A stretch of DNA of 64,000 nt from Skermanella mucosa (lineage in GTDB: Bacteria > Pseudomonadota > Alphaproteobacteria > Azospirillales > Azospirillaceae), in NCBI RefSeq assembly GCF_016765655.2, contig NZ_CP086106.1:917501-981500 (forward strand), in the 5' to 3' direction. Below, one piece after another: positions 1 to 64,000 of this stretch. The notes below the pieces were generated by a model. The model was given only the letters and a program-made list of their open reading frames with translations, was not told the DNA's origin and did not search any database. Position 1 is the stretch's first letter; the number at the start of each line of letters is the position of its first letter. A program made the position numbers and the translations under genes.

Positions 1-1451
1 TCGAGGTGCAGATGCCGGAAGGGACCGGCATCGCCGCCACGTCGGCCGCGACGGCCAAGGTTGAGGACTGGCTGAAGCTCCAGCCGGAGGCGGAGATCGT
101 CACCAGCTATGTCGGCCAGGGCGCCGCCCGGTTCTTCCTGTCCTACAGCCCGGAGCTGCCCGATCCGTCCTTCGCCAAGCTGATCGTCCTGACCCCCGAC
201 GCGGAGGCGCGCGACCGCCTCAAGCTCCGCCTGCGCCAGCGAATCGCGGAGGGGCTGGCCCCGGAGGCGCGGCTGCGGGTGACCCAGCTGGTGTTCGGCC
301 CCTATTCCCGCTTCATGGTCAATTTCCGGGTGATGGGTCCCGATCCGGCGCGGCTCCGCGCCATCGCCGACGAGGTCCAGGCGGTGATGCGGGCCAATCC
401 CCACACAAGGCAGGTCAACCAGGACTGGGGCGAGCGCGCGCCGACGGTGCATTTCGTCCTGGACCAGGACCGCCTGGGCCTGATCGGCCTGACGCCCCGG
501 GACGTGGGCGAGCAGCTCCGGTTCCTGCTGGCAGGCGTGCCGGTGACCCAGGTCCGGGACGGCATCCGCGCGGTCGAGGTGGTCGCCCGCAGCGCCGGCC
601 CGGAACGCCTGGACCCGTCCAGGCTCGGCGAGCTGACCCTGACCGCGCGCGACGGCCGGCCGGTCCCGCTCTCCCAGGTCGGCCGCATCGAGATCCGGCC
701 GGAGGACCCGATCCTGAAGCGGCGCGACCGCACGCCCACCATCACCGTCCAGGCCGACATCGACGAGTCCCTGCAGCCGCCCGAGGTCTCGCTGGAGATC
801 CTGGAAGCGCTGGCGCCGCTGATGGCGCGGCTGCCCGACGGCTACTGGATCGAGGCGGGCGGCAACATCGAGGACGCGGGCAAGGCCAACGCGGCGCTGC
901 TCCCGCTGTTCCCGGTCATGATCCTGCTGACCCTGCTGGTCCTCGTCGTGCAGACCCGGTCGCTGTCGGCGACCGCCATGGTGTTCCTGACGGCGCCGCT
1001 GGGGCTGGTCGGCGCCGTTCCGGCCCTGCTGCTGTTCCAGCAACCCTTCGGCTTCAACGCGATCCTGGGGCTGATCGGGCTGTCCGGCATCCTGATGCGC
1101 AACACGCTGATCCTGATCGGCCAGATCCACGCCAACCAGCGGGACGGGCAGGATCCCTACACCGCCGTGGTCGAGGCGACCGTCCAGCGCGCCCGGCCGG
1201 TGATCCTGACGGCGCTGGCCGCCGTGCTGGCCTTCATCCCGCTGACCACGTCGGTCTTCTGGGGCTCCATGGCCTATACCCTGATCGGCGGTACGGCGGC
1301 CGGCACGGTGCTGACCCTGGTGTTCCTGCCGACCCTCTACGCGATCTGGTTCCGGGTCCGCGCCGGCGAGGTGCCCGCCGCGCCGCGGGCGGCGCCGGAT
1401 GGCCCCATCCCGGGGTTGACGGTCTCCGGCTCGCGCCATAGCGTCGTCTGA
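1..1451 (+). CDS. RND family efflux transporter, inner-membrane pump, 3' part
   Basis: This is the C-terminal half (about 481 residues) of an AcrB/HAE1-type proton-driven pump; the 5' part lies outside the window. The visible part holds the second periplasmic porter region (to about residue 295), followed by hydrophobic helices corresponding to TM8-TM12. The segment GLIGLSGILMRNTLILIG matches the conserved helix of AcrB that reads GLIGLSAKNAILIV. The gene ends with a short hydrophilic tail at a TGA. The next gene, a dehydrogenase, starts 37 bases later and is functionally unrelated. Substrate cannot be told from this part. Confident at family level. Confidence 0.93.
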   Translation, partial: EVQMPEGTGIAATSAATAKVEDWLKLQPEAEIVTSYVGQGAARFFLSYSPELPDPSFAKLIVLTPDAEARDRLKLRLRQRIAEGLAPEARLRVTQLVFGPYSRFMVNFRVMGPDPARLRAIADEVQAVMRANPHTRQVNQDWGERAPTVHFVLDQDRLGLIGLTPRDVGEQLRFLLAGVPVTQVRDGIRAVEVVARSAGPERLDPSRLGELTLTARDGRPVPLSQVGRIEIRPEDPILKRRDRTPTITVQADIDESLQPPEVSLEILEALAPLMARLPDGYWIEAGGNIEDAGKANAALLPLFPVMILLTLLVLVVQTRSLSATAMVFLTAPLGLVGAVPALLLFQQPFGFNAILGLIGLSGILMRNTLILIGQIHANQRDGQDPYTAVVEATVQRARPVILTALAAVLAFIPLTTSVFWGSMAYTLIGGTAAGTVLTLVFLPTLYAIWFRVRAGEVPAAPRAAPDGPIPGLTVSGSRHSVV

Positions 1452-1488
1452 CAAGCCGCGACAAGAAGGCGGCGGAGGGGGAAAGAGC

Positions 1489-2496
1489 ATGCATATCCTT
1501 ATCATCGGCGCGGCCGGCATGGTCGGCCGCAAACTGGCCGGGCGTTTGGCGGTTGACGGCCAACTTGGCGGGCAGGCCGTGGACATCCTGACCCTGGCCG
1601 ACATGGTCGAGGCCGAGGCGCCGGCCGGCTTCACGGGCGAGGTTCGAACCGCCGCGCTCGACATCTCCAAACCGGGCGAGGTCGAAAAGCTGGTCGCCGC
1701 GCGGCCGGACGTGATCTTCCACCTCGCGGCGATCGTCTCCGGCGAGGCGGAGGCGGATTTCGAGAAGGGCTACGCGATCAATCTCGACGGAACCCGCTTC
1801 CTGTTCGAGGCGATCCGGCTCCAATCCACCCGGGAGGCCGCCCGGGAGCCGTACAAGCCGCGCGTCGTCTTCTCCTCCTCCATCGCGGTGTTCGGGGCGC
1901 CCTTCCCGGAAAAGATCGGCGACGAGTTCTTCACCACGCCGCTGACCAGCTACGGCACCCAGAAGGCCATGGGGGAACTGCTGCTGGCGGATTATTCGCG
2001 GCGGGGCTTCTTCGACGGCATCGGCATCCGGCTGCCGACCATCTGCATCCGCCCGGGCAAGCCGAACAAGGCGGCGTCGGGCTTCTTCTCCAACATCCTG
2101 CGCGAACCCCTGGCCGGACAGGAAGCCGTGCTGCCGGTCGGCGAGGATGTCCGGCACTGGCACGCCAGCCCGCGCTCCGCGGTCGGGTTCCTGCTGCACG
2201 CCGCGACCATGGACCTGGAGCGGCTGGGCTGGCGCCGCAACCTGTCGATGCCCGGCCTGTCCGCCACCGTGGGGGAGCAGATCGAGGCGCTGCGCCGGGT
2301 CGCCGGCGACAAGGCCGTGAAGCTGATCCGGCACGAGCCCGATCCCTTCATCATGAAGATCGTGGCCGGCTGGTCGCGCGACTTCGATACCAGCCGGGCG
2401 GAATCCCTGGGTTTCACGGCGGAAAAGACTTTCGACGAGATCATCAGGGTCCATGTCGAGGACGAATTGGGCGGGAAACTGCCGACTTATTCCTGA
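1489..2496 (+). CDS. denD: NAD-dependent epimerase/dehydratase, D-erythronate dehydrogenase-like
   Basis: An extended short-chain dehydrogenase of 335 residues. The N-terminal Rossmann motif GAAGMVG (residues 8-13), the SSS segment at 129-131 and the catalytic Tyr155-x3-Lys159 (SYGTQK) are all present. The start MHILIIGAAGMVGRKL closely resembles the DenD family, which oxidises D-erythronate to 2-oxo-erythronate in four-carbon sugar-acid catabolism. An AGGGGGAAAGAGC ribosome-binding region precedes the ATG. The following ROK regulator and sugar ABC importer make a sugar-acid role plausible, but the kinase, aldolase and isomerase of the known erythronate pathway are not in this window, so the substrate is inferred only from family resemblance. 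Confidence 0.8.
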   Translation: MHILIIGAAGMVGRKLAGRLAVDGQLGGQAVDILTLADMVEAEAPAGFTGEVRTAALDISKPGEVEKLVAARPDVIFHLAAIVSGEAEADFEKGYAINLDGTRFLFEAIRLQSTREAAREPYKPRVVFSSSIAVFGAPFPEKIGDEFFTTPLTSYGTQKAMGELLLADYSRRGFFDGIGIRLPTICIRPGKPNKAASGFFSNILREPLAGQEAVLPVGEDVRHWHASPRSAVGFLLHAATMDLERLGWRRNLSMPGLSATVGEQIEALRRVAGDKAVKLIRHEPDPFIMKIVAGWSRDFDTSRAESLGFTAEKTFDEIIRVHVEDELGGKLPTYS

Positions 2497-2536
2497 AACG
2501 GGTCCAAGTGCCCGCGGGTCGGTTCGATCTTCGGGC

Positions 2537-2565
2537 TTGACGGTCTGAAGCTCCCGCCGTAGCGT
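2537..2565 (+). promoter_or_regulatory. Candidate sigma-70-type promoter upstream of the ROK regulator
   Basis: TTGACG at 2537-2542 and TAGCGT at 2560-2565 are separated by 17 bases, in the 115-base gap between denD and the ROK gene. The -35 box is good and the -10 box is weak. It would start the ROK-ABC transporter transcript. Motif reading only. Confidence 0.35.
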
Positions 2566-2611
2566 TCCCTGCAAGCCGCGATCAGACGGCTGTCGTGGGG
2601 AGCGTTCCGGT

Positions 2612-3892
2612 GTGGCTGTCTTGAATCAAGGTCCAGGGTCTTCGACCGCATGGTCCGGCCTGTCGGCCAGCGAAAGGGCCGTGCTGGACCTGCTGTTCTG
2701 GTCCCCGGGCCTGTCCCGCGACACCATCTCGACGCGCGCCGCCTTCTCCAAGACCCGCACCAACGCCATCGTGGCCGGACTGATCGAGCAGGGCCTGGTC
2801 GAGGAGATCGGCCTTCAGGAATCGACCGGCGGCCGGCGCGCCGAGACGATCCGCATCAACCGCGGGTTGGGCGTGCTGCTGGGCGTCGATCTCGACGCCA
2901 CCCGGTTCGACGTCGCCGTCTTCACCCCCGACCTCCACCTGCTGGCCCGCGACGGCGAGGAGATCGACGTGCGCCGGGGTCCCGGACTGGTGCTGTCCCA
3001 TGTCCGCGCGCGGATGCGCGGCCTGCTGGCGCGCTGCGGCGCCACGGCGGATCAGGTGCTGGGCATCGGCATCGGCGTTCCCGGCCCGGTGAACTTCGAC
3101 ACGTCGGAGCTGGTGGCGCCGCCGCTGATGCCGGAATGGGACAGCTTCTCGATCCGCGCCGACCTGCGCGCCGACTACGCGGCGCCGATCTTCGTGGACA
3201 ACGACGTGAACCTGATGGCCCTGGGCGAGCTGTGGCACCTCCGCCGCCGGCTCCAGGACTTCCTGGTCATCAAGGTCAGCACCGGCATCGGCTGCGGCAT
3301 CGTCTGCCACGGGCAGGTCTATCGCGGGGCCAACGGCTCGGCCGGGGATGTCGGGCATATCTGCGTGGACAGCCACGGCCCGCGCTGCCATTGCGGCAAT
3401 ATCGGCTGCGTCGAGGCCATGGCCGCCGGTCCCGCCATCGCCCGCATGGGGGCGGAGGCGGCCCAGGCCGGCGAAAGCCCCGTGCTGGCCGACATGCTCG
3501 CGGCCAAGGGGGCGATCGACCTGGGCGACGTGGCCCAGGCCAGCCGCGCCGGCGACGCCGCGTCCAACATGATCATCCAGCGCGCCGGGGCGAGGATCGG
3601 GCAGATGCTGGCCTCCGTGGTCAACTTCTTCAACCCGTCCCACGTCTTCATCGGCGGGGAGGGGGCGCGCATCGGGCCGCTGTTCCTGGCCTCCGTGCGG
3701 CAGAGCGTCTACCAGCGCTCCCTGCCGCTCTCCACCCGGAACCTCCAGATCCAGTACACCCCGCTCGGCGAGCAGGCCGGGCTGATCGGCGCCGGGGTCC
3801 TGGCGATGCAGGAGGCCATGAGGGCCGGGGCGCGGAACGGGGCGCGGGGAAACCTGCTGGAACCCAGCCAGCTTGAGAGTGCCGGCCCATGA
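2612..3892 (+). CDS. ROK family transcriptional regulator (NagC/XylR type)
   Basis: A 426-residue ROK protein. An N-terminal winged helix-turn-helix (about residues 15-80, with LFWSPGLSRDTISTRAAFSK) is followed by the two-lobed ROK/actin-like domain. The sugar-binding GIGIGVPGPV segment and the zinc motif GH...CHCGNIGCVEA are intact. The start is GTG at 2612 behind a GGGGAG ribosome-binding site. The stop overlaps the start of the ABC ATPase gene (ATGA), so regulator and transporter are translationally coupled. Members of this family usually repress the adjacent sugar transport genes and release DNA on binding a sugar. The inducer is unknown. Confidence 0.92.
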   Translation: MAVLNQGPGSSTAWSGLSASERAVLDLLFWSPGLSRDTISTRAAFSKTRTNAIVAGLIEQGLVEEIGLQESTGGRRAETIRINRGLGVLLGVDLDATRFDVAVFTPDLHLLARDGEEIDVRRGPGLVLSHVRARMRGLLARCGATADQVLGIGIGVPGPVNFDTSELVAPPLMPEWDSFSIRADLRADYAAPIFVDNDVNLMALGELWHLRRRLQDFLVIKVSTGIGCGIVCHGQVYRGANGSAGDVGHICVDSHGPRCHCGNIGCVEAMAAGPAIARMGAEAAQAGESPVLADMLAAKGAIDLGDVAQASRAGDAASNMIIQRAGARIGQMLASVVNFFNPSHVFIGGEGARIGPLFLASVRQSVYQRSLPLSTRNLQIQYTPLGEQAGLIGAGVLAMQEAMRAGARNGARGNLLEPSQLESAGP

Positions 3893-5379
3893 GCATCGCC
3901 GTCCGGTTCGACGGTATCGTCAAGGAGTTCGGCTCCGTGCGCGTGCTGCACGGCGTCGGCTTCGAGCTGGCGCCCGGCCGGGTCTACGGCCTGCTGGGCG
4001 AGAACGGCGCCGGCAAGTCCACGCTGATGAAGATCCTCAGCGGCTACGAGCAGCCGACCGGCGGCACCGTCCATGTGGACGGCCAGCCGCGGACCTTCCG
4101 CAGCTCCCGCGACGCCGAGGCCGCCGGGATCGTCCTCATCCACCAGGAATTCAACCTGGCCGAGGACCTGACGATCCAGCAGAACATCTTCCTCGGCCAC
4201 GAGAAGAAGCGCGGCTGGTGGCTGGACGAGGCGGCGATGCGGGCCGACACCGTCCGGGTGCTGGCCCAGGTCGGCCTTGACCGCGACCCCGACACGCCGG
4301 TCCGGCAGCTGATCGTGGCCGAGAAGCAGCTGGTCGAGATCGCCAAGGCGCTGGCCCGCAATGCCCGCCTGCTGATCATGGACGAGCCGACCGCCTCGCT
4401 GACGCCGGGGGAGACGGAGGCGCTGTTCGCCCTGATGGCCAGGCTCCACGCCGAAGGCGTTACAATCGTCTATATCTCCCACAAGCTGGACGAGGTGGAG
4501 CGCACCACCGACGAGGTGATCGTGATGCGCGACGGCCGCTTCGTCACCCGGCAGGCCACCCGCGACGTGACCCGCCACCAGATGGCCAACCTGATGGTCG
4601 GGCGCGAGCTGTCCGACCTCTACCCGCCCAAGGACCCGGCGCCCACCGGCAAGCTGCCGCTGCTGAGCGTGCGCGGGCTGAACGTGCCCGGCTGGGCTTC
4701 GGGTATCGGCTTCGAGGTGCAGCCCGGCGAGATCCTGGGATTCGCCGGCTTGGTCGGCGCCGGCCGGACCGAGCTGTTCGAAGGACTGCTGGGCCTGCGC
4801 CCGCACAGCGTCGAGCGGATCGAGCTGGACGGCCGGGCGATCCGCATCCGCAATCCGCGCGAGGCGGTGGACCAGGGCCTGACCTACCTGAGCGAGGACC
4901 GCAAGGGGAAGGGCCTCCATGTTGGCTTCGGCCTGAGCGAGAACCTGACCATGATGGCGCTGGAGCACTACGCCAAGCCCTGGCTGCGCCCGCGCGAGGA
5001 GCGCCGCGCGCTGGAGACGGCCGTGAAGGATTTCGGAATCCGCACCGGGTCGCTGGACGTCCGCGCCGCCTCCCTGTCGGGCGGCAACCAGCAGAAGCTG
5101 GCGCTCGCCAAGGTTCTCCACCCCCGGCCCAAGGTCGTCGTCCTGGACGAGCCGACCCGCGGCGTCGATGTCGGCGCCAAGCGGGACATTTATTTCCTGA
5201 TCCAACGGCTGGCGCGCGAAGGGCGCGGCGTCGTCGTGGTCTCGTCGGAGCTGATGGAACTGGTCGGCCTGTGCCACCGCGTCGCGGTGATGCGCGCGGG
5301 CCGCATCCAGGCCGTCGTCGACGCGCAACATCTGACCGAAGAGGAGCTGATCTCCCATGCGACGGGAACGAAGCAGTGA
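3889..5379 (+). CDS. Sugar ABC transporter ATP-binding protein (RbsA/MglA type)
   Basis: A 496-residue double ATPase of the carbohydrate-uptake CUT2 family. The first cassette has Walker A GENGAGKST near residue 38 and Walker B LLIMDEPTASLT. The second has the usual degenerate P-loop GLVGAGRTE, an LSGGNQQKLALAKVL signature and VVVLDEPTRGVDVG. It energises import of a monosaccharide or sugar acid through the permease encoded 9 bases downstream. It overlaps the ROK gene by four bases. Typical family length; nothing unusual. Confidence 0.96.
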   Translation: MSIAVRFDGIVKEFGSVRVLHGVGFELAPGRVYGLLGENGAGKSTLMKILSGYEQPTGGTVHVDGQPRTFRSSRDAEAAGIVLIHQEFNLAEDLTIQQNIFLGHEKKRGWWLDEAAMRADTVRVLAQVGLDRDPDTPVRQLIVAEKQLVEIAKALARNARLLIMDEPTASLTPGETEALFALMARLHAEGVTIVYISHKLDEVERTTDEVIVMRDGRFVTRQATRDVTRHQMANLMVGRELSDLYPPKDPAPTGKLPLLSVRGLNVPGWASGIGFEVQPGEILGFAGLVGAGRTELFEGLLGLRPHSVERIELDGRAIRIRNPREAVDQGLTYLSEDRKGKGLHVGFGLSENLTMMALEHYAKPWLRPREERRALETAVKDFGIRTGSLDVRAASLSGGNQQKLALAKVLHPRPKVVVLDEPTRGVDVGAKRDIYFLIQRLAREGRGVVVVSSELMELVGLCHRVAVMRAGRIQAVVDAQHLTEEELISHATGTKQ

Positions 5380-5388
5380 GGGGGCGGC

Positions 5389-6396
5389 GTGGTAGAGCGG
5401 CAAGCTGAACCCCGGACGGTGCCCCGGTTCCAGCAGGTGCGGTCGCTGGGCTCGTGGCTGCACGGCGTCGGACCGATCGCGGGGCTGGTGCTGCTGTGCG
5501 TCGTCGGCACCCTGCTGAACGGCGATTTCGCCTCGCTCGACAACGCGACGAACGTGCTGACCCGCACCGCCTTCATCGGCATCATCGCGGTCGGCATGTG
5601 CTTCGTCATCATCTCGGGCGGCATCGACCTGTCGGTCGGCTCCATGGCGGCGCTGATCGCCGGCCTGGTCATCCTGCTGATGAACACGCTGGCCGGGTGG
5701 ATCGCCCAGCCGGTGCTGGTGGTGGCCGCCGGCATGGTCTGCTCGGTCCTGCTGGGCGCCGCGTTCGGCCTGATCCACGGGCTGCTGATCACCCGCGGCC
5801 GGATCGAGCCCTTCATCGTCACGCTGGGCACGCTCGGCATCTTCCGCGCCTACCTGACCTACTTCTCCAACGGCGGCGCCATCACCCTCGACTACGAGCT
5901 GTCGGACGTCTACAGCCCGGTCTACTACGCGACCCTGGCCGGCCTCCCGGTCCCCGTCTGGGTGTTCCTGCTGGTGGCGGTCGCGGGCGGCCTGATCCTG
6001 AACCGGACCGCCTACGGGCGCTACGTCCAGGCGATCGGCTCCAACGAGCAGGTGGCGCGCTACGCCGCGGTAAACGTCGACCGGATCAAGGTGCTGACCT
6101 ACGCGCTGCTGGGCGCCTGCGTCGGCATCGCGACGCTGCTGTACGTGCCCCGGCTGGGCTCGTCCTCGCCGACCACCGGCCTGCTGTGGGAGTTGGAGGC
6201 GATCGCCGCGGTGATCGTCGGCGGCACCGCGCTGAAGGGCGGGTCGGGCAGCATCGTCGGGACCGTGGTCGGCGCCATCCTGCTGTCGGTCATCAGCAAC
6301 ATCCTGAACCTGACCAGCGTCATCAGCGTCTACCTGAACGCGGCGGTCCAGGGCTTCGTGATCATCATCGTGGCGTTCCTGCAAAGGCGGAAATGA
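5389..6396 (+). CDS. Sugar ABC transporter permease (RbsC type)
   Basis: A 335-residue integral membrane permease of the BPD_transp_2/CUT2 family, with about nine hydrophobic helices. The diagnostic central stretch [18 protein letters not shown] is present, as is the [18 protein letters not shown] motif near the C terminus that contacts the ATPase. It starts at GTG 5389 behind GGGGGCGGC. It works with the ATPase just upstream and the binding protein 28 bases downstream. Confidence 0.95.
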
Positions 6397-6424
6397 CCAC
6401 ATAAGCAAGGGGGAGGAAGAGACC

Positions 6425-7387
6425 ATGACGTTGAAGTCCTGCATAGTCGCGATGGCCGCGGCGGCGGTCGCGTTCGGAGCGCCCGCGGCGGCGTTCGCCC
6501 AGAACAAGGTCAACCTGGGCGTCGCCATCCCGGCGGCGACCCACAGCTTCACCGCCGGCATCGTCTGGTGGGCCAACGAGGCCAAGAAGGAACTGGAGGC
6601 CAAGCACCCCGACCTGAAGGTCACGATCAAGACGGCGGCCAACGCCGGCGAGCAGGCTAACCAGCTCCAGGACCTGACGACTGCCAACAAGATCAACGCG
6701 CTGGTGATCTTCCCGTTCGAGTCAGCGGCGCTGACCCGGCCGGTGGCGCAGGTCAAGAAGCAGGGCGTGTACGTGACCGTGGTCGATCGTGGCCTGACCG
6801 ACACCAGCGCCCAGGACGCGTACGTGTCCGGCGACAATACCGCTTTCGGCAAGGTGCCCGCGGAGTACATCGCCAAGGCGCTGGACGGGAAGGGCAATGT
6901 CGTGGCCCTGCGCGGCATCGCCACCACGCTCGACAACGAGCGGATGGACGCCTTCAACTCCGTGATGAAGAATTATCCCGACATCAAGCTGCTGGACGCC
7001 CGGTACGCCAACTGGAACCGCGACGACGCCTTCAAGGTGATGCAGGACTACCTGACCCGCTTCAAGCAGATCGACGCGGTCTGGGCCGCCGACGACGACA
7101 TGGCGGTGGGCGTGCTGAGGGCGATCGAGCAGGCCAAGCGCGAGGACATCAAGATCGTGTTCGGCGGCGCCGGGGCCAAGGGCATGATCAAGACCCTGAT
7201 CGACGGAACCGATCCGCTAATCCAGGCCAACGTCTCCTACTCGCCGAAATTCATCTACGACGCGATCAAGATGACGGCCGAGGCCCGCCTGAAGGGGGAG
7301 GCCCTGCCCGAAACCACGATCGTCCCGTCGGTGCTGATCACCAAGGACAACGCGAAGGACTTCTACTTCCCCGACAGCCCGTTCTGA
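6425..7387 (+). CDS. Periplasmic sugar-binding protein of ABC transporter (RbsB-like)
   Basis: A 320-residue type I periplasmic binding protein (Peripl_BP_4). A Sec signal peptide with a long alanine-rich core ends at AFA, before [10 protein letters not shown]. The mature domain has the expected alternating Rossmann lobes, including [20 protein letters not shown] and [20 protein letters not shown] strong AGGGGGAGGAAGAG site precedes the ATG. It delivers substrate to the permease/ATPase pair. Ligand is not readable from sequence; the denD neighbour hints at a sugar or sugar acid. Confidence 0.94.
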
Positions 7388-7395
7388 GGAACTCC

Positions 7396-7421
7396 GGGGC
7401 GGACCCGGCCGGGCCCGCCCC
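7396..7421. terminator. GC-rich hairpin between convergent genes
   Basis: Two 13-base arms (7396-7408 and 7409-7421) are complementary except at one position and lie between the convergent binding-protein and autotransporter genes. There is no T-run, so this is a candidate bidirectional terminator or mRNA-end hairpin, not a textbook intrinsic terminator. Confidence 0.45.
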
Positions 7422-7447
7422 GCCCCATTCCCTGACGACCGTAACCC

Positions 7448-10400
7448 CTACCACTGGTAGCGGATGCGGCCGAGCAGCGCGTAGGCCTGCTGGCCGTCGC
7501 GCAGTTCGGCGGCCCCGCCCAGGTTCAGGGCCAGCCCCATGGGCAGCTCGGCCGAGACGCCGGCGGCGAGGATCACGGCGTTGCGCGACGGCTCGTTGCC
7601 CTCGACCGTGAAGCTGCCGCCTGTCGCCCCCGCGAAGCGCGAGGTGATGGTGGCGTCCGGCTGCACCAGGTCATAGCCCCAGCGGACCTCGAGCGACGGC
7701 GTGACGGTCCCCAGCGTCTCGGTCCGGAACGGGGCGGACGCTGCGACGCCGAGGGTGGCGGTCAGGGCGTTCTCCGCCTTGCCGGAGACGGCCAGTTCCG
7801 CCCCGGTGGCGCCGTTCTCGGTATAGCTGTCCTGGACGAAGCGGGTCCAGGACAGCCCGGCGGCGGGCCTGACGTCGAACCCGTGGACATCGTAGGTGCG
7901 GCCTCCCTCGACCGCGGCGGACAGCTCGGTCCCGCCGAAATCCGACGTGGCGAGGCCCGGGTTCGGCACGAAGTCGATCCGGCGCGATCCGTGATAGTCG
8001 TTCTGCGCGACCCCGACCTGGACGTTCAGGTCGGTCCGTCCCCAGGTCTGGCTGCCGTAGAGGCCGAGCTGGTAGCTGCTGACGTCGCCGTCGGTGCCTG
8101 CCCGCTCATGCAGGACGATGGTGCGGGAGAACCCGGCCGACACGCCGACCACGGTGCCCGGCGCCACCTCGGCGTCGGCCCCGAACTGCATGCCGCCGCC
8201 CCGCCAGTCGAAGCCGTTGTCCATGCCGGCATCGCCGTCCGCCCGTCCATAGAGGCCGAAGCCGCGGCCCCAGACCCCGCCGCGGGAGCTTTCCGCGGCC
8301 GCATCGGCGGGTGCGGCCGCCAACTCGGCCGGATTGCCAGCGAAGGCGAACTGCTGGCCGGGAGCGTTCGCGCCCCCGGCGCTCCTCACGGCGCCCAGCC
8401 GCTGCCCGACCGCGTCCCGGAACCGGGACGACGCGCCGGTGGCGATGGTGCTGAAGGCGTTGGAGGCGTCGGGCGCCATCTGGTCGAACGCGCTGGCCGC
8501 CTGGGCGGCGTCCAGCTGGTTGAGCCGGCCCAGGGCCGTCTTCAGGTTCCCGGTGGCGCTGCCCTGCGCCTGGTCCAACGCGCGGGCAACCGCGGTGCCG
8601 GCCGCGCCGCTGGCGACCGACTCGTAAGTCGTCGCGTTGCGCACGACGGTGACCCGCACGGCATCCGCCCCGTAGCTGACCTCCGGCATCAGGAACAGGC
8701 TCGGCAGCGATCCGCTCAGGGTGGCGAAGCGCCCCGTCACGCCCCCGGTGGCGGACAGGACCGTATAGGCGGTGTCCTGCGCGTAGGTGCCGGACGCAGC
8801 GGTCAGCGCCAGGGTGCCGCCGTCCAGCACCGCGGTGCCGTCGGCCTGGAGCAGGTCCGACCGGCCTGCCGCGTCGATGTCCACCGCCAGGGTGCCGGTG
8901 GAGGCGTTGGTGAAGCCGCCGGTCACGGCCAGCGTTCCGATCGACCCGGTCTCGCTTCCCGGCGACACCGTCCCGGCGTTGGCCAGCGTCGCGGTGGCGA
9001 TCGACGCCGAGCCGCCGAGGCCGGCGCCGGCGGCGACCGTCACGCGGCCCGTGCTTTCCAGCGATCCGGTCAGCCGAACGGTGCCGGTGTCGATGCGGGT
9101 GGTCTCGAACCCGGAGAACGCGTTGGCGTCACCGTAGGTCGCCCCGTCTCCGACGGCGAAGACAAGGGTGTCCGACCCAGCGCCGCCCCGGACTGCGCCG
9201 GAGAAGCCGCCGCCCCGGACCGTCAGGCTGTCGTTGCCGGCCCCCAGGTCCAGCGCGACCGCGCCGGTCCCGGCGCCGGAAATGGTGCCGCTGTTCGTCA
9301 CGGTGTCGTCGTAGGTGCCGACCAGGGTGATGCCGGCCCCGGCGAGGCCCGCGATCGTGCCCTCGTTGGTGATGGTGGTGGCGCCGTAGGCGCTGCCCGA
9401 CGCTCCGTCGTCGATCAGGATGCCGCGCGTGGCGCCCGTGATGGTGGCGCCGGCGGCGTTCAGGATGGTGCCGCCGCCGGCCGCGATGCCCTCGCTGCCG
9501 TTCGGTCGCCCGCCGCTGTCCACGCCCCCGGCGCCGGTCCCTCGGATCGTGCCGTAGTTGGAGATCGTCGCGATCAGGTCGATATCGACCCCGTCGCCGT
9601 CGCCGTTCGCGGAGGCAGTTCCGCTGCTGTTGAAGATGTTGCCGGCGCCGGCATAGTCGCCGGAGATCGTGCCGCGGTTTACGACCATGCCGTTGCCGTC
9701 GGACCCGACGCCGGACCCGTTGCGCCCGGTGATGGTCCCGCCCGCCAGGTTGGTGACGCTGATGTCATTGTCGGCGGTGATGCCGTGCCGCGCGCCGGAG
9801 ATCACGCCGGTCGCCTGGTTGGTCACCGCGACGCCCGTCCTGGCGCCCGCGTCGATCGCGTCCGATGTGCCGTTGGCCCCGCCGCTGGTATTGGCGCCGA
9901 AGCTTCGGATGGTTCCGGCATTGTCGATGACCGCGTTCAGGCCGGGCCGCAGCGCGTCGTCATTCAGCGCCTCGATCAGGCCGGTCGCGGTGTTGGTGAC
10001 GGTGAGCGCCACGCCGGCCCTGTTCATGGTGCGCAGGTCCAGCGCCTGTCCCTGCACCGAACTGGCTGTGTCGGTCGGTGCCGCGGCGCGGATCGTGCCG
10101 GAATTGGTGATGGTGACCGAGCCGCCGGTGATGTTGGTGTTGATCCGGAACGCGTCGCTGACGTCGGACTGGAACAGCGCGCCGGCGCGGTTGACCAGGG
10201 AGAAGGTCCGGGCATTAGCGGCGCCGGAGGTGTCGAAGCTGCGGCTGCCGGTGGAGCGGATCGTGCCGGCATTGTCGAGCAGGGCGCCGGTCGCGGAGTT
10301 GTTCAGCGTGACGGAGGTGCCGGTGGTCTGGAGCGTCCCCGTCGCCTCGACGGTGCCGGTCTGCGTGCCGCTCAGGGTCCTCGACGTGGTGCTGGTGGAT

Positions 10401-10516
10401 CCGGCGCCGACCGTGAACTGGGCCGAGGCCGGCGCCGCGCCGGTGAGCAGGAGGCCGGCGGCGACGGGCAGGCCGAGGATCAGGGGGCTGACGCTGGAAA
10501 GAAGGATGCGCTTCAT
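7448..10516 (-). CDS. Autotransporter (type Va secretion) with GTI-repeat passenger
   Basis: A 1022-residue autotransporter. The chosen ATG at 10516 begins MKRILLSSVSPLILGLPVAA, a clear signal peptide ending ASA before QFTVGAG; the frame is open further upstream but without a plausible start. The passenger (about 40-740) is built of short beta-strand repeats carrying NSGTI, NAGTI and NRGTI, expected to fold as a right-handed beta-helix. A C-terminal barrel of about 280 residues begins at GVWGRGFGLYGRADG and ends with an aromatic residue (IRYQW), as required for outer-membrane insertion. The passenger has no recognisable enzyme motif, so an adhesin-like role is a guess. A small XRE regulator lies 119 bases upstream on the same strand. 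Confidence 0.93.
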   Translation of the reverse strand: MKRILLSSVSPLILGLPVAAGLLLTGAAPASAQFTVGAGSTSTTSRTLSGTQTGTVEATGTLQTTGTSVTLNNSATGALLDNAGTIRSTGSRSFDTSGAANARTFSLVNRAGALFQSDVSDAFRINTNITGGSVTITNSGTIRAAAPTDTASSVQGQALDLRTMNRAGVALTVTNTATGLIEALNDDALRPGLNAVIDNAGTIRSFGANTSGGANGTSDAIDAGARTGVAVTNQATGVISGARHGITADNDISVTNLAGGTITGRNGSGVGSDGNGMVVNRGTISGDYAGAGNIFNSSGTASANGDGDGVDIDLIATISNYGTIRGTGAGGVDSGGRPNGSEGIAAGGGTILNAAGATITGATRGILIDDGASGSAYGATTITNEGTIAGLAGAGITLVGTYDDTVTNSGTISGAGTGAVALDLGAGNDSLTVRGGGFSGAVRGGAGSDTLVFAVGDGATYGDANAFSGFETTRIDTGTVRLTGSLESTGRVTVAAGAGLGGSASIATATLANAGTVSPGSETGSIGTLAVTGGFTNASTGTLAVDIDAAGRSDLLQADGTAVLDGGTLALTAASGTYAQDTAYTVLSATGGVTGRFATLSGSLPSLFLMPEVSYGADAVRVTVVRNATTYESVASGAAGTAVARALDQAQGSATGNLKTALGRLNQLDAAQAASAFDQMAPDASNAFSTIATGASSRFRDAVGQRLGAVRSAGGANAPGQQFAFAGNPAELAAAPADAAAESSRGGVWGRGFGLYGRADGDAGMDNGFDWRGGGMQFGADAEVAPGTVVGVSAGFSRTIVLHERAGTDGDVSSYQLGLYGSQTWGRTDLNVQVGVAQNDYHGSRRIDFVPNPGLATSDFGGTELSAAVEGGRTYDVHGFDVRPAAGLSWTRFVQDSYTENGATGAELAVSGKAENALTATLGVAASAPFRTETLGTVTPSLEVRWGYDLVQPDATITSRFAGATGGSFTVEGNEPSRNAVILAAGVSAELPMGLALNLGGAAELRDGQQAYALLGRIRYQW

Positions 10517-10635
10517 GAACTGATGGACTCCGTCGGCTGCGACCGGCCCGCCGGCAGGGAGCGGCGTCCGGTGTATGCCGAAGGAATTAATCCATTCGAT
10601 TTTCAGAAATGTGACAGGATTAGGGCAAATGGAAT

Positions 10636-10884
10636 TTAGTTCGGAAGTACGGGTCCCGACAGCCTGACGCCTGGCCCGCTGGTCCCGTCGGCATCCAGGA
10701 AGCTCACGCCCGCGCCCTCCAGCGCGCGGCGGATTGCCGCCATGGTCGCCCGCTGCATGTCCCTTTGGCCGCTTTCGAAGCCCCGCACGGTGCTCCGGCT
10801 CACTTCCGCGGCGGCGGCAAGCTCGTCCTGGGTCCAGTCCAACAGCCCGCGCGCGGCGCGGCATTGCTCGGGGGTCAGCGGCAT
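10636..10884 (-). CDS. Small XRE-family helix-turn-helix regulator
   Basis: An 82-residue protein consisting of little more than a Cro/C1-type helix-turn-helix: MPLTPEQCRAARGLLDWTQD, then ELAAAAEVSRSTVRGFESG. The remaining C-terminal tail carries no further domain. This short type is common in alphaproteobacteria and sometimes accompanies toxin-antitoxin or prophage genes, but no partner toxin is visible here. Its position directly upstream of, and in the same direction as, the autotransporter makes local control of that gene possible; this is inference from position only. Confidence 0.88.
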   Translation of the reverse strand: MPLTPEQCRAARGLLDWTQDELAAAAEVSRSTVRGFESGQRDMQRATMAAIRRALEGAGVSFLDADGTSGPGVRLSGPVLPN

Positions 10885-10998
10885 CAGGCGAAGATGGGGA
10901 CGTGACTTAAAAGGTCAAGATGCGCCATTTTGGTTGATTCGAATGCGGGGGCAACCATGTAGCAGGTGCAGCAGATCCGGATTCGGAGGGAAAGAACA

Positions 10999-12771
10999 GT
11001 GCCGGCGCATCACACACCGCTTGTCTCGATGATCGCCATCGGCCTTGTCCTGGCCTTTCTCCTGGGGCTTGTCGCTCACCGCCTGCGCGTCTCCCCGCTG
11101 GTGGGATACCTGCTGGCCGGGATCATCGTCGGTCCCTTCACGCCGGGCTTCGTCGCCGACCAGGCGCTGGCGAACGAACTGGCGGAGATCGGCGTGATCC
11201 TGCTGATGTTCGCGGTCGGCCTGCATTTCTCGCTCAAGGACCTGCTGTCGGTCAGGGCGGTGGCACTGCCCGGGGCCGTGGTGCAGATCGGCGTCGCGAC
11301 CCTTCTCGGCATGGCCCTGGCCTGGGCGCTCGGATGGCAGGTCGGGGCGGGGATCGTCTTCGGCCTGGCGCTGTCGGTCGCCAGCACGGTCGTCCTGATC
11401 CGCGCCCTCCAGGAGCGGCGCATCATGGACACCGACCGGGGCCGCATCGCGGTCGGCTGGCTGATCGTCGAGGATCTGGCGATGGTGCTGGTGCTCGTCA
11501 TGCTGCCGGCGCTCGCCGGGGCGCTGGGCGGCGCCGGGGAGACGCCGGACTGGTACGCCATCGCGTTCTCGGCCGGGATGACCCTGGTGAAGGTCGCCAC
11601 CTTCGTCGCGATCATGCTGATTGCCGGGCGCCGCGTAGTTCCCTGGATCATGCATTACGCCGCCCACACGGGATCGCGCGAGCTGTTCCGCCTGTCGGTC
11701 TACGCGGTCGCCCTGGGGATCGCCTACGGCGCCGCCGCCCTGTTCGGCGTGTCCTTCGCGCTCGGCGCCTTCTTCGCCGGCATGGTCCTGGCGGAGAGCC
11801 CCCTGAGCCAGCGCGCGACCGAGGAGGCGCTGCCCCTGCGCGACGCCTTCGCCGTGCTGTTCTTCGTCTCGGTCGGGATGCTGTTCGACCCCGGCGTCCT
11901 GGTCCGGTCTCCCTGGTCGGTGCTCGCCACGGTGACCATCATCGTGATCGGCAAGTCGATCGCCGCCTACTCGATCGTCCGCCTGTTCGGCCGTTCCAAC
12001 GGGACGGCGCTGACCATCTCCGCCAGCCTCGCGCAGATCGGCGAATTCTCCTTCATCCTGGCCGGCCTGGGCGTCGGCATGGGCGTGCTTCCGCAGGAAG
12101 GGCGCGACCTGATCCTGGCCGGCGCCATCATCTCGATCCTGCTGAACCCGCTGATCTTCGCCGCCGTGGACCGGCCGCGGTCCCGCAAGGCGCCGGACCG
12201 GACGCTCCCGACCTCCGCCGGGGATAATGCCGTGCCGGCGGCCGCGGACGATGCCGTCGGGGCGGTCGTGCCCGACGCGGCCGCCGATCTGACGCCGACC
12301 AGCCTGACCGACCACGACGTCCTGATCGGCTATGGCCGGGTCGGCTCCCTGGTCGGATCGGGCCTGCGCGCCGCCGGGCGGCCGGTCCTGGTGTTCGAGG
12401 AGCGGGCCGACGAGATCGAGGCGGCGCGCCGCGACGGCGCCGAGGTGGTGGTCGGCAACGCCGCCGATCCCGAGATCCTAGCGACCGCAAACCTGCCGGC
12501 CGCCCGCCGGCTGATCGTCACCGTTCCCGAAGCCTTCGAGGCGGGCCAGGTGGTCGAGCAGGCCAGGGCGGCGAACCCGAACCTGGAGATCGTCGCCCGC
12601 GCCCACACCGACGCGGCGGTCGAACACCTGACCGACCTGGGTGCCAGCCTGGCGGTCATGGGCGAGCGGGAGATCGCCCTGCGGATCCTGGAGCGGATCG
12701 AGCACGACGACGAGGCCGCCGGAGCCCGTCTCCAGGCCGGCGGAGGGCGAGCGGACCCGCCCGCGGATTAG
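10999..12771 (+). CDS. ybaL: YbaL/KefC-type cation:proton antiporter
   Basis: A 590-residue monovalent cation:proton antiporter-2 protein. About 12 N-terminal transmembrane helices form a Na+/H+ exchanger domain (LVGYLLAGIIVGPFTPGF is very close to E. coli YbaL). A cytoplasmic TrkA-N nucleotide-binding domain starts near residue 418 with DVLIGYGRVGSLVGSGL. I place the start at GTG 10999, behind GGAGGG at a normal distance; an in-frame GTG at 10966 would add 11 charged residues without a ribosome-binding site. Probable role: potassium/proton exchange gated by a nucleotide, at the inner membrane. No functional link to neighbours is evident. Confidence 0.9.
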   Translation: MPAHHTPLVSMIAIGLVLAFLLGLVAHRLRVSPLVGYLLAGIIVGPFTPGFVADQALANELAEIGVILLMFAVGLHFSLKDLLSVRAVALPGAVVQIGVATLLGMALAWALGWQVGAGIVFGLALSVASTVVLIRALQERRIMDTDRGRIAVGWLIVEDLAMVLVLVMLPALAGALGGAGETPDWYAIAFSAGMTLVKVATFVAIMLIAGRRVVPWIMHYAAHTGSRELFRLSVYAVALGIAYGAAALFGVSFALGAFFAGMVLAESPLSQRATEEALPLRDAFAVLFFVSVGMLFDPGVLVRSPWSVLATVTIIVIGKSIAAYSIVRLFGRSNGTALTISASLAQIGEFSFILAGLGVGMGVLPQEGRDLILAGAIISILLNPLIFAAVDRPRSRKAPDRTLPTSAGDNAVPAAADDAVGAVVPDAAADLTPTSLTDHDVLIGYGRVGSLVGSGLRAAGRPVLVFEERADEIEAARRDGAEVVVGNAADPEILATANLPAARRLIVTVPEAFEAGQVVEQARAANPNLEIVARAHTDAAVEHLTDLGASLAVMGEREIALRILERIEHDDEAAGARLQAGGGRADPPAD

Positions 12772-12789
12772 CCGGCCCGTCCGCTTCCG

Positions 12790-12817
12790 CTTGACTCGCT
12801 CTTTCAAGCGAGTGAAG
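12790..12817. promoter_or_regulatory. Imperfect palindrome just upstream of iclR, candidate operator
   Basis: Arms 12790-12800 (CTTGACTCGCT) and 12807-12817 (AGCGAGTGAAG) are complementary at 10 of 11 positions, with a 6-base spacer, and end 8 bases before the IclR-family start codon at 12826. Position and symmetry suggest an autoregulatory operator for the IclR protein. It could also act as a hairpin at the end of the antiporter transcript. Confidence 0.4.
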
Positions 12818-12825
12818 ATGCTTTC

Positions 12826-13578
12826 ATGAATGTGAATGGCAACGTCAAGACCGCGGGCCGGACGCTGGATGTGTTCGAGGCGTTCGAGGATATCGGCAAG
12901 CCCTTGACCCTGTCCGACCTGGCGCGCCGGCTGGAGATGCCGGTCAGCAGCTGCCATGGGCTGGTCGGCACGCTGAAGGCGCGGGGCTACCTGTACGCGG
13001 TCAATCGGCGGACGCTCTATCCGACGCGCCGGCTCCTGGAGATGGCCCGCCGCATCGTCGCCAGGGACCCGATGCTGGAACGGATGGCCGCTTTCCTGGA
13101 GCGGCTGCGCGACGACACCGGGGAGACCGTCATCCTGGGCAAGCGCCAGGACGACGCGGTGATCTACCTGGAAGTGGTCGAAGGGCTGCGCACCATCCGC
13201 TATTCCGCCAAGCCGGGCGAACTGAAGCCGCTGCATTCCAGCGCGATCGGCAAGGCGATGCTGGGGGAGATGCCCCCGGCCGACCTCGCCGCGTGGCTGG
13301 CCGGACATTCCCTGAACGCCATCACCGAAAACACGCTGGTCACGGCGGAAAGCCTGGAGCGCGACCTCGCGGCCGGCCGGGAGCGCGGCTACCAGGTCAC
13401 GCGGGGCGAGAACGTGGCCGACGTCATGGCCGTGGCGACCGCCATCCATCTCAACGGCGAGCCGATCGGCGTCGCGGTCGCGGGACCGCTGGAGCGGATG
13501 AAATCCGGCATGGCCGCCCACGCGGAAAGGCTGCTGGCGATGAAAACGGCCGTCGAGGCCGGCGAGGAACACCCATGA
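12826..13578 (+). CDS. IclR family transcriptional regulator
   Basis: A 250-residue IclR protein. The N-terminal winged helix-turn-helix spans about residues 8-65 (LTLSDLARRLEMPVSSCHGL). The C-terminal effector domain has LKPLHSSAIGKAMLGEMP and a late region NVADVMAVATAIHLNGEPI typical of the ligand pocket. It is the first gene of the mutase/TRAP/Lar cluster and overlaps the next gene by ATGA. IclR proteins commonly control aromatic or organic-acid catabolic operons in response to the substrate or a pathway acid, so it is the likely local regulator. A palindrome overlaps its upstream region. Confidence 0.93.
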   Translation: MNVNGNVKTAGRTLDVFEAFEDIGKPLTLSDLARRLEMPVSSCHGLVGTLKARGYLYAVNRRTLYPTRRLLEMARRIVARDPMLERMAAFLERLRDDTGETVILGKRQDDAVIYLEVVEGLRTIRYSAKPGELKPLHSSAIGKAMLGEMPPADLAAWLAGHSLNAITENTLVTAESLERDLAAGRERGYQVTRGENVADVMAVATAIHLNGEPIGVAVAGPLERMKSGMAAHAERLLAMKTAVEAGEEHP

Positions 13579-14345
13579 ACGACGAATTGCTGGTCGAGCG
13601 CCGCGACGACGTCCTGTCCGTCACCCTGAACCGGCCGGAAAAGCGCAATCCCCTGAGCCGCGCCCTGCTGGAGGCACTCCGAGGATGCTTCGAGGCGCAC
13701 AAGGACGACCCGGCCCTGCGGGTCGCCGTGCTGCGCGGGGCGGGCGAGAAGAGCTTCGCGGCCGGCGGCGACCTGAAGGACCTGGGCATGCTCCGCTCGG
13801 CCGAGCAGGCCGGAGAGATGGCGGACCATGCCAAGGCGGCGCTCGACGCGGTCCGCCGGTTCCCCGTTCCCGTGGTCGCCGCCCTCAACGGCGACGCGCT
13901 GGGGGGCGGGGCGGAACTGGCCGTCGCCTGCGACTTCCGCGTCGGCGCCCGCCATGCCCGGATCGGCTTCGTCCAGGGCAGGCTCAACATCGCGACCGCC
14001 TGGGGCGGGGGCATCGACCTGCTGACCCTTCTCGGGCCGGCCGCCGGGCTGCGGCTGCTGGCGCGCTCCGATCTCCTCGACATGGAGGCGGCGCAGGCCA
14101 TCGGGCTGGTGGACGCGGTGGCCGAACCGGACCAGGGGCTGGACGAGGCCGTCGCCGACTTCATCGGGCCGATGCTGCGCCAGGCCCCGCAGGTGCTCCG
14201 CGCCTTCAAGGCGCTGGCGGCGGCGCATCGCGCGGGAGCTTCCCGCATCGACATGGAACGGCTGGAAACCAGGCTGTTCGCCGGAACCTGGGTCCATGAC
14301 GACCACTGGTCCGCCGTCGAGCGGCTCAACCTGGGACGGAGGTAG
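13575..14345 (+). CDS. Crotonase-fold protein resembling (m)ethylmalonyl-CoA decarboxylase
   Basis: A 256-residue crotonase. The oxyanion-hole segments FAAGGDL (61-67) and GGGAEL (110-115) are present with Glu114. The second catalytic acid of true enoyl-CoA hydratases (rat Glu164) aligns with Gln134. The stretch IGFVQGRLNIATAWGG resembles the FVHKEMGIIPSWGG region of ECHDC1 (ethylmalonyl-CoA decarboxylase), and the C-terminal FAGTWVHDDHWSAVE aligns with the GTVWGGPANLEAI end of that family. I therefore favour a decarboxylase acting on an alkylmalonyl-CoA over a hydratase; the alignment is by eye from memory. It lies between the regulator (ATGA overlap) and the mutase (1-base gap), which fits a job directly before or after the mutase. 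Confidence 0.8.
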   Translation: MNDELLVERRDDVLSVTLNRPEKRNPLSRALLEALRGCFEAHKDDPALRVAVLRGAGEKSFAAGGDLKDLGMLRSAEQAGEMADHAKAALDAVRRFPVPVVAALNGDALGGGAELAVACDFRVGARHARIGFVQGRLNIATAWGGGIDLLTLLGPAAGLRLLARSDLLDMEAAQAIGLVDAVAEPDQGLDEAVADFIGPMLRQAPQVLRAFKALAAAHRAGASRIDMERLETRLFAGTWVHDDHWSAVERLNLGRR

Positions 14346-14346
14346 C

Positions 14347-16011
14347 ATGACCGCCGCGCAATCCAACAAGGCAGAAAGCACCAAGACGGCCGTCGCGGCC
14401 GAACTGGAAGCCGCGAGGCCGGGTCCCGGCGCGCCGAAGCCGGTGACCCCCTCGGGGATCGAGATCCCGGCGGTGGTCACGCCCGACATGCTGACGCGGC
14501 CGGACCCCGGAATGCCGGGGGAGGCGCCGTTCACGCGCGGGATCTTCGCCGACGGCTATCGCGGGCGGCTCTGGACGATCCGCCAATATTCCGGTTTCGG
14601 CACGGCGGAGGAGTCGAACCAGCGCTACCGCTTCCTGCTCGACGGCGGCCAGACCGGGCTGTCCGTGGCGCTGGATCTGCCGACCCAGTGCGGGCTGGAC
14701 CCGACAGACCCCATCGCGAAGCCCGAGGTCGGCAAGGTCGGCGTCTCGCTGTCCAATCTCGCCGAGGCGGAGATCCTGTTCGACGGTATCGACTTGTCGA
14801 AGATCTCCACCTCCTTCACCATCAACGGCACCGCGGCGATCATCTACGCCATGTATTGCGCGGTCGCCGACAAGCAGGGCGTGCCGCGCTCCAAGCTGAC
14901 CGGCACGATCCAGAACGATATCCTGAAGGAATACGTGGCGCGCGGCACCTGGATCTTCCCGGTGCGCCCGAGCATGCGCCTGATCGCCGACACCATCCTG
15001 TTCTCCAACGAGGAAACGCCGCGCTTCAACCCGATCAGCATCGCCGGCGCCCATGTCCGCGACGCCGGGGCGACGGCGGTGGAGGAACTGGGCTACACCC
15101 TCGCCAACGGCCTCGCCTATGTCGAGGAACTGCTGCGGCGGGGCGGCGACGCCACGAAGTTCGCCCAGCGGCTCAGCTTCTTCTTCTATGTCCACATGGA
15201 TTTCTTCGAGGAGGTCTGCAAATTCCGGGCGGCCCGGCGGCTGTGGGCCAGCCTGCTGGAGGAGCGGTTCGGCATCACCGATCCCAAGGCGCAGCGCTTC
15301 CGGTTCGGCGTGGTATGCGGCGGCTCCTCCCTGACCTCGGCCCAGCCCTACAACAACATCGTGCGCGTCGGCATCGAGACCATGGCGGCCGTCATGGGCG
15401 GCGCCCAGTCGATCTTCACCTGCGCCTACGACGAGGCGTTCCAGATCCCGACCGAGTTCAGCGCCGAGATCGCCATGCGGACACAGCAGATCGTGGCCCA
15501 CGAGACCGGCATCTCGAAGACCGTCGACCCGCTCGGCGGCAGCTACTTCGTCGAGTGGCTGACCGACCGCATGGAACAGGAGACCCGCGCCGTCATCGCG
15601 GAGATCGACGACTACGGCGGCGTGATCAAGGCCATCGAGGACGGCTATCTCCAGATGCGGATCGCGGAGCGGGCCAAGCTCCGCAAGCAGGGGATCGACA
15701 GCGGCGAAACCGTCGTCGTCGGCCAGAACCATTTCCGGCGCGACAACCAGACCGACGATTTCGGCGAGGTCTTCCGCCTGGACCCCCAGGCGGCCCGCCG
15801 GGTGCGCGAGAAGTACGACGGCGTCATGGGGCGCCGCGACGAAGCCCGCGTGGCCAGGAGCCTGGAGGCGCTCGGCATCGCTGCGGCCGATGACGGCGAG
15901 AACATGATGCCGTACCTGATCGAGTGCTGCCACGCCTACGCCACCGTCGGCGAGATGGTGGCCGCGCTGAAGAAGCACTGGGGCGAGTTCCAGGAACCGA
16001 TCCGACTGTGA
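14347..16011 (+). CDS. B12-dependent acyl-CoA mutase, large (catalytic) subunit
   Basis: A 554-residue MM_CoA_mutase TIM-barrel subunit without the C-terminal B12 domain, which is encoded by the next gene. By eye against Propionibacterium methylmalonyl-CoA mutase: Tyr81 matches Tyr89, Gln189 matches Gln197, Arg199 matches the carboxylate-binding Arg207, His236 matches His244, and Arg275/Ser277 match the CoA-contacting Arg283/Ser285. The Tyr/Arg pair argues against isobutyryl- or 2-hydroxyisobutyryl-CoA mutase, which have Phe/Gln or Ile/Gln. The pocket differs elsewhere: Ala235 replaces Tyr243, and Gly321 and Val323 replace His328 and Gln330. Expected reaction: 1,2-carbon-skeleton shift on a carboxylated acyl-CoA larger than succinyl-CoA. 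The start at ATG 14347 follows the previous stop by one base. Confidence 0.93.
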   Translation: MTAAQSNKAESTKTAVAAELEAARPGPGAPKPVTPSGIEIPAVVTPDMLTRPDPGMPGEAPFTRGIFADGYRGRLWTIRQYSGFGTAEESNQRYRFLLDGGQTGLSVALDLPTQCGLDPTDPIAKPEVGKVGVSLSNLAEAEILFDGIDLSKISTSFTINGTAAIIYAMYCAVADKQGVPRSKLTGTIQNDILKEYVARGTWIFPVRPSMRLIADTILFSNEETPRFNPISIAGAHVRDAGATAVEELGYTLANGLAYVEELLRRGGDATKFAQRLSFFFYVHMDFFEEVCKFRAARRLWASLLEERFGITDPKAQRFRFGVVCGGSSLTSAQPYNNIVRVGIETMAAVMGGAQSIFTCAYDEAFQIPTEFSAEIAMRTQQIVAHETGISKTVDPLGGSYFVEWLTDRMEQETRAVIAEIDDYGGVIKAIEDGYLQMRIAERAKLRKQGIDSGETVVVGQNHFRRDNQTDDFGEVFRLDPQAARRVREKYDGVMGRRDEARVARSLEALGIAAADDGENMMPYLIECCHAYATVGEMVAALKKHWGEFQEPIRL

Positions 16012-16072
16012 TCATCCGCGCATCGCGGCCAGGAAACGGCGGGCCTGGAAACGTAGGGGGGAGGAAACGACA

Positions 16073-16471
16073 ATGAGCCTTAAGGGCAAACGCATCCTGA
16101 TCGCCAAGCCCGGCCTTGACGGGCACGACGTCGGCGCGAAGGTGATCGCCCTGGCGCTGCGCGACGCCGGGGCCGACGTGATCTATACCGGCCTGCGCAA
16201 GAGCCCCGACTACATCGCCCGCGTCGCGGTCGAGGAGGACGTGGACGCGGTCGGCCTCAGCCTGCTGTCGGGCAGCCACAACGAACTGGTGGCCGAGACA
16301 CTGCGCTGTCTGCGCGACCTGGACGGCGGGGACATCATGATCTTCGTCGGCGGCACCATCCCGGCGGAGGACCAGCCGGAACTGCTGCGGATCGGCGTCC
16401 GGGGGGTCTTCACGGCGGACCAGAAGCTGGAAGACGTGGTGGCGGCCATAGACCGGGAACTGGCCGCATGA
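16073..16471 (+). CDS. B12-dependent acyl-CoA mutase, small (cobalamin-binding) subunit
   Basis: A 132-residue B12-binding domain. The base-off/His-on motif DxHxxG is D16-G-H18-D-V-G21, followed by the conserved SLLSGSH and GGTIP segments that line the dimethylbenzimidazole tail. It supplies adenosylcobalamin to the large subunit encoded 61 bases upstream, as in the IcmA/IcmB and HcmA/HcmB split enzymes. A strong GGGGGGAGGAAACGACA site precedes the ATG, which may raise its expression relative to the upstream gene. The stop overlaps the CoA-transferase start (ATGA). Confidence 0.95.
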   Translation: MSLKGKRILIAKPGLDGHDVGAKVIALALRDAGADVIYTGLRKSPDYIARVAVEEDVDAVGLSLLSGSHNELVAETLRCLRDLDGGDIMIFVGGTIPAEDQPELLRIGVRGVFTADQKLEDVVAAIDRELAA

Positions 16472-17592
16472 GCGGGCCGCTTTCCGGCATCCGCATCCTC
16501 GAAGCCGGCCATATGCTGGCGGGTCCCTATTGCGGCATGCTGCTGGCCGACCTGGGCGCCGAGGTGATCAAGATCGAATCGCCCGAAGGCGACATCGCCC
16601 GCCGGCTCAGCCCGCACAGCGTCGGTCCCCACAACGCCTATTTCGCCTCCCTCAACCGCAACAAGCGGAGCGTCGTGCTCGATCTCGGGTCGGCCGAGGG
16701 GCAGGCGGCCCTGGGGCGGCTGGCCGCGTCCAGCCACGGGCTGCTGACCAACATGCGGCCGGCGGTGATCCGCAAGCTCGGCCTGACCTACGACAGCCTG
16801 TCGGTCCACAATCCCCGGATTGCCTGCCTGGCGCTGACCGGCTACGGGTTGGACGGCCCCTACGCCGACCGGCCCGCCTACGACTACGTGATACAGGCGC
16901 TGGTCGGCATCATGGCGCTGACCGGCGACCCCGGCGCGCCGCCGGTGAAGTGCGGCTACTCGGCGGTGGACAATTCCGCCGGGATCATGGGGGCGCTCGG
17001 GCTGGTCGCCAAGATCCTGGAGGGCAAGGGCGGACAGATCGACGTGTCGCTGTTCGACACCATGCTCTCGCAGCTGAACTATGTGGCCGGGGCTTGGCTC
17101 AACGCCGGCGAGTCCCCGAGCCGGTACGAGAGCGGGGGGCATCCCTACATCGTCCCCGCCCAGATCTTCGAGACCGCCGACGGCCACCTCGCCCTGTTCA
17201 TCACCCACGACGATTTCTGGCGGCGCTTCGCCCGCGAGGCCGGACGGCCGGAATGGCTGTCCGACGCGCGTTTCGGGACCATGGCGGGACGCACCGCCAA
17301 CCGCGACCTGGTGATCCGCGCGGTCGGCTCGCTGCTGCGGACCCGCGGAACGGCGGAGTGGGTCGGACGGCTGGCGCCCCTGGGGATCGTCGTCGCCGGC
17401 GTCGAGCGGCTGGAAGACGCGCTGGCCGGCGATCTCGCGCGCAGCCATGACATGGTGGTGTCGATCCCGACCGGTGACGGCGACCTGGCCGTCGTCGGCA
17501 ACCCGATCCGCTTCCCGGGCGAGCCCACCCGCTACGGGCCGCCGCCGCTGCTCGGCGAGCATACCGCGGCGCTCCTGGCGGAGGGGGGATGA
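16468..17592 (+). CDS. Class III (CaiB/BaiF/Frc) acyl-CoA transferase
   Basis: A 374-residue family III CoA-transferase. The N-terminal GIRILEAGHMLAGPYCGMLL and LGAEVIKIESP segments are family hallmarks. Asp168 in YSAVDNSAGI sits where formyl-CoA transferase has its catalytic Asp169. These enzymes move CoA from a donor such as succinyl-CoA to a free carboxylic acid. Encoded between the mutase subunit (4-base overlap) and MeaB, it most likely activates the pathway acid so that the mutase can act. This parallels the succinyl-CoA:benzylsuccinate transferases, but donor and acceptor cannot be read from sequence. Confidence 0.93.
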   Translation: MSGPLSGIRILEAGHMLAGPYCGMLLADLGAEVIKIESPEGDIARRLSPHSVGPHNAYFASLNRNKRSVVLDLGSAEGQAALGRLAASSHGLLTNMRPAVIRKLGLTYDSLSVHNPRIACLALTGYGLDGPYADRPAYDYVIQALVGIMALTGDPGAPPVKCGYSAVDNSAGIMGALGLVAKILEGKGGQIDVSLFDTMLSQLNYVAGAWLNAGESPSRYESGGHPYIVPAQIFETADGHLALFITHDDFWRRFAREAGRPEWLSDARFGTMAGRTANRDLVIRAVGSLLRTRGTAEWVGRLAPLGIVVAGVERLEDALAGDLARSHDMVVSIPTGDGDLAVVGNPIRFPGEPTRYGPPPLLGEHTAALLAEGG

Positions 17593-17594
17593 GC

Positions 17595-18506
17595 ATGGCC
17601 GGAAGCCCGTCCCGCCGCCGGGAACTCAGCCGGATGCTCAGCCGGATCAGCCGGGCCGACGTGCGGCAGACGCTGGCCGGGCACGGCGATACGGCCACGC
17701 CGGACCGACCCGCATACCGCATCGGCGTCACCGGCGCGCCGGGTGCCGGCAAGAGCACGCTGATCGCCCGCCTCGCCGCGCGCCGGCTGGAACGGACCGC
17801 CGGAGAGGTCGCCGTGCTGGCGATCGACCCGACCAGCCCGATCACCCACGGGTCGATCCTGGGCGACCGCGTCCGGATGGACGCCATCGCCGGCGACCCC
17901 CGCCTCTATATCCGCTCCCTTCCGAGCCGGGGCAGCCATGACGGCCTGGCCGACAACCTGCCGGACCTGCTGCTGGCGCTGGACCGGTACGGCTTCGACG
18001 AGGCGCTGGTCGAGACGGTGGGGGTAGGGCAGGCCGAGCATGCGGTACGCACCCTGGTCGATACGGTCGTGCTGGTGCTCCATCCCGAATCGGGGGACAG
18101 CGTCCAGGCCATGAAGGCCGGCATCCTGGAGATCGCCGACATCTACGTGGTCAACAAGGCCGACCTGCCCGGCGCCCGGAAGACCGCCGCCGAAATCCGC
18201 GCCGTCACGCGGCGGGTGGGGGACGGCGGCGACTGGACGCCGCCCGTGGTGCTGTGCGCCCAGGGCGACGAGGCCGGCTTGGCGGAGCTGGACGGGGCGG
18301 TGGAGCGGCATCGCGCCTGGGCGGCGGAACGCCGCGACGCCGGTGCGATGCGCCTCGCGCGCGCCCGGCACCATGCCCAGGCGCTGCTGTCCCGCCGGGC
18401 CGCCGAACTGGTCGAGGAGGCCGATCCCGCCCTGTTCGACGGGCCGCCGGAGGACATTTACCGCCGGGTCCTTCGCCGATGGGCCGATGATTTGGGAAGC
18501 GAATAA
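17595..18506 (+). CDS. meaB: MeaB/ArgK-type G-protein chaperone of B12 mutase
   Basis: A 303-residue P-loop GTPase of the MeaB/MMAA family, which loads and protects adenosylcobalamin in acyl-CoA mutases. The P-loop GAPGAGKST lies at 48-56; VLAIDPTSPITHGSILGDR is the switch/metal region; VETVGVGQAE and VVNKADL complete the G motifs. I prefer ATG 17595, six bases behind GAGGGGGG, over ATG 17589, which abuts it. Family members dedicated to one mutase are usually encoded beside it, as here, so this copy probably serves the split mutase just upstream. Confidence 0.93.
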   Translation: MAGSPSRRRELSRMLSRISRADVRQTLAGHGDTATPDRPAYRIGVTGAPGAGKSTLIARLAARRLERTAGEVAVLAIDPTSPITHGSILGDRVRMDAIAGDPRLYIRSLPSRGSHDGLADNLPDLLLALDRYGFDEALVETVGVGQAEHAVRTLVDTVVLVLHPESGDSVQAMKAGILEIADIYVVNKADLPGARKTAAEIRAVTRRVGDGGDWTPPVVLCAQGDEAGLAELDGAVERHRAWAAERRDAGAMRLARARHHAQALLSRRAAELVEEADPALFDGPPEDIYRRVLRRWADDLGSE

Positions 18507-18618
18507 TCCGCATTACGACGATCCGGGGTGGCTCCCGCCGCCCGGATGGTCTTAAATGAATGAAAAGAGGGAGAAAATCCCCGGGACAAGAATGCAATCA
18601 GAAGAGGAGGAGACGTTC

Positions 18619-19647
18619 ATGGGAAATATAAGCATGTGGAAGACGGGCAGGTTCCTGACCGGATTAGCGCTGGGTGCTGCTCTGACCCTGTCGGCCGCGG
18701 CGGCCGGTGCCCAGACCCTCAAGATTTCCCACCAGTGGAAGGCGCAGACCGATGCCCGCGACCGCGCCGTCCGGGTGTTCGTGGAGGAGGTCGGCAAGAA
18801 GGCGCCCGACCTGAAGTTCCGGATCTTCCCCGGACGCTCGCTGATCCAGAACCCGGTCGCCCAGTTCGACTCGCTCCAGAACAATTCGCTGGAGATGGCG
18901 ATCTACCCGCTGGTCTACGCCGTGGGCAAGGTGCCGGAGTTCTCCATCACCATCATGCCCGGCCTGGTCAGCAACCTGGACGAGGCGGTCAAGCTGAAGG
19001 ACTCCGCCTACCATAAGCGACTCCAGGAGATCGCCCACGCCAACGGCGTCCATATCGTCACCTGGTGGTGGACGCCCGGAGGCTTCGCGTCGAAGAACCG
19101 GGAGATCCAGGGGCCGGATACGGTCAGCGGCCTCAAGATGCGCGCGGCCGATCCCTATTTCGAGACGGTCCTCCAGGCGGCCGGCGCCTCCGTCCAGTCC
19201 ATGCCCTCCACCGAGATCTACTCGGCGCTCCAGACCGGCGTACTCGACGGCGTCATGACCTCGGCGGAAAGCTTCGTCAGCATGCGGATCTACGAGCAGA
19301 CCAGCAACGCGACGGTCGGCGGCGACAACATCCTGTTCATGCTGCTCCAGCCGCTGATCATGTCCAAGCAGGCCTGGGACAACCTGACGCCGGACCAGCA
19401 GAAGGCGTTCGAGGAGGCGGCCACGGTCAGCGAGGAGTTCTTCAACGGCCTCCAGCGGGAGGCGGACGCCGAGATGCGGAAGGCGTTCGAGGAGGCCGGT
19501 GCCGACGTGAGGCCGCTGACCGACGCGGAGTTCGAAGCCTGGGTCGACCTGGCGCGCGAGACCGCCTGGAAGAAGTTCGAAACCGAAGTCCCCAACGGCA
19601 AGGAACTGATCGGGCTGGTCGAGACCTCGCTCCAGAACGCCCAGTAA
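18619..19647 (+). CDS. dctP: TRAP transporter substrate-binding protein (DctP family)
   Basis: A 342-residue periplasmic TRAP receptor. The ATG at 18619 follows GAGGAGGAG and opens a signal peptide (RFLTGLALGAALTLSAAAAG) ending AGA/Q. The mature domain contains Arg175 in SGLKMRAADPYFETVL, the position of the arginine that clamps the substrate carboxylate in DctP proteins. This points to an organic acid ligand, in line with the CoA-transferase upstream. It begins 112 bases after meaB, and a hairpin separates it from the membrane subunits. Confidence 0.93.
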   Translation: MGNISMWKTGRFLTGLALGAALTLSAAAAGAQTLKISHQWKAQTDARDRAVRVFVEEVGKKAPDLKFRIFPGRSLIQNPVAQFDSLQNNSLEMAIYPLVYAVGKVPEFSITIMPGLVSNLDEAVKLKDSAYHKRLQEIAHANGVHIVTWWWTPGGFASKNREIQGPDTVSGLKMRAADPYFETVLQAAGASVQSMPSTEIYSALQTGVLDGVMTSAESFVSMRIYEQTSNATVGGDNILFMLLQPLIMSKQAWDNLTPDQQKAFEEAATVSEEFFNGLQREADAEMRKAFEEAGADVRPLTDAEFEAWVDLARETAWKKFETEVPNGKELIGLVETSLQNAQ

Positions 19648-19671
19648 GGTAAGAACGAAGAAAAGAAAGAT

Positions 19672-19697
19672 GCGGGGGTCGTCGAGCCGGCCCCCGC
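19672..19697 (+). promoter_or_regulatory. Intercistronic hairpin between dctP and dctQ
   Basis: GCGGGGG (19672-19678) pairs with CCCCCGC (19691-19697), extendable inward by three pairs including one G-U, in the 76-base gap between binding-protein and membrane-subunit genes. There is no T-run. Such hairpins often stabilise the upstream mRNA or partly terminate it, so that binding protein exceeds membrane subunits. Inference from position. Confidence 0.45.
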
Positions 19698-19723
19698 GAA
19701 TGCCAAACGGGGGAGGACAGTCG

Positions 19724-20293
19724 ATGCGTGCAGTGATCGCGCTGATCGACCGCCTGTCGATATCATGTGCCGTCGTGGCGTCGGTGCTGCTGGCATCGGC
19801 GGTCGTGATCGTCTGTTACATGGTCGTGATCAGGACGTTAGGTTACTCCAGCTATTGGGAGATCGAGGCGTCGATCTACATGGTCGTCGCCGCGACCTTC
19901 CTCGCGTCGCCCTATACGCTGATGACCAGGGGGCATGTCTCGGTCGATTTCCTGCCCTGGATGATGGGGCCGCGCGGCGCCCGCGCGATCCAGGCCGTGA
20001 TCGCGGTGGTCGGGATCGTCATCTGCCTCTACATGGCCTGGCTCGGCTGGCACCTCACGCTCGAGGCGATCGCGAGCGACGAGCGAAGCACCAGCATGTG
20101 GCGCCCGGTCAAATGGCCGCTCTACGTCATGATGCCGATCGGCCTCGGCCTGACCGCCCTCCAGTATCTGGCGGAGATCTTCCGGAGCGCTTCGGACGAG
20201 GCACCGGCCAAGGCGCCCCTGCCGCGGATGGAGGCGATCCCGGAACCTGCCCCCGGACGGAACGAACATGAACGGAGGGTTTCCGCCCGATGA
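19724..20293 (+). CDS. dctQ: TRAP transporter small permease subunit (DctQ family)
   Basis: A 189-residue membrane protein with four predicted helices and the DctQ-type central motif SSYWEIEASIYMVVAATFLASP. The start at ATG 19724 follows GGGGGAGGAC. The hydrophilic C-terminal tail (from about residue 155) is charged and proline-rich. It forms the inner-membrane complex with DctM, whose start overlaps its stop by four bases. Confidence 0.93.
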   Translation: MRAVIALIDRLSISCAVVASVLLASAVVIVCYMVVIRTLGYSSYWEIEASIYMVVAATFLASPYTLMTRGHVSVDFLPWMMGPRGARAIQAVIAVVGIVICLYMAWLGWHLTLEAIASDERSTSMWRPVKWPLYVMMPIGLGLTALQYLAEIFRSASDEAPAKAPLPRMEAIPEPAPGRNEHERRVSAR

Positions 20294-21600
20294 CCGAACT
20301 CCAGATCGGCTCCCTCATCCTGGTCTGCACCACCCTGGTGCTGTTTTCCGGAATCCCGATCGCGTTCGGGCTGACCGTCGTCTCGATCGCTTTCCTCTAC
20401 GTCTTCGACGGGCCGGGCAGCCTGTCGGCCGTGCCGCGCACCTTCCTGGACGAGATCAGCGGCTTCGCGCTGCTCGCGGTGCCGATGTTCGTGCTGCTCG
20501 GCTCCCTGATCGGGTCGTCCCGGGCGGGCGCCGACATCTACGAGGCGCTTCACCGATGGCTGGCCCGCGTGCCGGGCGGGCTGGTGATCGCCAACATCGG
20601 CGCCTGCGGCCTGTTCTCCGCGCTGTCCGGCTCCAGCCCGGCGACCGCCGCCGCGATCGGCAAGGTCGGCGTGCCGGAGATGCTGAAGCGCGGCTGCCCG
20701 GCGGGCCTCGCGACCGGCGCGATCGCGGCGGGCGGGACGCTGGGCATCCTGATCCCGCCGTCGGTCACCATGATCCTGTACGGCGTCGCGACCGAGACCT
20801 CGATCGGGCGGCTGTTCGTCGCCGGCGTCGTTCCGGGCGTCCTTCTCGTGGTGGTCTTCTGCGTCTACGCCTGGGCCGCCACCGCCTTCGCCGAGCGGCA
20901 CGTCGACCAGCCGCGCGACCATTATACGCTCAAGGAGAAGATACGCGCCTCGGGCACGGTGGCGCCCCTATTCGGTATCATCGCGCTGATCATCGTGGCG
21001 CTGTACGGCGGATACGCGACCCCGTCCGAGATCGCGGCGCTGGCGGCCATGCTGGCGTTCCTGTACGTGGCGCTGGTCTACCGCATCGTGAACCGGGAGA
21101 ACCTGTGGCCGATCTTCGGCAACGCGGTGCGCGAGAGCTGCATGATCCTGCTGATCATCGCGGCATCGGGCCTGTTCTCCTACATGATGTCGCTGCTCTA
21201 CGTGACCCAGACCATGGCCGACATGCTGGTCGGCTGGGAGTTGAACCGCTGGGTCATGCTGCTGGTGGTCAACGTCTTCCTGCTGGTGGCCGGCTGCTTC
21301 CTGCCGCCGGTCGCGCTGATCCTGATGACCATGCCGATCCTCCAGCCGGTGCTGGAGGCCAACAATTTCGACATGATCTGGTTCGGCGTGCTGATGACGA
21401 TCAACCTGGAGATCGGCCTGATCACGCCGCCGGTCGGGCTCAACCTGTACATCCTGCGGAACGTGGCGCCTCAGGTGCCGCTGATGACCGTGCTGTGGGG
21501 ATCGGTTCCCTTCGTCCTGATCATGATGGGGTTCATGGTGCTGCTCTGCTTCGTTCCCGGCATCGCCCTGTGGCTGCCCAACCAGATGTTCGGCCCCTGA
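20290..21600 (+). CDS. dctM: TRAP transporter large permease subunit (DctM family)
   Basis: A 436-residue polytopic protein (about 12 helices) of the DctM family, the channel-forming part of the sodium-coupled TRAP importer. Characteristic segments are SSPATAAAIGKVGVPEM, GTLGILIPPSVTMILYG and EIGLITPPVGLNLYILRN. The length is standard. It overlaps dctQ upstream, and its stop TGA shares a base with the next start (TGATG), so transport and the following crotonase are translationally coupled. Confidence 0.95.
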   Translation: MTELQIGSLILVCTTLVLFSGIPIAFGLTVVSIAFLYVFDGPGSLSAVPRTFLDEISGFALLAVPMFVLLGSLIGSSRAGADIYEALHRWLARVPGGLVIANIGACGLFSALSGSSPATAAAIGKVGVPEMLKRGCPAGLATGAIAAGGTLGILIPPSVTMILYGVATETSIGRLFVAGVVPGVLLVVVFCVYAWAATAFAERHVDQPRDHYTLKEKIRASGTVAPLFGIIALIIVALYGGYATPSEIAALAAMLAFLYVALVYRIVNRENLWPIFGNAVRESCMILLIIAASGLFSYMMSLLYVTQTMADMLVGWELNRWVMLLVVNVFLLVAGCFLPPVALILMTMPILQPVLEANNFDMIWFGVLMTINLEIGLITPPVGLNLYILRNVAPQVPLMTVLWGSVPFVLIMMGFMVLLCFVPGIALWLPNQMFGP

Positions 21601-22385
21601 TGGCGGGGACCATCCGCTTCGAGAGCCGCGACGGGATCGGGTTCGTCGTCATCGACAACCCGCCCCGCCGCAACGCGCTGACCGTCGGCATGTGGGCGGC
21701 GCTGGGCGAGCTGGTCCGCGGGATCGACCGCGAGGGTGGGCACCGCTGCCTGGTCCTGCGCGGTGCCGGAGAGGAGGCCTTCGCCTCGGGCGCCGACATC
21801 AGCGAGTTCGAGCACGAGCGGTCCGACCGCGAGCAGGTGACCCGCTACCACGAGCGCTATGTCGGCCCGGGGCTGGCCTCCCTGCTGGAGTGCGGCATCC
21901 CGACGGTCGCCATGATCCGGGGCACCTGCATGGGCGGCGGTCTGGAGATCGCGACCTGCTGCGACATCCGGATCGCCGCCGACGACGCGAAGCTCGGAAT
22001 CCCGATCAGCCGCATGGGCTTTCCCCTGGCGTTCGGCGAGACCGAACTGCTGTTCAGGCTCCATGGCCGGGGCATCGCGGCCGAACTCCTGCTGGAGGGC
22101 CGGATCTACGACGCGCAGGAGGCCCTGTCCAAGGGGCTGGTCGAGCGGGTCGTCCCGGCGGAGCGGCTGGAGGAGGAGGCGCTGGCGACCGCCCGCCGGG
22201 TCGCCGCCGGGTCGCCCAAGGCGCACCGGAGCACCAAGGCCCAGTTCCTGCGCCTGCTGCGCGATCCGTCGCCCGTCACCGCCGAGGAGCGCGCCCGGTC
22301 CTACGATTTCGCCGATACCGAGGACTACCGGATCGGCTACCGGGCGTTCCTGCAAAAGGTCAAGCCGGTCTTCGAGGGACGGTGA
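21600..22385 (+). CDS. Enoyl-CoA hydratase/isomerase family protein (crotonase)
   Basis: A 261-residue crotonase. The oxyanion-hole motifs FASGADISEF (61-70) and GGGLEIATCCD (112-122, Glu116) are intact. The position of the second hydratase glutamate falls at about residue 136 in AKLGIPISRMG and is not acidic, so simple syn-hydration is doubtful; isomerase, hydrolase or decarboxylase activity is possible. It differs clearly from the decarboxylase-like crotonase at the start of the cluster. It starts one base into the dctM stop and is followed by a 96-base gap before larA. Its position links the transporter to a later step in the same acyl-CoA pathway. Confidence 0.88.
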   Translation: MAGTIRFESRDGIGFVVIDNPPRRNALTVGMWAALGELVRGIDREGGHRCLVLRGAGEEAFASGADISEFEHERSDREQVTRYHERYVGPGLASLLECGIPTVAMIRGTCMGGGLEIATCCDIRIAADDAKLGIPISRMGFPLAFGETELLFRLHGRGIAAELLLEGRIYDAQEALSKGLVERVVPAERLEEEALATARRVAAGSPKAHRSTKAQFLRLLRDPSPVTAEERARSYDFADTEDYRIGYRAFLQKVKPVFEGR

Positions 22386-22481
22386 CGGTCCGGCGCAGGG
22401 GTGGTCGGCATAACTGATTGTTTCCCGAACCTGTTATCTCCTTCAGAATGACGCGACCAACGTTCCGCTGAGGAGATGGCC

Positions 22482-23780
22482 ATGCAGCCGTTCAAGACCG
22501 TCGATATCGCCTTCGGCCGGGGTCACCTGACCGTGGGTCTGCCCGAAGAGGCCGAGGTGACGGTGATCCGGAAGGCCACCCTGCCGAAGCTGGCCGACCA
22601 GGACGGCGCGGTCCGGGCCGCCTTCGCGAACCCCGTGGATTCGGCGCCGCTCGCGGAGCTGGCCAAGGGCCGGGGCAGCGCCTGCATCCTGATCTGCGAC
22701 ATCACCCGGCCGGTGCCCAACCGCCTGTTCCTCCGACCGATGATCCAGACCCTGGCCGAGGCCGGCATCCCCAAGGACCGCATCACCGTGCTGGTCGCGA
22801 CCGGCCTGCACCGGCCCAACGAGGGCGCCGAGCTGGCCGAGCTGGTCGGCGACCCCTGGGTGCTGGAGAATGTCCGCGTCGAGAACCACTTCGCCATGCG
22901 CGACGAGGACCATGCGGACCTCGGCCGCACCGCCACCCGGAACACGCCGGTCCGTATCGACCGCCGCTTCCTGGACGCCGACCTGCGGATCGCGACCGGG
23001 CTGGTCGAGCCGCATTTCATGGCCGGCTGGTCGGGCGGCCGCAAGGTGGTGGCGCCCGGCGTCGCCGGGCACGAGACGATCCGGACTTTCCATTCCGCCC
23101 GGTTCATGGAGGACCCGCTGGCGGTCCAGTGCAACCTGGTCGGCAACCCCCTGCACGAGGAGCAGCTGGAGATCGTCCGCATGATCGGCGAGATCTACGC
23201 GCTCAACACGGTGATCGACGAGGATCGCGATCTCGTCCACGTCACCTTCGGCGAGATCATCGCCAGCCACCTTGCCGCCGTCGGCTTCATCCAGGACGTG
23301 ACCCGGATCAGGCTGCCCCAGCGCTTCAAGACCGTCGTCACCTCCTCGGCGGGCTACCCGCTGGACAAGACCTATTACCAGACGGTCAAGGGCATGGTGA
23401 CGCCGCTCGACATCCTGGAGCCGGGCGGCACCCTGATCATCGCGTCGGAATGCTCCGAAGGCATGGGCTCCAAGGAGTTCCGCGCCGCCCAGGAGCGTCT
23501 GGTCGAGCTCGGGCCGGAGCGGTTCCTCGCCACCCTGACCGCCAAGTCCCTGGCCGAGGTGGACGAGTGGCAGACCGAGATGCAGCTGAAGCCCATGCGG
23601 ATCGGCCGGGTCCAGCTCTACACCTCCGGCCTCGACGAGGAGGAGCGGCGGATCACCGCGGTCGAGGTGATCGGCGACCTGGACGAAGCGGTCGCCGAGA
23701 GCATCCGGCGCCACGGCGACAGCCGCGTCGCGGTGATCCCGGAAGGACCCTACGTCGTCCCCGTCGTCGAGGCGGCATGA
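22482..23780 (+). CDS. larA: LarA-family nickel-pincer-dependent 2-hydroxyacid racemase
   Basis: A 432-residue LarA protein (DUF2088). The residues that hold the nickel-pincer nucleotide and act in hydride transfer in Lactobacillus LarA are recognisable: His110 in ATGLHRP, His178 in VEPHFMAGW, Lys188 in SGGRK (the covalent cofactor lysine) and His204 in TFHS. The family racemises or epimerises 2-hydroxyacids, not only lactate, so the substrate is open. I place the start at ATG 22482, six bases after AGGAG, rather than the ATG at 22476 which abuts it. It is followed by larC, larE and larB with four-base overlaps, so enzyme and cofactor synthesis are coupled. Confidence 0.93.
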   Translation: MQPFKTVDIAFGRGHLTVGLPEEAEVTVIRKATLPKLADQDGAVRAAFANPVDSAPLAELAKGRGSACILICDITRPVPNRLFLRPMIQTLAEAGIPKDRITVLVATGLHRPNEGAELAELVGDPWVLENVRVENHFAMRDEDHADLGRTATRNTPVRIDRRFLDADLRIATGLVEPHFMAGWSGGRKVVAPGVAGHETIRTFHSARFMEDPLAVQCNLVGNPLHEEQLEIVRMIGEIYALNTVIDEDRDLVHVTFGEIIASHLAAVGFIQDVTRIRLPQRFKTVVTSSAGYPLDKTYYQTVKGMVTPLDILEPGGTLIIASECSEGMGSKEFRAAQERLVELGPERFLATLTAKSLAEVDEWQTEMQLKPMRIGRVQLYTSGLDEEERRITAVEVIGDLDEAVAESIRRHGDSRVAVIPEGPYVVPVVEAA

Positions 23781-24949
23781 CCCTCCGCCACATCCACCTG
23801 GACGCCGTCGGGGGCATCGCCGGCGACATGTTCGTGGCTGCCCTGGTCGATGCGGTGCCGGTGCTGCGGGACCGGGTGCTCGATGACGCCGCCGCCGTCC
23901 TGCCGCCCCGGGCCGGAACGCCCGTGTTCTCGACCGGAGCCAGCGCCGGGATCTCGGTGCTGCGCTTCGGCCTGGAGGGCGGACGGGACGGCGGCCATGA
24001 CCACCATGAAGGCTACGGCAGCTACCGGCACATGGCCGGGCTGATCCGGGAGGCCCGCCTGTCCGAGGGAACCGCCGGCCACGCGGTCGCGATCCTGACC
24101 CTTCTGGCGGAAGCCGAAGCGGCGATCCACGGCGTTCCGGTCGAGCAGGTCCATTTCCACGAGATCGGCGATTGGGACAGCCTGATGGACGTGGTCGCGG
24201 CCGGCTCGGTCGCCGCGGCGCTCGAGTCCACCTGGAGCGTTTCCGACCTGCCGCTGGGCGGCGGGCGGGTCCGCGCTGCCCACGGAATGCTGCCGGTACC
24301 GGCCCCGGCGACCGCGCGCCTCCTGGAAGGGTTCGACTGGCGCGACGACGGCGTGTCCGGCGAACGGGTCACCCCGACCGGCGCCGCCATCCTGCGCCAC
24401 CTGGTGAAGGGTCCCGGCCGTCCCGGCGGGCGGCTGAAGGCGACCGGGAGCGGGGCCGGCACGCGGGAACTGCCGGGCATGCCCAACATCCTGCGGGCCC
24501 TGGTGTTCGACACGGCCGCCGCGGAAAGCCGGAATATCGGGCAGGAGGTGGCGGTGCTCAGCTTCGACGTGGACGACATGACGGGCGAGGAGATCGGCGT
24601 CGCCGCCGACCGGCTCCGCGCGCTGGACGGCGTGCTCGACCTGGCGCTGGCGCCCCTGGCCGGCAAGAAGGGCCGCCCGCTCACCGGGTTCCGCCTGCTG
24701 GTGCGCCCCGACGCCCTGGCCCCCGTCCGGGAACGTTGCCTGCTGGAGACCTCCACCATCGGGCTGCGCTGGCGGACGGAGCGGCGGACGGTCCTGTCCC
24801 GCGTGTCCTCCGGCGAGACGGTCCGGGTCAAGCGGGTGGAGCGGCCCGGCGGCGCGACCACCGCCAAGGCGGAGAGCGACGACCTCGCCGGGATCGACGG
24901 CCTCGCCGCCCGGCGGGCGTGCAAGGCCGAAGCGGAGTCTGGTCGATGA
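23777..24949 (+). CDS. larC: LarC, nickel insertase for pincer cofactor
   Basis: A 390-residue LarC, a CTP-dependent cyclometallase that inserts nickel into the pincer nucleotide. The N terminus HIHLDAVGGIAGDMFVAALVD and the segment VEQVHFHEIGDWDSLMDVVA are family hallmarks, followed by a histidine-containing loop HDHHEGYGSYRHM near residue 74. In L. plantarum the gene is split and needs a ribosomal frameshift; here it is one uninterrupted frame. It overlaps larA and larE by ATGA at both ends. Confidence 0.95.
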   Translation: MTLRHIHLDAVGGIAGDMFVAALVDAVPVLRDRVLDDAAAVLPPRAGTPVFSTGASAGISVLRFGLEGGRDGGHDHHEGYGSYRHMAGLIREARLSEGTAGHAVAILTLLAEAEAAIHGVPVEQVHFHEIGDWDSLMDVVAAGSVAAALESTWSVSDLPLGGGRVRAAHGMLPVPAPATARLLEGFDWRDDGVSGERVTPTGAAILRHLVKGPGRPGGRLKATGSGAGTRELPGMPNILRALVFDTAAAESRNIGQEVAVLSFDVDDMTGEEIGVAADRLRALDGVLDLALAPLAGKKGRPLTGFRLLVRPDALAPVRERCLLETSTIGLRWRTERRTVLSRVSSGETVRVKRVERPGGATTAKAESDDLAGIDGLAARRACKAEAESGR

Positions 24950-25737
24950 GCGCGCAGGAAGCCCAGGCCCGCCTCGTCGCGGCGCTCGACCGTCATGACG
25001 AACTGGTGATCGCGGTTTCCGGCGGGGTGGACAGCATGACGCTGGCCTTCGTGGCGCACCGGTTCTCCCGCGGGCGCGTTTCCATGCTGCACGCGGTCTC
25101 CCCGGCCGTCCCGTCCCATGCCACGGCGCGCGTTCGCGACCATGCCGGGCGGGAGGGCTGGGACCTCGCCGTCGCCGACGCGGGGGAGTTCGCCGACCCG
25201 CGCTACCGCGCCAACCCTGTGAACCGCTGCTTCTTCTGCAAATCGAACCTGTACGACCGCATCCGCTCGGTCACCGAAGGGACGGTCGCCTCCGGCACAA
25301 ACCTGGACGACCTGGGCGATTTCCGGCCCGGGCTCAAGGCGGCGTCCCAGCGGGGCGTCGTGCATCCCTTCGTGGAAGCCGGCATCGACAAGGCGACGGT
25401 GCGGGCGCTCGCCCGGCTCCACGGCCTGGACGATCTCGCGGAACTGCCGGCCCAGCCCTGCCTGTCCAGCCGGGTCGAGACCGGCATCGCCATCGACGCC
25501 GACGACCTGGGCTTCATCGATCAGGTCGAGACCGCCGTCGCGGCCTTGGTCCCGGCCGGGTCCAGCGTCCGCTGCCGGATCACCCATGCCGGCGTCGCCC
25601 TGGAACTGGACGACCCCGAAGCCGCCGGCGAGGCCGCCGGGCGCCTGGTCTCGGACCTGTGCGCCCGCACCGGCCGCACCTTCGGCGGCGTGCGCCCCTA
25701 CCGCCGGGGCTCCGCCTTCCTGCGGAACACACCATGA
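24946..25737 (+). CDS. larE: LarE, ATP-dependent sulfur insertase
   Basis: A 263-residue PP-loop ATP pyrophosphatase that adenylates the pincer precursor and adds sulfur. The PP-loop SGGVDS is at 25-30. Cys172 in PCLSSR matches the sacrificial cysteine (Cys176) of L. plantarum LarE. Cys95 and Cys98 in NRCFFCKS give a third and fourth sulfur in reach, so a cluster-bound, catalytic form of sulfur transfer is possible. It overlaps larC and larB by four bases each. Confidence 0.95.
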   Translation: MSAQEAQARLVAALDRHDELVIAVSGGVDSMTLAFVAHRFSRGRVSMLHAVSPAVPSHATARVRDHAGREGWDLAVADAGEFADPRYRANPVNRCFFCKSNLYDRIRSVTEGTVASGTNLDDLGDFRPGLKAASQRGVVHPFVEAGIDKATVRALARLHGLDDLAELPAQPCLSSRVETGIAIDADDLGFIDQVETAVAALVPAGSSVRCRITHAGVALELDDPEAAGEAAGRLVSDLCARTGRTFGGVRPYRRGSAFLRNTP

Positions 25738-26387
25738 GCGACTTCGTGATCGACTGGGAGCGGGAACGGCGCACCGGCGTGCCGGAAGCGGTCCTGTGCG
25801 CCTCGAAATCGGTGGCACAGGTCGAGGCGATCCTGAAGGAGGCGGCCATGGCCGGCCGCCGCTTGCTGTTCACCCGGCTGGAGCCCGCCGCCTTCGAGGC
25901 CTTGGCGCCGGAATGCCGCGCCATGCTCGATTACGACTCCCTCTCCCGCACGGCATGGTGCGGGTCCCTGCCGCCGGCGGGGGCCGCGCGGGACGGCATC
26001 GGAATCGTCGCCGCGGGAACCTCCGACCTGCCGGTCGCCCGCGAGGCCGCCCGGTCGCTGGAGTTCCTGGGTTTCTCGGCCCCGGTGATCGCCGATGTCG
26101 GCGTCGCCGGCCTGTGGCGCCTGATGCGCCGGCTGGAGGAGATCCGCGGCTGGCGCGTCGTGATCGCGACGGCCGGCATGGAAGGCGCGCTGTTCAGCGT
26201 GCTCGCCGGGCTGGTCGACGCTCCGGTGATCGCCGTTCCCACCTCCGTCGGCTACGGCGTCGCTGCGGGCGGTACGGTCGCGCTGCACACGGCGCTCGCG
26301 TCCTGCGCGCCGGGCGTCCTGACCGTCAATATCGACAACGGCTTCGGAGCTGCGGCGGCGGCTGTGAAAATAATGAATAAAATATGA
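25734..26387 (+). CDS. larB: LarB, NaAD carboxylase/hydrolase (PurE-like)
   Basis: A 217-residue LarB, which carboxylates the pyridinium ring of nicotinic acid adenine dinucleotide and hydrolyses it, the first step of pincer-cofactor synthesis. The PurE-like core reads GIVAAGTSDLPVAREAA, then VIATAGMEGALFSVLAGLV and VIAVPTSVGYGV. Cys191 in ALASCAPGV fits the covalent cysteine of the family. It is somewhat shorter than some homologues at the N terminus. Last gene of the lar set; the next gene follows after an 81-base gap. Confidence 0.95.
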   Translation: MSDFVIDWERERRTGVPEAVLCASKSVAQVEAILKEAAMAGRRLLFTRLEPAAFEALAPECRAMLDYDSLSRTAWCGSLPPAGAARDGIGIVAAGTSDLPVAREAARSLEFLGFSAPVIADVGVAGLWRLMRRLEEIRGWRVVIATAGMEGALFSVLAGLVDAPVIAVPTSVGYGVAAGGTVALHTALASCAPGVLTVNIDNGFGAAAAAVKIMNKI

Positions 26388-26468
26388 GACGAATTGTCGT
26401 TTGTTCGGCATGCCATATGATGCGATAAAGGAGTAGTTGCCAGAGAGCGGAAAGGACGCCCCGCAGCG

Positions 26469-27923
26469 ATGTTCTCCTGGAAGAAGCATGCCCGGTACGA
26501 GGTGGTCGCCGAGCAGGCCGGCCATGCGAGCATCGACGGCATCTTCGAGACGGAACACGAGGCGGTCGAACGGGCGACCTACCTGCTCAGCCTCGCGAAA
26601 TTCACCCGGGTCCAGGTCGTCCAGGTCGCCAAGCATACCCAGACCGTCGTTTTCGAGCGGGCGTCGCAGGCCGGCGGGACCGGGGTCGTCGGCATCACGG
26701 CGATCGAGGACGCCTATTTCTGCACCGACGTGCTGGACGTCTACGGCCACCCCAGCCGCATGACCCTGCTGCGCCTGACCCGCCGCTATGCCGACCGCCA
26801 GATCGCGATCCCGTGCGAGACGCTGCACGACTACCTGGCGCTCCGCACGATCGAGCGGGAGGGCATGCTGCTCAATTCGGGGATCTCGCGGCTCGCCCGG
26901 GTCCAGTCCAGGGAAGTCGCGACGGTCGCCGCCGAGCGTGAGCGGGAACTGGGGGCCCTGTGGCTCCGCCTGAAGCAGCTCGCCCAGACCTCCGACAGCC
27001 TGTCCGGATATGGCAAGCTGCTGATCCAGAAAGGTTTGGGCGCGTTGCAGGAGCAGGTGGCATCGACCTGCGCGCCGGCCGAATGCGACCGCGTCGTCAG
27101 CTACGCCTTCGCCCGCCTGCTGGAGGGGCATCGCGACTGGGGCACCAAGACCCGCGCGCTGATCCAGGTGCTGGAGGAGGACGACGGCGACGCCGCGGGC
27201 ATCGCCTGGGTCGATCAGGTCCTGGCGGAGACGATCGACGGCCGCGACCCGATCAAGGTGCTGATCGGCTACTCGCCGGATCTGGGCTCCGCACTCGGCA
27301 GCCTGCTCGCCACGCTGAACGGCCGGCTCGACGACCGCCACCCGTTCACGCCGGTGCTGATGGACCTGAGCAACGCCCTGGCGCGCTGGCACCTGCCGGA
27401 GGTCGAGGCCGCCCTGCTGCGCCGCGTCGCGACCGGGCTGAACGGCAGCCATCCCCTGACGAAGGAAGGACCGTGGGCCGATGCCGCCGCCTTGCGCCGG
27501 ATCGTCGCCGGACTCGCCTGCTTCAGCGGCTTCCGCGGCGGTCCGAACATGAGCCAGGCGCTCCTCCGCCGGGCGAAGACGGCGCTGCGTTCCGGGGAAG
27601 CCGACCTGCCGTTCGAAACGGCGGTCCAGCAGCTCTGCGGCAGCCTCAAGGGACCCGGCGCCCAGATCGGCTTCCTGCTGGACTTGGCGGAGACCGAACT
27701 GGGGCGCCAGAAGGGCGTCTTCCTGTTCGGCAGCCTGTCGCGCATCTTCTCCCGCCTGCGCAGCGCCCGCGACCTGGCGCCCGCCCACGTCCCGGCGGAG
27801 GACATTCGCCGCGAACTCGGCGGCCGGCTGCGCCGCGCCGGCATCCCGCGCGACCTAGCCGACCAGCTGATGTACAAGATCTCGTCCCTGCCGGCCGAAG
27901 CGCCGAGAGCGCTGCTGCGTTAG
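26469..27923 (+). CDS. Conserved-type hypothetical protein, 484 aa
   Basis: I do not recognise this protein. It is soluble, with no signal peptide or membrane segment. Residues 1-90 look like a compact alpha/beta domain (MFSWKKHARYEVVAEQAGHA, then TRVQVVQVAKHTQTVVF); residues 130-484 are almost entirely helical and rich in Leu, Ala and Arg, resembling alpha-helical repeat folds. Short stretches such as GYSPDLGSALGSLLATLNGR recur without a clear period. It is preceded by a GGAAAGGAC region and separated from larB by 81 bases, so it may be outside the Lar operon. Codon use matches the neighbours, so it is a resident gene. Confidence 0.75.
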   Translation: MFSWKKHARYEVVAEQAGHASIDGIFETEHEAVERATYLLSLAKFTRVQVVQVAKHTQTVVFERASQAGGTGVVGITAIEDAYFCTDVLDVYGHPSRMTLLRLTRRYADRQIAIPCETLHDYLALRTIEREGMLLNSGISRLARVQSREVATVAAERERELGALWLRLKQLAQTSDSLSGYGKLLIQKGLGALQEQVASTCAPAECDRVVSYAFARLLEGHRDWGTKTRALIQVLEEDDGDAAGIAWVDQVLAETIDGRDPIKVLIGYSPDLGSALGSLLATLNGRLDDRHPFTPVLMDLSNALARWHLPEVEAALLRRVATGLNGSHPLTKEGPWADAAALRRIVAGLACFSGFRGGPNMSQALLRRAKTALRSGEADLPFETAVQQLCGSLKGPGAQIGFLLDLAETELGRQKGVFLFGSLSRIFSRLRSARDLAPAHVPAEDIRRELGGRLRRAGIPRDLADQLMYKISSLPAEAPRALLR

Positions 27924-27951
27924 AGCGGTTTCCGACCGGGTTGAACCGCTC
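27923..27951. repeat. Short palindrome at the end of the unknown gene
   Basis: GAGCGGTT (27923-27930, starting inside the TAG-stop region) and AACCGCTC (27944-27951) are perfectly complementary across a 13-base loop. Similar AGAGCGGTTT...AACCGCTC elements are scattered through many alphaproteobacterial genomes; that resemblance is from memory. It may end the upstream transcript. Confidence 0.5.
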
Positions 27952-27985
27952 CAGCGGGGGCGACGCAAGCGTACTTCAGGTTCTT

Positions 27986-28053
27986 GCCACAGATTACGGC
28001 GATGGACAAAGATACGGACCGGATCATCTGAGGATATCGCCGTCATCTGTGGC
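27986..28053. repeat. Long inverted repeat in the gap before tspO
   Basis: Arms 27986-28003 and 28036-28053 are complementary at 17 of 18 positions, around a 32-base loop. The 231-base gap (27924-28154) holds no recognisable gene, only this element and the shorter palindrome at 27923-27951. It could be a bidirectional terminator between the convergent unknown gene and tspO, a structured RNA, or a small repeat element. Confidence 0.6.
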
Positions 28054-28154
28054 CGATTTCCTTCGTTCCATGCCGGCTTCGAACAAGGCAGGCCGGATGC
28101 ACGGGCCAACGCTTTGAAGCAAATATCTTTTCCGGCAATCGAGTGCACCAAGCC

Positions 28155-28685
28155 TCACGGGTTCAGCAGCCACACCGAGGCGTTCAGCACCGCCGCGTAG
28201 CTGACCCACAGCAGGTACGGCACGAACAGCCAGCCCGCCAGCGGACGTACGCGCCAGAACGCCACCATCGTGGCGGCCACCGCGATCCAGAGCGCCGATA
28301 TCTCCGCGAAGGCCAGGCCGGGCTGCTGCATGCCGAAGAAGATCAGCGACCACAGGATGTTCAGCCCGAGCTGGAGCCCGAACAGCAGCAGCGGCCCGCG
28401 CGCCCCGGCCAGGCCGCGGTCCCGCCAGACCAGCCAGCCGGCGACCGCCATCATGCCGTAGAGCACCGTCCAGACCGGCCCGAACAGCCAGTCCGGCGGA
28501 TTGAACCAGGGTTTCTGCAAGCCGGCGTACCAACCGCCGATCTGCGGCAGGGTCACCGAGGATGCCGTCGCCGAAGCGACCGCGACGAGGATCACGAACG
28601 CCGCGAGTCCGATCAGGGACCGGCTCCGGCTGCCCGCCCGGCCAGGGGCGGCGATGGTGGACTGGGTCATCATGGTGCGTGACAT
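28155..28685 (-). CDS. tspO: TspO/MBR family tryptophan-rich sensory protein
   Basis: A five-helix membrane protein of 172-176 residues. The TspO signature is clear: WYAGLQKPWFNPPDWLFGPV, followed by WTVLYGMMAVAGWLVW and LLLFGLQLGLNILWSLIFFG, and a final VPYLLWVSYAAVLNASVWLLN. TspO binds porphyrins and affects tetrapyrrole-linked or oxygen-linked regulation. Three Met codons lie close together (28685, 28673, 28670) without a good ribosome-binding site, so the exact start is uncertain. Confidence 0.92.
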   Translation of the reverse strand: MSRTMMTQSTIAAPGRAGSRSRSLIGLAAFVILVAVASATASSVTLPQIGGWYAGLQKPWFNPPDWLFGPVWTVLYGMMAVAGWLVWRDRGLAGARGPLLLFGLQLGLNILWSLIFFGMQQPGLAFAEISALWIAVAATMVAFWRVRPLAGWLFVPYLLWVSYAAVLNASVWLLNP

Positions 28686-28811
28686 CGGACGCGGAGCGGC
28701 GCCGGTCAAGGGTCCTCTATTCCGGTACTCCCCCCAAGGGAGCCTTGTCGCGGGGACAGCGGCGGCAAATGTCTGGTTCGATCCTCGACATCGCAACCCT
28801 GGACCACCACC

Positions 28812-29120
28812 ATGAAGCCGGAAGACATCATCGGCGCATGGCTCGCAGGCCTTGCCATCTGGGCGGCAGCCATGCTCTGCGTCGTCCTGTTCGGGCCGCT
28901 GCCGGACCGGGCCGGCCCGCTTCCCACGCCGGCCGGCATCACCATCGACGATTGGTACGCCGGCGCGTGGCGGGACGAGGCCGACCGGGAATGGGATGAG
29001 GCGGACCGGCCCTCCCGTCACGACGCCGAACCGCCCCGGTTGGCCGGGGAGGACGGGACCGGCCAGCCATCGGGGACCGAGGTCAGCCTATCGCCCCTCG
29101 CGACGCCAAGCGGCCAGTAG
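28812..29120 (+). CDS. Small single-span membrane protein, hypothetical
   Basis: A 102-residue frame beginning MKPEDIIGAWLAGLAIWAAA, with one N-terminal transmembrane helix (about 6-28) and an acidic, Trp-Asp-Glu-rich soluble part (IDDWYAGAWRDEADREWDEA). The tail overlaps the end of the convergent membrane-protein gene by 33 bases. No family recognised and no strong ribosome-binding site, so it may be real but is uncertain. Confidence 0.5.
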   Translation: MKPEDIIGAWLAGLAIWAAAMLCVVLFGPLPDRAGPLPTPAGITIDDWYAGAWRDEADREWDEADRPSRHDAEPPRLAGEDGTGQPSGTEVSLSPLATPSGQ

Positions 29121-31184
29121 GGCGCCGACCACCAGTAGGACGACCAGCCCCGCGGGAAGCAGCGACGCCTCGCTGACGCCGGTCACCACGTAGTCGCCGT
29201 TGGCCCGCAGCCCGATCCAGTTGTTGCCGGTCTGGTCGCGGTCGGGCCGGGTGCGCCGCACGTCCACCTCGCCGTCGGCCAGCCAGTGGATGCCGCCGCC
29301 GCTGGCCTGCGCCGCGGGAGCCATGGGGTCCCCGGTGGTGCGGACATCGGCCAGTTCCGGCGGGTTGACGGCGCCGACCACGGCCAGGGCGGTACGCTCG
29401 CCGTCGCTGACGCGGTAGATGCCGGGCTCGGTGGCCAGCACCGCGGCGGTCGCGAGGCCGTTGCCGTCCTCGACCAGATCGACCCCGCGCACCTGGTCCG
29501 ACGGGCTGGTCAGCTCGACCGACCGCGGGTCGGGCTCCAGGCTGCGGCGCTCGATGGTGATGCGGTTGCCCTCGACCTTGGCGCGCAGGTCGTTCTCCTC
29601 CAGCTCCGGCTCCTTCATGAGCCAGTGGGCGAGCCGCCGGAGCAGTTCGGCCTGCGGGCCGCCGCCCTCGTAGCCGCGGGACCACAGCCAGATCTGGTCG
29701 CTGGCGATCTGGGCGACCCGGCCTTCGCCGACTCGGTTCAGGATCATCAGGGGACGGCTGTCGGCGCCTTCCATCACGACGCTGCCCTGGAGCGGCGTCA
29801 CGTCGGTCTGGCGGAACCACCGGCCCCAGCTCGGCTCCTGTCCCTGCGGCGCGCCGGCCGGCACGTCGCCGGGCAGGCCGGCGGTGACGGGATGGCGTCG
29901 GCCCAGCTCGGTCACGGTCGGCTTGAACGGCCGCTCGATCACCTCGCCCGTCGGCTCGCCGGGCAGCACGGCGCCCAGGGGCGTGCGGAACAGGCTCATG
30001 GCGGTGGAGAAGGTCGGTCCCCCCGCTTCGAGCAGGGCGCCGCCGTTCTCCACATAGCTCGCGATGTTGCTGAGATAGAGCTGGGGCAGCACGCCGCGCC
30101 GCCGGTAGCGGTCGAAGATGATCAGGTCGAACTCGTCCAGCTTGATCTCGAACAGTTCCCGGATCGGGAAGGCGATCAGCGACAGCTCGCGGATCGGCGT
30201 GCCGTCCTGCTTCTCCGGCGGGCGCAGGATCGTGAAATGGACCAGATCGACGCCGGGGTCCGCCTTCAGCAGGTTGCGCCAGGTCCGCTCCCCCGCGTGG
30301 GGCTCGCCCGACACCAGCAGCACCCGCAGCCGGTCGCGCACGCCGCTGATCACCACGGCGGCCCGGTTGTTGGCCAGGGTCAGTTCCTGGGGGGCGGCGG
30401 CCACCTCCATCTCCAGGACGTTCTGGCCGCCATGGTCCAGGGTGAACTCCAGCGGCACGTCGCGGCCGACCGGCACCCGGAACGGGCGCGGGGCGCCGCC
30501 GTCCTGGCGCACGTTGACGACGGCGTCGGGCGACTGGCTGCCCGGCATGTCCTCGACCCGCACGGTCACGGTGACTTCCTTGCCGACCAGGCCGAAGCTG
30601 GGCGCCCGGACCACGGCCAGCCGGCGGTCCGCCTCGTCGCGCTCTCCCGTCAGCAAGGTGTGGATCGGACCCAGGCCCTCCAGCCCCTTGCCGCCGCCCG
30701 GAACGTCGTGGACCTGGCCGTCGGTGATGAAGACGGCGCCGGCCATGCGCCGGCGGGGCAGGTCGGCCATGGCGTTGTCGAGCACCTCGAACAGCCGCGT
30801 CTCCTCGATCGCGCCGCCGACGCCGCCCTCGGCGCCGCCGGTGCGGACCACCCGCACCTCCAGGTCGGGGAAGCGCGACAGCCGCTCCTGGAGGTCGGCC
30901 AGCGCGCGTTCGGTGCGGGCGCGGCGCTCGCCGATGTTCTGGCTGGGCGATTCGTCCACCACCAGGACGGCGACGTCCCGGATCGGCTCCCGGTCCTCCT
31001 GGACCAGCGCCGGGTTCAGCAGCGCCACCGCCAGGGCCGCGAGGCCCAGCGTCCGCCACGCCGTGCCGCGGGCGCGCCGGAACGCCGCCACGGCGATGCC
31101 GGCCGCCGCCAGCACGAACAGCGGGATCAGCACCGCCCAGGGCAGCAGCGGGGAGAAGTCAATGGCGGTGCCGCCACCCATCAT
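29088..31184 (-). CDS. Membrane protein with VWA-like and glutamine amidotransferase-like domains
   Basis: A 698-residue protein. Two N-terminal helices (about 12-60) are followed by a VWA-like fold starting VAVLVVDESPSQNIGERR, a beta-rich region, then a class I amidotransferase-like fold around FDRYRRRGVLPQLYLSNI and ENGGALLEAGGPTF without an evident catalytic Cys. One C-terminal helix (LVVLLVVGALLAAW) ends it. It is the last gene of the MoxR operon and overlaps the DUF4159 gene by four bases. Such proteins accompany MoxR/DUF58 pairs in alphaproteobacteria and are thought to act in envelope or protein-complex assembly; the exact role is unknown. Confidence 0.82.
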   Translation of the reverse strand: MMGGGTAIDFSPLLPWAVLIPLFVLAAAGIAVAAFRRARGTAWRTLGLAALAVALLNPALVQEDREPIRDVAVLVVDESPSQNIGERRARTERALADLQERLSRFPDLEVRVVRTGGAEGGVGGAIEETRLFEVLDNAMADLPRRRMAGAVFITDGQVHDVPGGGKGLEGLGPIHTLLTGERDEADRRLAVVRAPSFGLVGKEVTVTVRVEDMPGSQSPDAVVNVRQDGGAPRPFRVPVGRDVPLEFTLDHGGQNVLEMEVAAAPQELTLANNRAAVVISGVRDRLRVLLVSGEPHAGERTWRNLLKADPGVDLVHFTILRPPEKQDGTPIRELSLIAFPIRELFEIKLDEFDLIIFDRYRRRGVLPQLYLSNIASYVENGGALLEAGGPTFSTAMSLFRTPLGAVLPGEPTGEVIERPFKPTVTELGRRHPVTAGLPGDVPAGAPQGQEPSWGRWFRQTDVTPLQGSVVMEGADSRPLMILNRVGEGRVAQIASDQIWLWSRGYEGGGPQAELLRRLAHWLMKEPELEENDLRAKVEGNRITIERRSLEPDPRSVELTSPSDQVRGVDLVEDGNGLATAAVLATEPGIYRVSDGERTALAVVGAVNPPELADVRTTGDPMAPAAQASGGGIHWLADGEVDVRRTRPDRDQTGNNWIGLRANGDYVVTGVSEASLLPAGLVVLLVVGALLAAWRREGR

Positions 31185-33928
31185 TGGCCGAGCCTTTCCA
31201 GTATGGCGGGCACATGGACCTGATCGGCCTTATAATTGCCGGTCAGGGCGTACATCATCAGGTTGACGCCGAAACGGTAGGCCATCTCGCGCTGGCGCTC
31301 GCCGCCCGGCACGACGGCGTTCAGCGGCCGGCCGGCCTCGTCCACCGCCCAGGCGCCGGCCCAGTCGGCGGAACCGATGATCACCGACGACACGCCGTCA
31401 TTGTGCCGGCCCTCCTGGGCCTCGACCCAGACGTCGCCGCCGCCGAACCGGCCGGGGAAATCCTGGAGCAGGTAGAAGGCCTTGGTCAGCACGTGCTCGG
31501 GCGGGACCGGCGCCAGCGCCGGCACGTCCAGCCCGTCCACCAGCTGGCGCAGCCGCTGGGCGCCTGGCCCGCCGCCGGTCAGCGCGGAGCCCGGGCCGTA
31601 CTGCCGGTCGCGGGTGTCGAACAGGATGGTGCCGCCGTTGCGCAGGAACTCGTTCAGCCGGAGCCGTGCCGAATCGCTGAGGTCGGGCTGCGACGGCGAG
31701 ATCGCCCAGTAGATCAGCGGGAAGAAGGCGAGCTCGTCCTGCTCCAGGTTCACCGCCATGGCGCCGGCGGTCTCTACCGCGGTGCGGCGGTTCAGGATCT
31801 CGCTCAGCCCTTCCAGCCCGGCCCGGGTGGTGTCGTCCACCACCCGGTCGCCGGTCACCACATAGGCCAGGTAGGTCTCGCCGCTGGCCTTGACCGCGAA
31901 CTCGTCCGACGCGCGCGCCGGCCCCGGCCCCGCGGCAAGCAGCCCCGCGGCCAGCAGGACCGCCGATGCGGCCGCCGCGGCGCGGCGCCGGCGGCCGAAA
32001 CGGATGTTGCCGAGCAGCCCGCGCAGCACCAGCGCCACGAACAGGTCGATGATCGCCAGCGCCATCGCGGCTCCCAGCAGCCAGGGTTTCAGGTCGATCT
32101 CGCCGCGCGCCGCATAGGTGCCCTGGGCGACGCCGGCGGGCAGCCGGCGCAGGGGTTCGACCGCGGTCACCAGCGAGGTCAGGTTGAGCGCCCGGCGCGC
32201 CTCCTCCGTGCCGTAGAAGCCGGGCGGATGCCGGGGACCCAGGGTTTCGGGCCGGAACGCGTCGCCGGCGATCGGGAACACCGTGGCCGGCGGCGGGATC
32301 AGCTGGCCCAGCCCGTCGAGCACCTCGATCGGCGCGAAGGTCGCCGCCTGGACGTCGCCGGACACGCCTTCGCTCAGCGCCGTCACCCGCCGCAGCATGT
32401 CCACGAACAGGCCGGACAGCGCCAGGTTCGACCAGTCGGAATTGGCCGTGGTGTGGACCAGCACGATCCGCCCCTCCTCGCGCTCCTCCGCGGTGACCAG
32501 CGGGGTGCCGTCGGCCAGCCTTGCCCAGGTCTTCTCGGCGAGGTCGATGGACGGCTCGGCCAGGACCTGGCGGTCCACGACGACGTCGGGCGGAACGGGC
32601 AGGCCGGCGAAGGGACTGGCGGGCGGGAAGGGCGCCAGCCGCGCCGGCTCCGACCAGGACAGCGCGCCGCCCAGCGTCCTGTCGCCCAGGCGGAGGCGCA
32701 CCGGCACCAGCTGGTCGGTATGCTGGGCGAGACGCGGCCCGGCGAAGCGGACCAGCACCCCGCCGCGCTCCACCCAGGATTCGACGGCCTGCGCCTCGGT
32801 CTCGGTCAGGGCGCCGATGTCGGCCAGGATCAGCACCGACAGGTCGCGGCCCATCAGGTCCAGGACGCTGCCCCGGCGGATCTCGCTGAACGGGGCGAGC
32901 GCCCGCTCCAGGTAATAGAGATCGCTCAGCAGCGGCTGGTTCTCGCCCTCCGGCCGTCCGGACACCAGGCCGACCGGGCGGCGGCGCCAGCGCTCGTCCA
33001 GCAGGACGGTCGCCCCGGCGGTCGCCTCTCCCTCGATCGCCAGCCGGGTCACCTCGTTGCGCAGCTCCACGGGGAGGGAGAGCGGGACCTCCAGGCTGTC
33101 CGAACCGGGCGCGAAGGTCGCTTCCTGGCGCGCCAGCAGCCGCCCGTCGGCGGCGGTCGCGCGGATGGTGACGGGGGACGGCAGGGTCGTGTCGGCCCGC
33201 CGCACCCGGGCCACCAGGTCGTTGCCCTCGACGCTGGGCGGCAGCAGCAGGTTGGGCAGGCGGTCGGCGCCGTTCATCAGCACCTCGGCCCCGCCCAGTT
33301 GCTGGAGCCTCTGGGCCAGCGGCAAGGCCGCCGCGTCGGCCAGCCCGTCCGACAGCCAGACGGTGTGGGCGGAGCCCGCCACCTGAAGGCCGCGAAGCGC
33401 TTCCAGCACGGAGGCCCGGTCGGTCGGCCAGGGCCGGGGAGCCAGCGACTGGGTCAGCCGCCGGGCGTCCGCCGGCCGGAGCAGGGTGCTGGGCTGCGGC
33501 TTCTCGCCGGAGGCGGACGGCGCGGTCGCCACCACGATCAGGTCGCGGCCGTTCCGCTCCGCCTGGTCGACCAGATCGGCCATGGTGCGCTGGCGCGCCT
33601 GCCAGTCGCGGGCGGCACCCCAGCCGTTGTCCACCACCAGGATGATCGGGCCGCTTCCCGGCAGCCCGGCGCGCGGGTTCAGCAGCGGCTGGGCGAGCGC
33701 CAGGATCACCAGCGCCGCCAGCACCATCCGCATGATCAGCAGCCAGAGCGGCGTGCGTGCGGGGGTCTCCTCCCGCGCCACCAGGTCGCGCAGCAGGCGG
33801 ATCGCCGGGAATTGCACGATCCGGGGGCTGGGAGGCGTCAGGCGCAGCAGCCACCACAGGACCGGAAGGACGATCAGGGCACCGAGTATCCAGGGTGCGG
33901 CGAAGGCTATCGGTCCCAGTCCCAGCAT
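31181..33928 (-). CDS. BatA-like/DUF4159 domain membrane protein
   Basis: A 915-residue protein. Residues 1-95 are the BatA-type N terminus with two helices (LGALIVLPVLWWLLRLTPPS; LIMRMVLAALVILALAQPLL). A VWA-like domain (IILVVDNGWGAARDWQARQR) and a long beta-rich region follow. Another helix pair surrounds LKPWLLGAAMALAIIDLFVA, and the C-terminal DUF4159 region begins near 690 (SGETYLAYVVTGDRVVDD) and contains LNEFLRNGGTILFDTRD. It is the third gene of the MoxR operon (after moxR and DUF58). Expected inner-membrane anchor with a periplasmic DUF4159 part. Biochemical function unknown. Confidence 0.88.
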   Translation of the reverse strand: MLGLGPIAFAAPWILGALIVLPVLWWLLRLTPPSPRIVQFPAIRLLRDLVAREETPARTPLWLLIMRMVLAALVILALAQPLLNPRAGLPGSGPIILVVDNGWGAARDWQARQRTMADLVDQAERNGRDLIVVATAPSASGEKPQPSTLLRPADARRLTQSLAPRPWPTDRASVLEALRGLQVAGSAHTVWLSDGLADAAALPLAQRLQQLGGAEVLMNGADRLPNLLLPPSVEGNDLVARVRRADTTLPSPVTIRATAADGRLLARQEATFAPGSDSLEVPLSLPVELRNEVTRLAIEGEATAGATVLLDERWRRRPVGLVSGRPEGENQPLLSDLYYLERALAPFSEIRRGSVLDLMGRDLSVLILADIGALTETEAQAVESWVERGGVLVRFAGPRLAQHTDQLVPVRLRLGDRTLGGALSWSEPARLAPFPPASPFAGLPVPPDVVVDRQVLAEPSIDLAEKTWARLADGTPLVTAEEREEGRIVLVHTTANSDWSNLALSGLFVDMLRRVTALSEGVSGDVQAATFAPIEVLDGLGQLIPPPATVFPIAGDAFRPETLGPRHPPGFYGTEEARRALNLTSLVTAVEPLRRLPAGVAQGTYAARGEIDLKPWLLGAAMALAIIDLFVALVLRGLLGNIRFGRRRRAAAAASAVLLAAGLLAAGPGPARASDEFAVKASGETYLAYVVTGDRVVDDTTRAGLEGLSEILNRRTAVETAGAMAVNLEQDELAFFPLIYWAISPSQPDLSDSARLRLNEFLRNGGTILFDTRDRQYGPGSALTGGGPGAQRLRQLVDGLDVPALAPVPPEHVLTKAFYLLQDFPGRFGGGDVWVEAQEGRHNDGVSSVIIGSADWAGAWAVDEAGRPLNAVVPGGERQREMAYRFGVNLMMYALTGNYKADQVHVPAILERLGQ

Positions 33929-33932
33929 ATGT

Positions 33933-34844
33933 TCAGCTCTTCAGTGCTAGGGCGATCGCCCCGTGAAGTGCAAGGAGCGCCGTCTGCGGCGGCCTGTCGG
34001 TCCGGTGCGTCGCGAAACTCCATCCGGCGGCGCGGGCCAGGGCGGCCAACCCGTCGCGGTGGGCCTCCAGCCGTTCCAGATAGGTCTGGCGGACCGCCTC
34101 GACCCGCGGGATCAGCAATTCCTCCTCGCCCTCCATGCCCTCGAACTCGATCCGGCCGGCGAACGGCAGCGTCTCTTCCGCCGGGTCGAGCACCTGGACC
34201 AGGTGGCCGCGCACGCCGCGGCCGCTGAACGACGCCACGGTCCGCTGGATTTCCGCCAGGGGCGACAGCAGGTCGCCGATCAGGACGGCCTGGGCGTGGC
34301 GGGGCAGGAGCGGCACCACGGGCAGCCCGTCCCTGGGCAACTGGCCCTCGACTAGGGTCATGGCAAGGCGGTTGAGCGTCACCTTGTTGCCCGAGGGCGG
34401 CAGGCCCGATCCCAGCAGGGCGAACCGTTCGCCGCCGCGCACCAGCAGGACGGCGAGCGCCAGCAGCAGCAGTTCGGCGCGCTCCTTCTTGGTCGGCAGG
34501 CCGGGGGAGGAGCGGTAGTCCATGGACGACGAGGCGTCGGTCCAGAGCCAGACGCTCTGCGCCGCCTCCCACTCGTTCTCGCGCACGAAGACCGGCTGCG
34601 ATTTGCCCGACTGGCGCCAGTCGATCATCAGGGCGCTGTCGCCGACCTCGTACCGGCGGTACTGCCAGAAGGTCTCGCCGGTGCCGACCCGCCGCCGGCC
34701 GTGGACGCCCTGGGCGACGGTGGATGCGACCCGCTCGGCCGCCACCAGCAGGGGCGGCAGCCGCGACGCCAGCGCTTCCGACCTGTGCTGCGCCCGCAAC
34801 GCGGTCGCCGCGAGGTCGGGCTTGCCCATCCTGTCGCGCGCCAT
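33933..34844 (-). CDS. DUF58 domain-containing protein
   Basis: A 303-residue DUF58 protein, usually encoded next to MoxR ATPases. The conserved core is GTGETFWQYRRYEVGDSALM, then IDWRQSGKSQPVFVRENEWE and the VWA-like metal motif WTDASSSM. No membrane helix. It lies six bases downstream of moxR and four bases upstream of the DUF4159 gene, so the four genes form one operon. Confidence 0.93.
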   Translation of the reverse strand: MARDRMGKPDLAATALRAQHRSEALASRLPPLLVAAERVASTVAQGVHGRRRVGTGETFWQYRRYEVGDSALMIDWRQSGKSQPVFVRENEWEAAQSVWLWTDASSSMDYRSSPGLPTKKERAELLLLALAVLLVRGGERFALLGSGLPPSGNKVTLNRLAMTLVEGQLPRDGLPVVPLLPRHAQAVLIGDLLSPLAEIQRTVASFSGRGVRGHLVQVLDPAEETLPFAGRIEFEGMEGEEELLIPRVEAVRQTYLERLEAHRDGLAALARAAGWSFATHRTDRPPQTALLALHGAIALALKS

Positions 34845-34850
34845 CTCCGG

Positions 34851-35876
34851 CTACCGCAGCGGGGCGCAGAGGCGGTCGATCACGTCGTCGAGCGTGATGC
34901 CGTCGGCACGCGCCGCGAAATTGAGCGCCATGCGGTGCTTCAGCACCGGCTTGGCCAGGGCCAGCACGTCGTCGAGCGAGGGCGCCAGCCGTCCGTCGAG
35001 CACCGCGCGGGCGCGGGCCGCCAGCATCAGCGCCTGGCTGGCGCGCGGTCCCGGCCCCCAGGCCACGTGGTTGCGGATCTCCTCCAGCTCACTGGTTTCC
35101 GGCCGGCCGGAACGGACCAGCCCCAGGATGCCCTCGACCACGCTTTCGCCGACCGGGATGCGGCGGACCAGCCGCTGGGCCGCCATCAGGTCCGCCGGGT
35201 TCAGGACGGCGACCGCGGCCTCGTCCTCCGTCCCGGTGGTGGCGATCAGCATGCGCCGCTCGGCGTCGTAGTCGGGATATGTGACGTCCACCTGCATCAG
35301 GAAGCGGTCGAGCTGCGCTTCCGGCAGGGGATACGTGCCTTCCTGCTCCAACGGGTTCTGGGTCGCCAGGACGTGGAACGGCTGGGGCAGGGGATGATAG
35401 TGGCCGGCGACCGAAACCCGGCGCTCCTGCATCGCCTGGAGCAGGGCAGACTGGGTCCGCGGGCTGGCGCGGTTGATCTCGTCCGCCATCAGGAGCTGGC
35501 AGAACACCGGACCGGGGATGAAGCGGAACGACCGGCGGCCGGTCTCGTCTTCCTCCAGCACCTCGGACCCCAGGATGTCGGCCGGCATCAGGTCCGGGGT
35601 ACATTGCACGCGCTTGTCGTCGAGCCCCAGCACGATGCCCAGCGTCTCGACCAGGCGGGTCTTGGCGAGGCCGGGGACGCCGATCAGCAGGACGTGCCCG
35701 CCCGCGAGCAGGGTGATCAGGGTCAGGTCGACGACGTCCTGCTGGCCGAAGATGACGCGGCCGATCCGGTCCCGCACCATGGACAGGCGGCCGCCCAGCG
35801 TCTCGACTTCGGCCAGCAGCTGGGCCGGATTCTCGATCCCGGCAGACCCGTGGCGCATTGCATCGGTAGCGGTCAA
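34851..35876 (-). CDS. MoxR family AAA+ ATPase
   Basis: A roughly 341-residue MoxR ATPase. Walker A is GVPGLAKTRLVE and Walker B LLMADEINRASPRTQSALLQ, with arginine-finger and lid regions following. MoxR proteins act as chaperone-like ATPases for the VWA-domain partners encoded with them. The start is unclear: TTG 35876 lies eight bases behind AGGAG and is my choice; TTG 35900 upstream and ATG 35858 downstream are alternatives with poorer ribosome-binding sites. It heads the minus-strand operon, divergent from the DUF1285 gene across a gap of roughly 180 bases. Confidence 0.94.
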   Translation of the reverse strand: MTATDAMRHGSAGIENPAQLLAEVETLGGRLSMVRDRIGRVIFGQQDVVDLTLITLLAGGHVLLIGVPGLAKTRLVETLGIVLGLDDKRVQCTPDLMPADILGSEVLEEDETGRRSFRFIPGPVFCQLLMADEINRASPRTQSALLQAMQERRVSVAGHYHPLPQPFHVLATQNPLEQEGTYPLPEAQLDRFLMQVDVTYPDYDAERRMLIATTGTEDEAAVAVLNPADLMAAQRLVRRIPVGESVVEGILGLVRSGRPETSELEEIRNHVAWGPGPRASQALMLAARARAVLDGRLAPSLDDVLALAKPVLKHRMALNFAARADGITLDDVIDRLCAPLR

Positions 35877-36054
35877 ATCAGGGATCTCCTGTGCTCTCAA
35901 GACAACCGGCCCCGGAAACCCGGCCCGAAACCCGTGTGGCGCGACGCCCGTTCGTATTCCGGGTATCGGACCTAGATTAGCAGTATGGCGAAATTGCGTA
36001 CCCGGGTTCCGATATTAACAGGAAATTCGGCTTCACAAGGGGGAAAGCAAGCCT

Positions 36055-36612
36055 ATGACCAGTTCGATTCCGACGCCGGGCCTGCCGTCCGGCCTGTTCA
36101 GGCCCGATGACCTGAGACCGGACCAGGGTTATCCGATTCGCATCGATCGCGACGGCACTTGGTATTATCATGGATCGCCGATCCGTCGGCTGGAACTGTC
36201 CAGGCTGTTCTCGACCGTGCTCCGCCGAGACGAGGCGGGCGATTACTGGTTGGTTACTCCGGCGGAACGGGGCAGGATACAAGTGGACGAGGTGCCGTTC
36301 ACCGCGGTCGGGTTGACCGTCAGCGGGGAGGGCGCATCCCAGCGGTTGATCTTCCGCACCAACCTGGACGCCGAGGTGACCGCCGGGCCGGATCATCCGA
36401 TCAGGGTTGAGGAGGATGATGGAACCGGCGAGCCGAGACCCTATATCCTGGTGCGTGACAATCTGGAAGCCAGGATTACGCGGGCGGTCTTCTACGATCT
36501 GGTGGAGCGTGCCGAGACGCGCGAGGACGGAGAGGAAGTTCAGGTCGGAATATGGAGCATGGGCACATTCTTTCCTCTGGGGCGGCCGATGAACAGGGCG
36601 ATGGGGGGCTGA
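36055..36612 (+). CDS. DUF1285 family protein
   Basis: A 185-residue DUF1285 protein. The defining part is IRIDRDGTWYYHGSPIRRLE, then LSRLFSTVLRRDEAGDYWLV and the segment VDEVPFTAVGLTVSGEG. A strong AAGGGGGAAAGC site precedes ATG 36055. The function of the family is unknown; the fold is small and beta-rich. It opens a plus-strand run of DUF1285, CoA pyrophosphatase, DUF6111 and CCA-adding enzyme genes that is common in Rhodospirillales. Confidence 0.92.
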   Translation: MTSSIPTPGLPSGLFRPDDLRPDQGYPIRIDRDGTWYYHGSPIRRLELSRLFSTVLRRDEAGDYWLVTPAERGRIQVDEVPFTAVGLTVSGEGASQRLIFRTNLDAEVTAGPDHPIRVEEDDGTGEPRPYILVRDNLEARITRAVFYDLVERAETREDGEEVQVGIWSMGTFFPLGRPMNRAMGG

Positions 36613-37235
36613 CCGTCGGCGACTTCACCAAGGAGCGGATCAGGGGGCTGATCCCGCGGTTCGCGGCCAACCCAAGCCGCACCCTCAACGTCAGGGGCGA
36701 TCACGACCTCAATCCCGGCACCGGCGCCCCGGCCCAGCTTCGCCACGCGGCGGTGCTGGTCCCGCTGGTCGAGCGGCCGGACGGGATGACGATCATCTTC
36801 ACCCAGCGCACCGCCCATCTGGCGGCCCACGCCGGACAGATCAGCTTTCCCGGCGGCGGGATGGAGCCGACCGACCAGGACGCGCTCGCCTGCGCGCTGC
36901 GCGAGACCTCGGAGGAGATCGGGCTGGCGCCCGAGCGGGTGGAGGTGGCCGGGCGGCTGGACACCTACGTGACCCGCACCGGTTTCGAGATCACGCCGGT
37001 CGTGGGCTTCGTCCGTCCGCCCTTCATCCTGAACCCGGACCCGTTCGAGGTGGCCGAGGTGTTCGAGGTGCCGCTGGACTTCTTCCTGAAGCCGGGGGCC
37101 GCCCGCAAGGAAACCCGACAGTTCCAGGGCACCCAGCGGTTCTTCTACGTGTTTCCCTACGAGCACCGATACATCTGGGGAGCGACGGCCGGGATGCTGG
37201 TCAACCTGGTCGACGTGCTGCACGGGCGATGCTGA
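36552..37235 (+). CDS. CoA pyrophosphatase (Nudix, NudL type)
   Basis: A 227-residue Nudix hydrolase of the CoA pyrophosphatase group, which splits CoA and its derivatives. The UPF0035 signature FTQRTAHLAAHAGQISFPGG precedes the Nudix box DALACALRETSEEIGLAPER. The only ATG in this frame (36552) overlaps the DUF1285 gene by 61 bases, and the conserved domain begins about 20 residues in. A non-ATG start nearer the DUF1285 stop is possible. Confidence 0.92.
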   Translation: MEHGHILSSGAADEQGDGGLTVGDFTKERIRGLIPRFAANPSRTLNVRGDHDLNPGTGAPAQLRHAAVLVPLVERPDGMTIIFTQRTAHLAAHAGQISFPGGGMEPTDQDALACALRETSEEIGLAPERVEVAGRLDTYVTRTGFEITPVVGFVRPPFILNPDPFEVAEVFEVPLDFFLKPGAARKETRQFQGTQRFFYVFPYEHRYIWGATAGMLVNLVDVLHGRC

Positions 37236-37531
37236 AGAAACTGCTCCTGGTCGTGCTGCCGCTGATGCTGCCGACCCTGATCTACATGGGGTACATGCTG
37301 ATCGAGCGCCGCAAGGCGGTCGCGTCCGGCGGCACGGCGCTGCCGTGGTGGGCCGGGGCGCCCTGGACCGCGCTGGTGGTCGGCGGGGTCGCGCTGGCCG
37401 GCCTTTCGCTCACGACCCTGGCGCTGACCGGCGGTTCCGACACGACGGCAACGTATCACCCCGCCCGCCTGATCGACGGACGGGTGGTGGAGGGCGACAC
37501 GACCCCGTCCGCTCCCGCGCCGGGGCGCTGA
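37229..37531 (+). CDS. DUF6111 family small membrane protein
   Basis: A 100-residue protein with two hydrophobic helices ([20 protein letters not shown] and [18 protein letters not shown]), separated by a short basic loop, and a polar tail with [15 protein letters not shown]. This is typical for DUF6111, always found between the Nudix and CCA-adding genes in this lineage. Overlaps the Nudix gene by seven bases. Function unknown. Confidence 0.88.
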
Positions 37532-37534
37532 GCC

Positions 37535-38722
37535 GTGGAGCCCGCCGGCAGGATCGAGCTGCCCCCGGCCATGGCGGCGCCCGGGACCGCCCGGGTGTTC
37601 GACGCGATCACGGCGGACGGCGCCAAGGCCCGCTTCGTCGGCGGCTGCGTCCGCGACTCCCTGCTCCGGCGGCCCGTCAAGGACATCGACGTCGCGACCG
37701 ATGCGGAACCGGAACGGGTCATGCGGCTGCTGGAGTCCGCCGGCCTCCGCGCGATCCCGACCGGGCTTGCGCACGGCACCGTGACCGCCGTGGCGGACGG
37801 TGCCCATTACGAGATCACGACGCTTCGTCACGATGTCGAAACGTTTGGCCGCCATGCCCGCGTGGCTTTCACCGACGACTGGATGATCGACGCGTCGCGC
37901 CGGGACTTCACCATGAACGCGCTGTTCTGCGCGATCGACGGCACGCTGTACGACCCCTTCGGCGGCGTCCGCGACGCGCTGGACGGCCATGTCCGCTTCG
38001 TCGGCGATCCCCGCGCCCGCATCACCGAGGACGTGCTGCGCCTGCTCCGCTTCTTCCGTTTCCAGGCCCATTACGGCCGCACCCCGCCGGAGCCGGCGGC
38101 GCTCCATGCCTGCGCCGACCTGGCGCCGCTGCTGCCCCGCCTGTCGGGCGAGCGGGTCCAGGGCGAGCTGTTCCGGCTGCTGGGGGCTGCCGACCCGCTG
38201 CCGGTGCTGCGCCTCATGGCCGAACTGGGGATCATGGCGCACCTGCTGCCGCGGGCGACCGCGCTCGACCGGCTCGGCCTGCTGCTCGGCATGGCGCCGG
38301 ACCGGTCCGACCCCGTGCTGCGCTTGGCCGCCCTGCTGGACGTGGACCGCGCCGGCGCCCTGGAGGTCGCGGAGCGGCTGCGGCTTTCCAACGCCGACGC
38401 CGACCGGCTGGCGCTGCTGGCCGCGCCCCCGGTGGACCCGGCCTCCGCCAATCTCCGCCACGCGCTGTACCGGCTGGGTCCCTGCAAGGTCCGCGACATC
38501 GCCCTGCTGCACGCTCCGGACCGCATGGCCGAGGTGGAGCGGGCGATCGGCGCCTGGGAGGACCCCCGCTTCCCGCTCCAGGGGCGAGACCTGCTTGACC
38601 TGGGCATTCCGCGGGGCAAGCTGGTCGGACAGCTCTTGCGCGACCTGGAGCGCTGGTGGGAAGATCGGGACTATCGCCCCGGCCGCGATGAATGCCTGGC
38701 CGAACTGCGCGCCCGGCGGTGA
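37535..38722 (+). CDS. cca: CCA tRNA nucleotidyltransferase
   Basis: A 395-residue class II CCA-adding enzyme/poly(A) polymerase family protein that builds or repairs the 3' CCA of tRNA. The head motif is [20 protein letters not shown] with catalytic carboxylates in [15 protein letters not shown] and [15 protein letters not shown] follow. The start is GTG 37535, three bases after the DUF6111 stop. Confidence 0.96.
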
Positions 38723-38745
38723 ATCCGGGGAAGGGGACCAAAGCG

Positions 38746-39159
38746 ATGCGCGCCCTGATCGTCACCGTCGTCCTGGCCGCCGTCCTGATAGCGCTGGTCT
38801 TCGGCAACGCCGCCTTTTCCATCGCCGTGCTGGCCGACCGCATCGGCGGCGTCAACGCCTTCACCTACCGGATCGCCTCGACCGCCGTCCTGATCCTGGC
38901 GGTGGCTTGGCTGCACGCGCGCCTGACCGCCGGTCCCGGCTGGCTCCTCCGCGCGATCCTGGCCGGCGTGCTCTGGCTCGCCGCCTCGGTCACGCTGGAA
39001 CTGACGATCGCCCGCGCCGTGATGGGCGTGAGCTGGCCCAACCTGCTGGCCAACTACGCCTTCTGGCGCGGCGAGCCCTGGCCCTTCGTCCTCCTCCTCG
39101 AATTGGCCGCCCCCATCCTGTTCGGCTGGCTGCGCAACTACAGGGATATACAATCGTAG
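38746..39159 (+). CDS. Hypothetical four-helix membrane protein
   Basis: A 137-residue protein with about four transmembrane helices (LIVTVVLAAVLIALVFGNAA near the start; FVLLLELAAPILFGWL near the end). ATG 38746 follows GGGGAAGGGGACC. No family recognised. Its stop codon lies inside the first bases of the REP inverted repeat, which may serve as its transcript end. Confidence 0.7.
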   Translation: MRALIVTVVLAAVLIALVFGNAAFSIAVLADRIGGVNAFTYRIASTAVLILAVAWLHARLTAGPGWLLRAILAGVLWLAASVTLELTIARAVMGVSWPNLLANYAFWRGEPWPFVLLLELAAPILFGWLRNYRDIQS

Positions 39160-39234
39160 GTCGGGTAGAGCGAAGCGGCACCCGACAAAGCCGGCGCGTG
39201 GATGTCGGGTGCCGCTTCGCTCTACCCGACCTAC
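39156..39234. repeat. REP-type element: perfect 31-bp inverted repeat
   Basis: Arms 39156-39186 (starting GTAGGTCGGGTAGAGCGAAG) and 39204-39234 are perfectly complementary over 31 bases, with a 17-base spacer. The sequence is of the REP/BIME kind that RAYT transposases mobilise, and a RAYT gene begins 32 bases further on. It also covers the stop of the preceding membrane-protein gene. Confidence 0.9.
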
Positions 39235-39265
39235 GGAGTCTCCCGGTCAATTGATGTCCGGGAGA

Positions 39266-39766
39266 TCAAATATCCGATTGGCCGGCTCCGAACGGCAAGA
39301 CAGGTTCGACCTTCGGACGCCAGTCATGGCCATAGTATCCGCGCTGCTGGTACTTACGAAAACTGGACCACGGCCATTCTCCCGGTGCCGTCACGAGGCC
39401 GTGCCTGACTGGGTTCCAGTGGATATAGTCGATATGTCGGGCGTGGTCCTCGTCATCCCTGATGCGATGTTCCCAGAAGCGCTTTTGCCATGCGGTGCCT
39501 CCGTCCCGGCGACTGAAACGCGCCTTGATCATCTGCCATCGCGTCGAATAGTCCGTATCGCCCTCCGGCAGCTTCCAGAGGGCGTGAATGTGCTCCGGCA
39601 GGACGACGATGGCATCTATGGAGAACGGCCGCTCGCTCCGCACCTCGCGGAATACCTCGCGAAGTATGTTGACTTGAGGGTCGGCACAGAATACCGGATG
39701 CCGCCCGCGCGTCACCACCGTGAAGAAATAGGACGCTCCAGGCGTTTGATCCCGTCGATATCGCAT
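39266..39766 (-). mobile_element. REP-associated tyrosine transposase (RAYT), Y1 family
   Basis: A 166-residue IS200-like single-strand nuclease. The metal-binding HUH motif is His-Ile-His in VLPEHIHALW, and the catalytic Tyr lies in ARHIDYIHWNPVRHGLV, the typical RAYT signature. RAYTs are single-copy, domesticated transposases that process REP hairpins. A perfect REP palindrome sits just downstream. The start codon (39766) directly abuts the hemF stop (39767-39769), so it may be translated by coupling from the hemF message. Confidence 0.92.
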
Positions 39767-40651
39767 CTACGGCCACTTCACCTCCGGCGGCATGGACATC
39801 AGGATCGCCTCCACGTTGCCGCCGGTCTTCAGGCCGAAGGTCGTGCCGCGGTCGTAGAGCAGGTTGAATTCCACGTAGCGGCCGCGCCGGACCAGCTGGT
39901 GGTCGCGCTGCTCGGGCGTCCAGGGGTCGTTCATGTGCCGGCGGACGATCCGGGGATAGACGTCCAGGAAGCCCAGTCCGACATCGCGGGTGAAGGCGAA
40001 ATCGGCCTCCCAGTTCCCGGAATCCAGGTTGTCGTAGAAGATGCCGCCGATGCCGCGCGGCTCGTTCCGGTGCGGCAGGAAGAAGTAGCGGTCGCACCAT
40101 TCCTTGAAGCGCTCGTAATAGTCCGTTCCATGGGCGTCGCAGGCCCGCTTCAGCGCCGCGTGGAAATCGGCGGCGTCCTGCTCGGCCGGGAACATGGGCG
40201 TCAGGTCGGCGCCGCCGCCGAACCAGCCGAGGCTGGTGACGATGTGGCGCGTGTTCATGTGGACCGCCGGGACCAGCGGCGAGCGCATGTGGGCGACAAG
40301 GCTGATCCCGGCGGCCCAGAACCTTCCGTCGTCCGCCGCGCCCGGCATGTTCTTGCGGAACTCGGGGCTGAAGGTACCGTGGACGGTCGAGATGTTCACG
40401 CCGACCTTCTCGAACACCCGGCCGCGCATGATCGACATCACGCCGCCCCCGCCGTGCGACCCCTCGGCGTCAGGCCTGTCCCAGGCCTTGCGCTCGAACC
40501 GGCCGGCCGGCATGTCCGAATGGGTGCCGGTCAGCTCGTCCTCCAGCGCCTCGAACGCGGCGCAGATCCGGTCGCGCAGCTCGGCGAACCAGGCGGCGGC
40601 ACGGGCCTTGTGCTCCTCGGTCGGGACCGTGCGGTCCTTCGTGTCGTTCAT
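39767..40651 (-). CDS. hemF: Oxygen-dependent coproporphyrinogen III oxidase
   Basis: A 294-residue HemF, which converts coproporphyrinogen III to protoporphyrinogen IX with oxygen in haem synthesis. Family segments include [31 protein letters not shown] and [20 protein letters not shown]. The protein ends at VKWP and TAG. The RAYT start follows with no gap, so the element landed exactly behind the stop without harming the gene. trmL lies four bases upstream on the same strand. Confidence 0.97.
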
Positions 40652-40655
40652 TCCC

Positions 40656-41174
40656 TCAGTCCCTTCCCGTTTCCATTCCCATACCGTCGGTTCCCATACC
40701 GCCGGGGGCAGTCTGCCGCAACGCCTCGCCCAGCACCATGGCCGCGGCGAGGGCCACGTTCAGCGACCGCAGGCCGGGCCGCATCGGGATCCTGACCCGG
40801 GCGTCCGCGGCCTCGGCGACATCGTCCGGCACGCCGGCGCTCTCGCTGCCCATCAGCAGCGTGTCGCCCGCCTCGAACGCGAAGTCGAGATAGGGGACCG
40901 AGCCGCGCGTCGTCAGGAGGACGAGTCGGCCTCCCTTGGTTCCGGTGACGTATTTTTCCCAGGAGGCATGGCGGGTCAGATCAAGATGATCAATATAATC
41001 CATGCCGGCTCGGCGCAGCCTGCGATCGTCCAGGATGAAGCCGCAGGGCTCTATGATGTCCAGCGGCACGTCCAGGCAGGCGGCCAGGCGCATCATCGCG
41101 CCGGTATTCTGAGGGATATCGGGCTGGTAGAGCGCGAGCCTGATGCGGCTAGTGTGTGTCGTCGGAAAAATCAA
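40656..41174 (-). CDS. trmL: tRNA (cytidine/uridine-2'-O)-methyltransferase TrmL
   Basis: A 172-residue SPOUT methyltransferase that 2'-O-methylates wobble position 34 of tRNA-Leu isoacceptors. Conserved parts are [20 protein letters not shown], the knot region [13 protein letters not shown] and the final [16 protein letters not shown]. It is transcribed divergently from petA across a 259-base region, which shows no convincing consensus promoter to me. Confidence 0.95.
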
Positions 41175-41433
41175 GAGTCATTCTTTCTGCGAAACGACCC
41201 AGTCGGGCAAGCGCGACACTATGTCCCCGGAACTCCGGCTTTCCTTGACCGGGAACCAGAGGTATATCCCTGTCGCAACTGCGGCCGGCGCGAACCGGCC
41301 CCTAGTCCCGAGGTTTTGGGCTCGAGGTTTTGGGCAAGGTCCGAAGCAGACACGGCCGAAAACTATTGTTAATGTCCGTCCGGTTTGCAAGCGCACGCCA
41401 GTGCGCTTGCCAGGGCCAAGGAGAGAAAAGCTA

Positions 41434-42003
41434 ATGTCGGATACCACCCATCCGGCCGGTGCTGGCGGTCAGGGAGGCCATGAAGGCGAGGGAGCGACCC
41501 GTCGCGATTTCCTCTATCTCGCTACCGCGGCAGTCGGCGCGGTCGGCGTCGCGTCGGTGGCCTGGCCGTTCATCAACAGCATGAACCCGGCCGCCGATAC
41601 GCTGGCGCTCGCCCAGATCGACGTCGACCTGACGCCGGTCCAGGTCGGCCAGGCGATCACTGTCACGTGGCGGGGCAAGCCGGTCTTCATCCGCCGCCGC
41701 ACGGAGGAGGAGATCGCGGCCGCCCAGGCGGTCAACCTCGCCGAGTTGCCCGACCCCGCGCCCGACAGCGCCCGCGTCCAGCAGCCGCAATGGCTGGTCA
41801 TGGTCGGCGTGTGCACCCATCTCGGCTGCGTCCCGCTCGGCCAGAAACCGACCGATCCCAAGGGTGATTACGGCGGGTGGTTCTGCCCCTGCCACGGTTC
41901 GCACTACGACACCTCGGGCCGCATCCGCCGGGGGCCGGCGCCGCTGAACCTCGCCGTTCCGGAATACGCTTTCCTGACGGACACCTCGATTCGCCTCGGC
42001 TAG
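41434..42003 (+). CDS. petA: Ubiquinol-cytochrome c reductase Rieske iron-sulfur subunit
   Basis: A 189-residue Rieske protein of the cytochrome bc1 complex. A Tat-type start ([17 protein letters not shown]) doubles as membrane anchor. The [2Fe-2S] cluster is held by CTHLGC and CPCHGSHYD, with the family's disulfide cysteines. ATG 41434 follows AAGGAGAGAAA. It passes electrons from ubiquinol to cytochrome c1. First gene of petABC. Confidence 0.97.
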
Positions 42004-42023
42004 TTGGTCAACTGGAGCTGAAC

Positions 42024-43283
42024 ATGGCTGCCCCGCAGTTCAAGAACCCCATAGTCCGGTGGATCGACTACCGCCTGCCGATCTTCACCGGGCTCCATCA
42101 CGAGTACAACGAATACCCGATGCCGAAGAACTGCAATTATTTGTGGTCCTTCGGCGCGATCGCGATGGTCACGCTGATCATCATGATCGTCTCCGGCATC
42201 ACGCTGGCGATGAGCTACACGCCGCATACCGACCATGCGTTCCAGTCGGTCGAGCGCATCATGCGCGACGTCAACTCGGGCTGGCTGATCCGCTACGTCC
42301 ACATGAACGGCGCGTCGATGTTCTTCATCGCCGTGTTCATCCACATCTTCCGCGGCCTGTATTTCGGGTCCTACAAGGCCCCGCGCGAGATCCTGTGGAT
42401 GCTGGGCGTCGTCATCCTGCTGCTGATGATGGCCACTGCCTTCATGGGTTACGTGCTTCCCTGGGGCCAGATGAGCTTCTGGGGCGCCACCGTCATCACC
42501 AACCTGTTCTCCGCCTTCCCGATCATCGGCGACCATATCGTCACCTGGCTGTGGGGCGGCTTCTCGGTCGACAACCCGACGCTGAACCGGTTCTTCGCGC
42601 TGCACTACCTGCTGCCGTTCGTCCTGCTGGGCGTGGTCTTTCTGCATGTCGCCGCGGTCCATGTCCACGGCTCGAACAACCCGGTCGGCATCGACATCAA
42701 GGGCCCGCAGGACAGCCTGCCGTTCCACCCCTACTTCACGATCAAGGACACCTTCGGCCTCAGCATCTTCCTGCTGGTGTTCGCCGGGTTCGTCTTCTTC
42801 GCGCCGAACTTCATGGGCCATCCGGACAACTACATTCCGGCCAACCCGCTGGTCACCCCGGCGCACATCGTCCCGGAATGGTACTTCCTGCCGTTCTACG
42901 CGATCCTGCGCGCGGTCCCCGACAAGCTGGGTGGCGTGCTCGCCATGTTCGGCGCCATCGCGGTGCTGTTCTTCCTGCCCTGGCTGGACACCTCCAAGGT
43001 CCGCAGCTCCAACTACCGGCCGATCTACCGCCAGTTCTTCTGGGTGCTGGTCGTCGCCTGCCTCGTGCTGGGCTATGCCGGCGCGATGCCGGCCGAAGGT
43101 ATCTGGCTGACCCTCGCCCGCGTCGCGTCGATCTACTACTTCGCCCACTTCCTGATCATCCTGCCCCTGCTCGGCAAGCTGGAGCGCCCCCGGCCGCTTC
43201 CCAGCAGCATCAGCGAACCCGTTCTGAAGGGCGGTGGTCGTCTCGCGACCGCGGCAGCCGCCAAGCCGATGGAGAAGGCCTAA
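42024..43283 (+). CDS. petB: Cytochrome b subunit of bc1 complex
   Basis: A 419-residue cytochrome b with eight expected helices. The Qo-site PEWY is in [18 protein letters not shown], and paired haem-ligating histidines occur in helices B and D ([31 protein letters not shown]). ATG 42024 follows TGGAGCTGAAC. The stop TAA is one base from the petC start. Confidence 0.97.
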
Positions 43284-43284
43284 C

Positions 43285-44052
43285 ATGCGCGCGTTGAAGA
43301 CGGTCATCCTGGCCGCGGCCGTCGGTCTCGGCCTCACGGGCACCGCCCTTGCCGCGGCCGAAGCCCCCGTTCCGCCTCCGCAGGAATGGTCCCACAGCGG
43401 CATCTTCGGAACCTTCGACCGGGCGGCGCTCCAGCGTGGCTTCCAGGTTTACAAGGAGGTCTGCTCGACCTGCCATTCGATGGACCTCGTCGCCTACCGC
43501 AACCTCCAGGCGCTGGGCTTCAGCGAGGACGAGGTCAAGGCGATCGCGGCCCAGTACGAGGTCACCGCGGGGCCTAACGACAACGGCGAGATGTTCGAAC
43601 GGCCCGCCATCCCGGCGGACCGTTTCAAGAACCCGTTCCCGAACGAGCAGGCCGCCCGCGTCGCCAACGGCGGCGCCTATCCGCCCGACCTGTCGCTCAT
43701 GGCGAAGGCCCGCCCGCATGGCGAGGATTACATCCACGCCCTGCTGGTCGGCTACGAGGATCCGCCGGAGGGCTTCACCGTGCCGGACGGCCAGTACTAC
43801 AACAAGTACTTCCCCGGCCACCTGATCGGCATGCCGCCGATCCTGCAGGACGACAGCGTCACCTACGCTGACGAGACCCCGGCCACCCAGGCCCAGCTGG
43901 CGCACGACGTCGCCGCCTTCCTGACCTGGGCGGCGGAGCCTCACCTGGAGACGCGCAAGCAGACCGGCGTGAAGGTCATCCTGTTCCTTCTGGTCTTCGC
44001 GGGTATGATGTACGCCGTGAAGCGCAAGGTCTGGGCCGACGCGCACCCTTGA
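43285..44052 (+). CDS. petC: Cytochrome c1
   Basis: A 255-residue cytochrome c1. A Sec signal peptide (MRALKTVILAAAVGLGLTGT) precedes a c-type haem site CSTCH; Met of the GHLIGMPPIL region is the likely axial ligand. A C-terminal helix (VKVILFLLVFAGMMYAVKRK) anchors it. It ends the petABC operon and is followed by a strong terminator. Confidence 0.97.
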   Translation: MRALKTVILAAAVGLGLTGTALAAAEAPVPPPQEWSHSGIFGTFDRAALQRGFQVYKEVCSTCHSMDLVAYRNLQALGFSEDEVKAIAAQYEVTAGPNDNGEMFERPAIPADRFKNPFPNEQAARVANGGAYPPDLSLMAKARPHGEDYIHALLVGYEDPPEGFTVPDGQYYNKYFPGHLIGMPPILQDDSVTYADETPATQAQLAHDVAAFLTWAAEPHLETRKQTGVKVILFLLVFAGMMYAVKRKVWADAHP

Positions 44053-44080
44053 GTGCCGCCGGTATCCGTTGGAACCATGG

Positions 44081-44105
44081 AAAAGGGCGCCCCGGGCGCC
44101 CTTTT
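44081..44105 (+). terminator. Intrinsic terminator after petABC
   Basis: An 11-bp perfect stem (44081-44091 with 44095-44105) around a 3-base loop, with A-rich left and T-rich right flanks (AAAAGGGCGCC / GGCGCCCTTTT), followed by CTGTTTTC. It lies 29 bases after the petC stop. Good intrinsic terminator; it could also work from the other strand. Confidence 0.85.
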
Positions 44106-44146
44106 CTGTTTTCAGGTCCCGTGTGGCCAAGGGGAGGAAACGACGA

Positions 44147-44692
44147 ATGATGACGTTCCATGACATCAACGGCTTCTGGTTCAGTCCGGCGACCCGGCCG
44201 AACTGGTTCGAGAGGAGCGACGCTTTCGACGCCGAGGTCCGGCGGCTCCTGCTGCCCGCCTACGAGCAGGCGGCGGCGAACCGGCTGGCCGACTGGCGGG
44301 ATCACCCGCGGGGCTGCCTGGCCCTGGTCATCCTGCTCGACCAAGTGCCCCGCAACGTCTTCAGGGGCAGCCTTCGGGCATTCGCGACCGATGCCGCCGC
44401 CCGCGACCTGACGAAGCTGGCGGTCGAGCGCGGCTATGACGGCGGCTTCGACAAGGACGAGCGCACCTTCCTCTACCTGCCGCTGGAGCACAGCGAGGAT
44501 CTGGCGGACCAGCGGCTCTCGGTCGAACTGTTCCGCGACCGGGTGGGCGACCCCGGCTATCTCGACTATGCCGAGCGGCACCTGCGGGTCATCGAGCGGT
44601 TCGGCCGCTTTCCCCACCGCAACCGGATCCTGGGTCGCGTCTCGACGGAGGAGGAAGAGGATTTCCTGAAGCAGCCGGGATCGTCGTTCTGA
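44147..44692 (+). CDS. DUF924 family protein
   Basis: A 181-residue helical protein of DUF924. Family motifs are NGFWFSPATRPNWFERSDAF, ALVILLDQVPRNVFRGSLRA and RTFLYLPLEHSEDLADQ. ATG 44147 follows AAGGGGAGGAAACGACGA, right after the petABC terminator. Structure is TPR-like; function not established. Its stop shares a base with the next start. Confidence 0.93.
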   Translation: MMTFHDINGFWFSPATRPNWFERSDAFDAEVRRLLLPAYEQAAANRLADWRDHPRGCLALVILLDQVPRNVFRGSLRAFATDAAARDLTKLAVERGYDGGFDKDERTFLYLPLEHSEDLADQRLSVELFRDRVGDPGYLDYAERHLRVIERFGRFPHRNRILGRVSTEEEEDFLKQPGSSF

Positions 44693-45525
44693 TGGCCGCC
44701 CCGGCGATCGGCCCGATCTCGGGCATCGACCATACCCTGGTGGGCGTCCGCGACCTGGAGGCCGCGCGCGCGACGTGGCGGCACCTCGGCTTCACCGTGA
44801 CCCCGCGCGGCCGCCATATCGGCTGGGGGACCGGCAACTACTGCATCATGTTCCCGGGCGACTATGTCGAGCTGCTCGGCATCGTCGATCCCGGCCAGTT
44901 CCTGAACCGCCTGGACACCCTGCTGGAGACGCAGGGCGAAGGATTCCTCGGGCTCGCCTTCGCGGCGGCGGACGCGGACGCCGTCCACCTGGCCCACCCC
45001 GACGTCACCGAACCGCCGAAGGACCTCGGCCGGTTGCTGGAATTGCCCGAGGGGACGGTCACGCCGCGCTTCTCGCTGGTCCATTTCAAGCCCGAGGCGA
45101 TGCCCGGCCTGTCGGCCTTCTGCTGCACCCACCTGACGCCCGGCCTGCTGCGCCGTCCGGACTGGCTCGACCATCCCAACGGCGCCGTCGGCCTGGAGGG
45201 GGTCACGGTCCCGGCCGATGATCCCGCAGCACTGGCGCCCGCCTACGCGGCCCTGTTCGGCCCGGCGGCGCTTCATGCAGGCAGGGGCCGCCTCGACGTC
45301 CGCGCCGGGGGCCACGCCCTGCGCTTCGTCGCTCCGGACCGTCTTGCCCGCCGCTACCCCGGCCTGGAGCCCGCGCCGGTGATGACGGTGCTCTGCCGCG
45401 ACCTGGCGGGGACCCGCGCCTACCTGGGCGGTCAGGGGATCGCGACGGCGGAAGCTCCGGGCGCCCGCATCGTCGTGCCGCCGCTCCAGGCCAACGGCGT
45501 CATCCTGGAGTTCGCCGTGTCTTGA
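44692..45525 (+). CDS. VOC family (glyoxalase-like) protein
   Basis: A 277-residue protein with two vicinal-oxygen-chelate units. The first begins GIDHTLVGVRDLEAARATWR and contains GRHIGWGTGNYCIMFPGDYV with ELLGI; the second starts around LEGVTVPADDPAALAPAYAA. Candidate metal ligands are His and Glu of these motifs. Substrate unknown. Translationally coupled to the DUF924 gene (TGATG). Confidence 0.88.
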   Translation: MAAPAIGPISGIDHTLVGVRDLEAARATWRHLGFTVTPRGRHIGWGTGNYCIMFPGDYVELLGIVDPGQFLNRLDTLLETQGEGFLGLAFAAADADAVHLAHPDVTEPPKDLGRLLELPEGTVTPRFSLVHFKPEAMPGLSAFCCTHLTPGLLRRPDWLDHPNGAVGLEGVTVPADDPAALAPAYAALFGPAALHAGRGRLDVRAGGHALRFVAPDRLARRYPGLEPAPVMTVLCRDLAGTRAYLGGQGIATAEAPGARIVVPPLQANGVILEFAVS

Positions 45526-45528
45526 GTC

Positions 45529-47991
45529 CTATATCGCCAGCCGGCGGACCAGCGCCGGGATGTCGGCGACCGGCGTCGGCGGCGCGAACAGGAAGCCCTG
45601 CATGCGGTCGCACCGGTAGGCCCTGAGGAAGATCAGCTGCTCGTGGGTCTCGACCCCCTCGGCGACCACCCGCATCTTCAGGGCATGCGCCATGTTGATG
45701 ATGGCATTCACGATGGAGGCGGCGTCGGGGTCCTCCACCATGCTCTGGACGAAGCTCTTGTCGATCTTGATCGCCTCGATCGGGAAGCGCTTCAGATAGC
45801 TGAGCGAGGAATATCCGGTTCCGAAATCATCCAGCATGAAGCGGACGCCGGCCGCGTGGAGTTCGAGCAGCGCGTCGCGGATCCCCGGCGTGCTGCGGAA
45901 CAGCGCCGTCTCCGTCAATTCCAGCTTCAGGTGCGATGCCGGCAGGCCGGAGTCCCTCAGGATCGCCAGCGCCTTCCGGCTCAGGTGCGGGTCGCTGACC
46001 TGACGGCCCGACAGGTTGACGGAGACCGGCACATCGACCACCCCGGCGCGCCGCCACTCCGCCATCTGGCGGCAGGCGTCGCGCAGCACCAGCTCGCCCA
46101 GCGGGATGATGAGGCCGGTTTCTTCCGCAGCCGGAATGAACTCGCCGGGGGAGATCAGGGCGCCGTCCTCGCCGCGCCAGCGGACCAGAGCCTCGAAGCC
46201 GGTCAGCTTCAGCGTCTCGACCTCGATCTTGGGCTGGTACAGCAGTTCGAACTGGTCGGCGTCGATCGCGCGGCGCAGCCGGCTCTCCAGGGAGAGCTGG
46301 CGGGCCGCATGGGTCTCCATGTCGGGCGAGTACAGCTCGTACCGCGAGGTGCCGAGGTCGCGGGCGCGCTGAAGGGCGGCCCCCGCCATCCGGACCAGCT
46401 CGTCCGGTCCGGTGGCGTCGGACGGGAACAGGCTGACCCCGATCATCGGCGGCAGCAGGAAATCCTGCCCGTCTGCCTCGATCGGCGTTCCGAAGGTGGC
46501 GATGATGCTCTTCACCGTCGCCAGCGCCTCGTCATGGTCCGCCAGGTCGGGCAGCAGCACGGCGAACAGGTCGTCGCCGATCCGGCCGACCAGGTCGCCC
46601 GGACCCAGCGCCCGGCGCAGCCGGTCGACCAGCCGCCGCATCAGGTGTTCCGCGGCGCTGCGGCTGTGCGCGAACCGGATCGGGTCGAGCCGGTCGAAGC
46701 TGATCGCCAGCAGGGCGGCGACCCGGCCGGCGGATTCCGACTGCTCCAGCGCCGAGGCGACCCGCTCGCTGAACAGCGACAGGTTGGGCAGCCCGGTGAC
46801 CTGGTCGAACGAGGCCAGATAATGGATGCGCTCGCGGGCGCGGCGGGTTTCCGTCACGTCCTCGAACAGCCCGATGATGTATTTGGGCCGCCCCAGCGGA
46901 TCGCGCACCAGCGATGCCGTGGTGCGCGCCCACAAGGCGGTGCCGTCGCGGCGCTGGAACCGGCGCTCGGTCTGGAAGGTCGCCCTGCGGCCGCTCAGCA
47001 GCTCCTGGAACCGGCCGGTGACGTGGGAGATCTCGTCCACATGGACGAAGTGCTTGAACGACTGGTCGATCAGCTCGTCCCGCCCGTAGCCCAGCATGGT
47101 CTCCAGGGTGCGGTTGACGTCGATGATCCTGCCGTCCACGGCCGCATAGCCGATGCCGACCCCGGCATGCTCGAAGATCGAGCGGAAGCGCTGTTCGCTG
47201 TCGCGCAGCGCCTGCTCGGCCACCACCCGCTCCGAGATGTCGATGCTCGACCCGAACAGGCGGGTGACCCGCGATCCCGCCACCCCGCCGGTGATCGGCA
47301 CCAGCCGGGTTTCCCAGTGGCGGCGGCCGGTCGGCAGGTGGAGCACTTCCTGGAAGGTGGTCGGCAGCCGGCGCTTGACGCAGGTCCGGTAGTGGGCGAG
47401 CACGCTGGCGGCATCATCCGGCGGCAGGACCTCCTCCGGGCTGCGGCCGACCACGTCGGCGGCGATCAGGCCGGTCTGTTCCTCGTGACGGCGGTTCAGC
47501 ATCGCGTAGCGGAAGCTGCCGTCCGGCAGGACGTCCACGATGAAGACGGCGGCCAGCAGATGGTCGATGACCAGGCTGATCTGGCCGTCGCTCGGTCCGG
47601 TATCCTCGGTGACCAGGATGTGCGAAGCCGGGGCGCCTCCGGTCACAGCGATCGGCTGGATGATCAGCGCGACCGGGCCGGCCGTCAGGTTCAGGATGAC
47701 GGTCGCGACCTCGTTCGCGGCCAGTACCTCGGCCAGACGGGCGATATCCTCCGGGCGGGCCGACCGTGCGGCCAGCTCGCCCAGCGGCCGCCCGACGATC
47801 TCGTCGGTGGTGGCGCCCAGCAGGTGCGTGAAGCGGCCGTTCACCGCGACGACCTCGGGTTCGCCCGAGGGGGCCGCCGGTCGCTTCAGGATCGCGTGAC
47901 CGGTTCCTTCGGACGCCGGTTTGCGCGGATGCGCGATCAGCGCCTCCAGACCAGCGGCCATCACATCAAACATGCCTGTACTTGAACCCAT
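45529..47991 (-). CDS. PAS-GGDEF-EAL protein, probable c-di-GMP phosphodiesterase
   Basis: An 820-residue cytoplasmic signalling protein. Two or three PAS domains fill the N-terminal half (QRFRSIFEHAGVGIGYAAVD; GRPKYIIGLFEDVTE). The GGDEF domain starts at DQVTGLPNLSLF but its signature reads GDDLF in RIGDDLFAVLLP, so cyclase activity is unlikely. The EAL domain is intact: FEALVRW, LELTETAL, DDFGTGYSSL and AEGVET. The likely net activity is c-di-GMP hydrolysis, with sensing by PAS. Met codons at 47991, 47973 and 47961 are all possible starts. Convergent with the VOC gene. Confidence 0.93.
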   Translation of the reverse strand: MGSSTGMFDVMAAGLEALIAHPRKPASEGTGHAILKRPAAPSGEPEVVAVNGRFTHLLGATTDEIVGRPLGELAARSARPEDIARLAEVLAANEVATVILNLTAGPVALIIQPIAVTGGAPASHILVTEDTGPSDGQISLVIDHLLAAVFIVDVLPDGSFRYAMLNRRHEEQTGLIAADVVGRSPEEVLPPDDAASVLAHYRTCVKRRLPTTFQEVLHLPTGRRHWETRLVPITGGVAGSRVTRLFGSSIDISERVVAEQALRDSEQRFRSIFEHAGVGIGYAAVDGRIIDVNRTLETMLGYGRDELIDQSFKHFVHVDEISHVTGRFQELLSGRRATFQTERRFQRRDGTALWARTTASLVRDPLGRPKYIIGLFEDVTETRRARERIHYLASFDQVTGLPNLSLFSERVASALEQSESAGRVAALLAISFDRLDPIRFAHSRSAAEHLMRRLVDRLRRALGPGDLVGRIGDDLFAVLLPDLADHDEALATVKSIIATFGTPIEADGQDFLLPPMIGVSLFPSDATGPDELVRMAGAALQRARDLGTSRYELYSPDMETHAARQLSLESRLRRAIDADQFELLYQPKIEVETLKLTGFEALVRWRGEDGALISPGEFIPAAEETGLIIPLGELVLRDACRQMAEWRRAGVVDVPVSVNLSGRQVSDPHLSRKALAILRDSGLPASHLKLELTETALFRSTPGIRDALLELHAAGVRFMLDDFGTGYSSLSYLKRFPIEAIKIDKSFVQSMVEDPDAASIVNAIINMAHALKMRVVAEGVETHEQLIFLRAYRCDRMQGFLFAPPTPVADIPALVRRLAI

Positions 47992-48128
47992 TGATCCGGC
48001 CCATCGATCCGGCTCGTGCCGTACTAACTCCTATCAGAAGTAACACAGGAAGTCGGATCATCGCCCCATTTTTAATAAAAAATCTTTTCTCCTATCGTTT
48101 GGGGTAACGCGGCAGCAACTTCTCAGGT

Positions 48129-49229
48129 CTACACGTTGAAGCGGAAATGGAATATGTCGCCATCCTGAACGATGTACTCTTTGCCCTCCTGCCGCATCTT
48201 TCCCGCTTCTTTCGCAGCCTGCTCGCCGCCCAGCGTGACAAAGCTGTTATAATCGATCGTCTCCGCCCGGATGAAGCCCCGTTCGAAGTCACTATGGATC
48301 GCGCCGGCGGCTTCGGGAGCCTTCGCGTTGCGCCGCACCGTCCAGGCACGCGCCTCCTTGGGGCCCACGGTGAAGAAGGTGATGAGGTCGAGCAGGGCGT
48401 AACCGGCGCGTATCACCCGGTTCAGGCCCGGCTCTTCCAGCCCCAGGGTCTCCAGGAATTCCGTCTTCTCCGCCGCGTCGGCGAGCTGGGCCACCTCGGA
48501 TTCGATCGCCGCGGAGACGACGACGCTGGCCGCGCCCTGGGCCTTCGCCATTTCGGCGACCTTGGCCGACAGGGCGTTGCCGGTGGCGGCCGAGGCTTCC
48601 TCGACGTTGCAGACATAGACGACCGGCTTGCCGGTCAGCAGCAGCAGGGACTTGAACAGCGGCTCCTCGTCCGCGGATATCTCGAGCGTCCGGGCGGGCT
48701 TGCCGGCCTGGAGGACCGCCAGCGCGCGCTCCATCATGTCGGCGGTCGCCTTGGCTTCCTTGTCGCCGCCCTTGGCCTTCTTCTGGGTGGCGGTCAGCCG
48801 GCGCTCCAGCCCGTCCATGTCGGCCAGCATCAGCTCCGTCTCGACGGTCTCGGCGTCGCGAATCGGGTCAATCCCGCCTTCCACATGGGTGATGTCGTCA
48901 TCCTCGAAGCAGCGCAGCACATGGACGATGGCATCGACCTCGCGGATGTTGCCCAGGAACTGGTTGCCCAGCCCTTCGCCCTTGCTAGCACCCCGGATCA
49001 GCCCGGCGATGTCGACGAATTCCAGCTGGGTCGGGATGATCTTCGCCGACTTCGCGATCGCCGCGATCTTGTCCAGCCTCGGGTCCGGCACGCCGACGCG
49101 GCCGACGTTCGGCTCCTTGGTGCAGAAGGGGAAGTTGGCCGCTTCGGCCGCCTGGGTGGCGGTCAGCGCGTTGAACAGAGTGGACTTGCCCACATTCGGC
49201 AGGCCGACGATGCCGCAGTTGAAACCCAT
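48129..49229 (-). CDS. ychF: Redox-regulated ATPase YchF (OLA1 family)
   Basis: A 366-residue YchF. The P-loop is GLPNVGKSTLFNAL near the N terminus; DIAGLIRGASKGEGLGNQFL is switch II, and the C-terminal TGS domain includes FFTVGPKEARAWTVR. It binds ribosomes and acts in stress responses. The frame stays open to 49301, but the conserved start is MGFNCGIVGLPNVGKS at 49229. Confidence 0.97.
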   Translation of the reverse strand: MGFNCGIVGLPNVGKSTLFNALTATQAAEAANFPFCTKEPNVGRVGVPDPRLDKIAAIAKSAKIIPTQLEFVDIAGLIRGASKGEGLGNQFLGNIREVDAIVHVLRCFEDDDITHVEGGIDPIRDAETVETELMLADMDGLERRLTATQKKAKGGDKEAKATADMMERALAVLQAGKPARTLEISADEEPLFKSLLLLTGKPVVYVCNVEEASAATGNALSAKVAEMAKAQGAASVVVSAAIESEVAQLADAAEKTEFLETLGLEEPGLNRVIRAGYALLDLITFFTVGPKEARAWTVRRNAKAPEAAGAIHSDFERGFIRAETIDYNSFVTLGGEQAAKEAGKMRQEGKEYIVQDGDIFHFRFNV

Positions 49230-49383
49230 GGGGATGCCGTCGCTTTCAAGAGATTTTCCGGGGGCCGGCGTCCGGCCCGTCTGGCAGCTTATATGCGGCA
49301 CCGGGACCTAAAACGAAAGTCCCGTACGGCTCCGCGCGGATCATGCTATGATAGCCCTATCGAAAAGGGGAGATCCGCCGACC

Positions 49384-49608
49384 ATGTCCGATCCGCGTCA
49401 GGAACTGCTGCGCCAGATGGCCGCCCTGCGGAGCAGCCTTGACCCCAAGGTGATCGAACGCCTCGACCTCGCCAGCGAAGGCAAGGTGCCCTACGACCGG
49501 GATACCGCCCAGAGTGCGGTCCGGCAGTTCCTGGCGACCCGGCGCGACGGCGGCAGGTTCCAGCGCAAGCTTGTGGATGCCTTGAAGAAGGGCGGCGGAA
49601 AGGACTGA
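49384..49608 (+). CDS. Small conserved-type hypothetical protein
   Basis: A 74-residue soluble, charged, helical protein starting MSDPRQELLRQMAALRSSLD and ending KKGGGKD. ATG 49384 lies 9 bases after GGGGAG. It is expressed divergently from ychF and convergently with pth. No family recognised; the basic tail could bind nucleic acid, but there is no further evidence. Confidence 0.7.
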   Translation: MSDPRQELLRQMAALRSSLDPKVIERLDLASEGKVPYDRDTAQSAVRQFLATRRDGGRFQRKLVDALKKGGGKD

Positions 49609-49629
49609 CGGGGCAGGGACCGAGGGGGT

Positions 49630-50193
49630 TCAGGCGGCCAGCGCCACTCGGCTGGCGAACTTCTCGGGCTGGCCCGCGACCATCAGGGGAAACTCCCGCG
49701 CGACCGTGTCGAGCAACGGCTCCAGCCAGGCCTGCTCGGTCTTGCTGAAATCATGCAGGACATAGCCGTGGACCTGGTCCTTGTGGCCGGGATGCCCGAT
49801 GCCGAGCCGGATGCGCCAGTAGTCCTTGCCGATATGGTCGTCGATCGAGCGCAGGCCGTTGTGGCCGCCATGGCCGCCTCCCTGCTTCACCCTGACCTTG
49901 CCGGCGACCAGGTCGAGGTCGTCGTGGATCACGATCACCTGGGGCGGGGTGAGCTTGAAGAAGCGCATCGCCTCGCCGACGGACTGGCCGGAAAGGTTCA
50001 TGAAGGTATGCGGCTTCAGCGCCAGCACCTTCTCCGCATCGACCGAGCCGTCGCAGCTCTGCCCCTGGAAGCGCCTGCGCCAGGGGCCAAAGCCATGGCG
50101 GCGGACGATCTCGTCCACCGCCATGAAGCCGATATTGTGCCGGTTGCGGGCATATTCCGATCCTGGATTGCCCAGACCCACCAGCAGCAGCAT
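49630..50193 (-). CDS. pth: Peptidyl-tRNA hydrolase
   Basis: A 187-residue Pth, releasing tRNA from stalled peptidyl-tRNA. Catalytic His lies in [15 protein letters not shown]; the Asp lies in [33 protein letters not shown] is a further hallmark. Four bases separate it from rplY upstream, the usual rplY-pth order. Confidence 0.97.
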
Positions 50194-50197
50194 TGGC

Positions 50198-50809
50198 TTA
50201 CTCCTGCTCCTCCGGCTCCTCGCCGGCGGCTTCCGACTTCACCGCCGACGGGGCGGCGATGGTCGCGACCGTGAAGTCGCGGTCGGTGATGGTCGGCTTG
50301 ACGCCGGCCGGCAGCGTGACCGAGCTGATGTGGATCGAGTCGCCCAGGTCGAAACCGGTCAGGTCCACGGTGATGTGCTCCGGGATCTCCTCGGCGCCGC
50401 ACTCGACCTCGATCGCGTGGCGGACGATGTTCAGCATGCCGCCGCGCTTCAGGCCCGGCGACTTCTCCTGGTTGACGAACTCGACCGGGACTTCGACGGT
50501 GATCCTGGCTTCCCCGCTGACGCGCAGGAAGTCGACATGGATCGGCGTGTCGGTGACCGGGTCGAACTGCACGTCGCGCGGCAGCACGTGATAGGACGCG
50601 TCGCCGACCTTGACGTCGAACAGGTGCGTGAAGAAGCCCGGGGTGCGCAGGATGCGGTCGAACTTCAACCGGTCCAGCGAGATCATCACCGGCTTTTCCT
50701 TGTTGCCGTAGATCACGGCGGGGATCCGGCCTGCGCGGCGCGTCTGACGGGCAACCCCCTTGCCGGCCCGGTCGCGCGCCTCGGCGGCGAGAACTGTAGC
50801 TTCGGACAT
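50198..50809 (-). CDS. rplY: 50S ribosomal protein L25 (Ctc family)
   Basis: A 203-residue L25 of the long TL5/Ctc type: an N-terminal 5S-rRNA-binding beta domain ([20 protein letters not shown]) and a C-terminal TL5 domain ([20 protein letters not shown]). It ends in an acidic tail EEPEEQE. Transcribed with pth; a hairpin lies between it and prs. Confidence 0.97.
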
Positions 50810-50828
50810 ACTCTACTACTCCAATGAC

Positions 50829-50852
50829 AAGGCGGCCGCTCCGGGCCGCCTT
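50829..50852 (-). terminator. Hairpin between prs and rplY
   Basis: Arms AAGGCGGCC (50829-50837) and GGCCGCCTT (50844-50852) are perfectly complementary across a 6-base loop, in the 161-base gap after prs. Only a weak T-rich tail follows on the minus strand. Probably ends the prs transcript before the rplY promoter. Confidence 0.5.
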
Positions 50853-50970
50853 TGGGTGAACGCCAGCCTCCAGGGGTGCTGGCGTACCGCGGCCGCCTTG
50901 CTCGGCGCCGACCGCAGGTCCCTGTGCGGGGAGCCGTACCCGGCTTCCCGCGAATTCCTGAATGATCCGA

Positions 50971-51906
<936 letters not shown>

Positions 51907-52122
51907 ACTTCGCAGCTCTCTTCTGGAAATAGTGCCGTTGACGCCGTCCCGACTATCGGGAACCGGTGCAACACGAAATCGGCCGGGACCATATCAGCCC
52001 GCCCCCGTCATGTAAATGTTCGATGACGGCCATCGCGGTCCCCATGCACCCTGCACATGGGGTCAACGCAAGGAGGCCTCGCCCTGTTCCTTGCCGGGCG
52101 GAAAAGGAAGCGGAAAGCCACG

Positions 52123-52188
52123 TCAGATGACGCAGCTCACCATCAGTCCCAGCACGCAAAAAGCGATCAGCATGATCACATAGGGCAT
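52123..52188 (-). CDS. Possible 21-aa membrane peptide downstream of pgeF
   Basis: A frame of 21 residues, MPYVIMLIAFCVLGLMVSCV plus Ile, almost wholly hydrophobic with two Cys. Its start lies 12 bases after the pgeF stop. A GAGGA ribosome-binding sequence overlapping that stop sits nine bases upstream. Too short for routine gene finding; composition and coupling suggest a real small membrane protein, but conservation is not known. The rest of the 294-base gap to prs (51907-52200) shows nothing else. Confidence 0.45.
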   Translation of the reverse strand: MPYVIMLIAFCVLGLMVSCVI

Positions 52189-52200
52189 CTGGGCGGGTCC

Positions 52201-53019
52201 TCAGGACTGCCGGACGATGACCGAAATGCCGCGGCCGTAGTCCGCCTCGCCGCGCAGGGTCGCCCGGCGATAGCTGAAGAAGCGGTCCTCCTCCGCGACC
52301 GTGTCGTTCGGGCAGCGCTGGAGCGCCGCGACGCCGCTGAGGCCGAGCCGCCGCCCGACATAGCCGCCTACGTCGAACATGAAGTGCCCGGCCCGCCGCG
52401 CCGGCGCGAAGAAATCGGCGTTGGCCGCGTCCTCGGCGAGGAACGGGGCCGGGAACTCCGGCCCCACCTCGTAGGACCGCTGGGCGATACAGGGGCCGAT
52501 CGCCGCCACGATCCGCTCCGGGCGGGCGCCCAGTGCCTCCATGGCGCCGACCGTCGCCTCGATCACGCCGGCCTTGGCGCCCTTCCACCCGGCATGCGCG
52601 GCCCCGATCACCCCGGCCTCGGAGTCGGCGAACAGGACCGGGACACAGTCGGCGGTCAGGATGCCGAGCGCCACGCCCGGCATGGCGGTGACCATGGCGT
52701 CGGCGCGGGGCGGCGTCTCGCCGGGCCGCCAGGGCCGCTCCACCGTCACCACGTCGGGGCTGTGGACCTGGTAGAGCGTGACCAGCCGGTCCGGTTCCAG
52801 GTCGAACGCCGCGGCGCAGCGGCGCCGGTTCTCCGCGACGTGGCGGGGGTCGTCGTTGGATCCCAGCCCGCAGTTCAGGGAAGCGTAGATGCCCGTGCTC
52901 ACGCCTCCCCGCTTGGTGAAGAAGCCGTGCCGGATGTCCGGAATGTCGTTCAGCGCGCCGAGTGTGATCACTTCAGGGTCCAGTGTTCCGTTTCGGGTCC
53001 TTGCCGCTCGGCCCGTCAC
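52201..53019 (-). CDS. pgeF: Peptidoglycan editing factor / purine nucleoside phosphorylase PgeF (YfiH)
   Basis: A 272-residue multicopper-polyphenol-oxidase/LACC1 family protein. Hallmarks are HGFFTKRGGVSTGIYASLNC, LTADCVPVLF and GAAHAGWKGA, whose His and Cys bind zinc. The start is GTG 53019, overlapping the preceding gene by GTGA. It follows the methyltransferase gene as usual in alphaproteobacteria. Confidence 0.94.
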   Translation of the reverse strand: MTGRAARTRNGTLDPEVITLGALNDIPDIRHGFFTKRGGVSTGIYASLNCGLGSNDDPRHVAENRRRCAAAFDLEPDRLVTLYQVHSPDVVTVERPWRPGETPPRADAMVTAMPGVALGILTADCVPVLFADSEAGVIGAAHAGWKGAKAGVIEATVGAMEALGARPERIVAAIGPCIAQRSYEVGPEFPAPFLAEDAANADFFAPARRAGHFMFDVGGYVGRRLGLSGVAALQRCPNDTVAEEDRFFSYRRATLRGEADYGRGISVIVRQS

Positions 53020-54113
53020 AATCCCGCGGCACCCTCCTGCCGGGGATCGGTGAGGGCCAGGACCTTGAACAGTGTGCCCATCTCGGTCCCGTCGATCAAG
53101 CGATGCACGGCCGAATCGATGTCCGTCGCCTGCGCCGGCGTCGCCCGCCGGCGCAGCTGGCCGGCCCGTTCCCGGATGCCCAGCGCCGTCAGGAACGCGC
53201 CCTGCGTCGTCGGCCCCCAGGCACTGGCACCGCCCGACCGCGCCGCTTCGATCAGCATCCCGAAATCCACGTGGGCGGTCAGGTCGGCTGTTCCGGGCGA
53301 CTCCAGCACCGGTACGAAGGCGTGGCGCCGAACCGCCTGCAACGTCTCGCCAGCCGCGGAAACGGGATGGCCGTAATCGCAGATCAAGGCGGCTCCGCCC
53401 GACGTCGCCAGCCGGGCGCCCAACTCGTGCGCGACCGCCAGCGCGGCGGGGCACGCCTCGAACACGCTGCCCGGCGGCAACTCCCGGATGTCGGCCGGGA
53501 TCAGCGCCTCGACGGGACCCGGCCGGCGGTCGAGCACGAAGCGGAAACCGCCGCCCGCCTCGTCGACATCGACCATCCGCTCGGTCCAGCCGTGTGCGGT
53601 CTTGACGAATTGCCGGATCGGCAGGGCGTCGAAGAACTCGTTGGCGATCACCAGGAGCGGGCCGTCGGGCACCCCGGCCAGCGCGTCGTGCCAGCGGGGA
53701 GGGCAATCCTCCAAGACCGGCGCCAGCAGTTCGCGCTGCCGTTCGCGCAGGACCGGGCTGGTCTCGACCAGATGGACCCGGGCGGCGTCGCGGAACTTGG
53801 GCACCATCGCGGCGGCGCGCAGGGCGTCGCGCATCAGGGTGCCGCGCCCCGGTCCAAGCTCCACCAGGTTGACCCGGTCGGGCGCTCCCATCGCGGACCA
53901 GGTATGGGCGCACCACAGTCCGATCAGTTCCCCGAACATCTGGCTGATCTCGGGCGCCGTCACGAAGTCGCCCGCGGCGCCGAACCGGTCGGCGGTGATG
54001 TAGTAGCCATACCGGGGGTGCCCCAGGACGTCGCCCATGAAGGTCGCCACGGAAATCGGCCCCTCGACGGCGATGCGCCGCTTCAGGTGCCCGACCAGGC
54101 CGCCGTCATCCAT
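53016..54113 (-). CDS. SAM-dependent methyltransferase (NDUFAF7/MidA family)
   Basis: A 365-residue class I methyltransferase. GDFVTAPEISQMFGELIGLW and VELGPGRGTLMRDALRAAAM are the family signatures. In eukaryotes the homologue dimethylates an arginine of complex I during assembly. The gene overlaps lgt by eight bases at ATG 54113; ATG 54122 is an alternative start. Confidence 0.93.
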   Translation of the reverse strand: MDDGGLVGHLKRRIAVEGPISVATFMGDVLGHPRYGYYITADRFGAAGDFVTAPEISQMFGELIGLWCAHTWSAMGAPDRVNLVELGPGRGTLMRDALRAAAMVPKFRDAARVHLVETSPVLRERQRELLAPVLEDCPPRWHDALAGVPDGPLLVIANEFFDALPIRQFVKTAHGWTERMVDVDEAGGGFRFVLDRRPGPVEALIPADIRELPPGSVFEACPAALAVAHELGARLATSGGAALICDYGHPVSAAGETLQAVRRHAFVPVLESPGTADLTAHVDFGMLIEAARSGGASAWGPTTQGAFLTALGIRERAGQLRRRATPAQATDIDSAVHRLIDGTEMGTLFKVLALTDPRQEGAAGL

Positions 54114-54954
54114 CCCGCGCATCCGCCCGGCCGGCCGGGCGCCGCCCTTCCGCCCGGCCCCGGCGCCGGGCATGGACCACCAGCGCCAGCCCGAACAGCA
54201 CCATGGGGACGGACAGGATCTGGCCCATCGTCGCGTGGCCGCCCAGCAGGAAGCCCAGTTGCGGGTCGGGTTCCCGGAAATATTCGGCGAAGATCCGCGA
54301 CAGGCCGTACCCGATGAAGAAGATCCCGGCCAGCAGCCCGGGCTTTGCCCTGACCGAGGGGCGCCGGGCCAGCACGGCCAGCACCGCGAACAGCACAAGC
54401 CCCTCCAGCGCCGCCTCGTACAGCTGGCTGGGATGGCGGGGCAGGCCGCCCGCCCGTTCCCCCGGGAAGATCACCGCCCACGGCACGTCGGCCACGCGGC
54501 CCCACAGCTCGGCGTTCACGAAGTTCGCGATGCGCCCGAAGAACAGGCCGATCGGGGCGGCGCAGGCGATGAGGTCGCCGAGTGCCAGCGGTGAGAACCC
54601 GCGCCGGCGCGAGAACAGCAGGATCGCCGCCATCACCCCGAGGAGCCCGCCGTGGAAGGACATGCCGCCGTGCCAGACCGCGAGCGCCTCCAGCGGATTG
54701 CTCAGGTAATAGCCGGTATTGTAGAAGAGCACGTAGCCGATCCGGCCGCCCAGGATCACGCCGACCACCGCCCAGGTCAGGAAATCGTCGAAGTCTACCG
54801 CGGTCGGCGGCCGCTCGTCCTTGCGCGCCAGGTGTATGCAGTACCGCCAGCCGGCGACGAAGCCGATCAGATAGGCCAGGGCGTACCAGCGGATCGCAAG
54901 GGGACCGATCTGGATCGCGACCGGGTCGATGGCGGGGAACAGGATGGCAAGCAT
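54106..54954 (-). CDS. lgt: Prolipoprotein diacylglyceryl transferase
   Basis: A 282-residue seven-helix inner-membrane enzyme that transfers diacylglycerol to the lipobox cysteine of prolipoproteins. HGGMSFHGGLLGVMAAI and the Lgt signature GRIANFVNAELWGR are intact. The long upstream open frame is noncoding; ATG 54954 gives the standard N terminus MLAILFPAIDPVAIQIGPLA. Confidence 0.97.
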   Translation of the reverse strand: MLAILFPAIDPVAIQIGPLAIRWYALAYLIGFVAGWRYCIHLARKDERPPTAVDFDDFLTWAVVGVILGGRIGYVLFYNTGYYLSNPLEALAVWHGGMSFHGGLLGVMAAILLFSRRRGFSPLALGDLIACAAPIGLFFGRIANFVNAELWGRVADVPWAVIFPGERAGGLPRHPSQLYEAALEGLVLFAVLAVLARRPSVRAKPGLLAGIFFIGYGLSRIFAEYFREPDPQLGFLLGGHATMGQILSVPMVLFGLALVVHARRRGRAEGRRPAGRADARDG

Positions 54955-55173
54955 GGCGCGGTTCGACTTCGGTGCGGCGGCGGCCCCGGGAAATACCGCC
55001 CGCGGGACTGGCCAGGGGACGGGGTAACCCGCCGGGGCTGGCGCCCTTATAGGCTTCCTTGCCGCGCCGCCGCAAGGCACCCCTGCCGCACCGGCCGCGC
55101 CCCCCGGACGATGCGGCGTTGATTCGGCCCCGGCCCATGCCCATAATAGTGTCTCTTTGGAGGATACGGATCC

Positions 55174-55548
55174 ATGCAGGTCGATAACAAGCTTCTCGAC
55201 GATCTGGCCCGGGTGGCGGGCGGCGCTGTCGGCGCGCTGACCGGCTTGCGCGGGGAGGTCGAGGCGCAGGTGCGCCAGCAGTTCGAACGCATCCTCAGCC
55301 GGATGGACCTGGTCAGCCGGGAGGAGTTCGAGGCCGCCCGCGAAATGGCGGTGAAGGCCCGCTCCGAGCAGGAGGAACTGTCGGACCGGGTGACCGCGCT
55401 GGAGGCGCTCGTCGCGACCCTTCTGGCCGAACGCGAGCTGGTCCACGAGACGGCCGGCCCGAAACGCCCGGCCGGCGGCCACGCCGCCAAGCCCGCCGGG
55501 GACCAGGCGGGGGGCGCCGCGTCAGGTTCCGCGCCCGGCGGCGCCTGA
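55174..55548 (+). CDS. ubiK: UbiK family ubiquinone biosynthesis accessory factor
   Basis: A 124-residue BMFP protein. Residues 1-90 form the helical coiled-coil part (VDNKLLDDLARVAGGAVGAL; VSREEFEAAREMAVKARSEQ; LEALVATLL). The tail is low-complexity Gly/Ala/Pro. It supports ubiquinone synthesis as an assembly factor. Divergent from lgt. Confidence 0.92.
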   Translation: MQVDNKLLDDLARVAGGAVGALTGLRGEVEAQVRQQFERILSRMDLVSREEFEAAREMAVKARSEQEELSDRVTALEALVATLLAERELVHETAGPKRPAGGHAAKPAGDQAGGAASGSAPGGA

Positions 55549-55556
55549 TCGTCCCG

Positions 55557-55606
55557 TCCCGGCCGTCGATACGTCCGCGATCCGTCCGGTCGCGGGCGGG
55601 CCGGGA
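55557..55606. terminator. Compound hairpin downstream of ubiK
   Basis: Outer arms TCCCGGCC (55557-55564) and GGCCGGGA (55599-55606) and inner arms CGCGA (55576-55580) and TCGCG (55590-55594) nest, nine bases after the ubiK stop. No T-run. The 262-base gap to the YbjN gene shows no other gene. Confidence 0.4.
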
Positions 55607-55810
55607 TGCGTCCGAATTTATGGAATTCTGTTGCGAGCGCGGGGCCGTTCTGTCACGGTCCTCGGGGTAGTAGCCCCATGACCATCCGGATACGACATCT
55701 CGGGGCATAGCACATCAGACGGTACATGCCGGCTGGGCCCTCGGGATCGGGCCGTTTCCGGTGGCGACCGGGGCGAACGCCGTTCACCGCGCGATTAGGG
55801 AGTCGCAGGC

Positions 55811-56317
55811 ATGTCGGCAGTAGCCGTCGAAGAAACGCCCACGTCAACGCTCAATCCCCTGGACATCGTCGAAGAGATCGTCGTGGCCAACGAGTGGCCG
55901 TTCGACCGGTCCAACGAGGATGAGCTGATCGTCGAGATCGCCGCGCGCTGGTGCGATTACCGCCTCTATTTCGTCTGGCAGGGCGAGGTGAGCGCGATGC
56001 AGTTCTCCTGCCAGTTCGACATGAAGGCGACCAAGGCCCGCCGGCACGAGCTCAACGAGCTTCTGTCCGAGGTCAATGCCAAGATGTGGCTGGGCCATTT
56101 CGACGTCTGTCCGGACGAGCACACCCCCATGTTCCGCCACACGACGCTGCTGCGGGGAGCGCCCCGGGCGAGCATCGAGCAGATGGAAGACCTGGTCGAG
56201 ATCGCTCTGATGGAGTGCGAGCGCTTCTATCCCGCCTTCCAGTTCGTCATCTCCGGCGGCAAGTCGGCGTCGGAGGCCGTGACCGCGGCCATCCTGGACA
56301 CCGTGGGGGAGGCCTGA
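55811..56317 (+). CDS. YbjN domain-containing protein
   Basis: A 168-residue YbjN-fold protein, related to type III secretion chaperones, beginning ETPTSTLNPLDIVEEIVVAN, with WPFDRSNEDELIVEIAARWC and RRHELNELLSEVNAKMWLGH. In E. coli ybjN affects motility and stress responses; in alphaproteobacteria its role is unclear. proC follows after three bases and is probably cotranscribed. Confidence 0.9.
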   Translation: MSAVAVEETPTSTLNPLDIVEEIVVANEWPFDRSNEDELIVEIAARWCDYRLYFVWQGEVSAMQFSCQFDMKATKARRHELNELLSEVNAKMWLGHFDVCPDEHTPMFRHTTLLRGAPRASIEQMEDLVEIALMECERFYPAFQFVISGGKSASEAVTAAILDTVGEA

Positions 56318-56320
56318 GCG

Positions 56321-57136
56321 ATGGGGTGCTCGCTGCTTCTGGTCGGATGCGGCAAGATGGGTGGCGCCATGCTGGACGGCTGGTTCGCCGCGCGGACGGT
56401 CGACGACGTGGTCGTGGTCGAGCCGCAGGGCGCCTTCGGGGCTGATTCCGCGCCTGGCGAGCACCGGATCGTGCGCTGCGCCGGCCCGTCGCGGATCCCG
56501 CCGGGCTTCGATCCCGACGTGGTCGTGTTCGCCGTCAAGCCGCAGGTGATGGACGAGGTTGTTCCCGGCTACGCGGACTTCGCCCGTCCGGGCACGGTGT
56601 TCCTGTCGATCGCCGCGGGCAAGACCATCGGCTATTTCGCGGAGCGCCTGGGCGCGCAGGCGGCCATCGTCCGCGCCATGCCGAACACCCCGGCCGCGGT
56701 CGGCCGCGGCATGACCGTCGCCGTCCCGAACGCCGCGGTGAGGGATGACCAGCGCCGCCTGTGCGATACGCTGCTGGGCGCGGTCGGGCAGGTCGCCTGG
56801 GTCGAGGACGAGGGTCTGCTGGATGCCGTCACCGCGGTATCGGGCGGCGGTCCCGCCTATGTCTTCCTGCTGATCGAGACGCTGGCGAAAGCCGGCACGG
56901 CGGCCGGGCTGCCGGAGGATCTGGCGATGCGGATCGCCCGGGCGACGGTCGCGGGCAGCGGCGAACTGGCGATGCGGTCGGCCGAGCCGGCCTCCGTGCT
57001 GCGCCGGAACGTCACCAGCCCCAACGGGACCACCCAGGCGGCGCTGGAAGTGCTGATGGCGGAGGACGGGATCCAGCCCCTGTTCGACCGTGCCGTCGCC
57101 GCCGCCACCGCCCGGTCGCGCCAGCTCGCGGGCTAG
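56321..57136 (+). CDS. proC: Pyrroline-5-carboxylate reductase
   Basis: A 271-residue ProC, the last step of proline synthesis. The NAD(P)-binding start is LLLVGCGKMGGAMLDGW; RAMPNTPAAVGRGMTVAVPN and AVSGGGPAYVFLLIETLAKA are the standard motifs. ATG 56321 follows GGGGGAGGCCTGAGCG. Confidence 0.96.
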   Translation: MGCSLLLVGCGKMGGAMLDGWFAARTVDDVVVVEPQGAFGADSAPGEHRIVRCAGPSRIPPGFDPDVVVFAVKPQVMDEVVPGYADFARPGTVFLSIAAGKTIGYFAERLGAQAAIVRAMPNTPAAVGRGMTVAVPNAAVRDDQRRLCDTLLGAVGQVAWVEDEGLLDAVTAVSGGGPAYVFLLIETLAKAGTAAGLPEDLAMRIARATVAGSGELAMRSAEPASVLRRNVTSPNGTTQAALEVLMAEDGIQPLFDRAVAAATARSRQLAG

Positions 57137-57161
57137 TGGTCTCGCACGGTGTTTTCCCTCG

Positions 57162-57188
57162 GTCGCCGGCCGGCAGGTCGAGCGACTG
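57162..57188. repeat. 27-bp exact direct repeat, copy 1 (upstream of higBA)
   Basis: This 27-base sequence, beginning GTCGCCGGCCGGCAGGTCGA, is identical to 58204-58230 inside the RpoH-like sigma gene, where it encodes part of SLDLPAGD on the minus strand. Here it lies in noncoding sequence. Together the copies bracket the higBA pair and the 3' end of the sigma gene. Confidence 0.8.
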
Positions 57189-57235
57189 ATTCCGGGCCGT
57201 CTTGCATCCGACAGCGGCGATCGTTAGCATCGGTC

Positions 57236-57517
57236 ATGATCAAGTCGTTCGGAAATCAGGCGGCGGAGGCCACGTGGCAGCGGCGTTTCATCAAGGCGCT
57301 GCCGAACGATATCGTAAAGGCCGCCCACCGCAAGTTGACGCAGATCCACAACGCCAGGAGCCTGAACGACCTGAGAGCGCCGCCCGGCAACCGATTGGAG
57401 GCTCTTTCCGCCGATCGGCTGGGCCAGCACAGCATTCGGATCAACGATCAGTGGCGGGTCTGCTTCGAATGGCGGGACGGCGATGCCTATGATGTCGAGA
57501 TCGTCGATTACCATTGA
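57236..57517 (+). CDS. higB: HigB/RelE-type toxin
   Basis: A 93-residue RelE-superfamily mRNA interferase of the HigB group: MIKSFGNQAAEATWQRRFIK, PGNRLEALSADRLGQHSIRI, and the catalytic-end WRVCFEWRDGDAYDVEIVDY. Toxin gene before antitoxin gene is the HigBA order. ATG 57236 has no strong ribosome-binding site. Confidence 0.94.
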   Translation: MIKSFGNQAAEATWQRRFIKALPNDIVKAAHRKLTQIHNARSLNDLRAPPGNRLEALSADRLGQHSIRINDQWRVCFEWRDGDAYDVEIVDYH

Positions 57518-57531
57518 CCGTGAGGCTGATC

Positions 57532-57825
57532 ATGGCGGATTTCCCACCAACGCATCCCGGAGACGTGCTCGGGGAAGACTTCCTGAAGCCGTTGGGCATG
57601 AGCGGTTCCGTGCTGGCTCGATCCATCGACGTTCCCGAAACGCTGGTCGGCGATCTGCTCGACGGCCGACGCGGCGTGACGCCCGACATGGCCCTGCGGC
57701 TTGCCCGGTATTTCGGCACCTCCGCCGAGTTCTGGCTCGGTATGCAGACGACCTATGATCTGGAAACGGCCCGCGATGCGGTTGGGGCCGAGATCGAGGC
57801 GCGGGTCCGGCCCAGGGCTGCCTGA
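57532..57825 (+). CDS. higA: HigA-type antitoxin (XRE domain)
   Basis: A 97-residue antitoxin with a helix-turn-helix: HPGDVLGEDFLKPLGMSG, then LARSIDVPETLVGDLLDGRR and the HigA hallmark YFGTSAEFWLGMQTTYDLE. It neutralises HigB and represses the pair. The start at ATG 57532 has TGAGG upstream; GTG 57520 and TTG 57514 (overlapping the higB stop) are also in frame. Confidence 0.94.
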   Translation: MADFPPTHPGDVLGEDFLKPLGMSGSVLARSIDVPETLVGDLLDGRRGVTPDMALRLARYFGTSAEFWLGMQTTYDLETARDAVGAEIEARVRPRAA

Positions 57826-57891
57826 TCCCGCTCTACCTGCCCTAGATGCCGAGGTGCGGAGCCGCCGGCGCGCTCCGAATCGGACGGCCGG

Positions 57892-58764
57892 TCAGCCGCC
57901 CGGCATGCCGTGGGCGGCCGCGAGCGGCTGAAGCATCTCGCGCAGGCGCAGCAGGGCGCGTTTCTCGAGCTGCCGCACCCGGTCCTTGGAGATGCCGAGT
58001 TCCCGCCCGATCGCCTCGAAGGTCGGCGCCGCCTCGCTCATGTGGCGGTGGCGGATGATCGCGGCCTCGCGCGCCGGCAGCATGGCCAGCGCCCGGTCGA
58101 TCAGGTTGGTCCAGGTCCGGCCCATGCTGCGCTGCTCGACGATCTCCTCCGGGCTCGGCTGGTCGGCGGGCAGCCGGTCCAGCAGGCTTTCCGCCTCCTC
58201 GCCGTCGCCGGCCGGCAGGTCGAGCGACTGGTCGAACCTCGCGATCCTGTGGGCGAGGCCCGAGACTTCGGCGCGGGGCATGTCGAACCGGGTCGCCAGC
58301 ACGGCCAGCGCCTCGTCGTCGAGCCCGTCGGACGAGGTCTTCCGTTCCGCGGCGACCTTCTTGAGGGCGAAGAACAAGGCCTTGTGCGCGGCGGTCTTGC
58401 CGACCCGCACCAGCGACCAGGATCGGACCACGTAATCCTGGATCGAGGCCCGGATCCACCACATGGCGTAGGTGCCGAGGCGCGACCCGCCGTCGGGGTT
58501 GAACTTGCGGACGGCCTGGATCAGGCCGAGCGTGCCCTCCTGGATCAGGTCGTTCACCGGCAGGCCGAACCGCCCGTAGCTGCGGGCGATCCGGACCACG
58601 ACGCGCAGGTGGCTCGCGACCAGCCGCTCGGCCGCGACCTGGTCGCCGGCCGCCGAGCGCAAGGCCAGGTCGCGCTCCTCATCCGGGGTCAGATAGGGAA
58701 GCCGGTGAGCCAGTGTCATGAGGCAGCCGGAGGCCCAGCCGAACGAAGCAGTCATGGTTTTCAT
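57892..58764 (-). CDS. rpoH: RpoH-type (sigma-32) RNA polymerase sigma factor
   Basis: A sigma-70-family protein of up to 290 residues. Region 2 has LIQEGTLGLIQAVRKFNPDG and YAMWWIRASIQDYVVRSWSL. Next comes the RpoH box as HKALFFALKK, close to the classic QRKLFFNLR. Region 4 is FEAIGRELGISKDRVRQLEK. The divergent box suggests a second RpoH, of the kind used for oxidative or envelope stress in alphaproteobacteria, but this is inference. Start uncertain among Met codons at 58764, 58755 and 58719. Confidence 0.9.
   Translation of the reverse strand: MKTMTASFGWASGCLMTLAHRLPYLTPDEERDLALRSAAGDQVAAERLVASHLRVVVRIARSYGRFGLPVNDLIQEGTLGLIQAVRKFNPDGGSRLGTYAMWWIRASIQDYVVRSWSLVRVGKTAAHKALFFALKKVAAERKTSSDGLDDEALAVLATRFDMPRAEVSGLAHRIARFDQSLDLPAGDGEEAESLLDRLPADQPSPEEIVEQRSMGRTWTNLIDRALAMLPAREAAIIRHRHMSEAAPTFEAIGRELGISKDRVRQLEKRALLRLREMLQPLAAAHGMPGG
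58204..58230. repeat. 27-bp exact direct repeat, copy 2 (within rpoH-like gene)
   Basis: Identical over 27 bases to 57162-57188. This copy is in frame within the sigma factor gene and is presumably the original; flanking bases differ at both ends. Confidence 0.8.
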
Positions 58765-58952
58765 GCCCGAAGCAGGTTTCGCGCCCGACGGGGGAGGCGC
58801 GGCAGCATCGCATGCCCTTGCACACAGTCAACTCCTCATCGCGCCGATCGTCACCGCCGGACAGGGCAATTCGGCCAGGGGGCTTTGGCATCCGCGCCGC
58901 CGGCCCAATCTTAAGGGCATGGCAAACGAACTGCACGGGAATCACTGAAACC

Positions 58953-59588
58953 ATGGCCAAGAAGGCTGATCTGTCGCGTCAAATCATCGATGCCGCCATG
59001 AAGCGGGCCGCGGACAAGGGGTGGCGGGCCACGACCATGGCCGACATCGCCGCCGAGGCGAAGCTGTCGCTGGCCGACATATACCGGGTCTTTCCGGGCA
59101 AACCCGACATCCTGCGCGGGTTCTCCCGCCAGATCGACGAGGCGGTGCTGTCCGGGGATGGGGAGGCCGACGAGGGGGAGTCCCCGCGCGACCGGCTGTT
59201 CGACGTCATGATGCGCCGCTTTGACGCACTGACCCCCTACCGGGCCGCGGTGGAGAGCATTTCCCGCGACCTGCGCTCCGATCCGGTCGCCGCGGCGTGG
59301 CACGCCTGTTCCCTGCGGCGGTCGCTCGCCTGGATGCTGGAAGCCGCCGGGATTTCGGCGGACGGTTTCGCCGGCGCGTTACGGGTCAAGGGGTTGGGGG
59401 CGGTTTACCTGGCGGTCATGAGGGTCTGGCTGACTGACGACAGCGCCGATCTGTCGCGCACCATGGCGGCTCTCGACGCTAGGCTGCGCCAGGCGGAGCA
59501 GTTCTCCCGCACCCTGCGCTCCCGCCCGGGCCGCAGCGGCGGCTCCCGGCCGGATGACATTCCGGACCAACCAAGCGTAACGGCCTGA
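58953..59588 (+). CDS. TetR family regulator with COQ9-like C-terminal domain
   Basis: A 211-residue protein. The N-terminal TetR helix-turn-helix is QIIDAAMKRAADKGWRATTM, then ADIAAEAKLSLADIYRVFPG. The C-terminal half resembles COQ9 (DPVAAAWHACSLRRSLAWML; VWLTDDSADLSRTMAALDAR). It may regulate the phasin gene 116 bases downstream or act in ubiquinone/lipid handling; neither is proved. Confidence 0.88.
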   Translation: MAKKADLSRQIIDAAMKRAADKGWRATTMADIAAEAKLSLADIYRVFPGKPDILRGFSRQIDEAVLSGDGEADEGESPRDRLFDVMMRRFDALTPYRAAVESISRDLRSDPVAAAWHACSLRRSLAWMLEAAGISADGFAGALRVKGLGAVYLAVMRVWLTDDSADLSRTMAALDARLRQAEQFSRTLRSRPGRSGGSRPDDIPDQPSVTA

Positions 59589-59619
59589 GGGACGTCGTTG
59601 TTGCGCTGCACAAAAGAAG

Positions 59620-59648
59620 TTGACGCAGAATTGCGCAATCTGCATGAT
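59620..59648 (+). promoter_or_regulatory. Candidate phasin promoter with embedded palindrome
   Basis: TTGACG (59620-59625) and CATGAT (59643-59648) are spaced 17 bases, and the perfect 10-bp palindrome ATTGCGCAAT (59630-59639) lies in between. A second dyad GTTGC-N6-GCAAC (59663-59678) with a TGCGGCGCA core follows. TGC-rich dyads resemble PhaR operators from PHB-producing alphaproteobacteria. Confidence 0.5.
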
Positions 59649-59704
59649 GCGGCATCACACCTGTTGCGGCGCAGCAACGACGAATGCTCTCAAGGGGATG
59701 GCAC

Positions 59705-60157
59705 ATGGCAAAGACTAACCCGTTCTTCGACGTCGACGTTTCCAAGTTCACCGACGTTTCGAAGCTGATGTCCGAATTCAAGCTTCCGGGCGTCGACGTC
59801 GAGTCCGCGCTCGCCGCGCAGCAGAAGAACATCCAGGCCCTGACCGCCGCCAACCAGCTCGCCTTCGAGGGCTTCCAGGCCGTTGCCCGCCGCCAGTCCG
59901 AGATCCTGCGCCAGACCATCGAGCAGACCACCTCCATCGTGTCCGAGCTGCTCGCCGCCGGCTCGCCGGAGGAGAAGGTCGCCAAGCAGGCCGACCTCGT
60001 GAAGGCCGCTTTCGAGAAGGCTCTGGCCAACACCCGCGAGCTGGCCGAACTTGTCACCAAGTCCAACACCGAGGCCGCCGACGTGATCAACAAGCGCGTC
60101 AGCGAGAGCCTGGAAGAGCTGAAGTCGGTCGTCGCAAAGGCCAAGGCCGCGAAGTAA
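59705..60157 (+). CDS. phaP: Phasin family protein (PHB granule-associated)
   Basis: A 150-residue amphipathic helical phasin. Conserved parts are NIQALTAANQLAFEGFQAVA, RRQSEILRQTIEQTTSIVSE and FEKALANTRELAELVTKSNT. It coats polyhydroxybutyrate granules. ATG 59705 follows AAGGGGATGGCAC. Codon use is strongly biased to preferred codons, which fits high expression. Confidence 0.95.
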   Translation: MAKTNPFFDVDVSKFTDVSKLMSEFKLPGVDVESALAAQQKNIQALTAANQLAFEGFQAVARRQSEILRQTIEQTTSIVSELLAAGSPEEKVAKQADLVKAAFEKALANTRELAELVTKSNTEAADVINKRVSESLEELKSVVAKAKAAK

Positions 60158-60194
60158 GGCCCATCGAGGCAGGATCCGGTTTCCTCCGGATCGG

Positions 60195-60230
60195 GGCCGC
60201 CGCCGGGCAACCGGCGGCGGCCTTGTTTTT
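60195..60230 (+). terminator. Intrinsic terminator after phasin gene
   Basis: A perfect 12-bp GC stem (60195-60206 with 60211-60222) capped by the tetraloop GCAA is followed by TTGTTTTT. A strong rho-independent terminator, 38 bases after the phasin stop. Confidence 0.92.
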
Positions 60231-60281
60231 CAGGTGTCCTGCCGGTAGCCTGCGCGCCCTGAAAAAGAAGGGGGACTGCGG

Positions 60282-60647
60282 ATGACGGGCAAGACCGAAA
60301 TGACGGCCACCATGAACATCGGCTTCGAGGATTTCCTCAAGGTCGACATCCGCGTCGGGACGATCACCGCCGTGGAGCCCTATCCCGAGGCGCGCCGGCC
60401 GGCCTACAAGCTCCAGGTGGATTTCGGTCCGGAGATCGGGGTCCGCCGCACCTCCGCCCAGATCACCCGCCACTACACGCCCGAGACGCTGGTCGGCCGC
60501 CAGGTCGCCGGCGTCGTCAATTTCCCGCCCAAGCAGATCGGCAAGTTCATGTCCGAGGTGCTGGTCCTGGGCTTTCCCGACGAGAACGGCGACGTCGTGC
60601 TGGTCACGCCGGAGCGCAAGGTTCCGGACGGCGGGCGGCTGTACTGA
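60282..60647 (+). CDS. csaA: CsaA-type tRNA-binding protein
   Basis: A 121-residue OB-fold tRNA-binding protein, chaperone-like. [40 protein letters not shown] and [20 protein letters not shown] are all standard. ATG 60282 follows AAGAAGGGGGAC; ATG 60300 and 60312 are alternatives. Confidence 0.95.
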
Positions 60648-60788
60648 CACCGCTTTCCCGGCCCCGGCGGACAGACACCGTATAAATAAATCCCCGCTCG
60701 TTCATCCGATGTAAAGCGGGGATGACTTACTGCGTCCTGTAAATGGCGATGCATCATGCTTGCCGTTACTACAGTTTTGCGGTAATTC

Positions 60789-61931
60789 ATGAAAAATCCA
60801 AGAAGCCTTTCCACTCTCCTGTCCGTCAGCATCGCGGTACTGTGCATCGCGCCGGTGGCCGGGGTCAGCCTGCTCGCCAACGGGACGATCGGCAGCCGCC
60901 TCCGCGACCAGGCGGGCGCCGGCGCGCTGGATCTCAGTGCCCAGATCGCCGACAAGCTGGACCGCAGCATGTTCGAGCGGTGGCAGGACATCCGGATGAT
61001 CGGCCGGATCCAGGAAACCCTGGAACCCGATTCCGATCCCGACCGGCTGCGGGTCAAGCTCGAGACCCTCCAGCGGAGCTCCCCCGAATATGCCTGGGTC
61101 GGCCTGGCGAGCCCGGAGGGCAAGGTCCTCGTCAGCACCGGGCGCCTGCTCGAGGGCGCCGACGTGTCGGGCAGGCCTTGGTTCCGGGCCGGCAGCCGGA
61201 ACATGTTCGCCGGCGACGTCCACGAGGCGCTGCTCCTCGCCAAGAAACTGCCGCCGAACGCCGATGGCGATCCGCTGCGCTTCGTCGACGTCTCCATGCC
61301 GCTCAGGCGTGCCGACGGCGTTCCGCTCGGTGTGCTGGGAGCCCATCTCAGCTGGTCCTGGGGAGAGGAGATCACCGCCTCGGTCCTCGCTGTCCGCGGC
61401 GACCGGAGCGAGAGCGTCGAAGCGCTGATCGTCAGCGCCGAAGGCGACGTCCTGATGGGTCCCGACGGCCTGGTCGGCGGGAAGCTGGACCTGCTCAGCC
61501 TGGGCGCCGCGCGCCAGGGCGGCACGCGCTACGGCCTGGAGACATGGCCCGACGGCCGCGACTACCTGACCGCCACCACCCTCACGGCGGGGCATCGCGA
61601 TTATCCGGGGCTCGGCTGGGCCGTGGTGGTGCGCCAGGACGCCGACAAGGTCCTGGCCCCGATCCGGCGGTTCCAGTGGAACCTGGCGCTGCTCGGCCTG
61701 GGCGCGGCACTTGCCGCCGCGTTCGTCGGATCTGTTCTGGCGAAGCGGATCACCCGGCCGCTGCTGGAGATCGCGGAGGCTGCCGACCGGATCCGCGAGT
61801 ACGACCACGACGCCCGCATCCCCTACGCCCGCTCCTATGCCGAGGTCTTCCGGCTCTCCAGCGCGCTGGTCGACCTCGACGCGAGGCTGCGGCGACGCGT
61901 CTCCGGCCGGTCCAAGGCTCCCGCCGCCTGA
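60789..61931 (+). CDS. dCache-HAMP membrane receptor without output domain
   Basis: A 380-residue membrane protein. An N-terminal helix (LLSVSIAVLCIAPVAGVSLL) is followed by a periplasmic double Cache domain (about 35-295: YAWVGLASPEGKVLVSTGRL; DVSGRPWFRAGSRNMFAGDV). A second helix (WNLALLGLGAALAAAFVGSV) leads to a HAMP domain (ITRPLLEIAEAADRIREYDH), which ends the protein. No kinase, GGDEF or methyl-accepting domain follows, and no frameshift restores one before the convergent cellulose synthase gene. A complete but output-less receptor, perhaps working through a partner. Confidence 0.88.
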   Translation: MKNPRSLSTLLSVSIAVLCIAPVAGVSLLANGTIGSRLRDQAGAGALDLSAQIADKLDRSMFERWQDIRMIGRIQETLEPDSDPDRLRVKLETLQRSSPEYAWVGLASPEGKVLVSTGRLLEGADVSGRPWFRAGSRNMFAGDVHEALLLAKKLPPNADGDPLRFVDVSMPLRRADGVPLGVLGAHLSWSWGEEITASVLAVRGDRSESVEALIVSAEGDVLMGPDGLVGGKLDLLSLGAARQGGTRYGLETWPDGRDYLTATTLTAGHRDYPGLGWAVVVRQDADKVLAPIRRFQWNLALLGLGAALAAAFVGSVLAKRITRPLLEIAEAADRIREYDHDARIPYARSYAEVFRLSSALVDLDARLRRRVSGRSKAPAA

Positions 61932-61959
61932 ACCGGCCGGGCTCCGCGCCGCCGGCGGC

Positions 61960-63924
61960 CTACTGGGTGGCCCGGCTGCCGAGCCCGGCCAGCAGGCCCC
62001 GCCAGTTCACCCGCGACACGTTGAGCTGGTAATCGTCCGAATAGATCTTCCGGATCATCCTGTCGCGGGTCTCGGCGTCGTGCAGGAACTTCACCATGAA
62101 CGCGCCGTCGCGCTCGTCGACGACCGTGACCGGCATCACCCCGACATCGGCGACATGGAGCAGGAAACCCTCGCCGACATCCGTCGGGACGGTCCCATGG
62201 ATGCGCGCTCCGCCGATCGAGATATCGATCAGGCGCGCCGGGATCAGGTCGCCGGCCAGTTCCATCTCGACCTGCTCGTCGGTCGGATAGCGTTCGTCGC
62301 CGCGCAGCCGGGGCAGTTCGATGCAGACGGTCATCGCCAGCAGCAGGACGATCAGGTTGTAGAAGCTCCAGAACAGGATCACCAGCTTGCCGTCCCCGGC
62401 GCCGCCGTCCGGGGCGTAATCCGACAGCATGGCATAGGCCATGCCGCCGGCCGTCATCAGCGCCAGCGCGCCGAACCGCCGCATCATGACCCATTGCACG
62501 ATCCGCCGGCTGCGCTCGCCTCCCTTGGCGGTGACCTTGAACTTCTGGCCCTCGGGCCGCAGCAGGCCGGTGAATACCGCCCGGTTGATCTCGAACATGG
62601 TCAGCACCTGGCTGACATCGTTCATGATCGGGATGATCTTGCCGTGCGTGGTCCAGTTCAGCGCGATCATGACGGCGACGAAATAGGGTATGAAATATAC
62701 CACCACGTCGTGGAACGGCGCGTTCACCGCGCTGATGCCGAACCACCAGTAGAGCGCCGGGATCAGCAGGCAGACCAGCCGGAAATAGAAGGTCGAGCTC
62801 CAGTAGAGCAGGGCGTCCAGCAGGCCGAGCCGGTCCATCCAGTCCAACCGGTTGCGCCGGAACGGGCTGAGCGGGCCGCGGACGATCTGCATCAGCCCCA
62901 GGCACCAGCGCCCGCGCTGGGTCACGTACTCCTTCATCCCCTCCGGGGCCAGGCCGTCGCTCAGCCGCTCGTTCAGGTAGACGGTACGCAGCCCATGCTG
63001 CTTCAGGCGCAGCGTGACCAGGAAGTCCTCGGTCACGCTGTCGGTCGGGAAGCCGCCGATCGCCTTCAGCCCGTCCCACCGCATCATCGAGGAGGTGCCG
63101 CAGCAGAAGGCGATGCCCCAGGCGTCGCGGCAGGCCATGAGATGGTCGAAGAAGAAGCGCTGCTCGTCCGGATAGGCCCGGCCGATCCGCAGGTTCGACT
63201 GGATCGGGTCGGGATTGAAGAAATGCTGCGGCGTCTGGACAAGCCCGACCGTCGGGTCGTGGAACAGGGCCAGCGTGCGGCTGACGAAGTCGTCGTGGGC
63301 GACGAAGTCGGCGTCGAGCACGACGATGAATTCCGGTTCCCTTTCCAGGGTCGCCAAGTGCGCCAGGCCGTTGTTGATGTTGCCGGCCTTGGCGTGGCTG
63401 TTGTCGGACCGCGTCAGGTAACCGATGCCCCGGGCGGCGCACAGATCGCGCAGCCAGTCCCGCCGGCCGTCGTCCAGCACCCAGACCCGGAGCGCGGGGT
63501 GGTCGATGCCCACCGCGCCGGCGATCGTCCGCGACAGGATCGCCTCTTCCTCGTTGTAGGTGGTGATCAGGACGTCCACTTGGGGCGGCCGGTCGGCCGG
63601 CCACCACCGCGCGTTCGCCGTCGCCTCGTCCCGCCGGTCGCGGGTCCTGGACAGGATCAGCGACGACAGGGTAGACCCCAGCATCACCAGGGTTTCCAGC
63701 GTCATGAAGGCGGCGCCGCAGACGAAATCGGCGTCGAGCGCCGGCGGCGGCAGCGTCTCGGCCAGCCGCCACGCGATATAGCGCCAGCCCATGCCGACCG
63801 ACACCAGGAACAGCACGGCGCGCACCCGCACGTCGGAGGTCGAGCAGAACGGCAGCACCGCCAGGGCCAGCCCGGCGATCACCAGCGACGGCGCCATGCC
63901 GGCCTCCAGGGCCGAGAAGACCAT
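61960..63924 (-). CDS. bcsA: Cellulose synthase catalytic subunit-like glycosyltransferase with PilZ domain
   Basis: A 654-residue membrane glycosyltransferase 2 protein. Catalytic motifs: VLDDGRRDW, VVLDADFVAHDDF, the base in VTEDFLVTLRL and QRGRW in YVTQRGRWCLGLMQIV. Multiple helices precede and follow. The C-terminal PilZ domain carries RGDER and DISIGGARIHG, the RxxxR and DxSxxG motifs that bind c-di-GMP, so synthesis is likely c-di-GMP activated. No BcsB, BcsC or BcsZ is visible, though the window ends just upstream, where a gene of the same direction ends. Confidence 0.92.
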   Translation of the reverse strand: MVFSALEAGMAPSLVIAGLALAVLPFCSTSDVRVRAVLFLVSVGMGWRYIAWRLAETLPPPALDADFVCGAAFMTLETLVMLGSTLSSLILSRTRDRRDEATANARWWPADRPPQVDVLITTYNEEEAILSRTIAGAVGIDHPALRVWVLDDGRRDWLRDLCAARGIGYLTRSDNSHAKAGNINNGLAHLATLEREPEFIVVLDADFVAHDDFVSRTLALFHDPTVGLVQTPQHFFNPDPIQSNLRIGRAYPDEQRFFFDHLMACRDAWGIAFCCGTSSMMRWDGLKAIGGFPTDSVTEDFLVTLRLKQHGLRTVYLNERLSDGLAPEGMKEYVTQRGRWCLGLMQIVRGPLSPFRRNRLDWMDRLGLLDALLYWSSTFYFRLVCLLIPALYWWFGISAVNAPFHDVVVYFIPYFVAVMIALNWTTHGKIIPIMNDVSQVLTMFEINRAVFTGLLRPEGQKFKVTAKGGERSRRIVQWVMMRRFGALALMTAGGMAYAMLSDYAPDGGAGDGKLVILFWSFYNLIVLLLAMTVCIELPRLRGDERYPTDEQVEMELAGDLIPARLIDISIGGARIHGTVPTDVGEGFLLHVADVGVMPVTVVDERDGAFMVKFLHDAETRDRMIRKIYSDDYQLNVSRVNWRGLLAGLGSRATQ

Positions 63925-63928
63925 CGGC

Positions 63929-64000
63929 CTACAGGCCCAGCCAGGAGCGCAGCCGTCCGGTCGCGCCGCCGATGCCGGAGAACGAGATCTTGCCGGTCCG
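63929..64000 (-). CDS. Partial gene, C terminus only
   Basis: The last 23 codons of a gene (ending SGIGGATGRLRSWLGL then TAG), whose rest lies beyond the window. The stop is five bases before the bcsA start, so it is probably in the same operon. Too short to identify; an exopolysaccharide-related partner is plausible from position only. Confidence 0.5.
   Translation of the reverse strand, partial: RTGKISFSGIGGATGRLRSWLGL

Follow-up and report, generated by a model that had tools for sequence, protein, structure and literature searches.

How a transposase gene comes to stand directly behind a housekeeping gene, and how it is related to the palindrome on its other side, are the questions raised by the hemF locus of Skermanella mucosa. 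In the stretch of 64,000 nucleotides that we analyzed (the window, whose positions are used throughout), hemF, the gene for oxygen-dependent coproporphyrinogen oxidase, occupies 39767..40651 on the minus strand. The initial annotation had reported that the start codon of the next gene abuts the hemF stop without a gap, and this is the case: the stop codon TAG (39767-39769) is followed immediately by the ATG of an open reading frame on the same strand (39266..39766). Beyond that frame lie the palindrome and a small convergent gene (38746..39159, plus strand; we chose this start, the open reading frame list having 38692).

The gene behind hemF is a predicted REP-associated tyrosine transposase

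Judged by its sequence, the open reading frame at 39266-39766 is a gene for a REP-associated tyrosine transposase (RAYT, or TnpA-REP) of 166 amino acids. It matched NF047646 strongly (1.6e-53; 180.5 bits against a cut-off of 80), scored just below the cut-off for Pfam Y1_Tnp (22.6 against 23), and matched PHROG 18266, a family annotated as of unknown function, at 143.9 bits. A single solved relative was found at E<=0.001, the E. coli TnpA-REP structure 4er8 (2e-41), the two sharing 73 of 157 aligned residues. The protein has the HUH motif (H59-I-H61) and the one catalytic tyrosine (Y114) that characterize the Y1 HUH family; the motif is kept in the alignment with 4er8, and Tyr114 aligns to Tyr115. 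The gene is the single copy of its kind in the S. mucosa genome, where the sole other match is 28% identical. IS-like multiplication is absent, in that the several near-identical whole copies that are a usual (not strict) trait of IS200/IS605 elements were not found.

The palindrome consists of two inverted REPs

The palindrome beside the RAYT spans 81 nt overall (39155..39235). Its arms (39155-39187 and 39203-39235) are 33 nt long, 100% complementary and separated by a loop of 15 nt. Within the first arm lies a REP (39156..39186, plus strand) made up of a GTAG head, a 7-bp stem (GTCGGGT/ACCCGAC) and an irregular 13-nt top, and within the second lies a REP of identical sequence on the opposite strand (39204..39234, minus strand). 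Folded as single-stranded DNA, the whole element reached -47.5 kcal/mol (z -12.2), with none of 200 shuffles as good, and each arm also folded alone (z -2.8 and -2.7). Further evidence comes from other copies of the repeat: 77 of 93 copies from five genomes could be parsed into two arms (16 could not), and among the resulting 154 arms the sixth stem position carried a compensated double change in 35, the other six positions in at most 1. Both arms were fully paired in 38 copies, 7 of which carry different stems in the two arms. The compensated changes and the differing, still-paired arms point to the single REP hairpin as the unit under constraint. We rejected the reading of the palindrome as one single REP on the grounds that each arm folds alone and that those 7 of the 38 elements have arms that differ and still pair; it is instead a REPIN, formed by two inverted REPs.

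The initial annotation had described a perfect 31-bp REP palindrome that lies just past the transposase end and covers the stop codon of the neighbor. The perfect pairing is real, and the overlap was confirmed, the stop codon TAG of the convergent gene (39157-39159) sitting within the GTAG of a REP. The arms, however, are 33 nt long and hold two REPs, and the element, while adjoining the transposase gene, starts 30 nt past its stop codon. In the spacer between them (39236..39265, minus strand) we read by eye an 8-bp hairpin, TCTCCCGG/CCGGGAGA. The REPIN thus ends the convergent gene, and it may serve as a two-way terminator. The convergent gene had no match in Pfam or NCBIfam, its alignment with sister species stops at about 39138, and Rfam at gathering scores gave no match in 38700-41400.

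The repeat family is dispersed and in good part older than the species

A search of the S. mucosa genome with the REPIN returned 74 rows (both strands), representing about 40 places. We read 35 of these (L001-L020 and L198-L212; L197 repeats L019) and left out five with E values of 0.55 to 3.6. As the initial annotation had led us to expect, other copies were plentiful: 34 of the 35 loci, all except L211, match the repeat, 21 of them over at least 75 of the 81 nt, 7 over 45-74 nt and 6 over shorter lengths, the last being weak matches below 45 nt, some of which may be due to chance. Among the 28 copies matched over 46 nt or more, a rough ORF caller placed 14 in tandem settings, 10 in convergent settings, none in divergent settings and 1 within an open reading frame, and left 3 unassigned. 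The family therefore has what defines REPINs, namely two inverted REPs with a linker in many dispersed, extragenic copies.

Outside S. mucosa, the repeat is largely a property of the genus. It matched at E<=0.001 in 7 of 99 genomes, comprising all five of the genus and 2 of the 94 others, both from another genus and with one weak match each. The exact REP pattern occurred in 2 of 385 genomes of the class, both Skermanella, and the reversed control in none. We compared S. mucosa with the four sister genomes, one per species, designated G001, G002 (S. rosea), G003 and G004 (S. stibiiresistens). Exact REPs number 22 in S. mucosa (7.84 Mb) versus 13 in G001 (5.9 Mb), which is without this RAYT. 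They are not clearly commoner in S. mucosa than in G001, and this comparison of exact-REP counts gives no sign of a REPIN burst following arrival of the RAYT.

For at least 14 of the 34 S. mucosa sites, both flanks correspond to those of a REPIN site in G001 or G002; these stand for at least 13 sites because L008 and L204 match one and the same sister copy. The shared-site number is a lower bound, the sister sets (17, 18, 20 and 4 loci from G001, G002, G004 and G003) being the best-scoring part of longer lists from which at most the best 40 candidates per genome were scored. Since so many sites are common to the sisters, a good part of the REPIN population is older than the species. Arms of at least 30 nt without mismatch occur in 5 of the 34 S. 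mucosa copies, and three of these five are at sites shared with sisters, and we therefore rejected the idea that perfect pairing indicates a young copy. Among the copies closest to the one at hemF, one with 98% similarity is found in G002, a genome without this class of RAYT.

The RAYT is absent from the hemF locus of sister species

Each of the four sister genomes has alignable counterparts of hemF and the convergent gene, with no RAYT between the two. Together with the many REP copies elsewhere, this absence supports the initial proposal that the unit was inserted behind hemF in the S. mucosa lineage. The accompanying suggestion of a young unit holds for the seat of the gene; it does not hold for the repeat, of which perfect copies also occupy sites shared between species. 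Sister species have the repeat family in common but not the seat of the RAYT gene. Within a single genus, the hemF locus is thus occupied in one species and empty in others, while the repeats have persisted and the RAYT varies, and the question of how RAYTs move therefore becomes testable.

Very probably, a REPtron, that is, a single-copy RAYT with its cognate REPIN, reached the spacer 3' of hemF in the lineage of S. mucosa. The alternative that a RAYT stood at hemF in the ancestor of the genus and disappeared from the four sisters is, in our estimation, very improbable. It could draw on the tree, where a single clade (98/95) unites the seven genus RAYTs included with four of the five from elsewhere in the family, and a RAYT was therefore present early in the family. 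The sister spacers, however, differ from one another and none contains a RAYT match, so that several losses would be required, and the nearest relative of the S. mucosa RAYT is at another locus.

The differences between the spacers are as follows. G001 and G002 share one type of palindrome, G004 has another, and G003 has 28 nt between the aligned blocks. The G001/G002 spacer (L052 and L053, about 1330-1500) holds a palindrome of another family, CACAGATGAACGCAGATGGACACAGAT, which at E<=0.001 gave 25 rows in S. mucosa, 28 in G001 and 33 in G002, and none in G003 or G004. The palindrome of S. stibiiresistens (L054) has perfect arms of 31 nt and a loop of 101 nt. Behind hemF in G046, from another genus of the family, lies an inverted repeat with 23-nt arms of the CCCTCTCCC type (L064). 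It seems that palindromes are acquired repeatedly in the spacer 3' of hemF. By eye, the alignment of the S. mucosa spacer with those of the sisters showed neither a target-site duplication nor clean insertion ends.

The nearest relative of the RAYT stands at another locus between two REPs

RAYT matches of any strength were present in 18 of 99 genomes and 13 of 53 genera, many of them only 25-33% identical. The nearest relative, in S. stibiiresistens (L081/L023), has 67-69% protein identity and is the sister of the S. mucosa RAYT in the tree (99/92); within the larger clade, the RAYTs that join this pair (99/94) are those from other genera, and the remaining Skermanella RAYTs stand apart. The S. 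stibiiresistens gene stands between two REPs identical to those of S. mucosa (32/32 nt), with 63 nt between the upstream REP and its ATG. The GTAG-tagged REPs that occur genome-wide therefore flank the RAYT on both sides in S. stibiiresistens and on one side in S. mucosa. Alignment of the two units begins at the ATG and takes in the downstream REP; upstream of the ATG they do not align. The leader and upstream REP seen in S. stibiiresistens may have been lost from the unit that arrived at hemF, or never brought along, which would leave the RAYT start directly behind the hemF stop. At the S. stibiiresistens locus, which we compared from its right neighbor only, the other four genomes of the genus also have that neighboring gene, with none of their RAYTs near it. 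A REPIN of a second family, described below, adjoins the same neighbor gene in S. mucosa and G001 (L269 and L270, about 1414-1450).

The route by which the unit arrived is a separate matter. REPINs are thought to spread by RAYT-mediated cutting and rejoining at REP hairpins. The RAYT of S. mucosa, as a predicted HUH single-strand endonuclease, would bind GTAG-tagged, single-stranded REP hairpins and cut and rejoin DNA there. A fragment from another Skermanella may instead have entered by homologous or illegitimate recombination, a route independent of RAYT action to which we give slightly less than an even chance. S. mucosa and S. stibiiresistens are 70.7% identical at the DNA level across the RAYT versus 89.5% across hemF, and a RAYT pair at one locus shared by G001 and G002 is 92.9% identical versus 94.6% for hemF. 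Given the first of these differences, the RAYTs of S. mucosa and S. stibiiresistens are not simple vertical partners, or one of them evolves much faster. The low third-position GC of the S. mucosa RAYT (0.69, against 0.94 in hemF) would likewise fit a foreign or relaxed gene, though the six other RAYTs of the genus that were measured have values of 0.59-0.79. Speaking against recombination, a REP adjoins the RAYT of this unit on one side, and the 99 genomes yielded no donor above 67-69% identity, nor did a pattern-based scan of contigs (79 loci kept), which finds close relatives only and may leave out records near the S. mucosa genome itself. These searches gave no distant donor either, near-full-length relatives outside the genus reaching at most 61% identity within the family and at most 52% among the other loci kept.

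In G016, from another genus of the family, a frame-shifted RAYT (L043:1809-1840 and L049:2111-2142) is accompanied by a REP of like plan, the stem of which is changed yet still paired (GTCGCAT/ATGCGAC).

The hemF junction may provide for expression of the RAYT

Upstream of hemF, at a distance of 4 nt, lies a gene for a SpoU-family methyltransferase (40656..41174, minus strand; TrmL-like, scoring under the equivalog cut-off). The gaps on the minus strand are 4 nt between this gene and hemF and 0 nt between hemF and the RAYT. The methyltransferase gene and hemF are likely cotranscribed, and the RAYT would be transcribed with them. A scan for simple sigma-70-like consensus promoters, which is a weak test, gave no match in 38700-41400.

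The junction itself reads GGAGGTGAAGTGGCCG-TAG-ATG, and coupled translation of the RAYT with hemF is plausible. Translation could proceed by re-initiation at TAGATG or from GGAGGTGA, a possible Shine-Dalgarno sequence within the last hemF codons (39778..39785, minus strand), which is separated from the RAYT ATG by 11 nt. This stretch also belongs to the hemF coding sequence of G001, G002 and G003, though not of G004, so the RAYT would be borrowing older sequence. It is also conceivable, and in our view rather unlikely, that the start codon abuts hemF by chance, with no functional coupling, and that the RAYT is silent or decaying. The promoter scan, weak as it is, the long distance of 11 nt between GGAGGTGA and the ATG, and the stops found within the RAYT matches of other genomes (G002, C1:4149667; G003, C199, near the C-terminal end; G011, C72) are consistent with such a state. 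All 166 codons of the S. mucosa gene, however, form an open frame, and the HUH motif, the tyrosine and the glycine of the C-terminal tail have been kept, which argues against decay.

Coupled expression, if it occurs, would be tied to an unusual arrangement. In a mechanical ORF test of 79 RAYT loci from genome contigs (one without a start, and some near contig ends), an abutting upstream ORF of at least 150 codons was found at 0 of the 78 other loci, the nearest gaps being 7 and 17 nt, and the zero-gap junction with hemF was seen in the S. mucosa genome only. A zero-gap junction with a housekeeping gene makes for a simple test system for coupled expression. The hemF stop TAG also stands behind CCG in L061 and L065, relatives without a RAYT at hemF; the GTAG at the junction may therefore be a coincidence, and its interpretation as a remnant REP head is weakened.

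The unit resembles the E. coli REPtron and differs in its seat

From these sequence features, the RAYT and REPIN of S. mucosa are classed as a REPtron, group-2-like, of a kind already known and with an unusual seat at hemF. The REP has the long form with an irregular stem zone that characterizes the E. coli-type group 2. In common with the REPtron of E. coli K-12 (rayT b0228, group 2), the unit has an HUH/Tyr protein and REPs built on one plan, GTAG followed by a 7-bp stem and then an irregular zone, which in E. coli is an AA/GC mismatch and in Skermanella arms mostly A(A/G)..GC. The E. coli residues that contact GTAG are given in a passage of PMC8266576 as Q95, E100 (printed D100) and R104, with K82 contacting a bulged C; the three GTAG-contacting residues and the tail glycine are kept in S. 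mucosa, whereas K82 aligns with an alanine. The E. coli protein falls in a different sub-clade of the tree. The K-12 rayT gene is separated by 175 nt from its upstream gene and has six GTAGG-headed stretches within about 1.1 kb, whereas the S. mucosa gene has zero gap to hemF and no upstream REP. Unlike the S. mucosa unit with its REP on one side at hemF, that of S. stibiiresistens is at another locus with REPs on both sides.

The REPINs of Pseudomonas fluorescens SBW25 are likewise inverted REP pairs, extragenic and dispersed, each RAYT having a set of its own (PMC3116915). Where the stem in S. mucosa has an irregular zone, group 3 REPs, found mainly in Pseudomonas, are short and in general perfectly palindromic (PMC8266576). 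On mobility, a statement in PMC3116915 holds that RAYTs 'appear to be incapable of self-mobilization' and PMC8266576 states that evidence for tnpA-REP mobility is lacking; for Pseudomonas, PMC3686654 describes RAYTs that occupy new sites and REPs that lack their RAYT partner. Among the papers listed by a literature search, none had a title pointing to the hemF-RAYT locus.

A second RAYT class and REPIN family in the genus

G001 and G002 share a RAYT of a second class with a different adjoining REPIN (L024 and L028), and the G002 copy has a stop. This REPIN (L024:1342-1438) belongs to a second, more abundant family that is present in S. mucosa, G001 and G002, with at least 68, 71 and 59 rows, respectively, the best 40 of 142-148 candidates having been scored in each. 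No second-family REPIN was found at E<=1e-8 among the best 40 of 82 and 87 candidates scored in G003 and G004. S. mucosa therefore carries both repeat families and the first RAYT class only, the second being absent, and G001 and G002 carry both repeat families and RAYTs only of classes other than that of S. mucosa. This combination of repeats and RAYTs is of the type described for Pseudomonas in PMC3686654. The site that holds the REPIN and second-class RAYT in G001 and G002 is occupied in S. mucosa by a parD/parE toxin-antitoxin pair (L286:2377-2999; Pfam PF03693 and PF05016).

These observations can be joined into a broader and speculative reading, which taken as a whole we hold to be unlikely. 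RAYT genes could move with REPs as their ends, one Skermanella REP family being served from unrelated addresses, and S. mucosa would have exchanged a RAYT of the second class (class B, at the site that is now parDE) for one of the first (class A) at hemF, with both REP populations remaining. The hemF seat would then be a captured expression site, selected for the borrowed hemF ribosome-binding sequence and stop codon.

S. rosea has in addition a third class of RAYT, downstream of which lie several perfect palindromes of 20-27 nt with CCATGG centers (L041:1073-1294).
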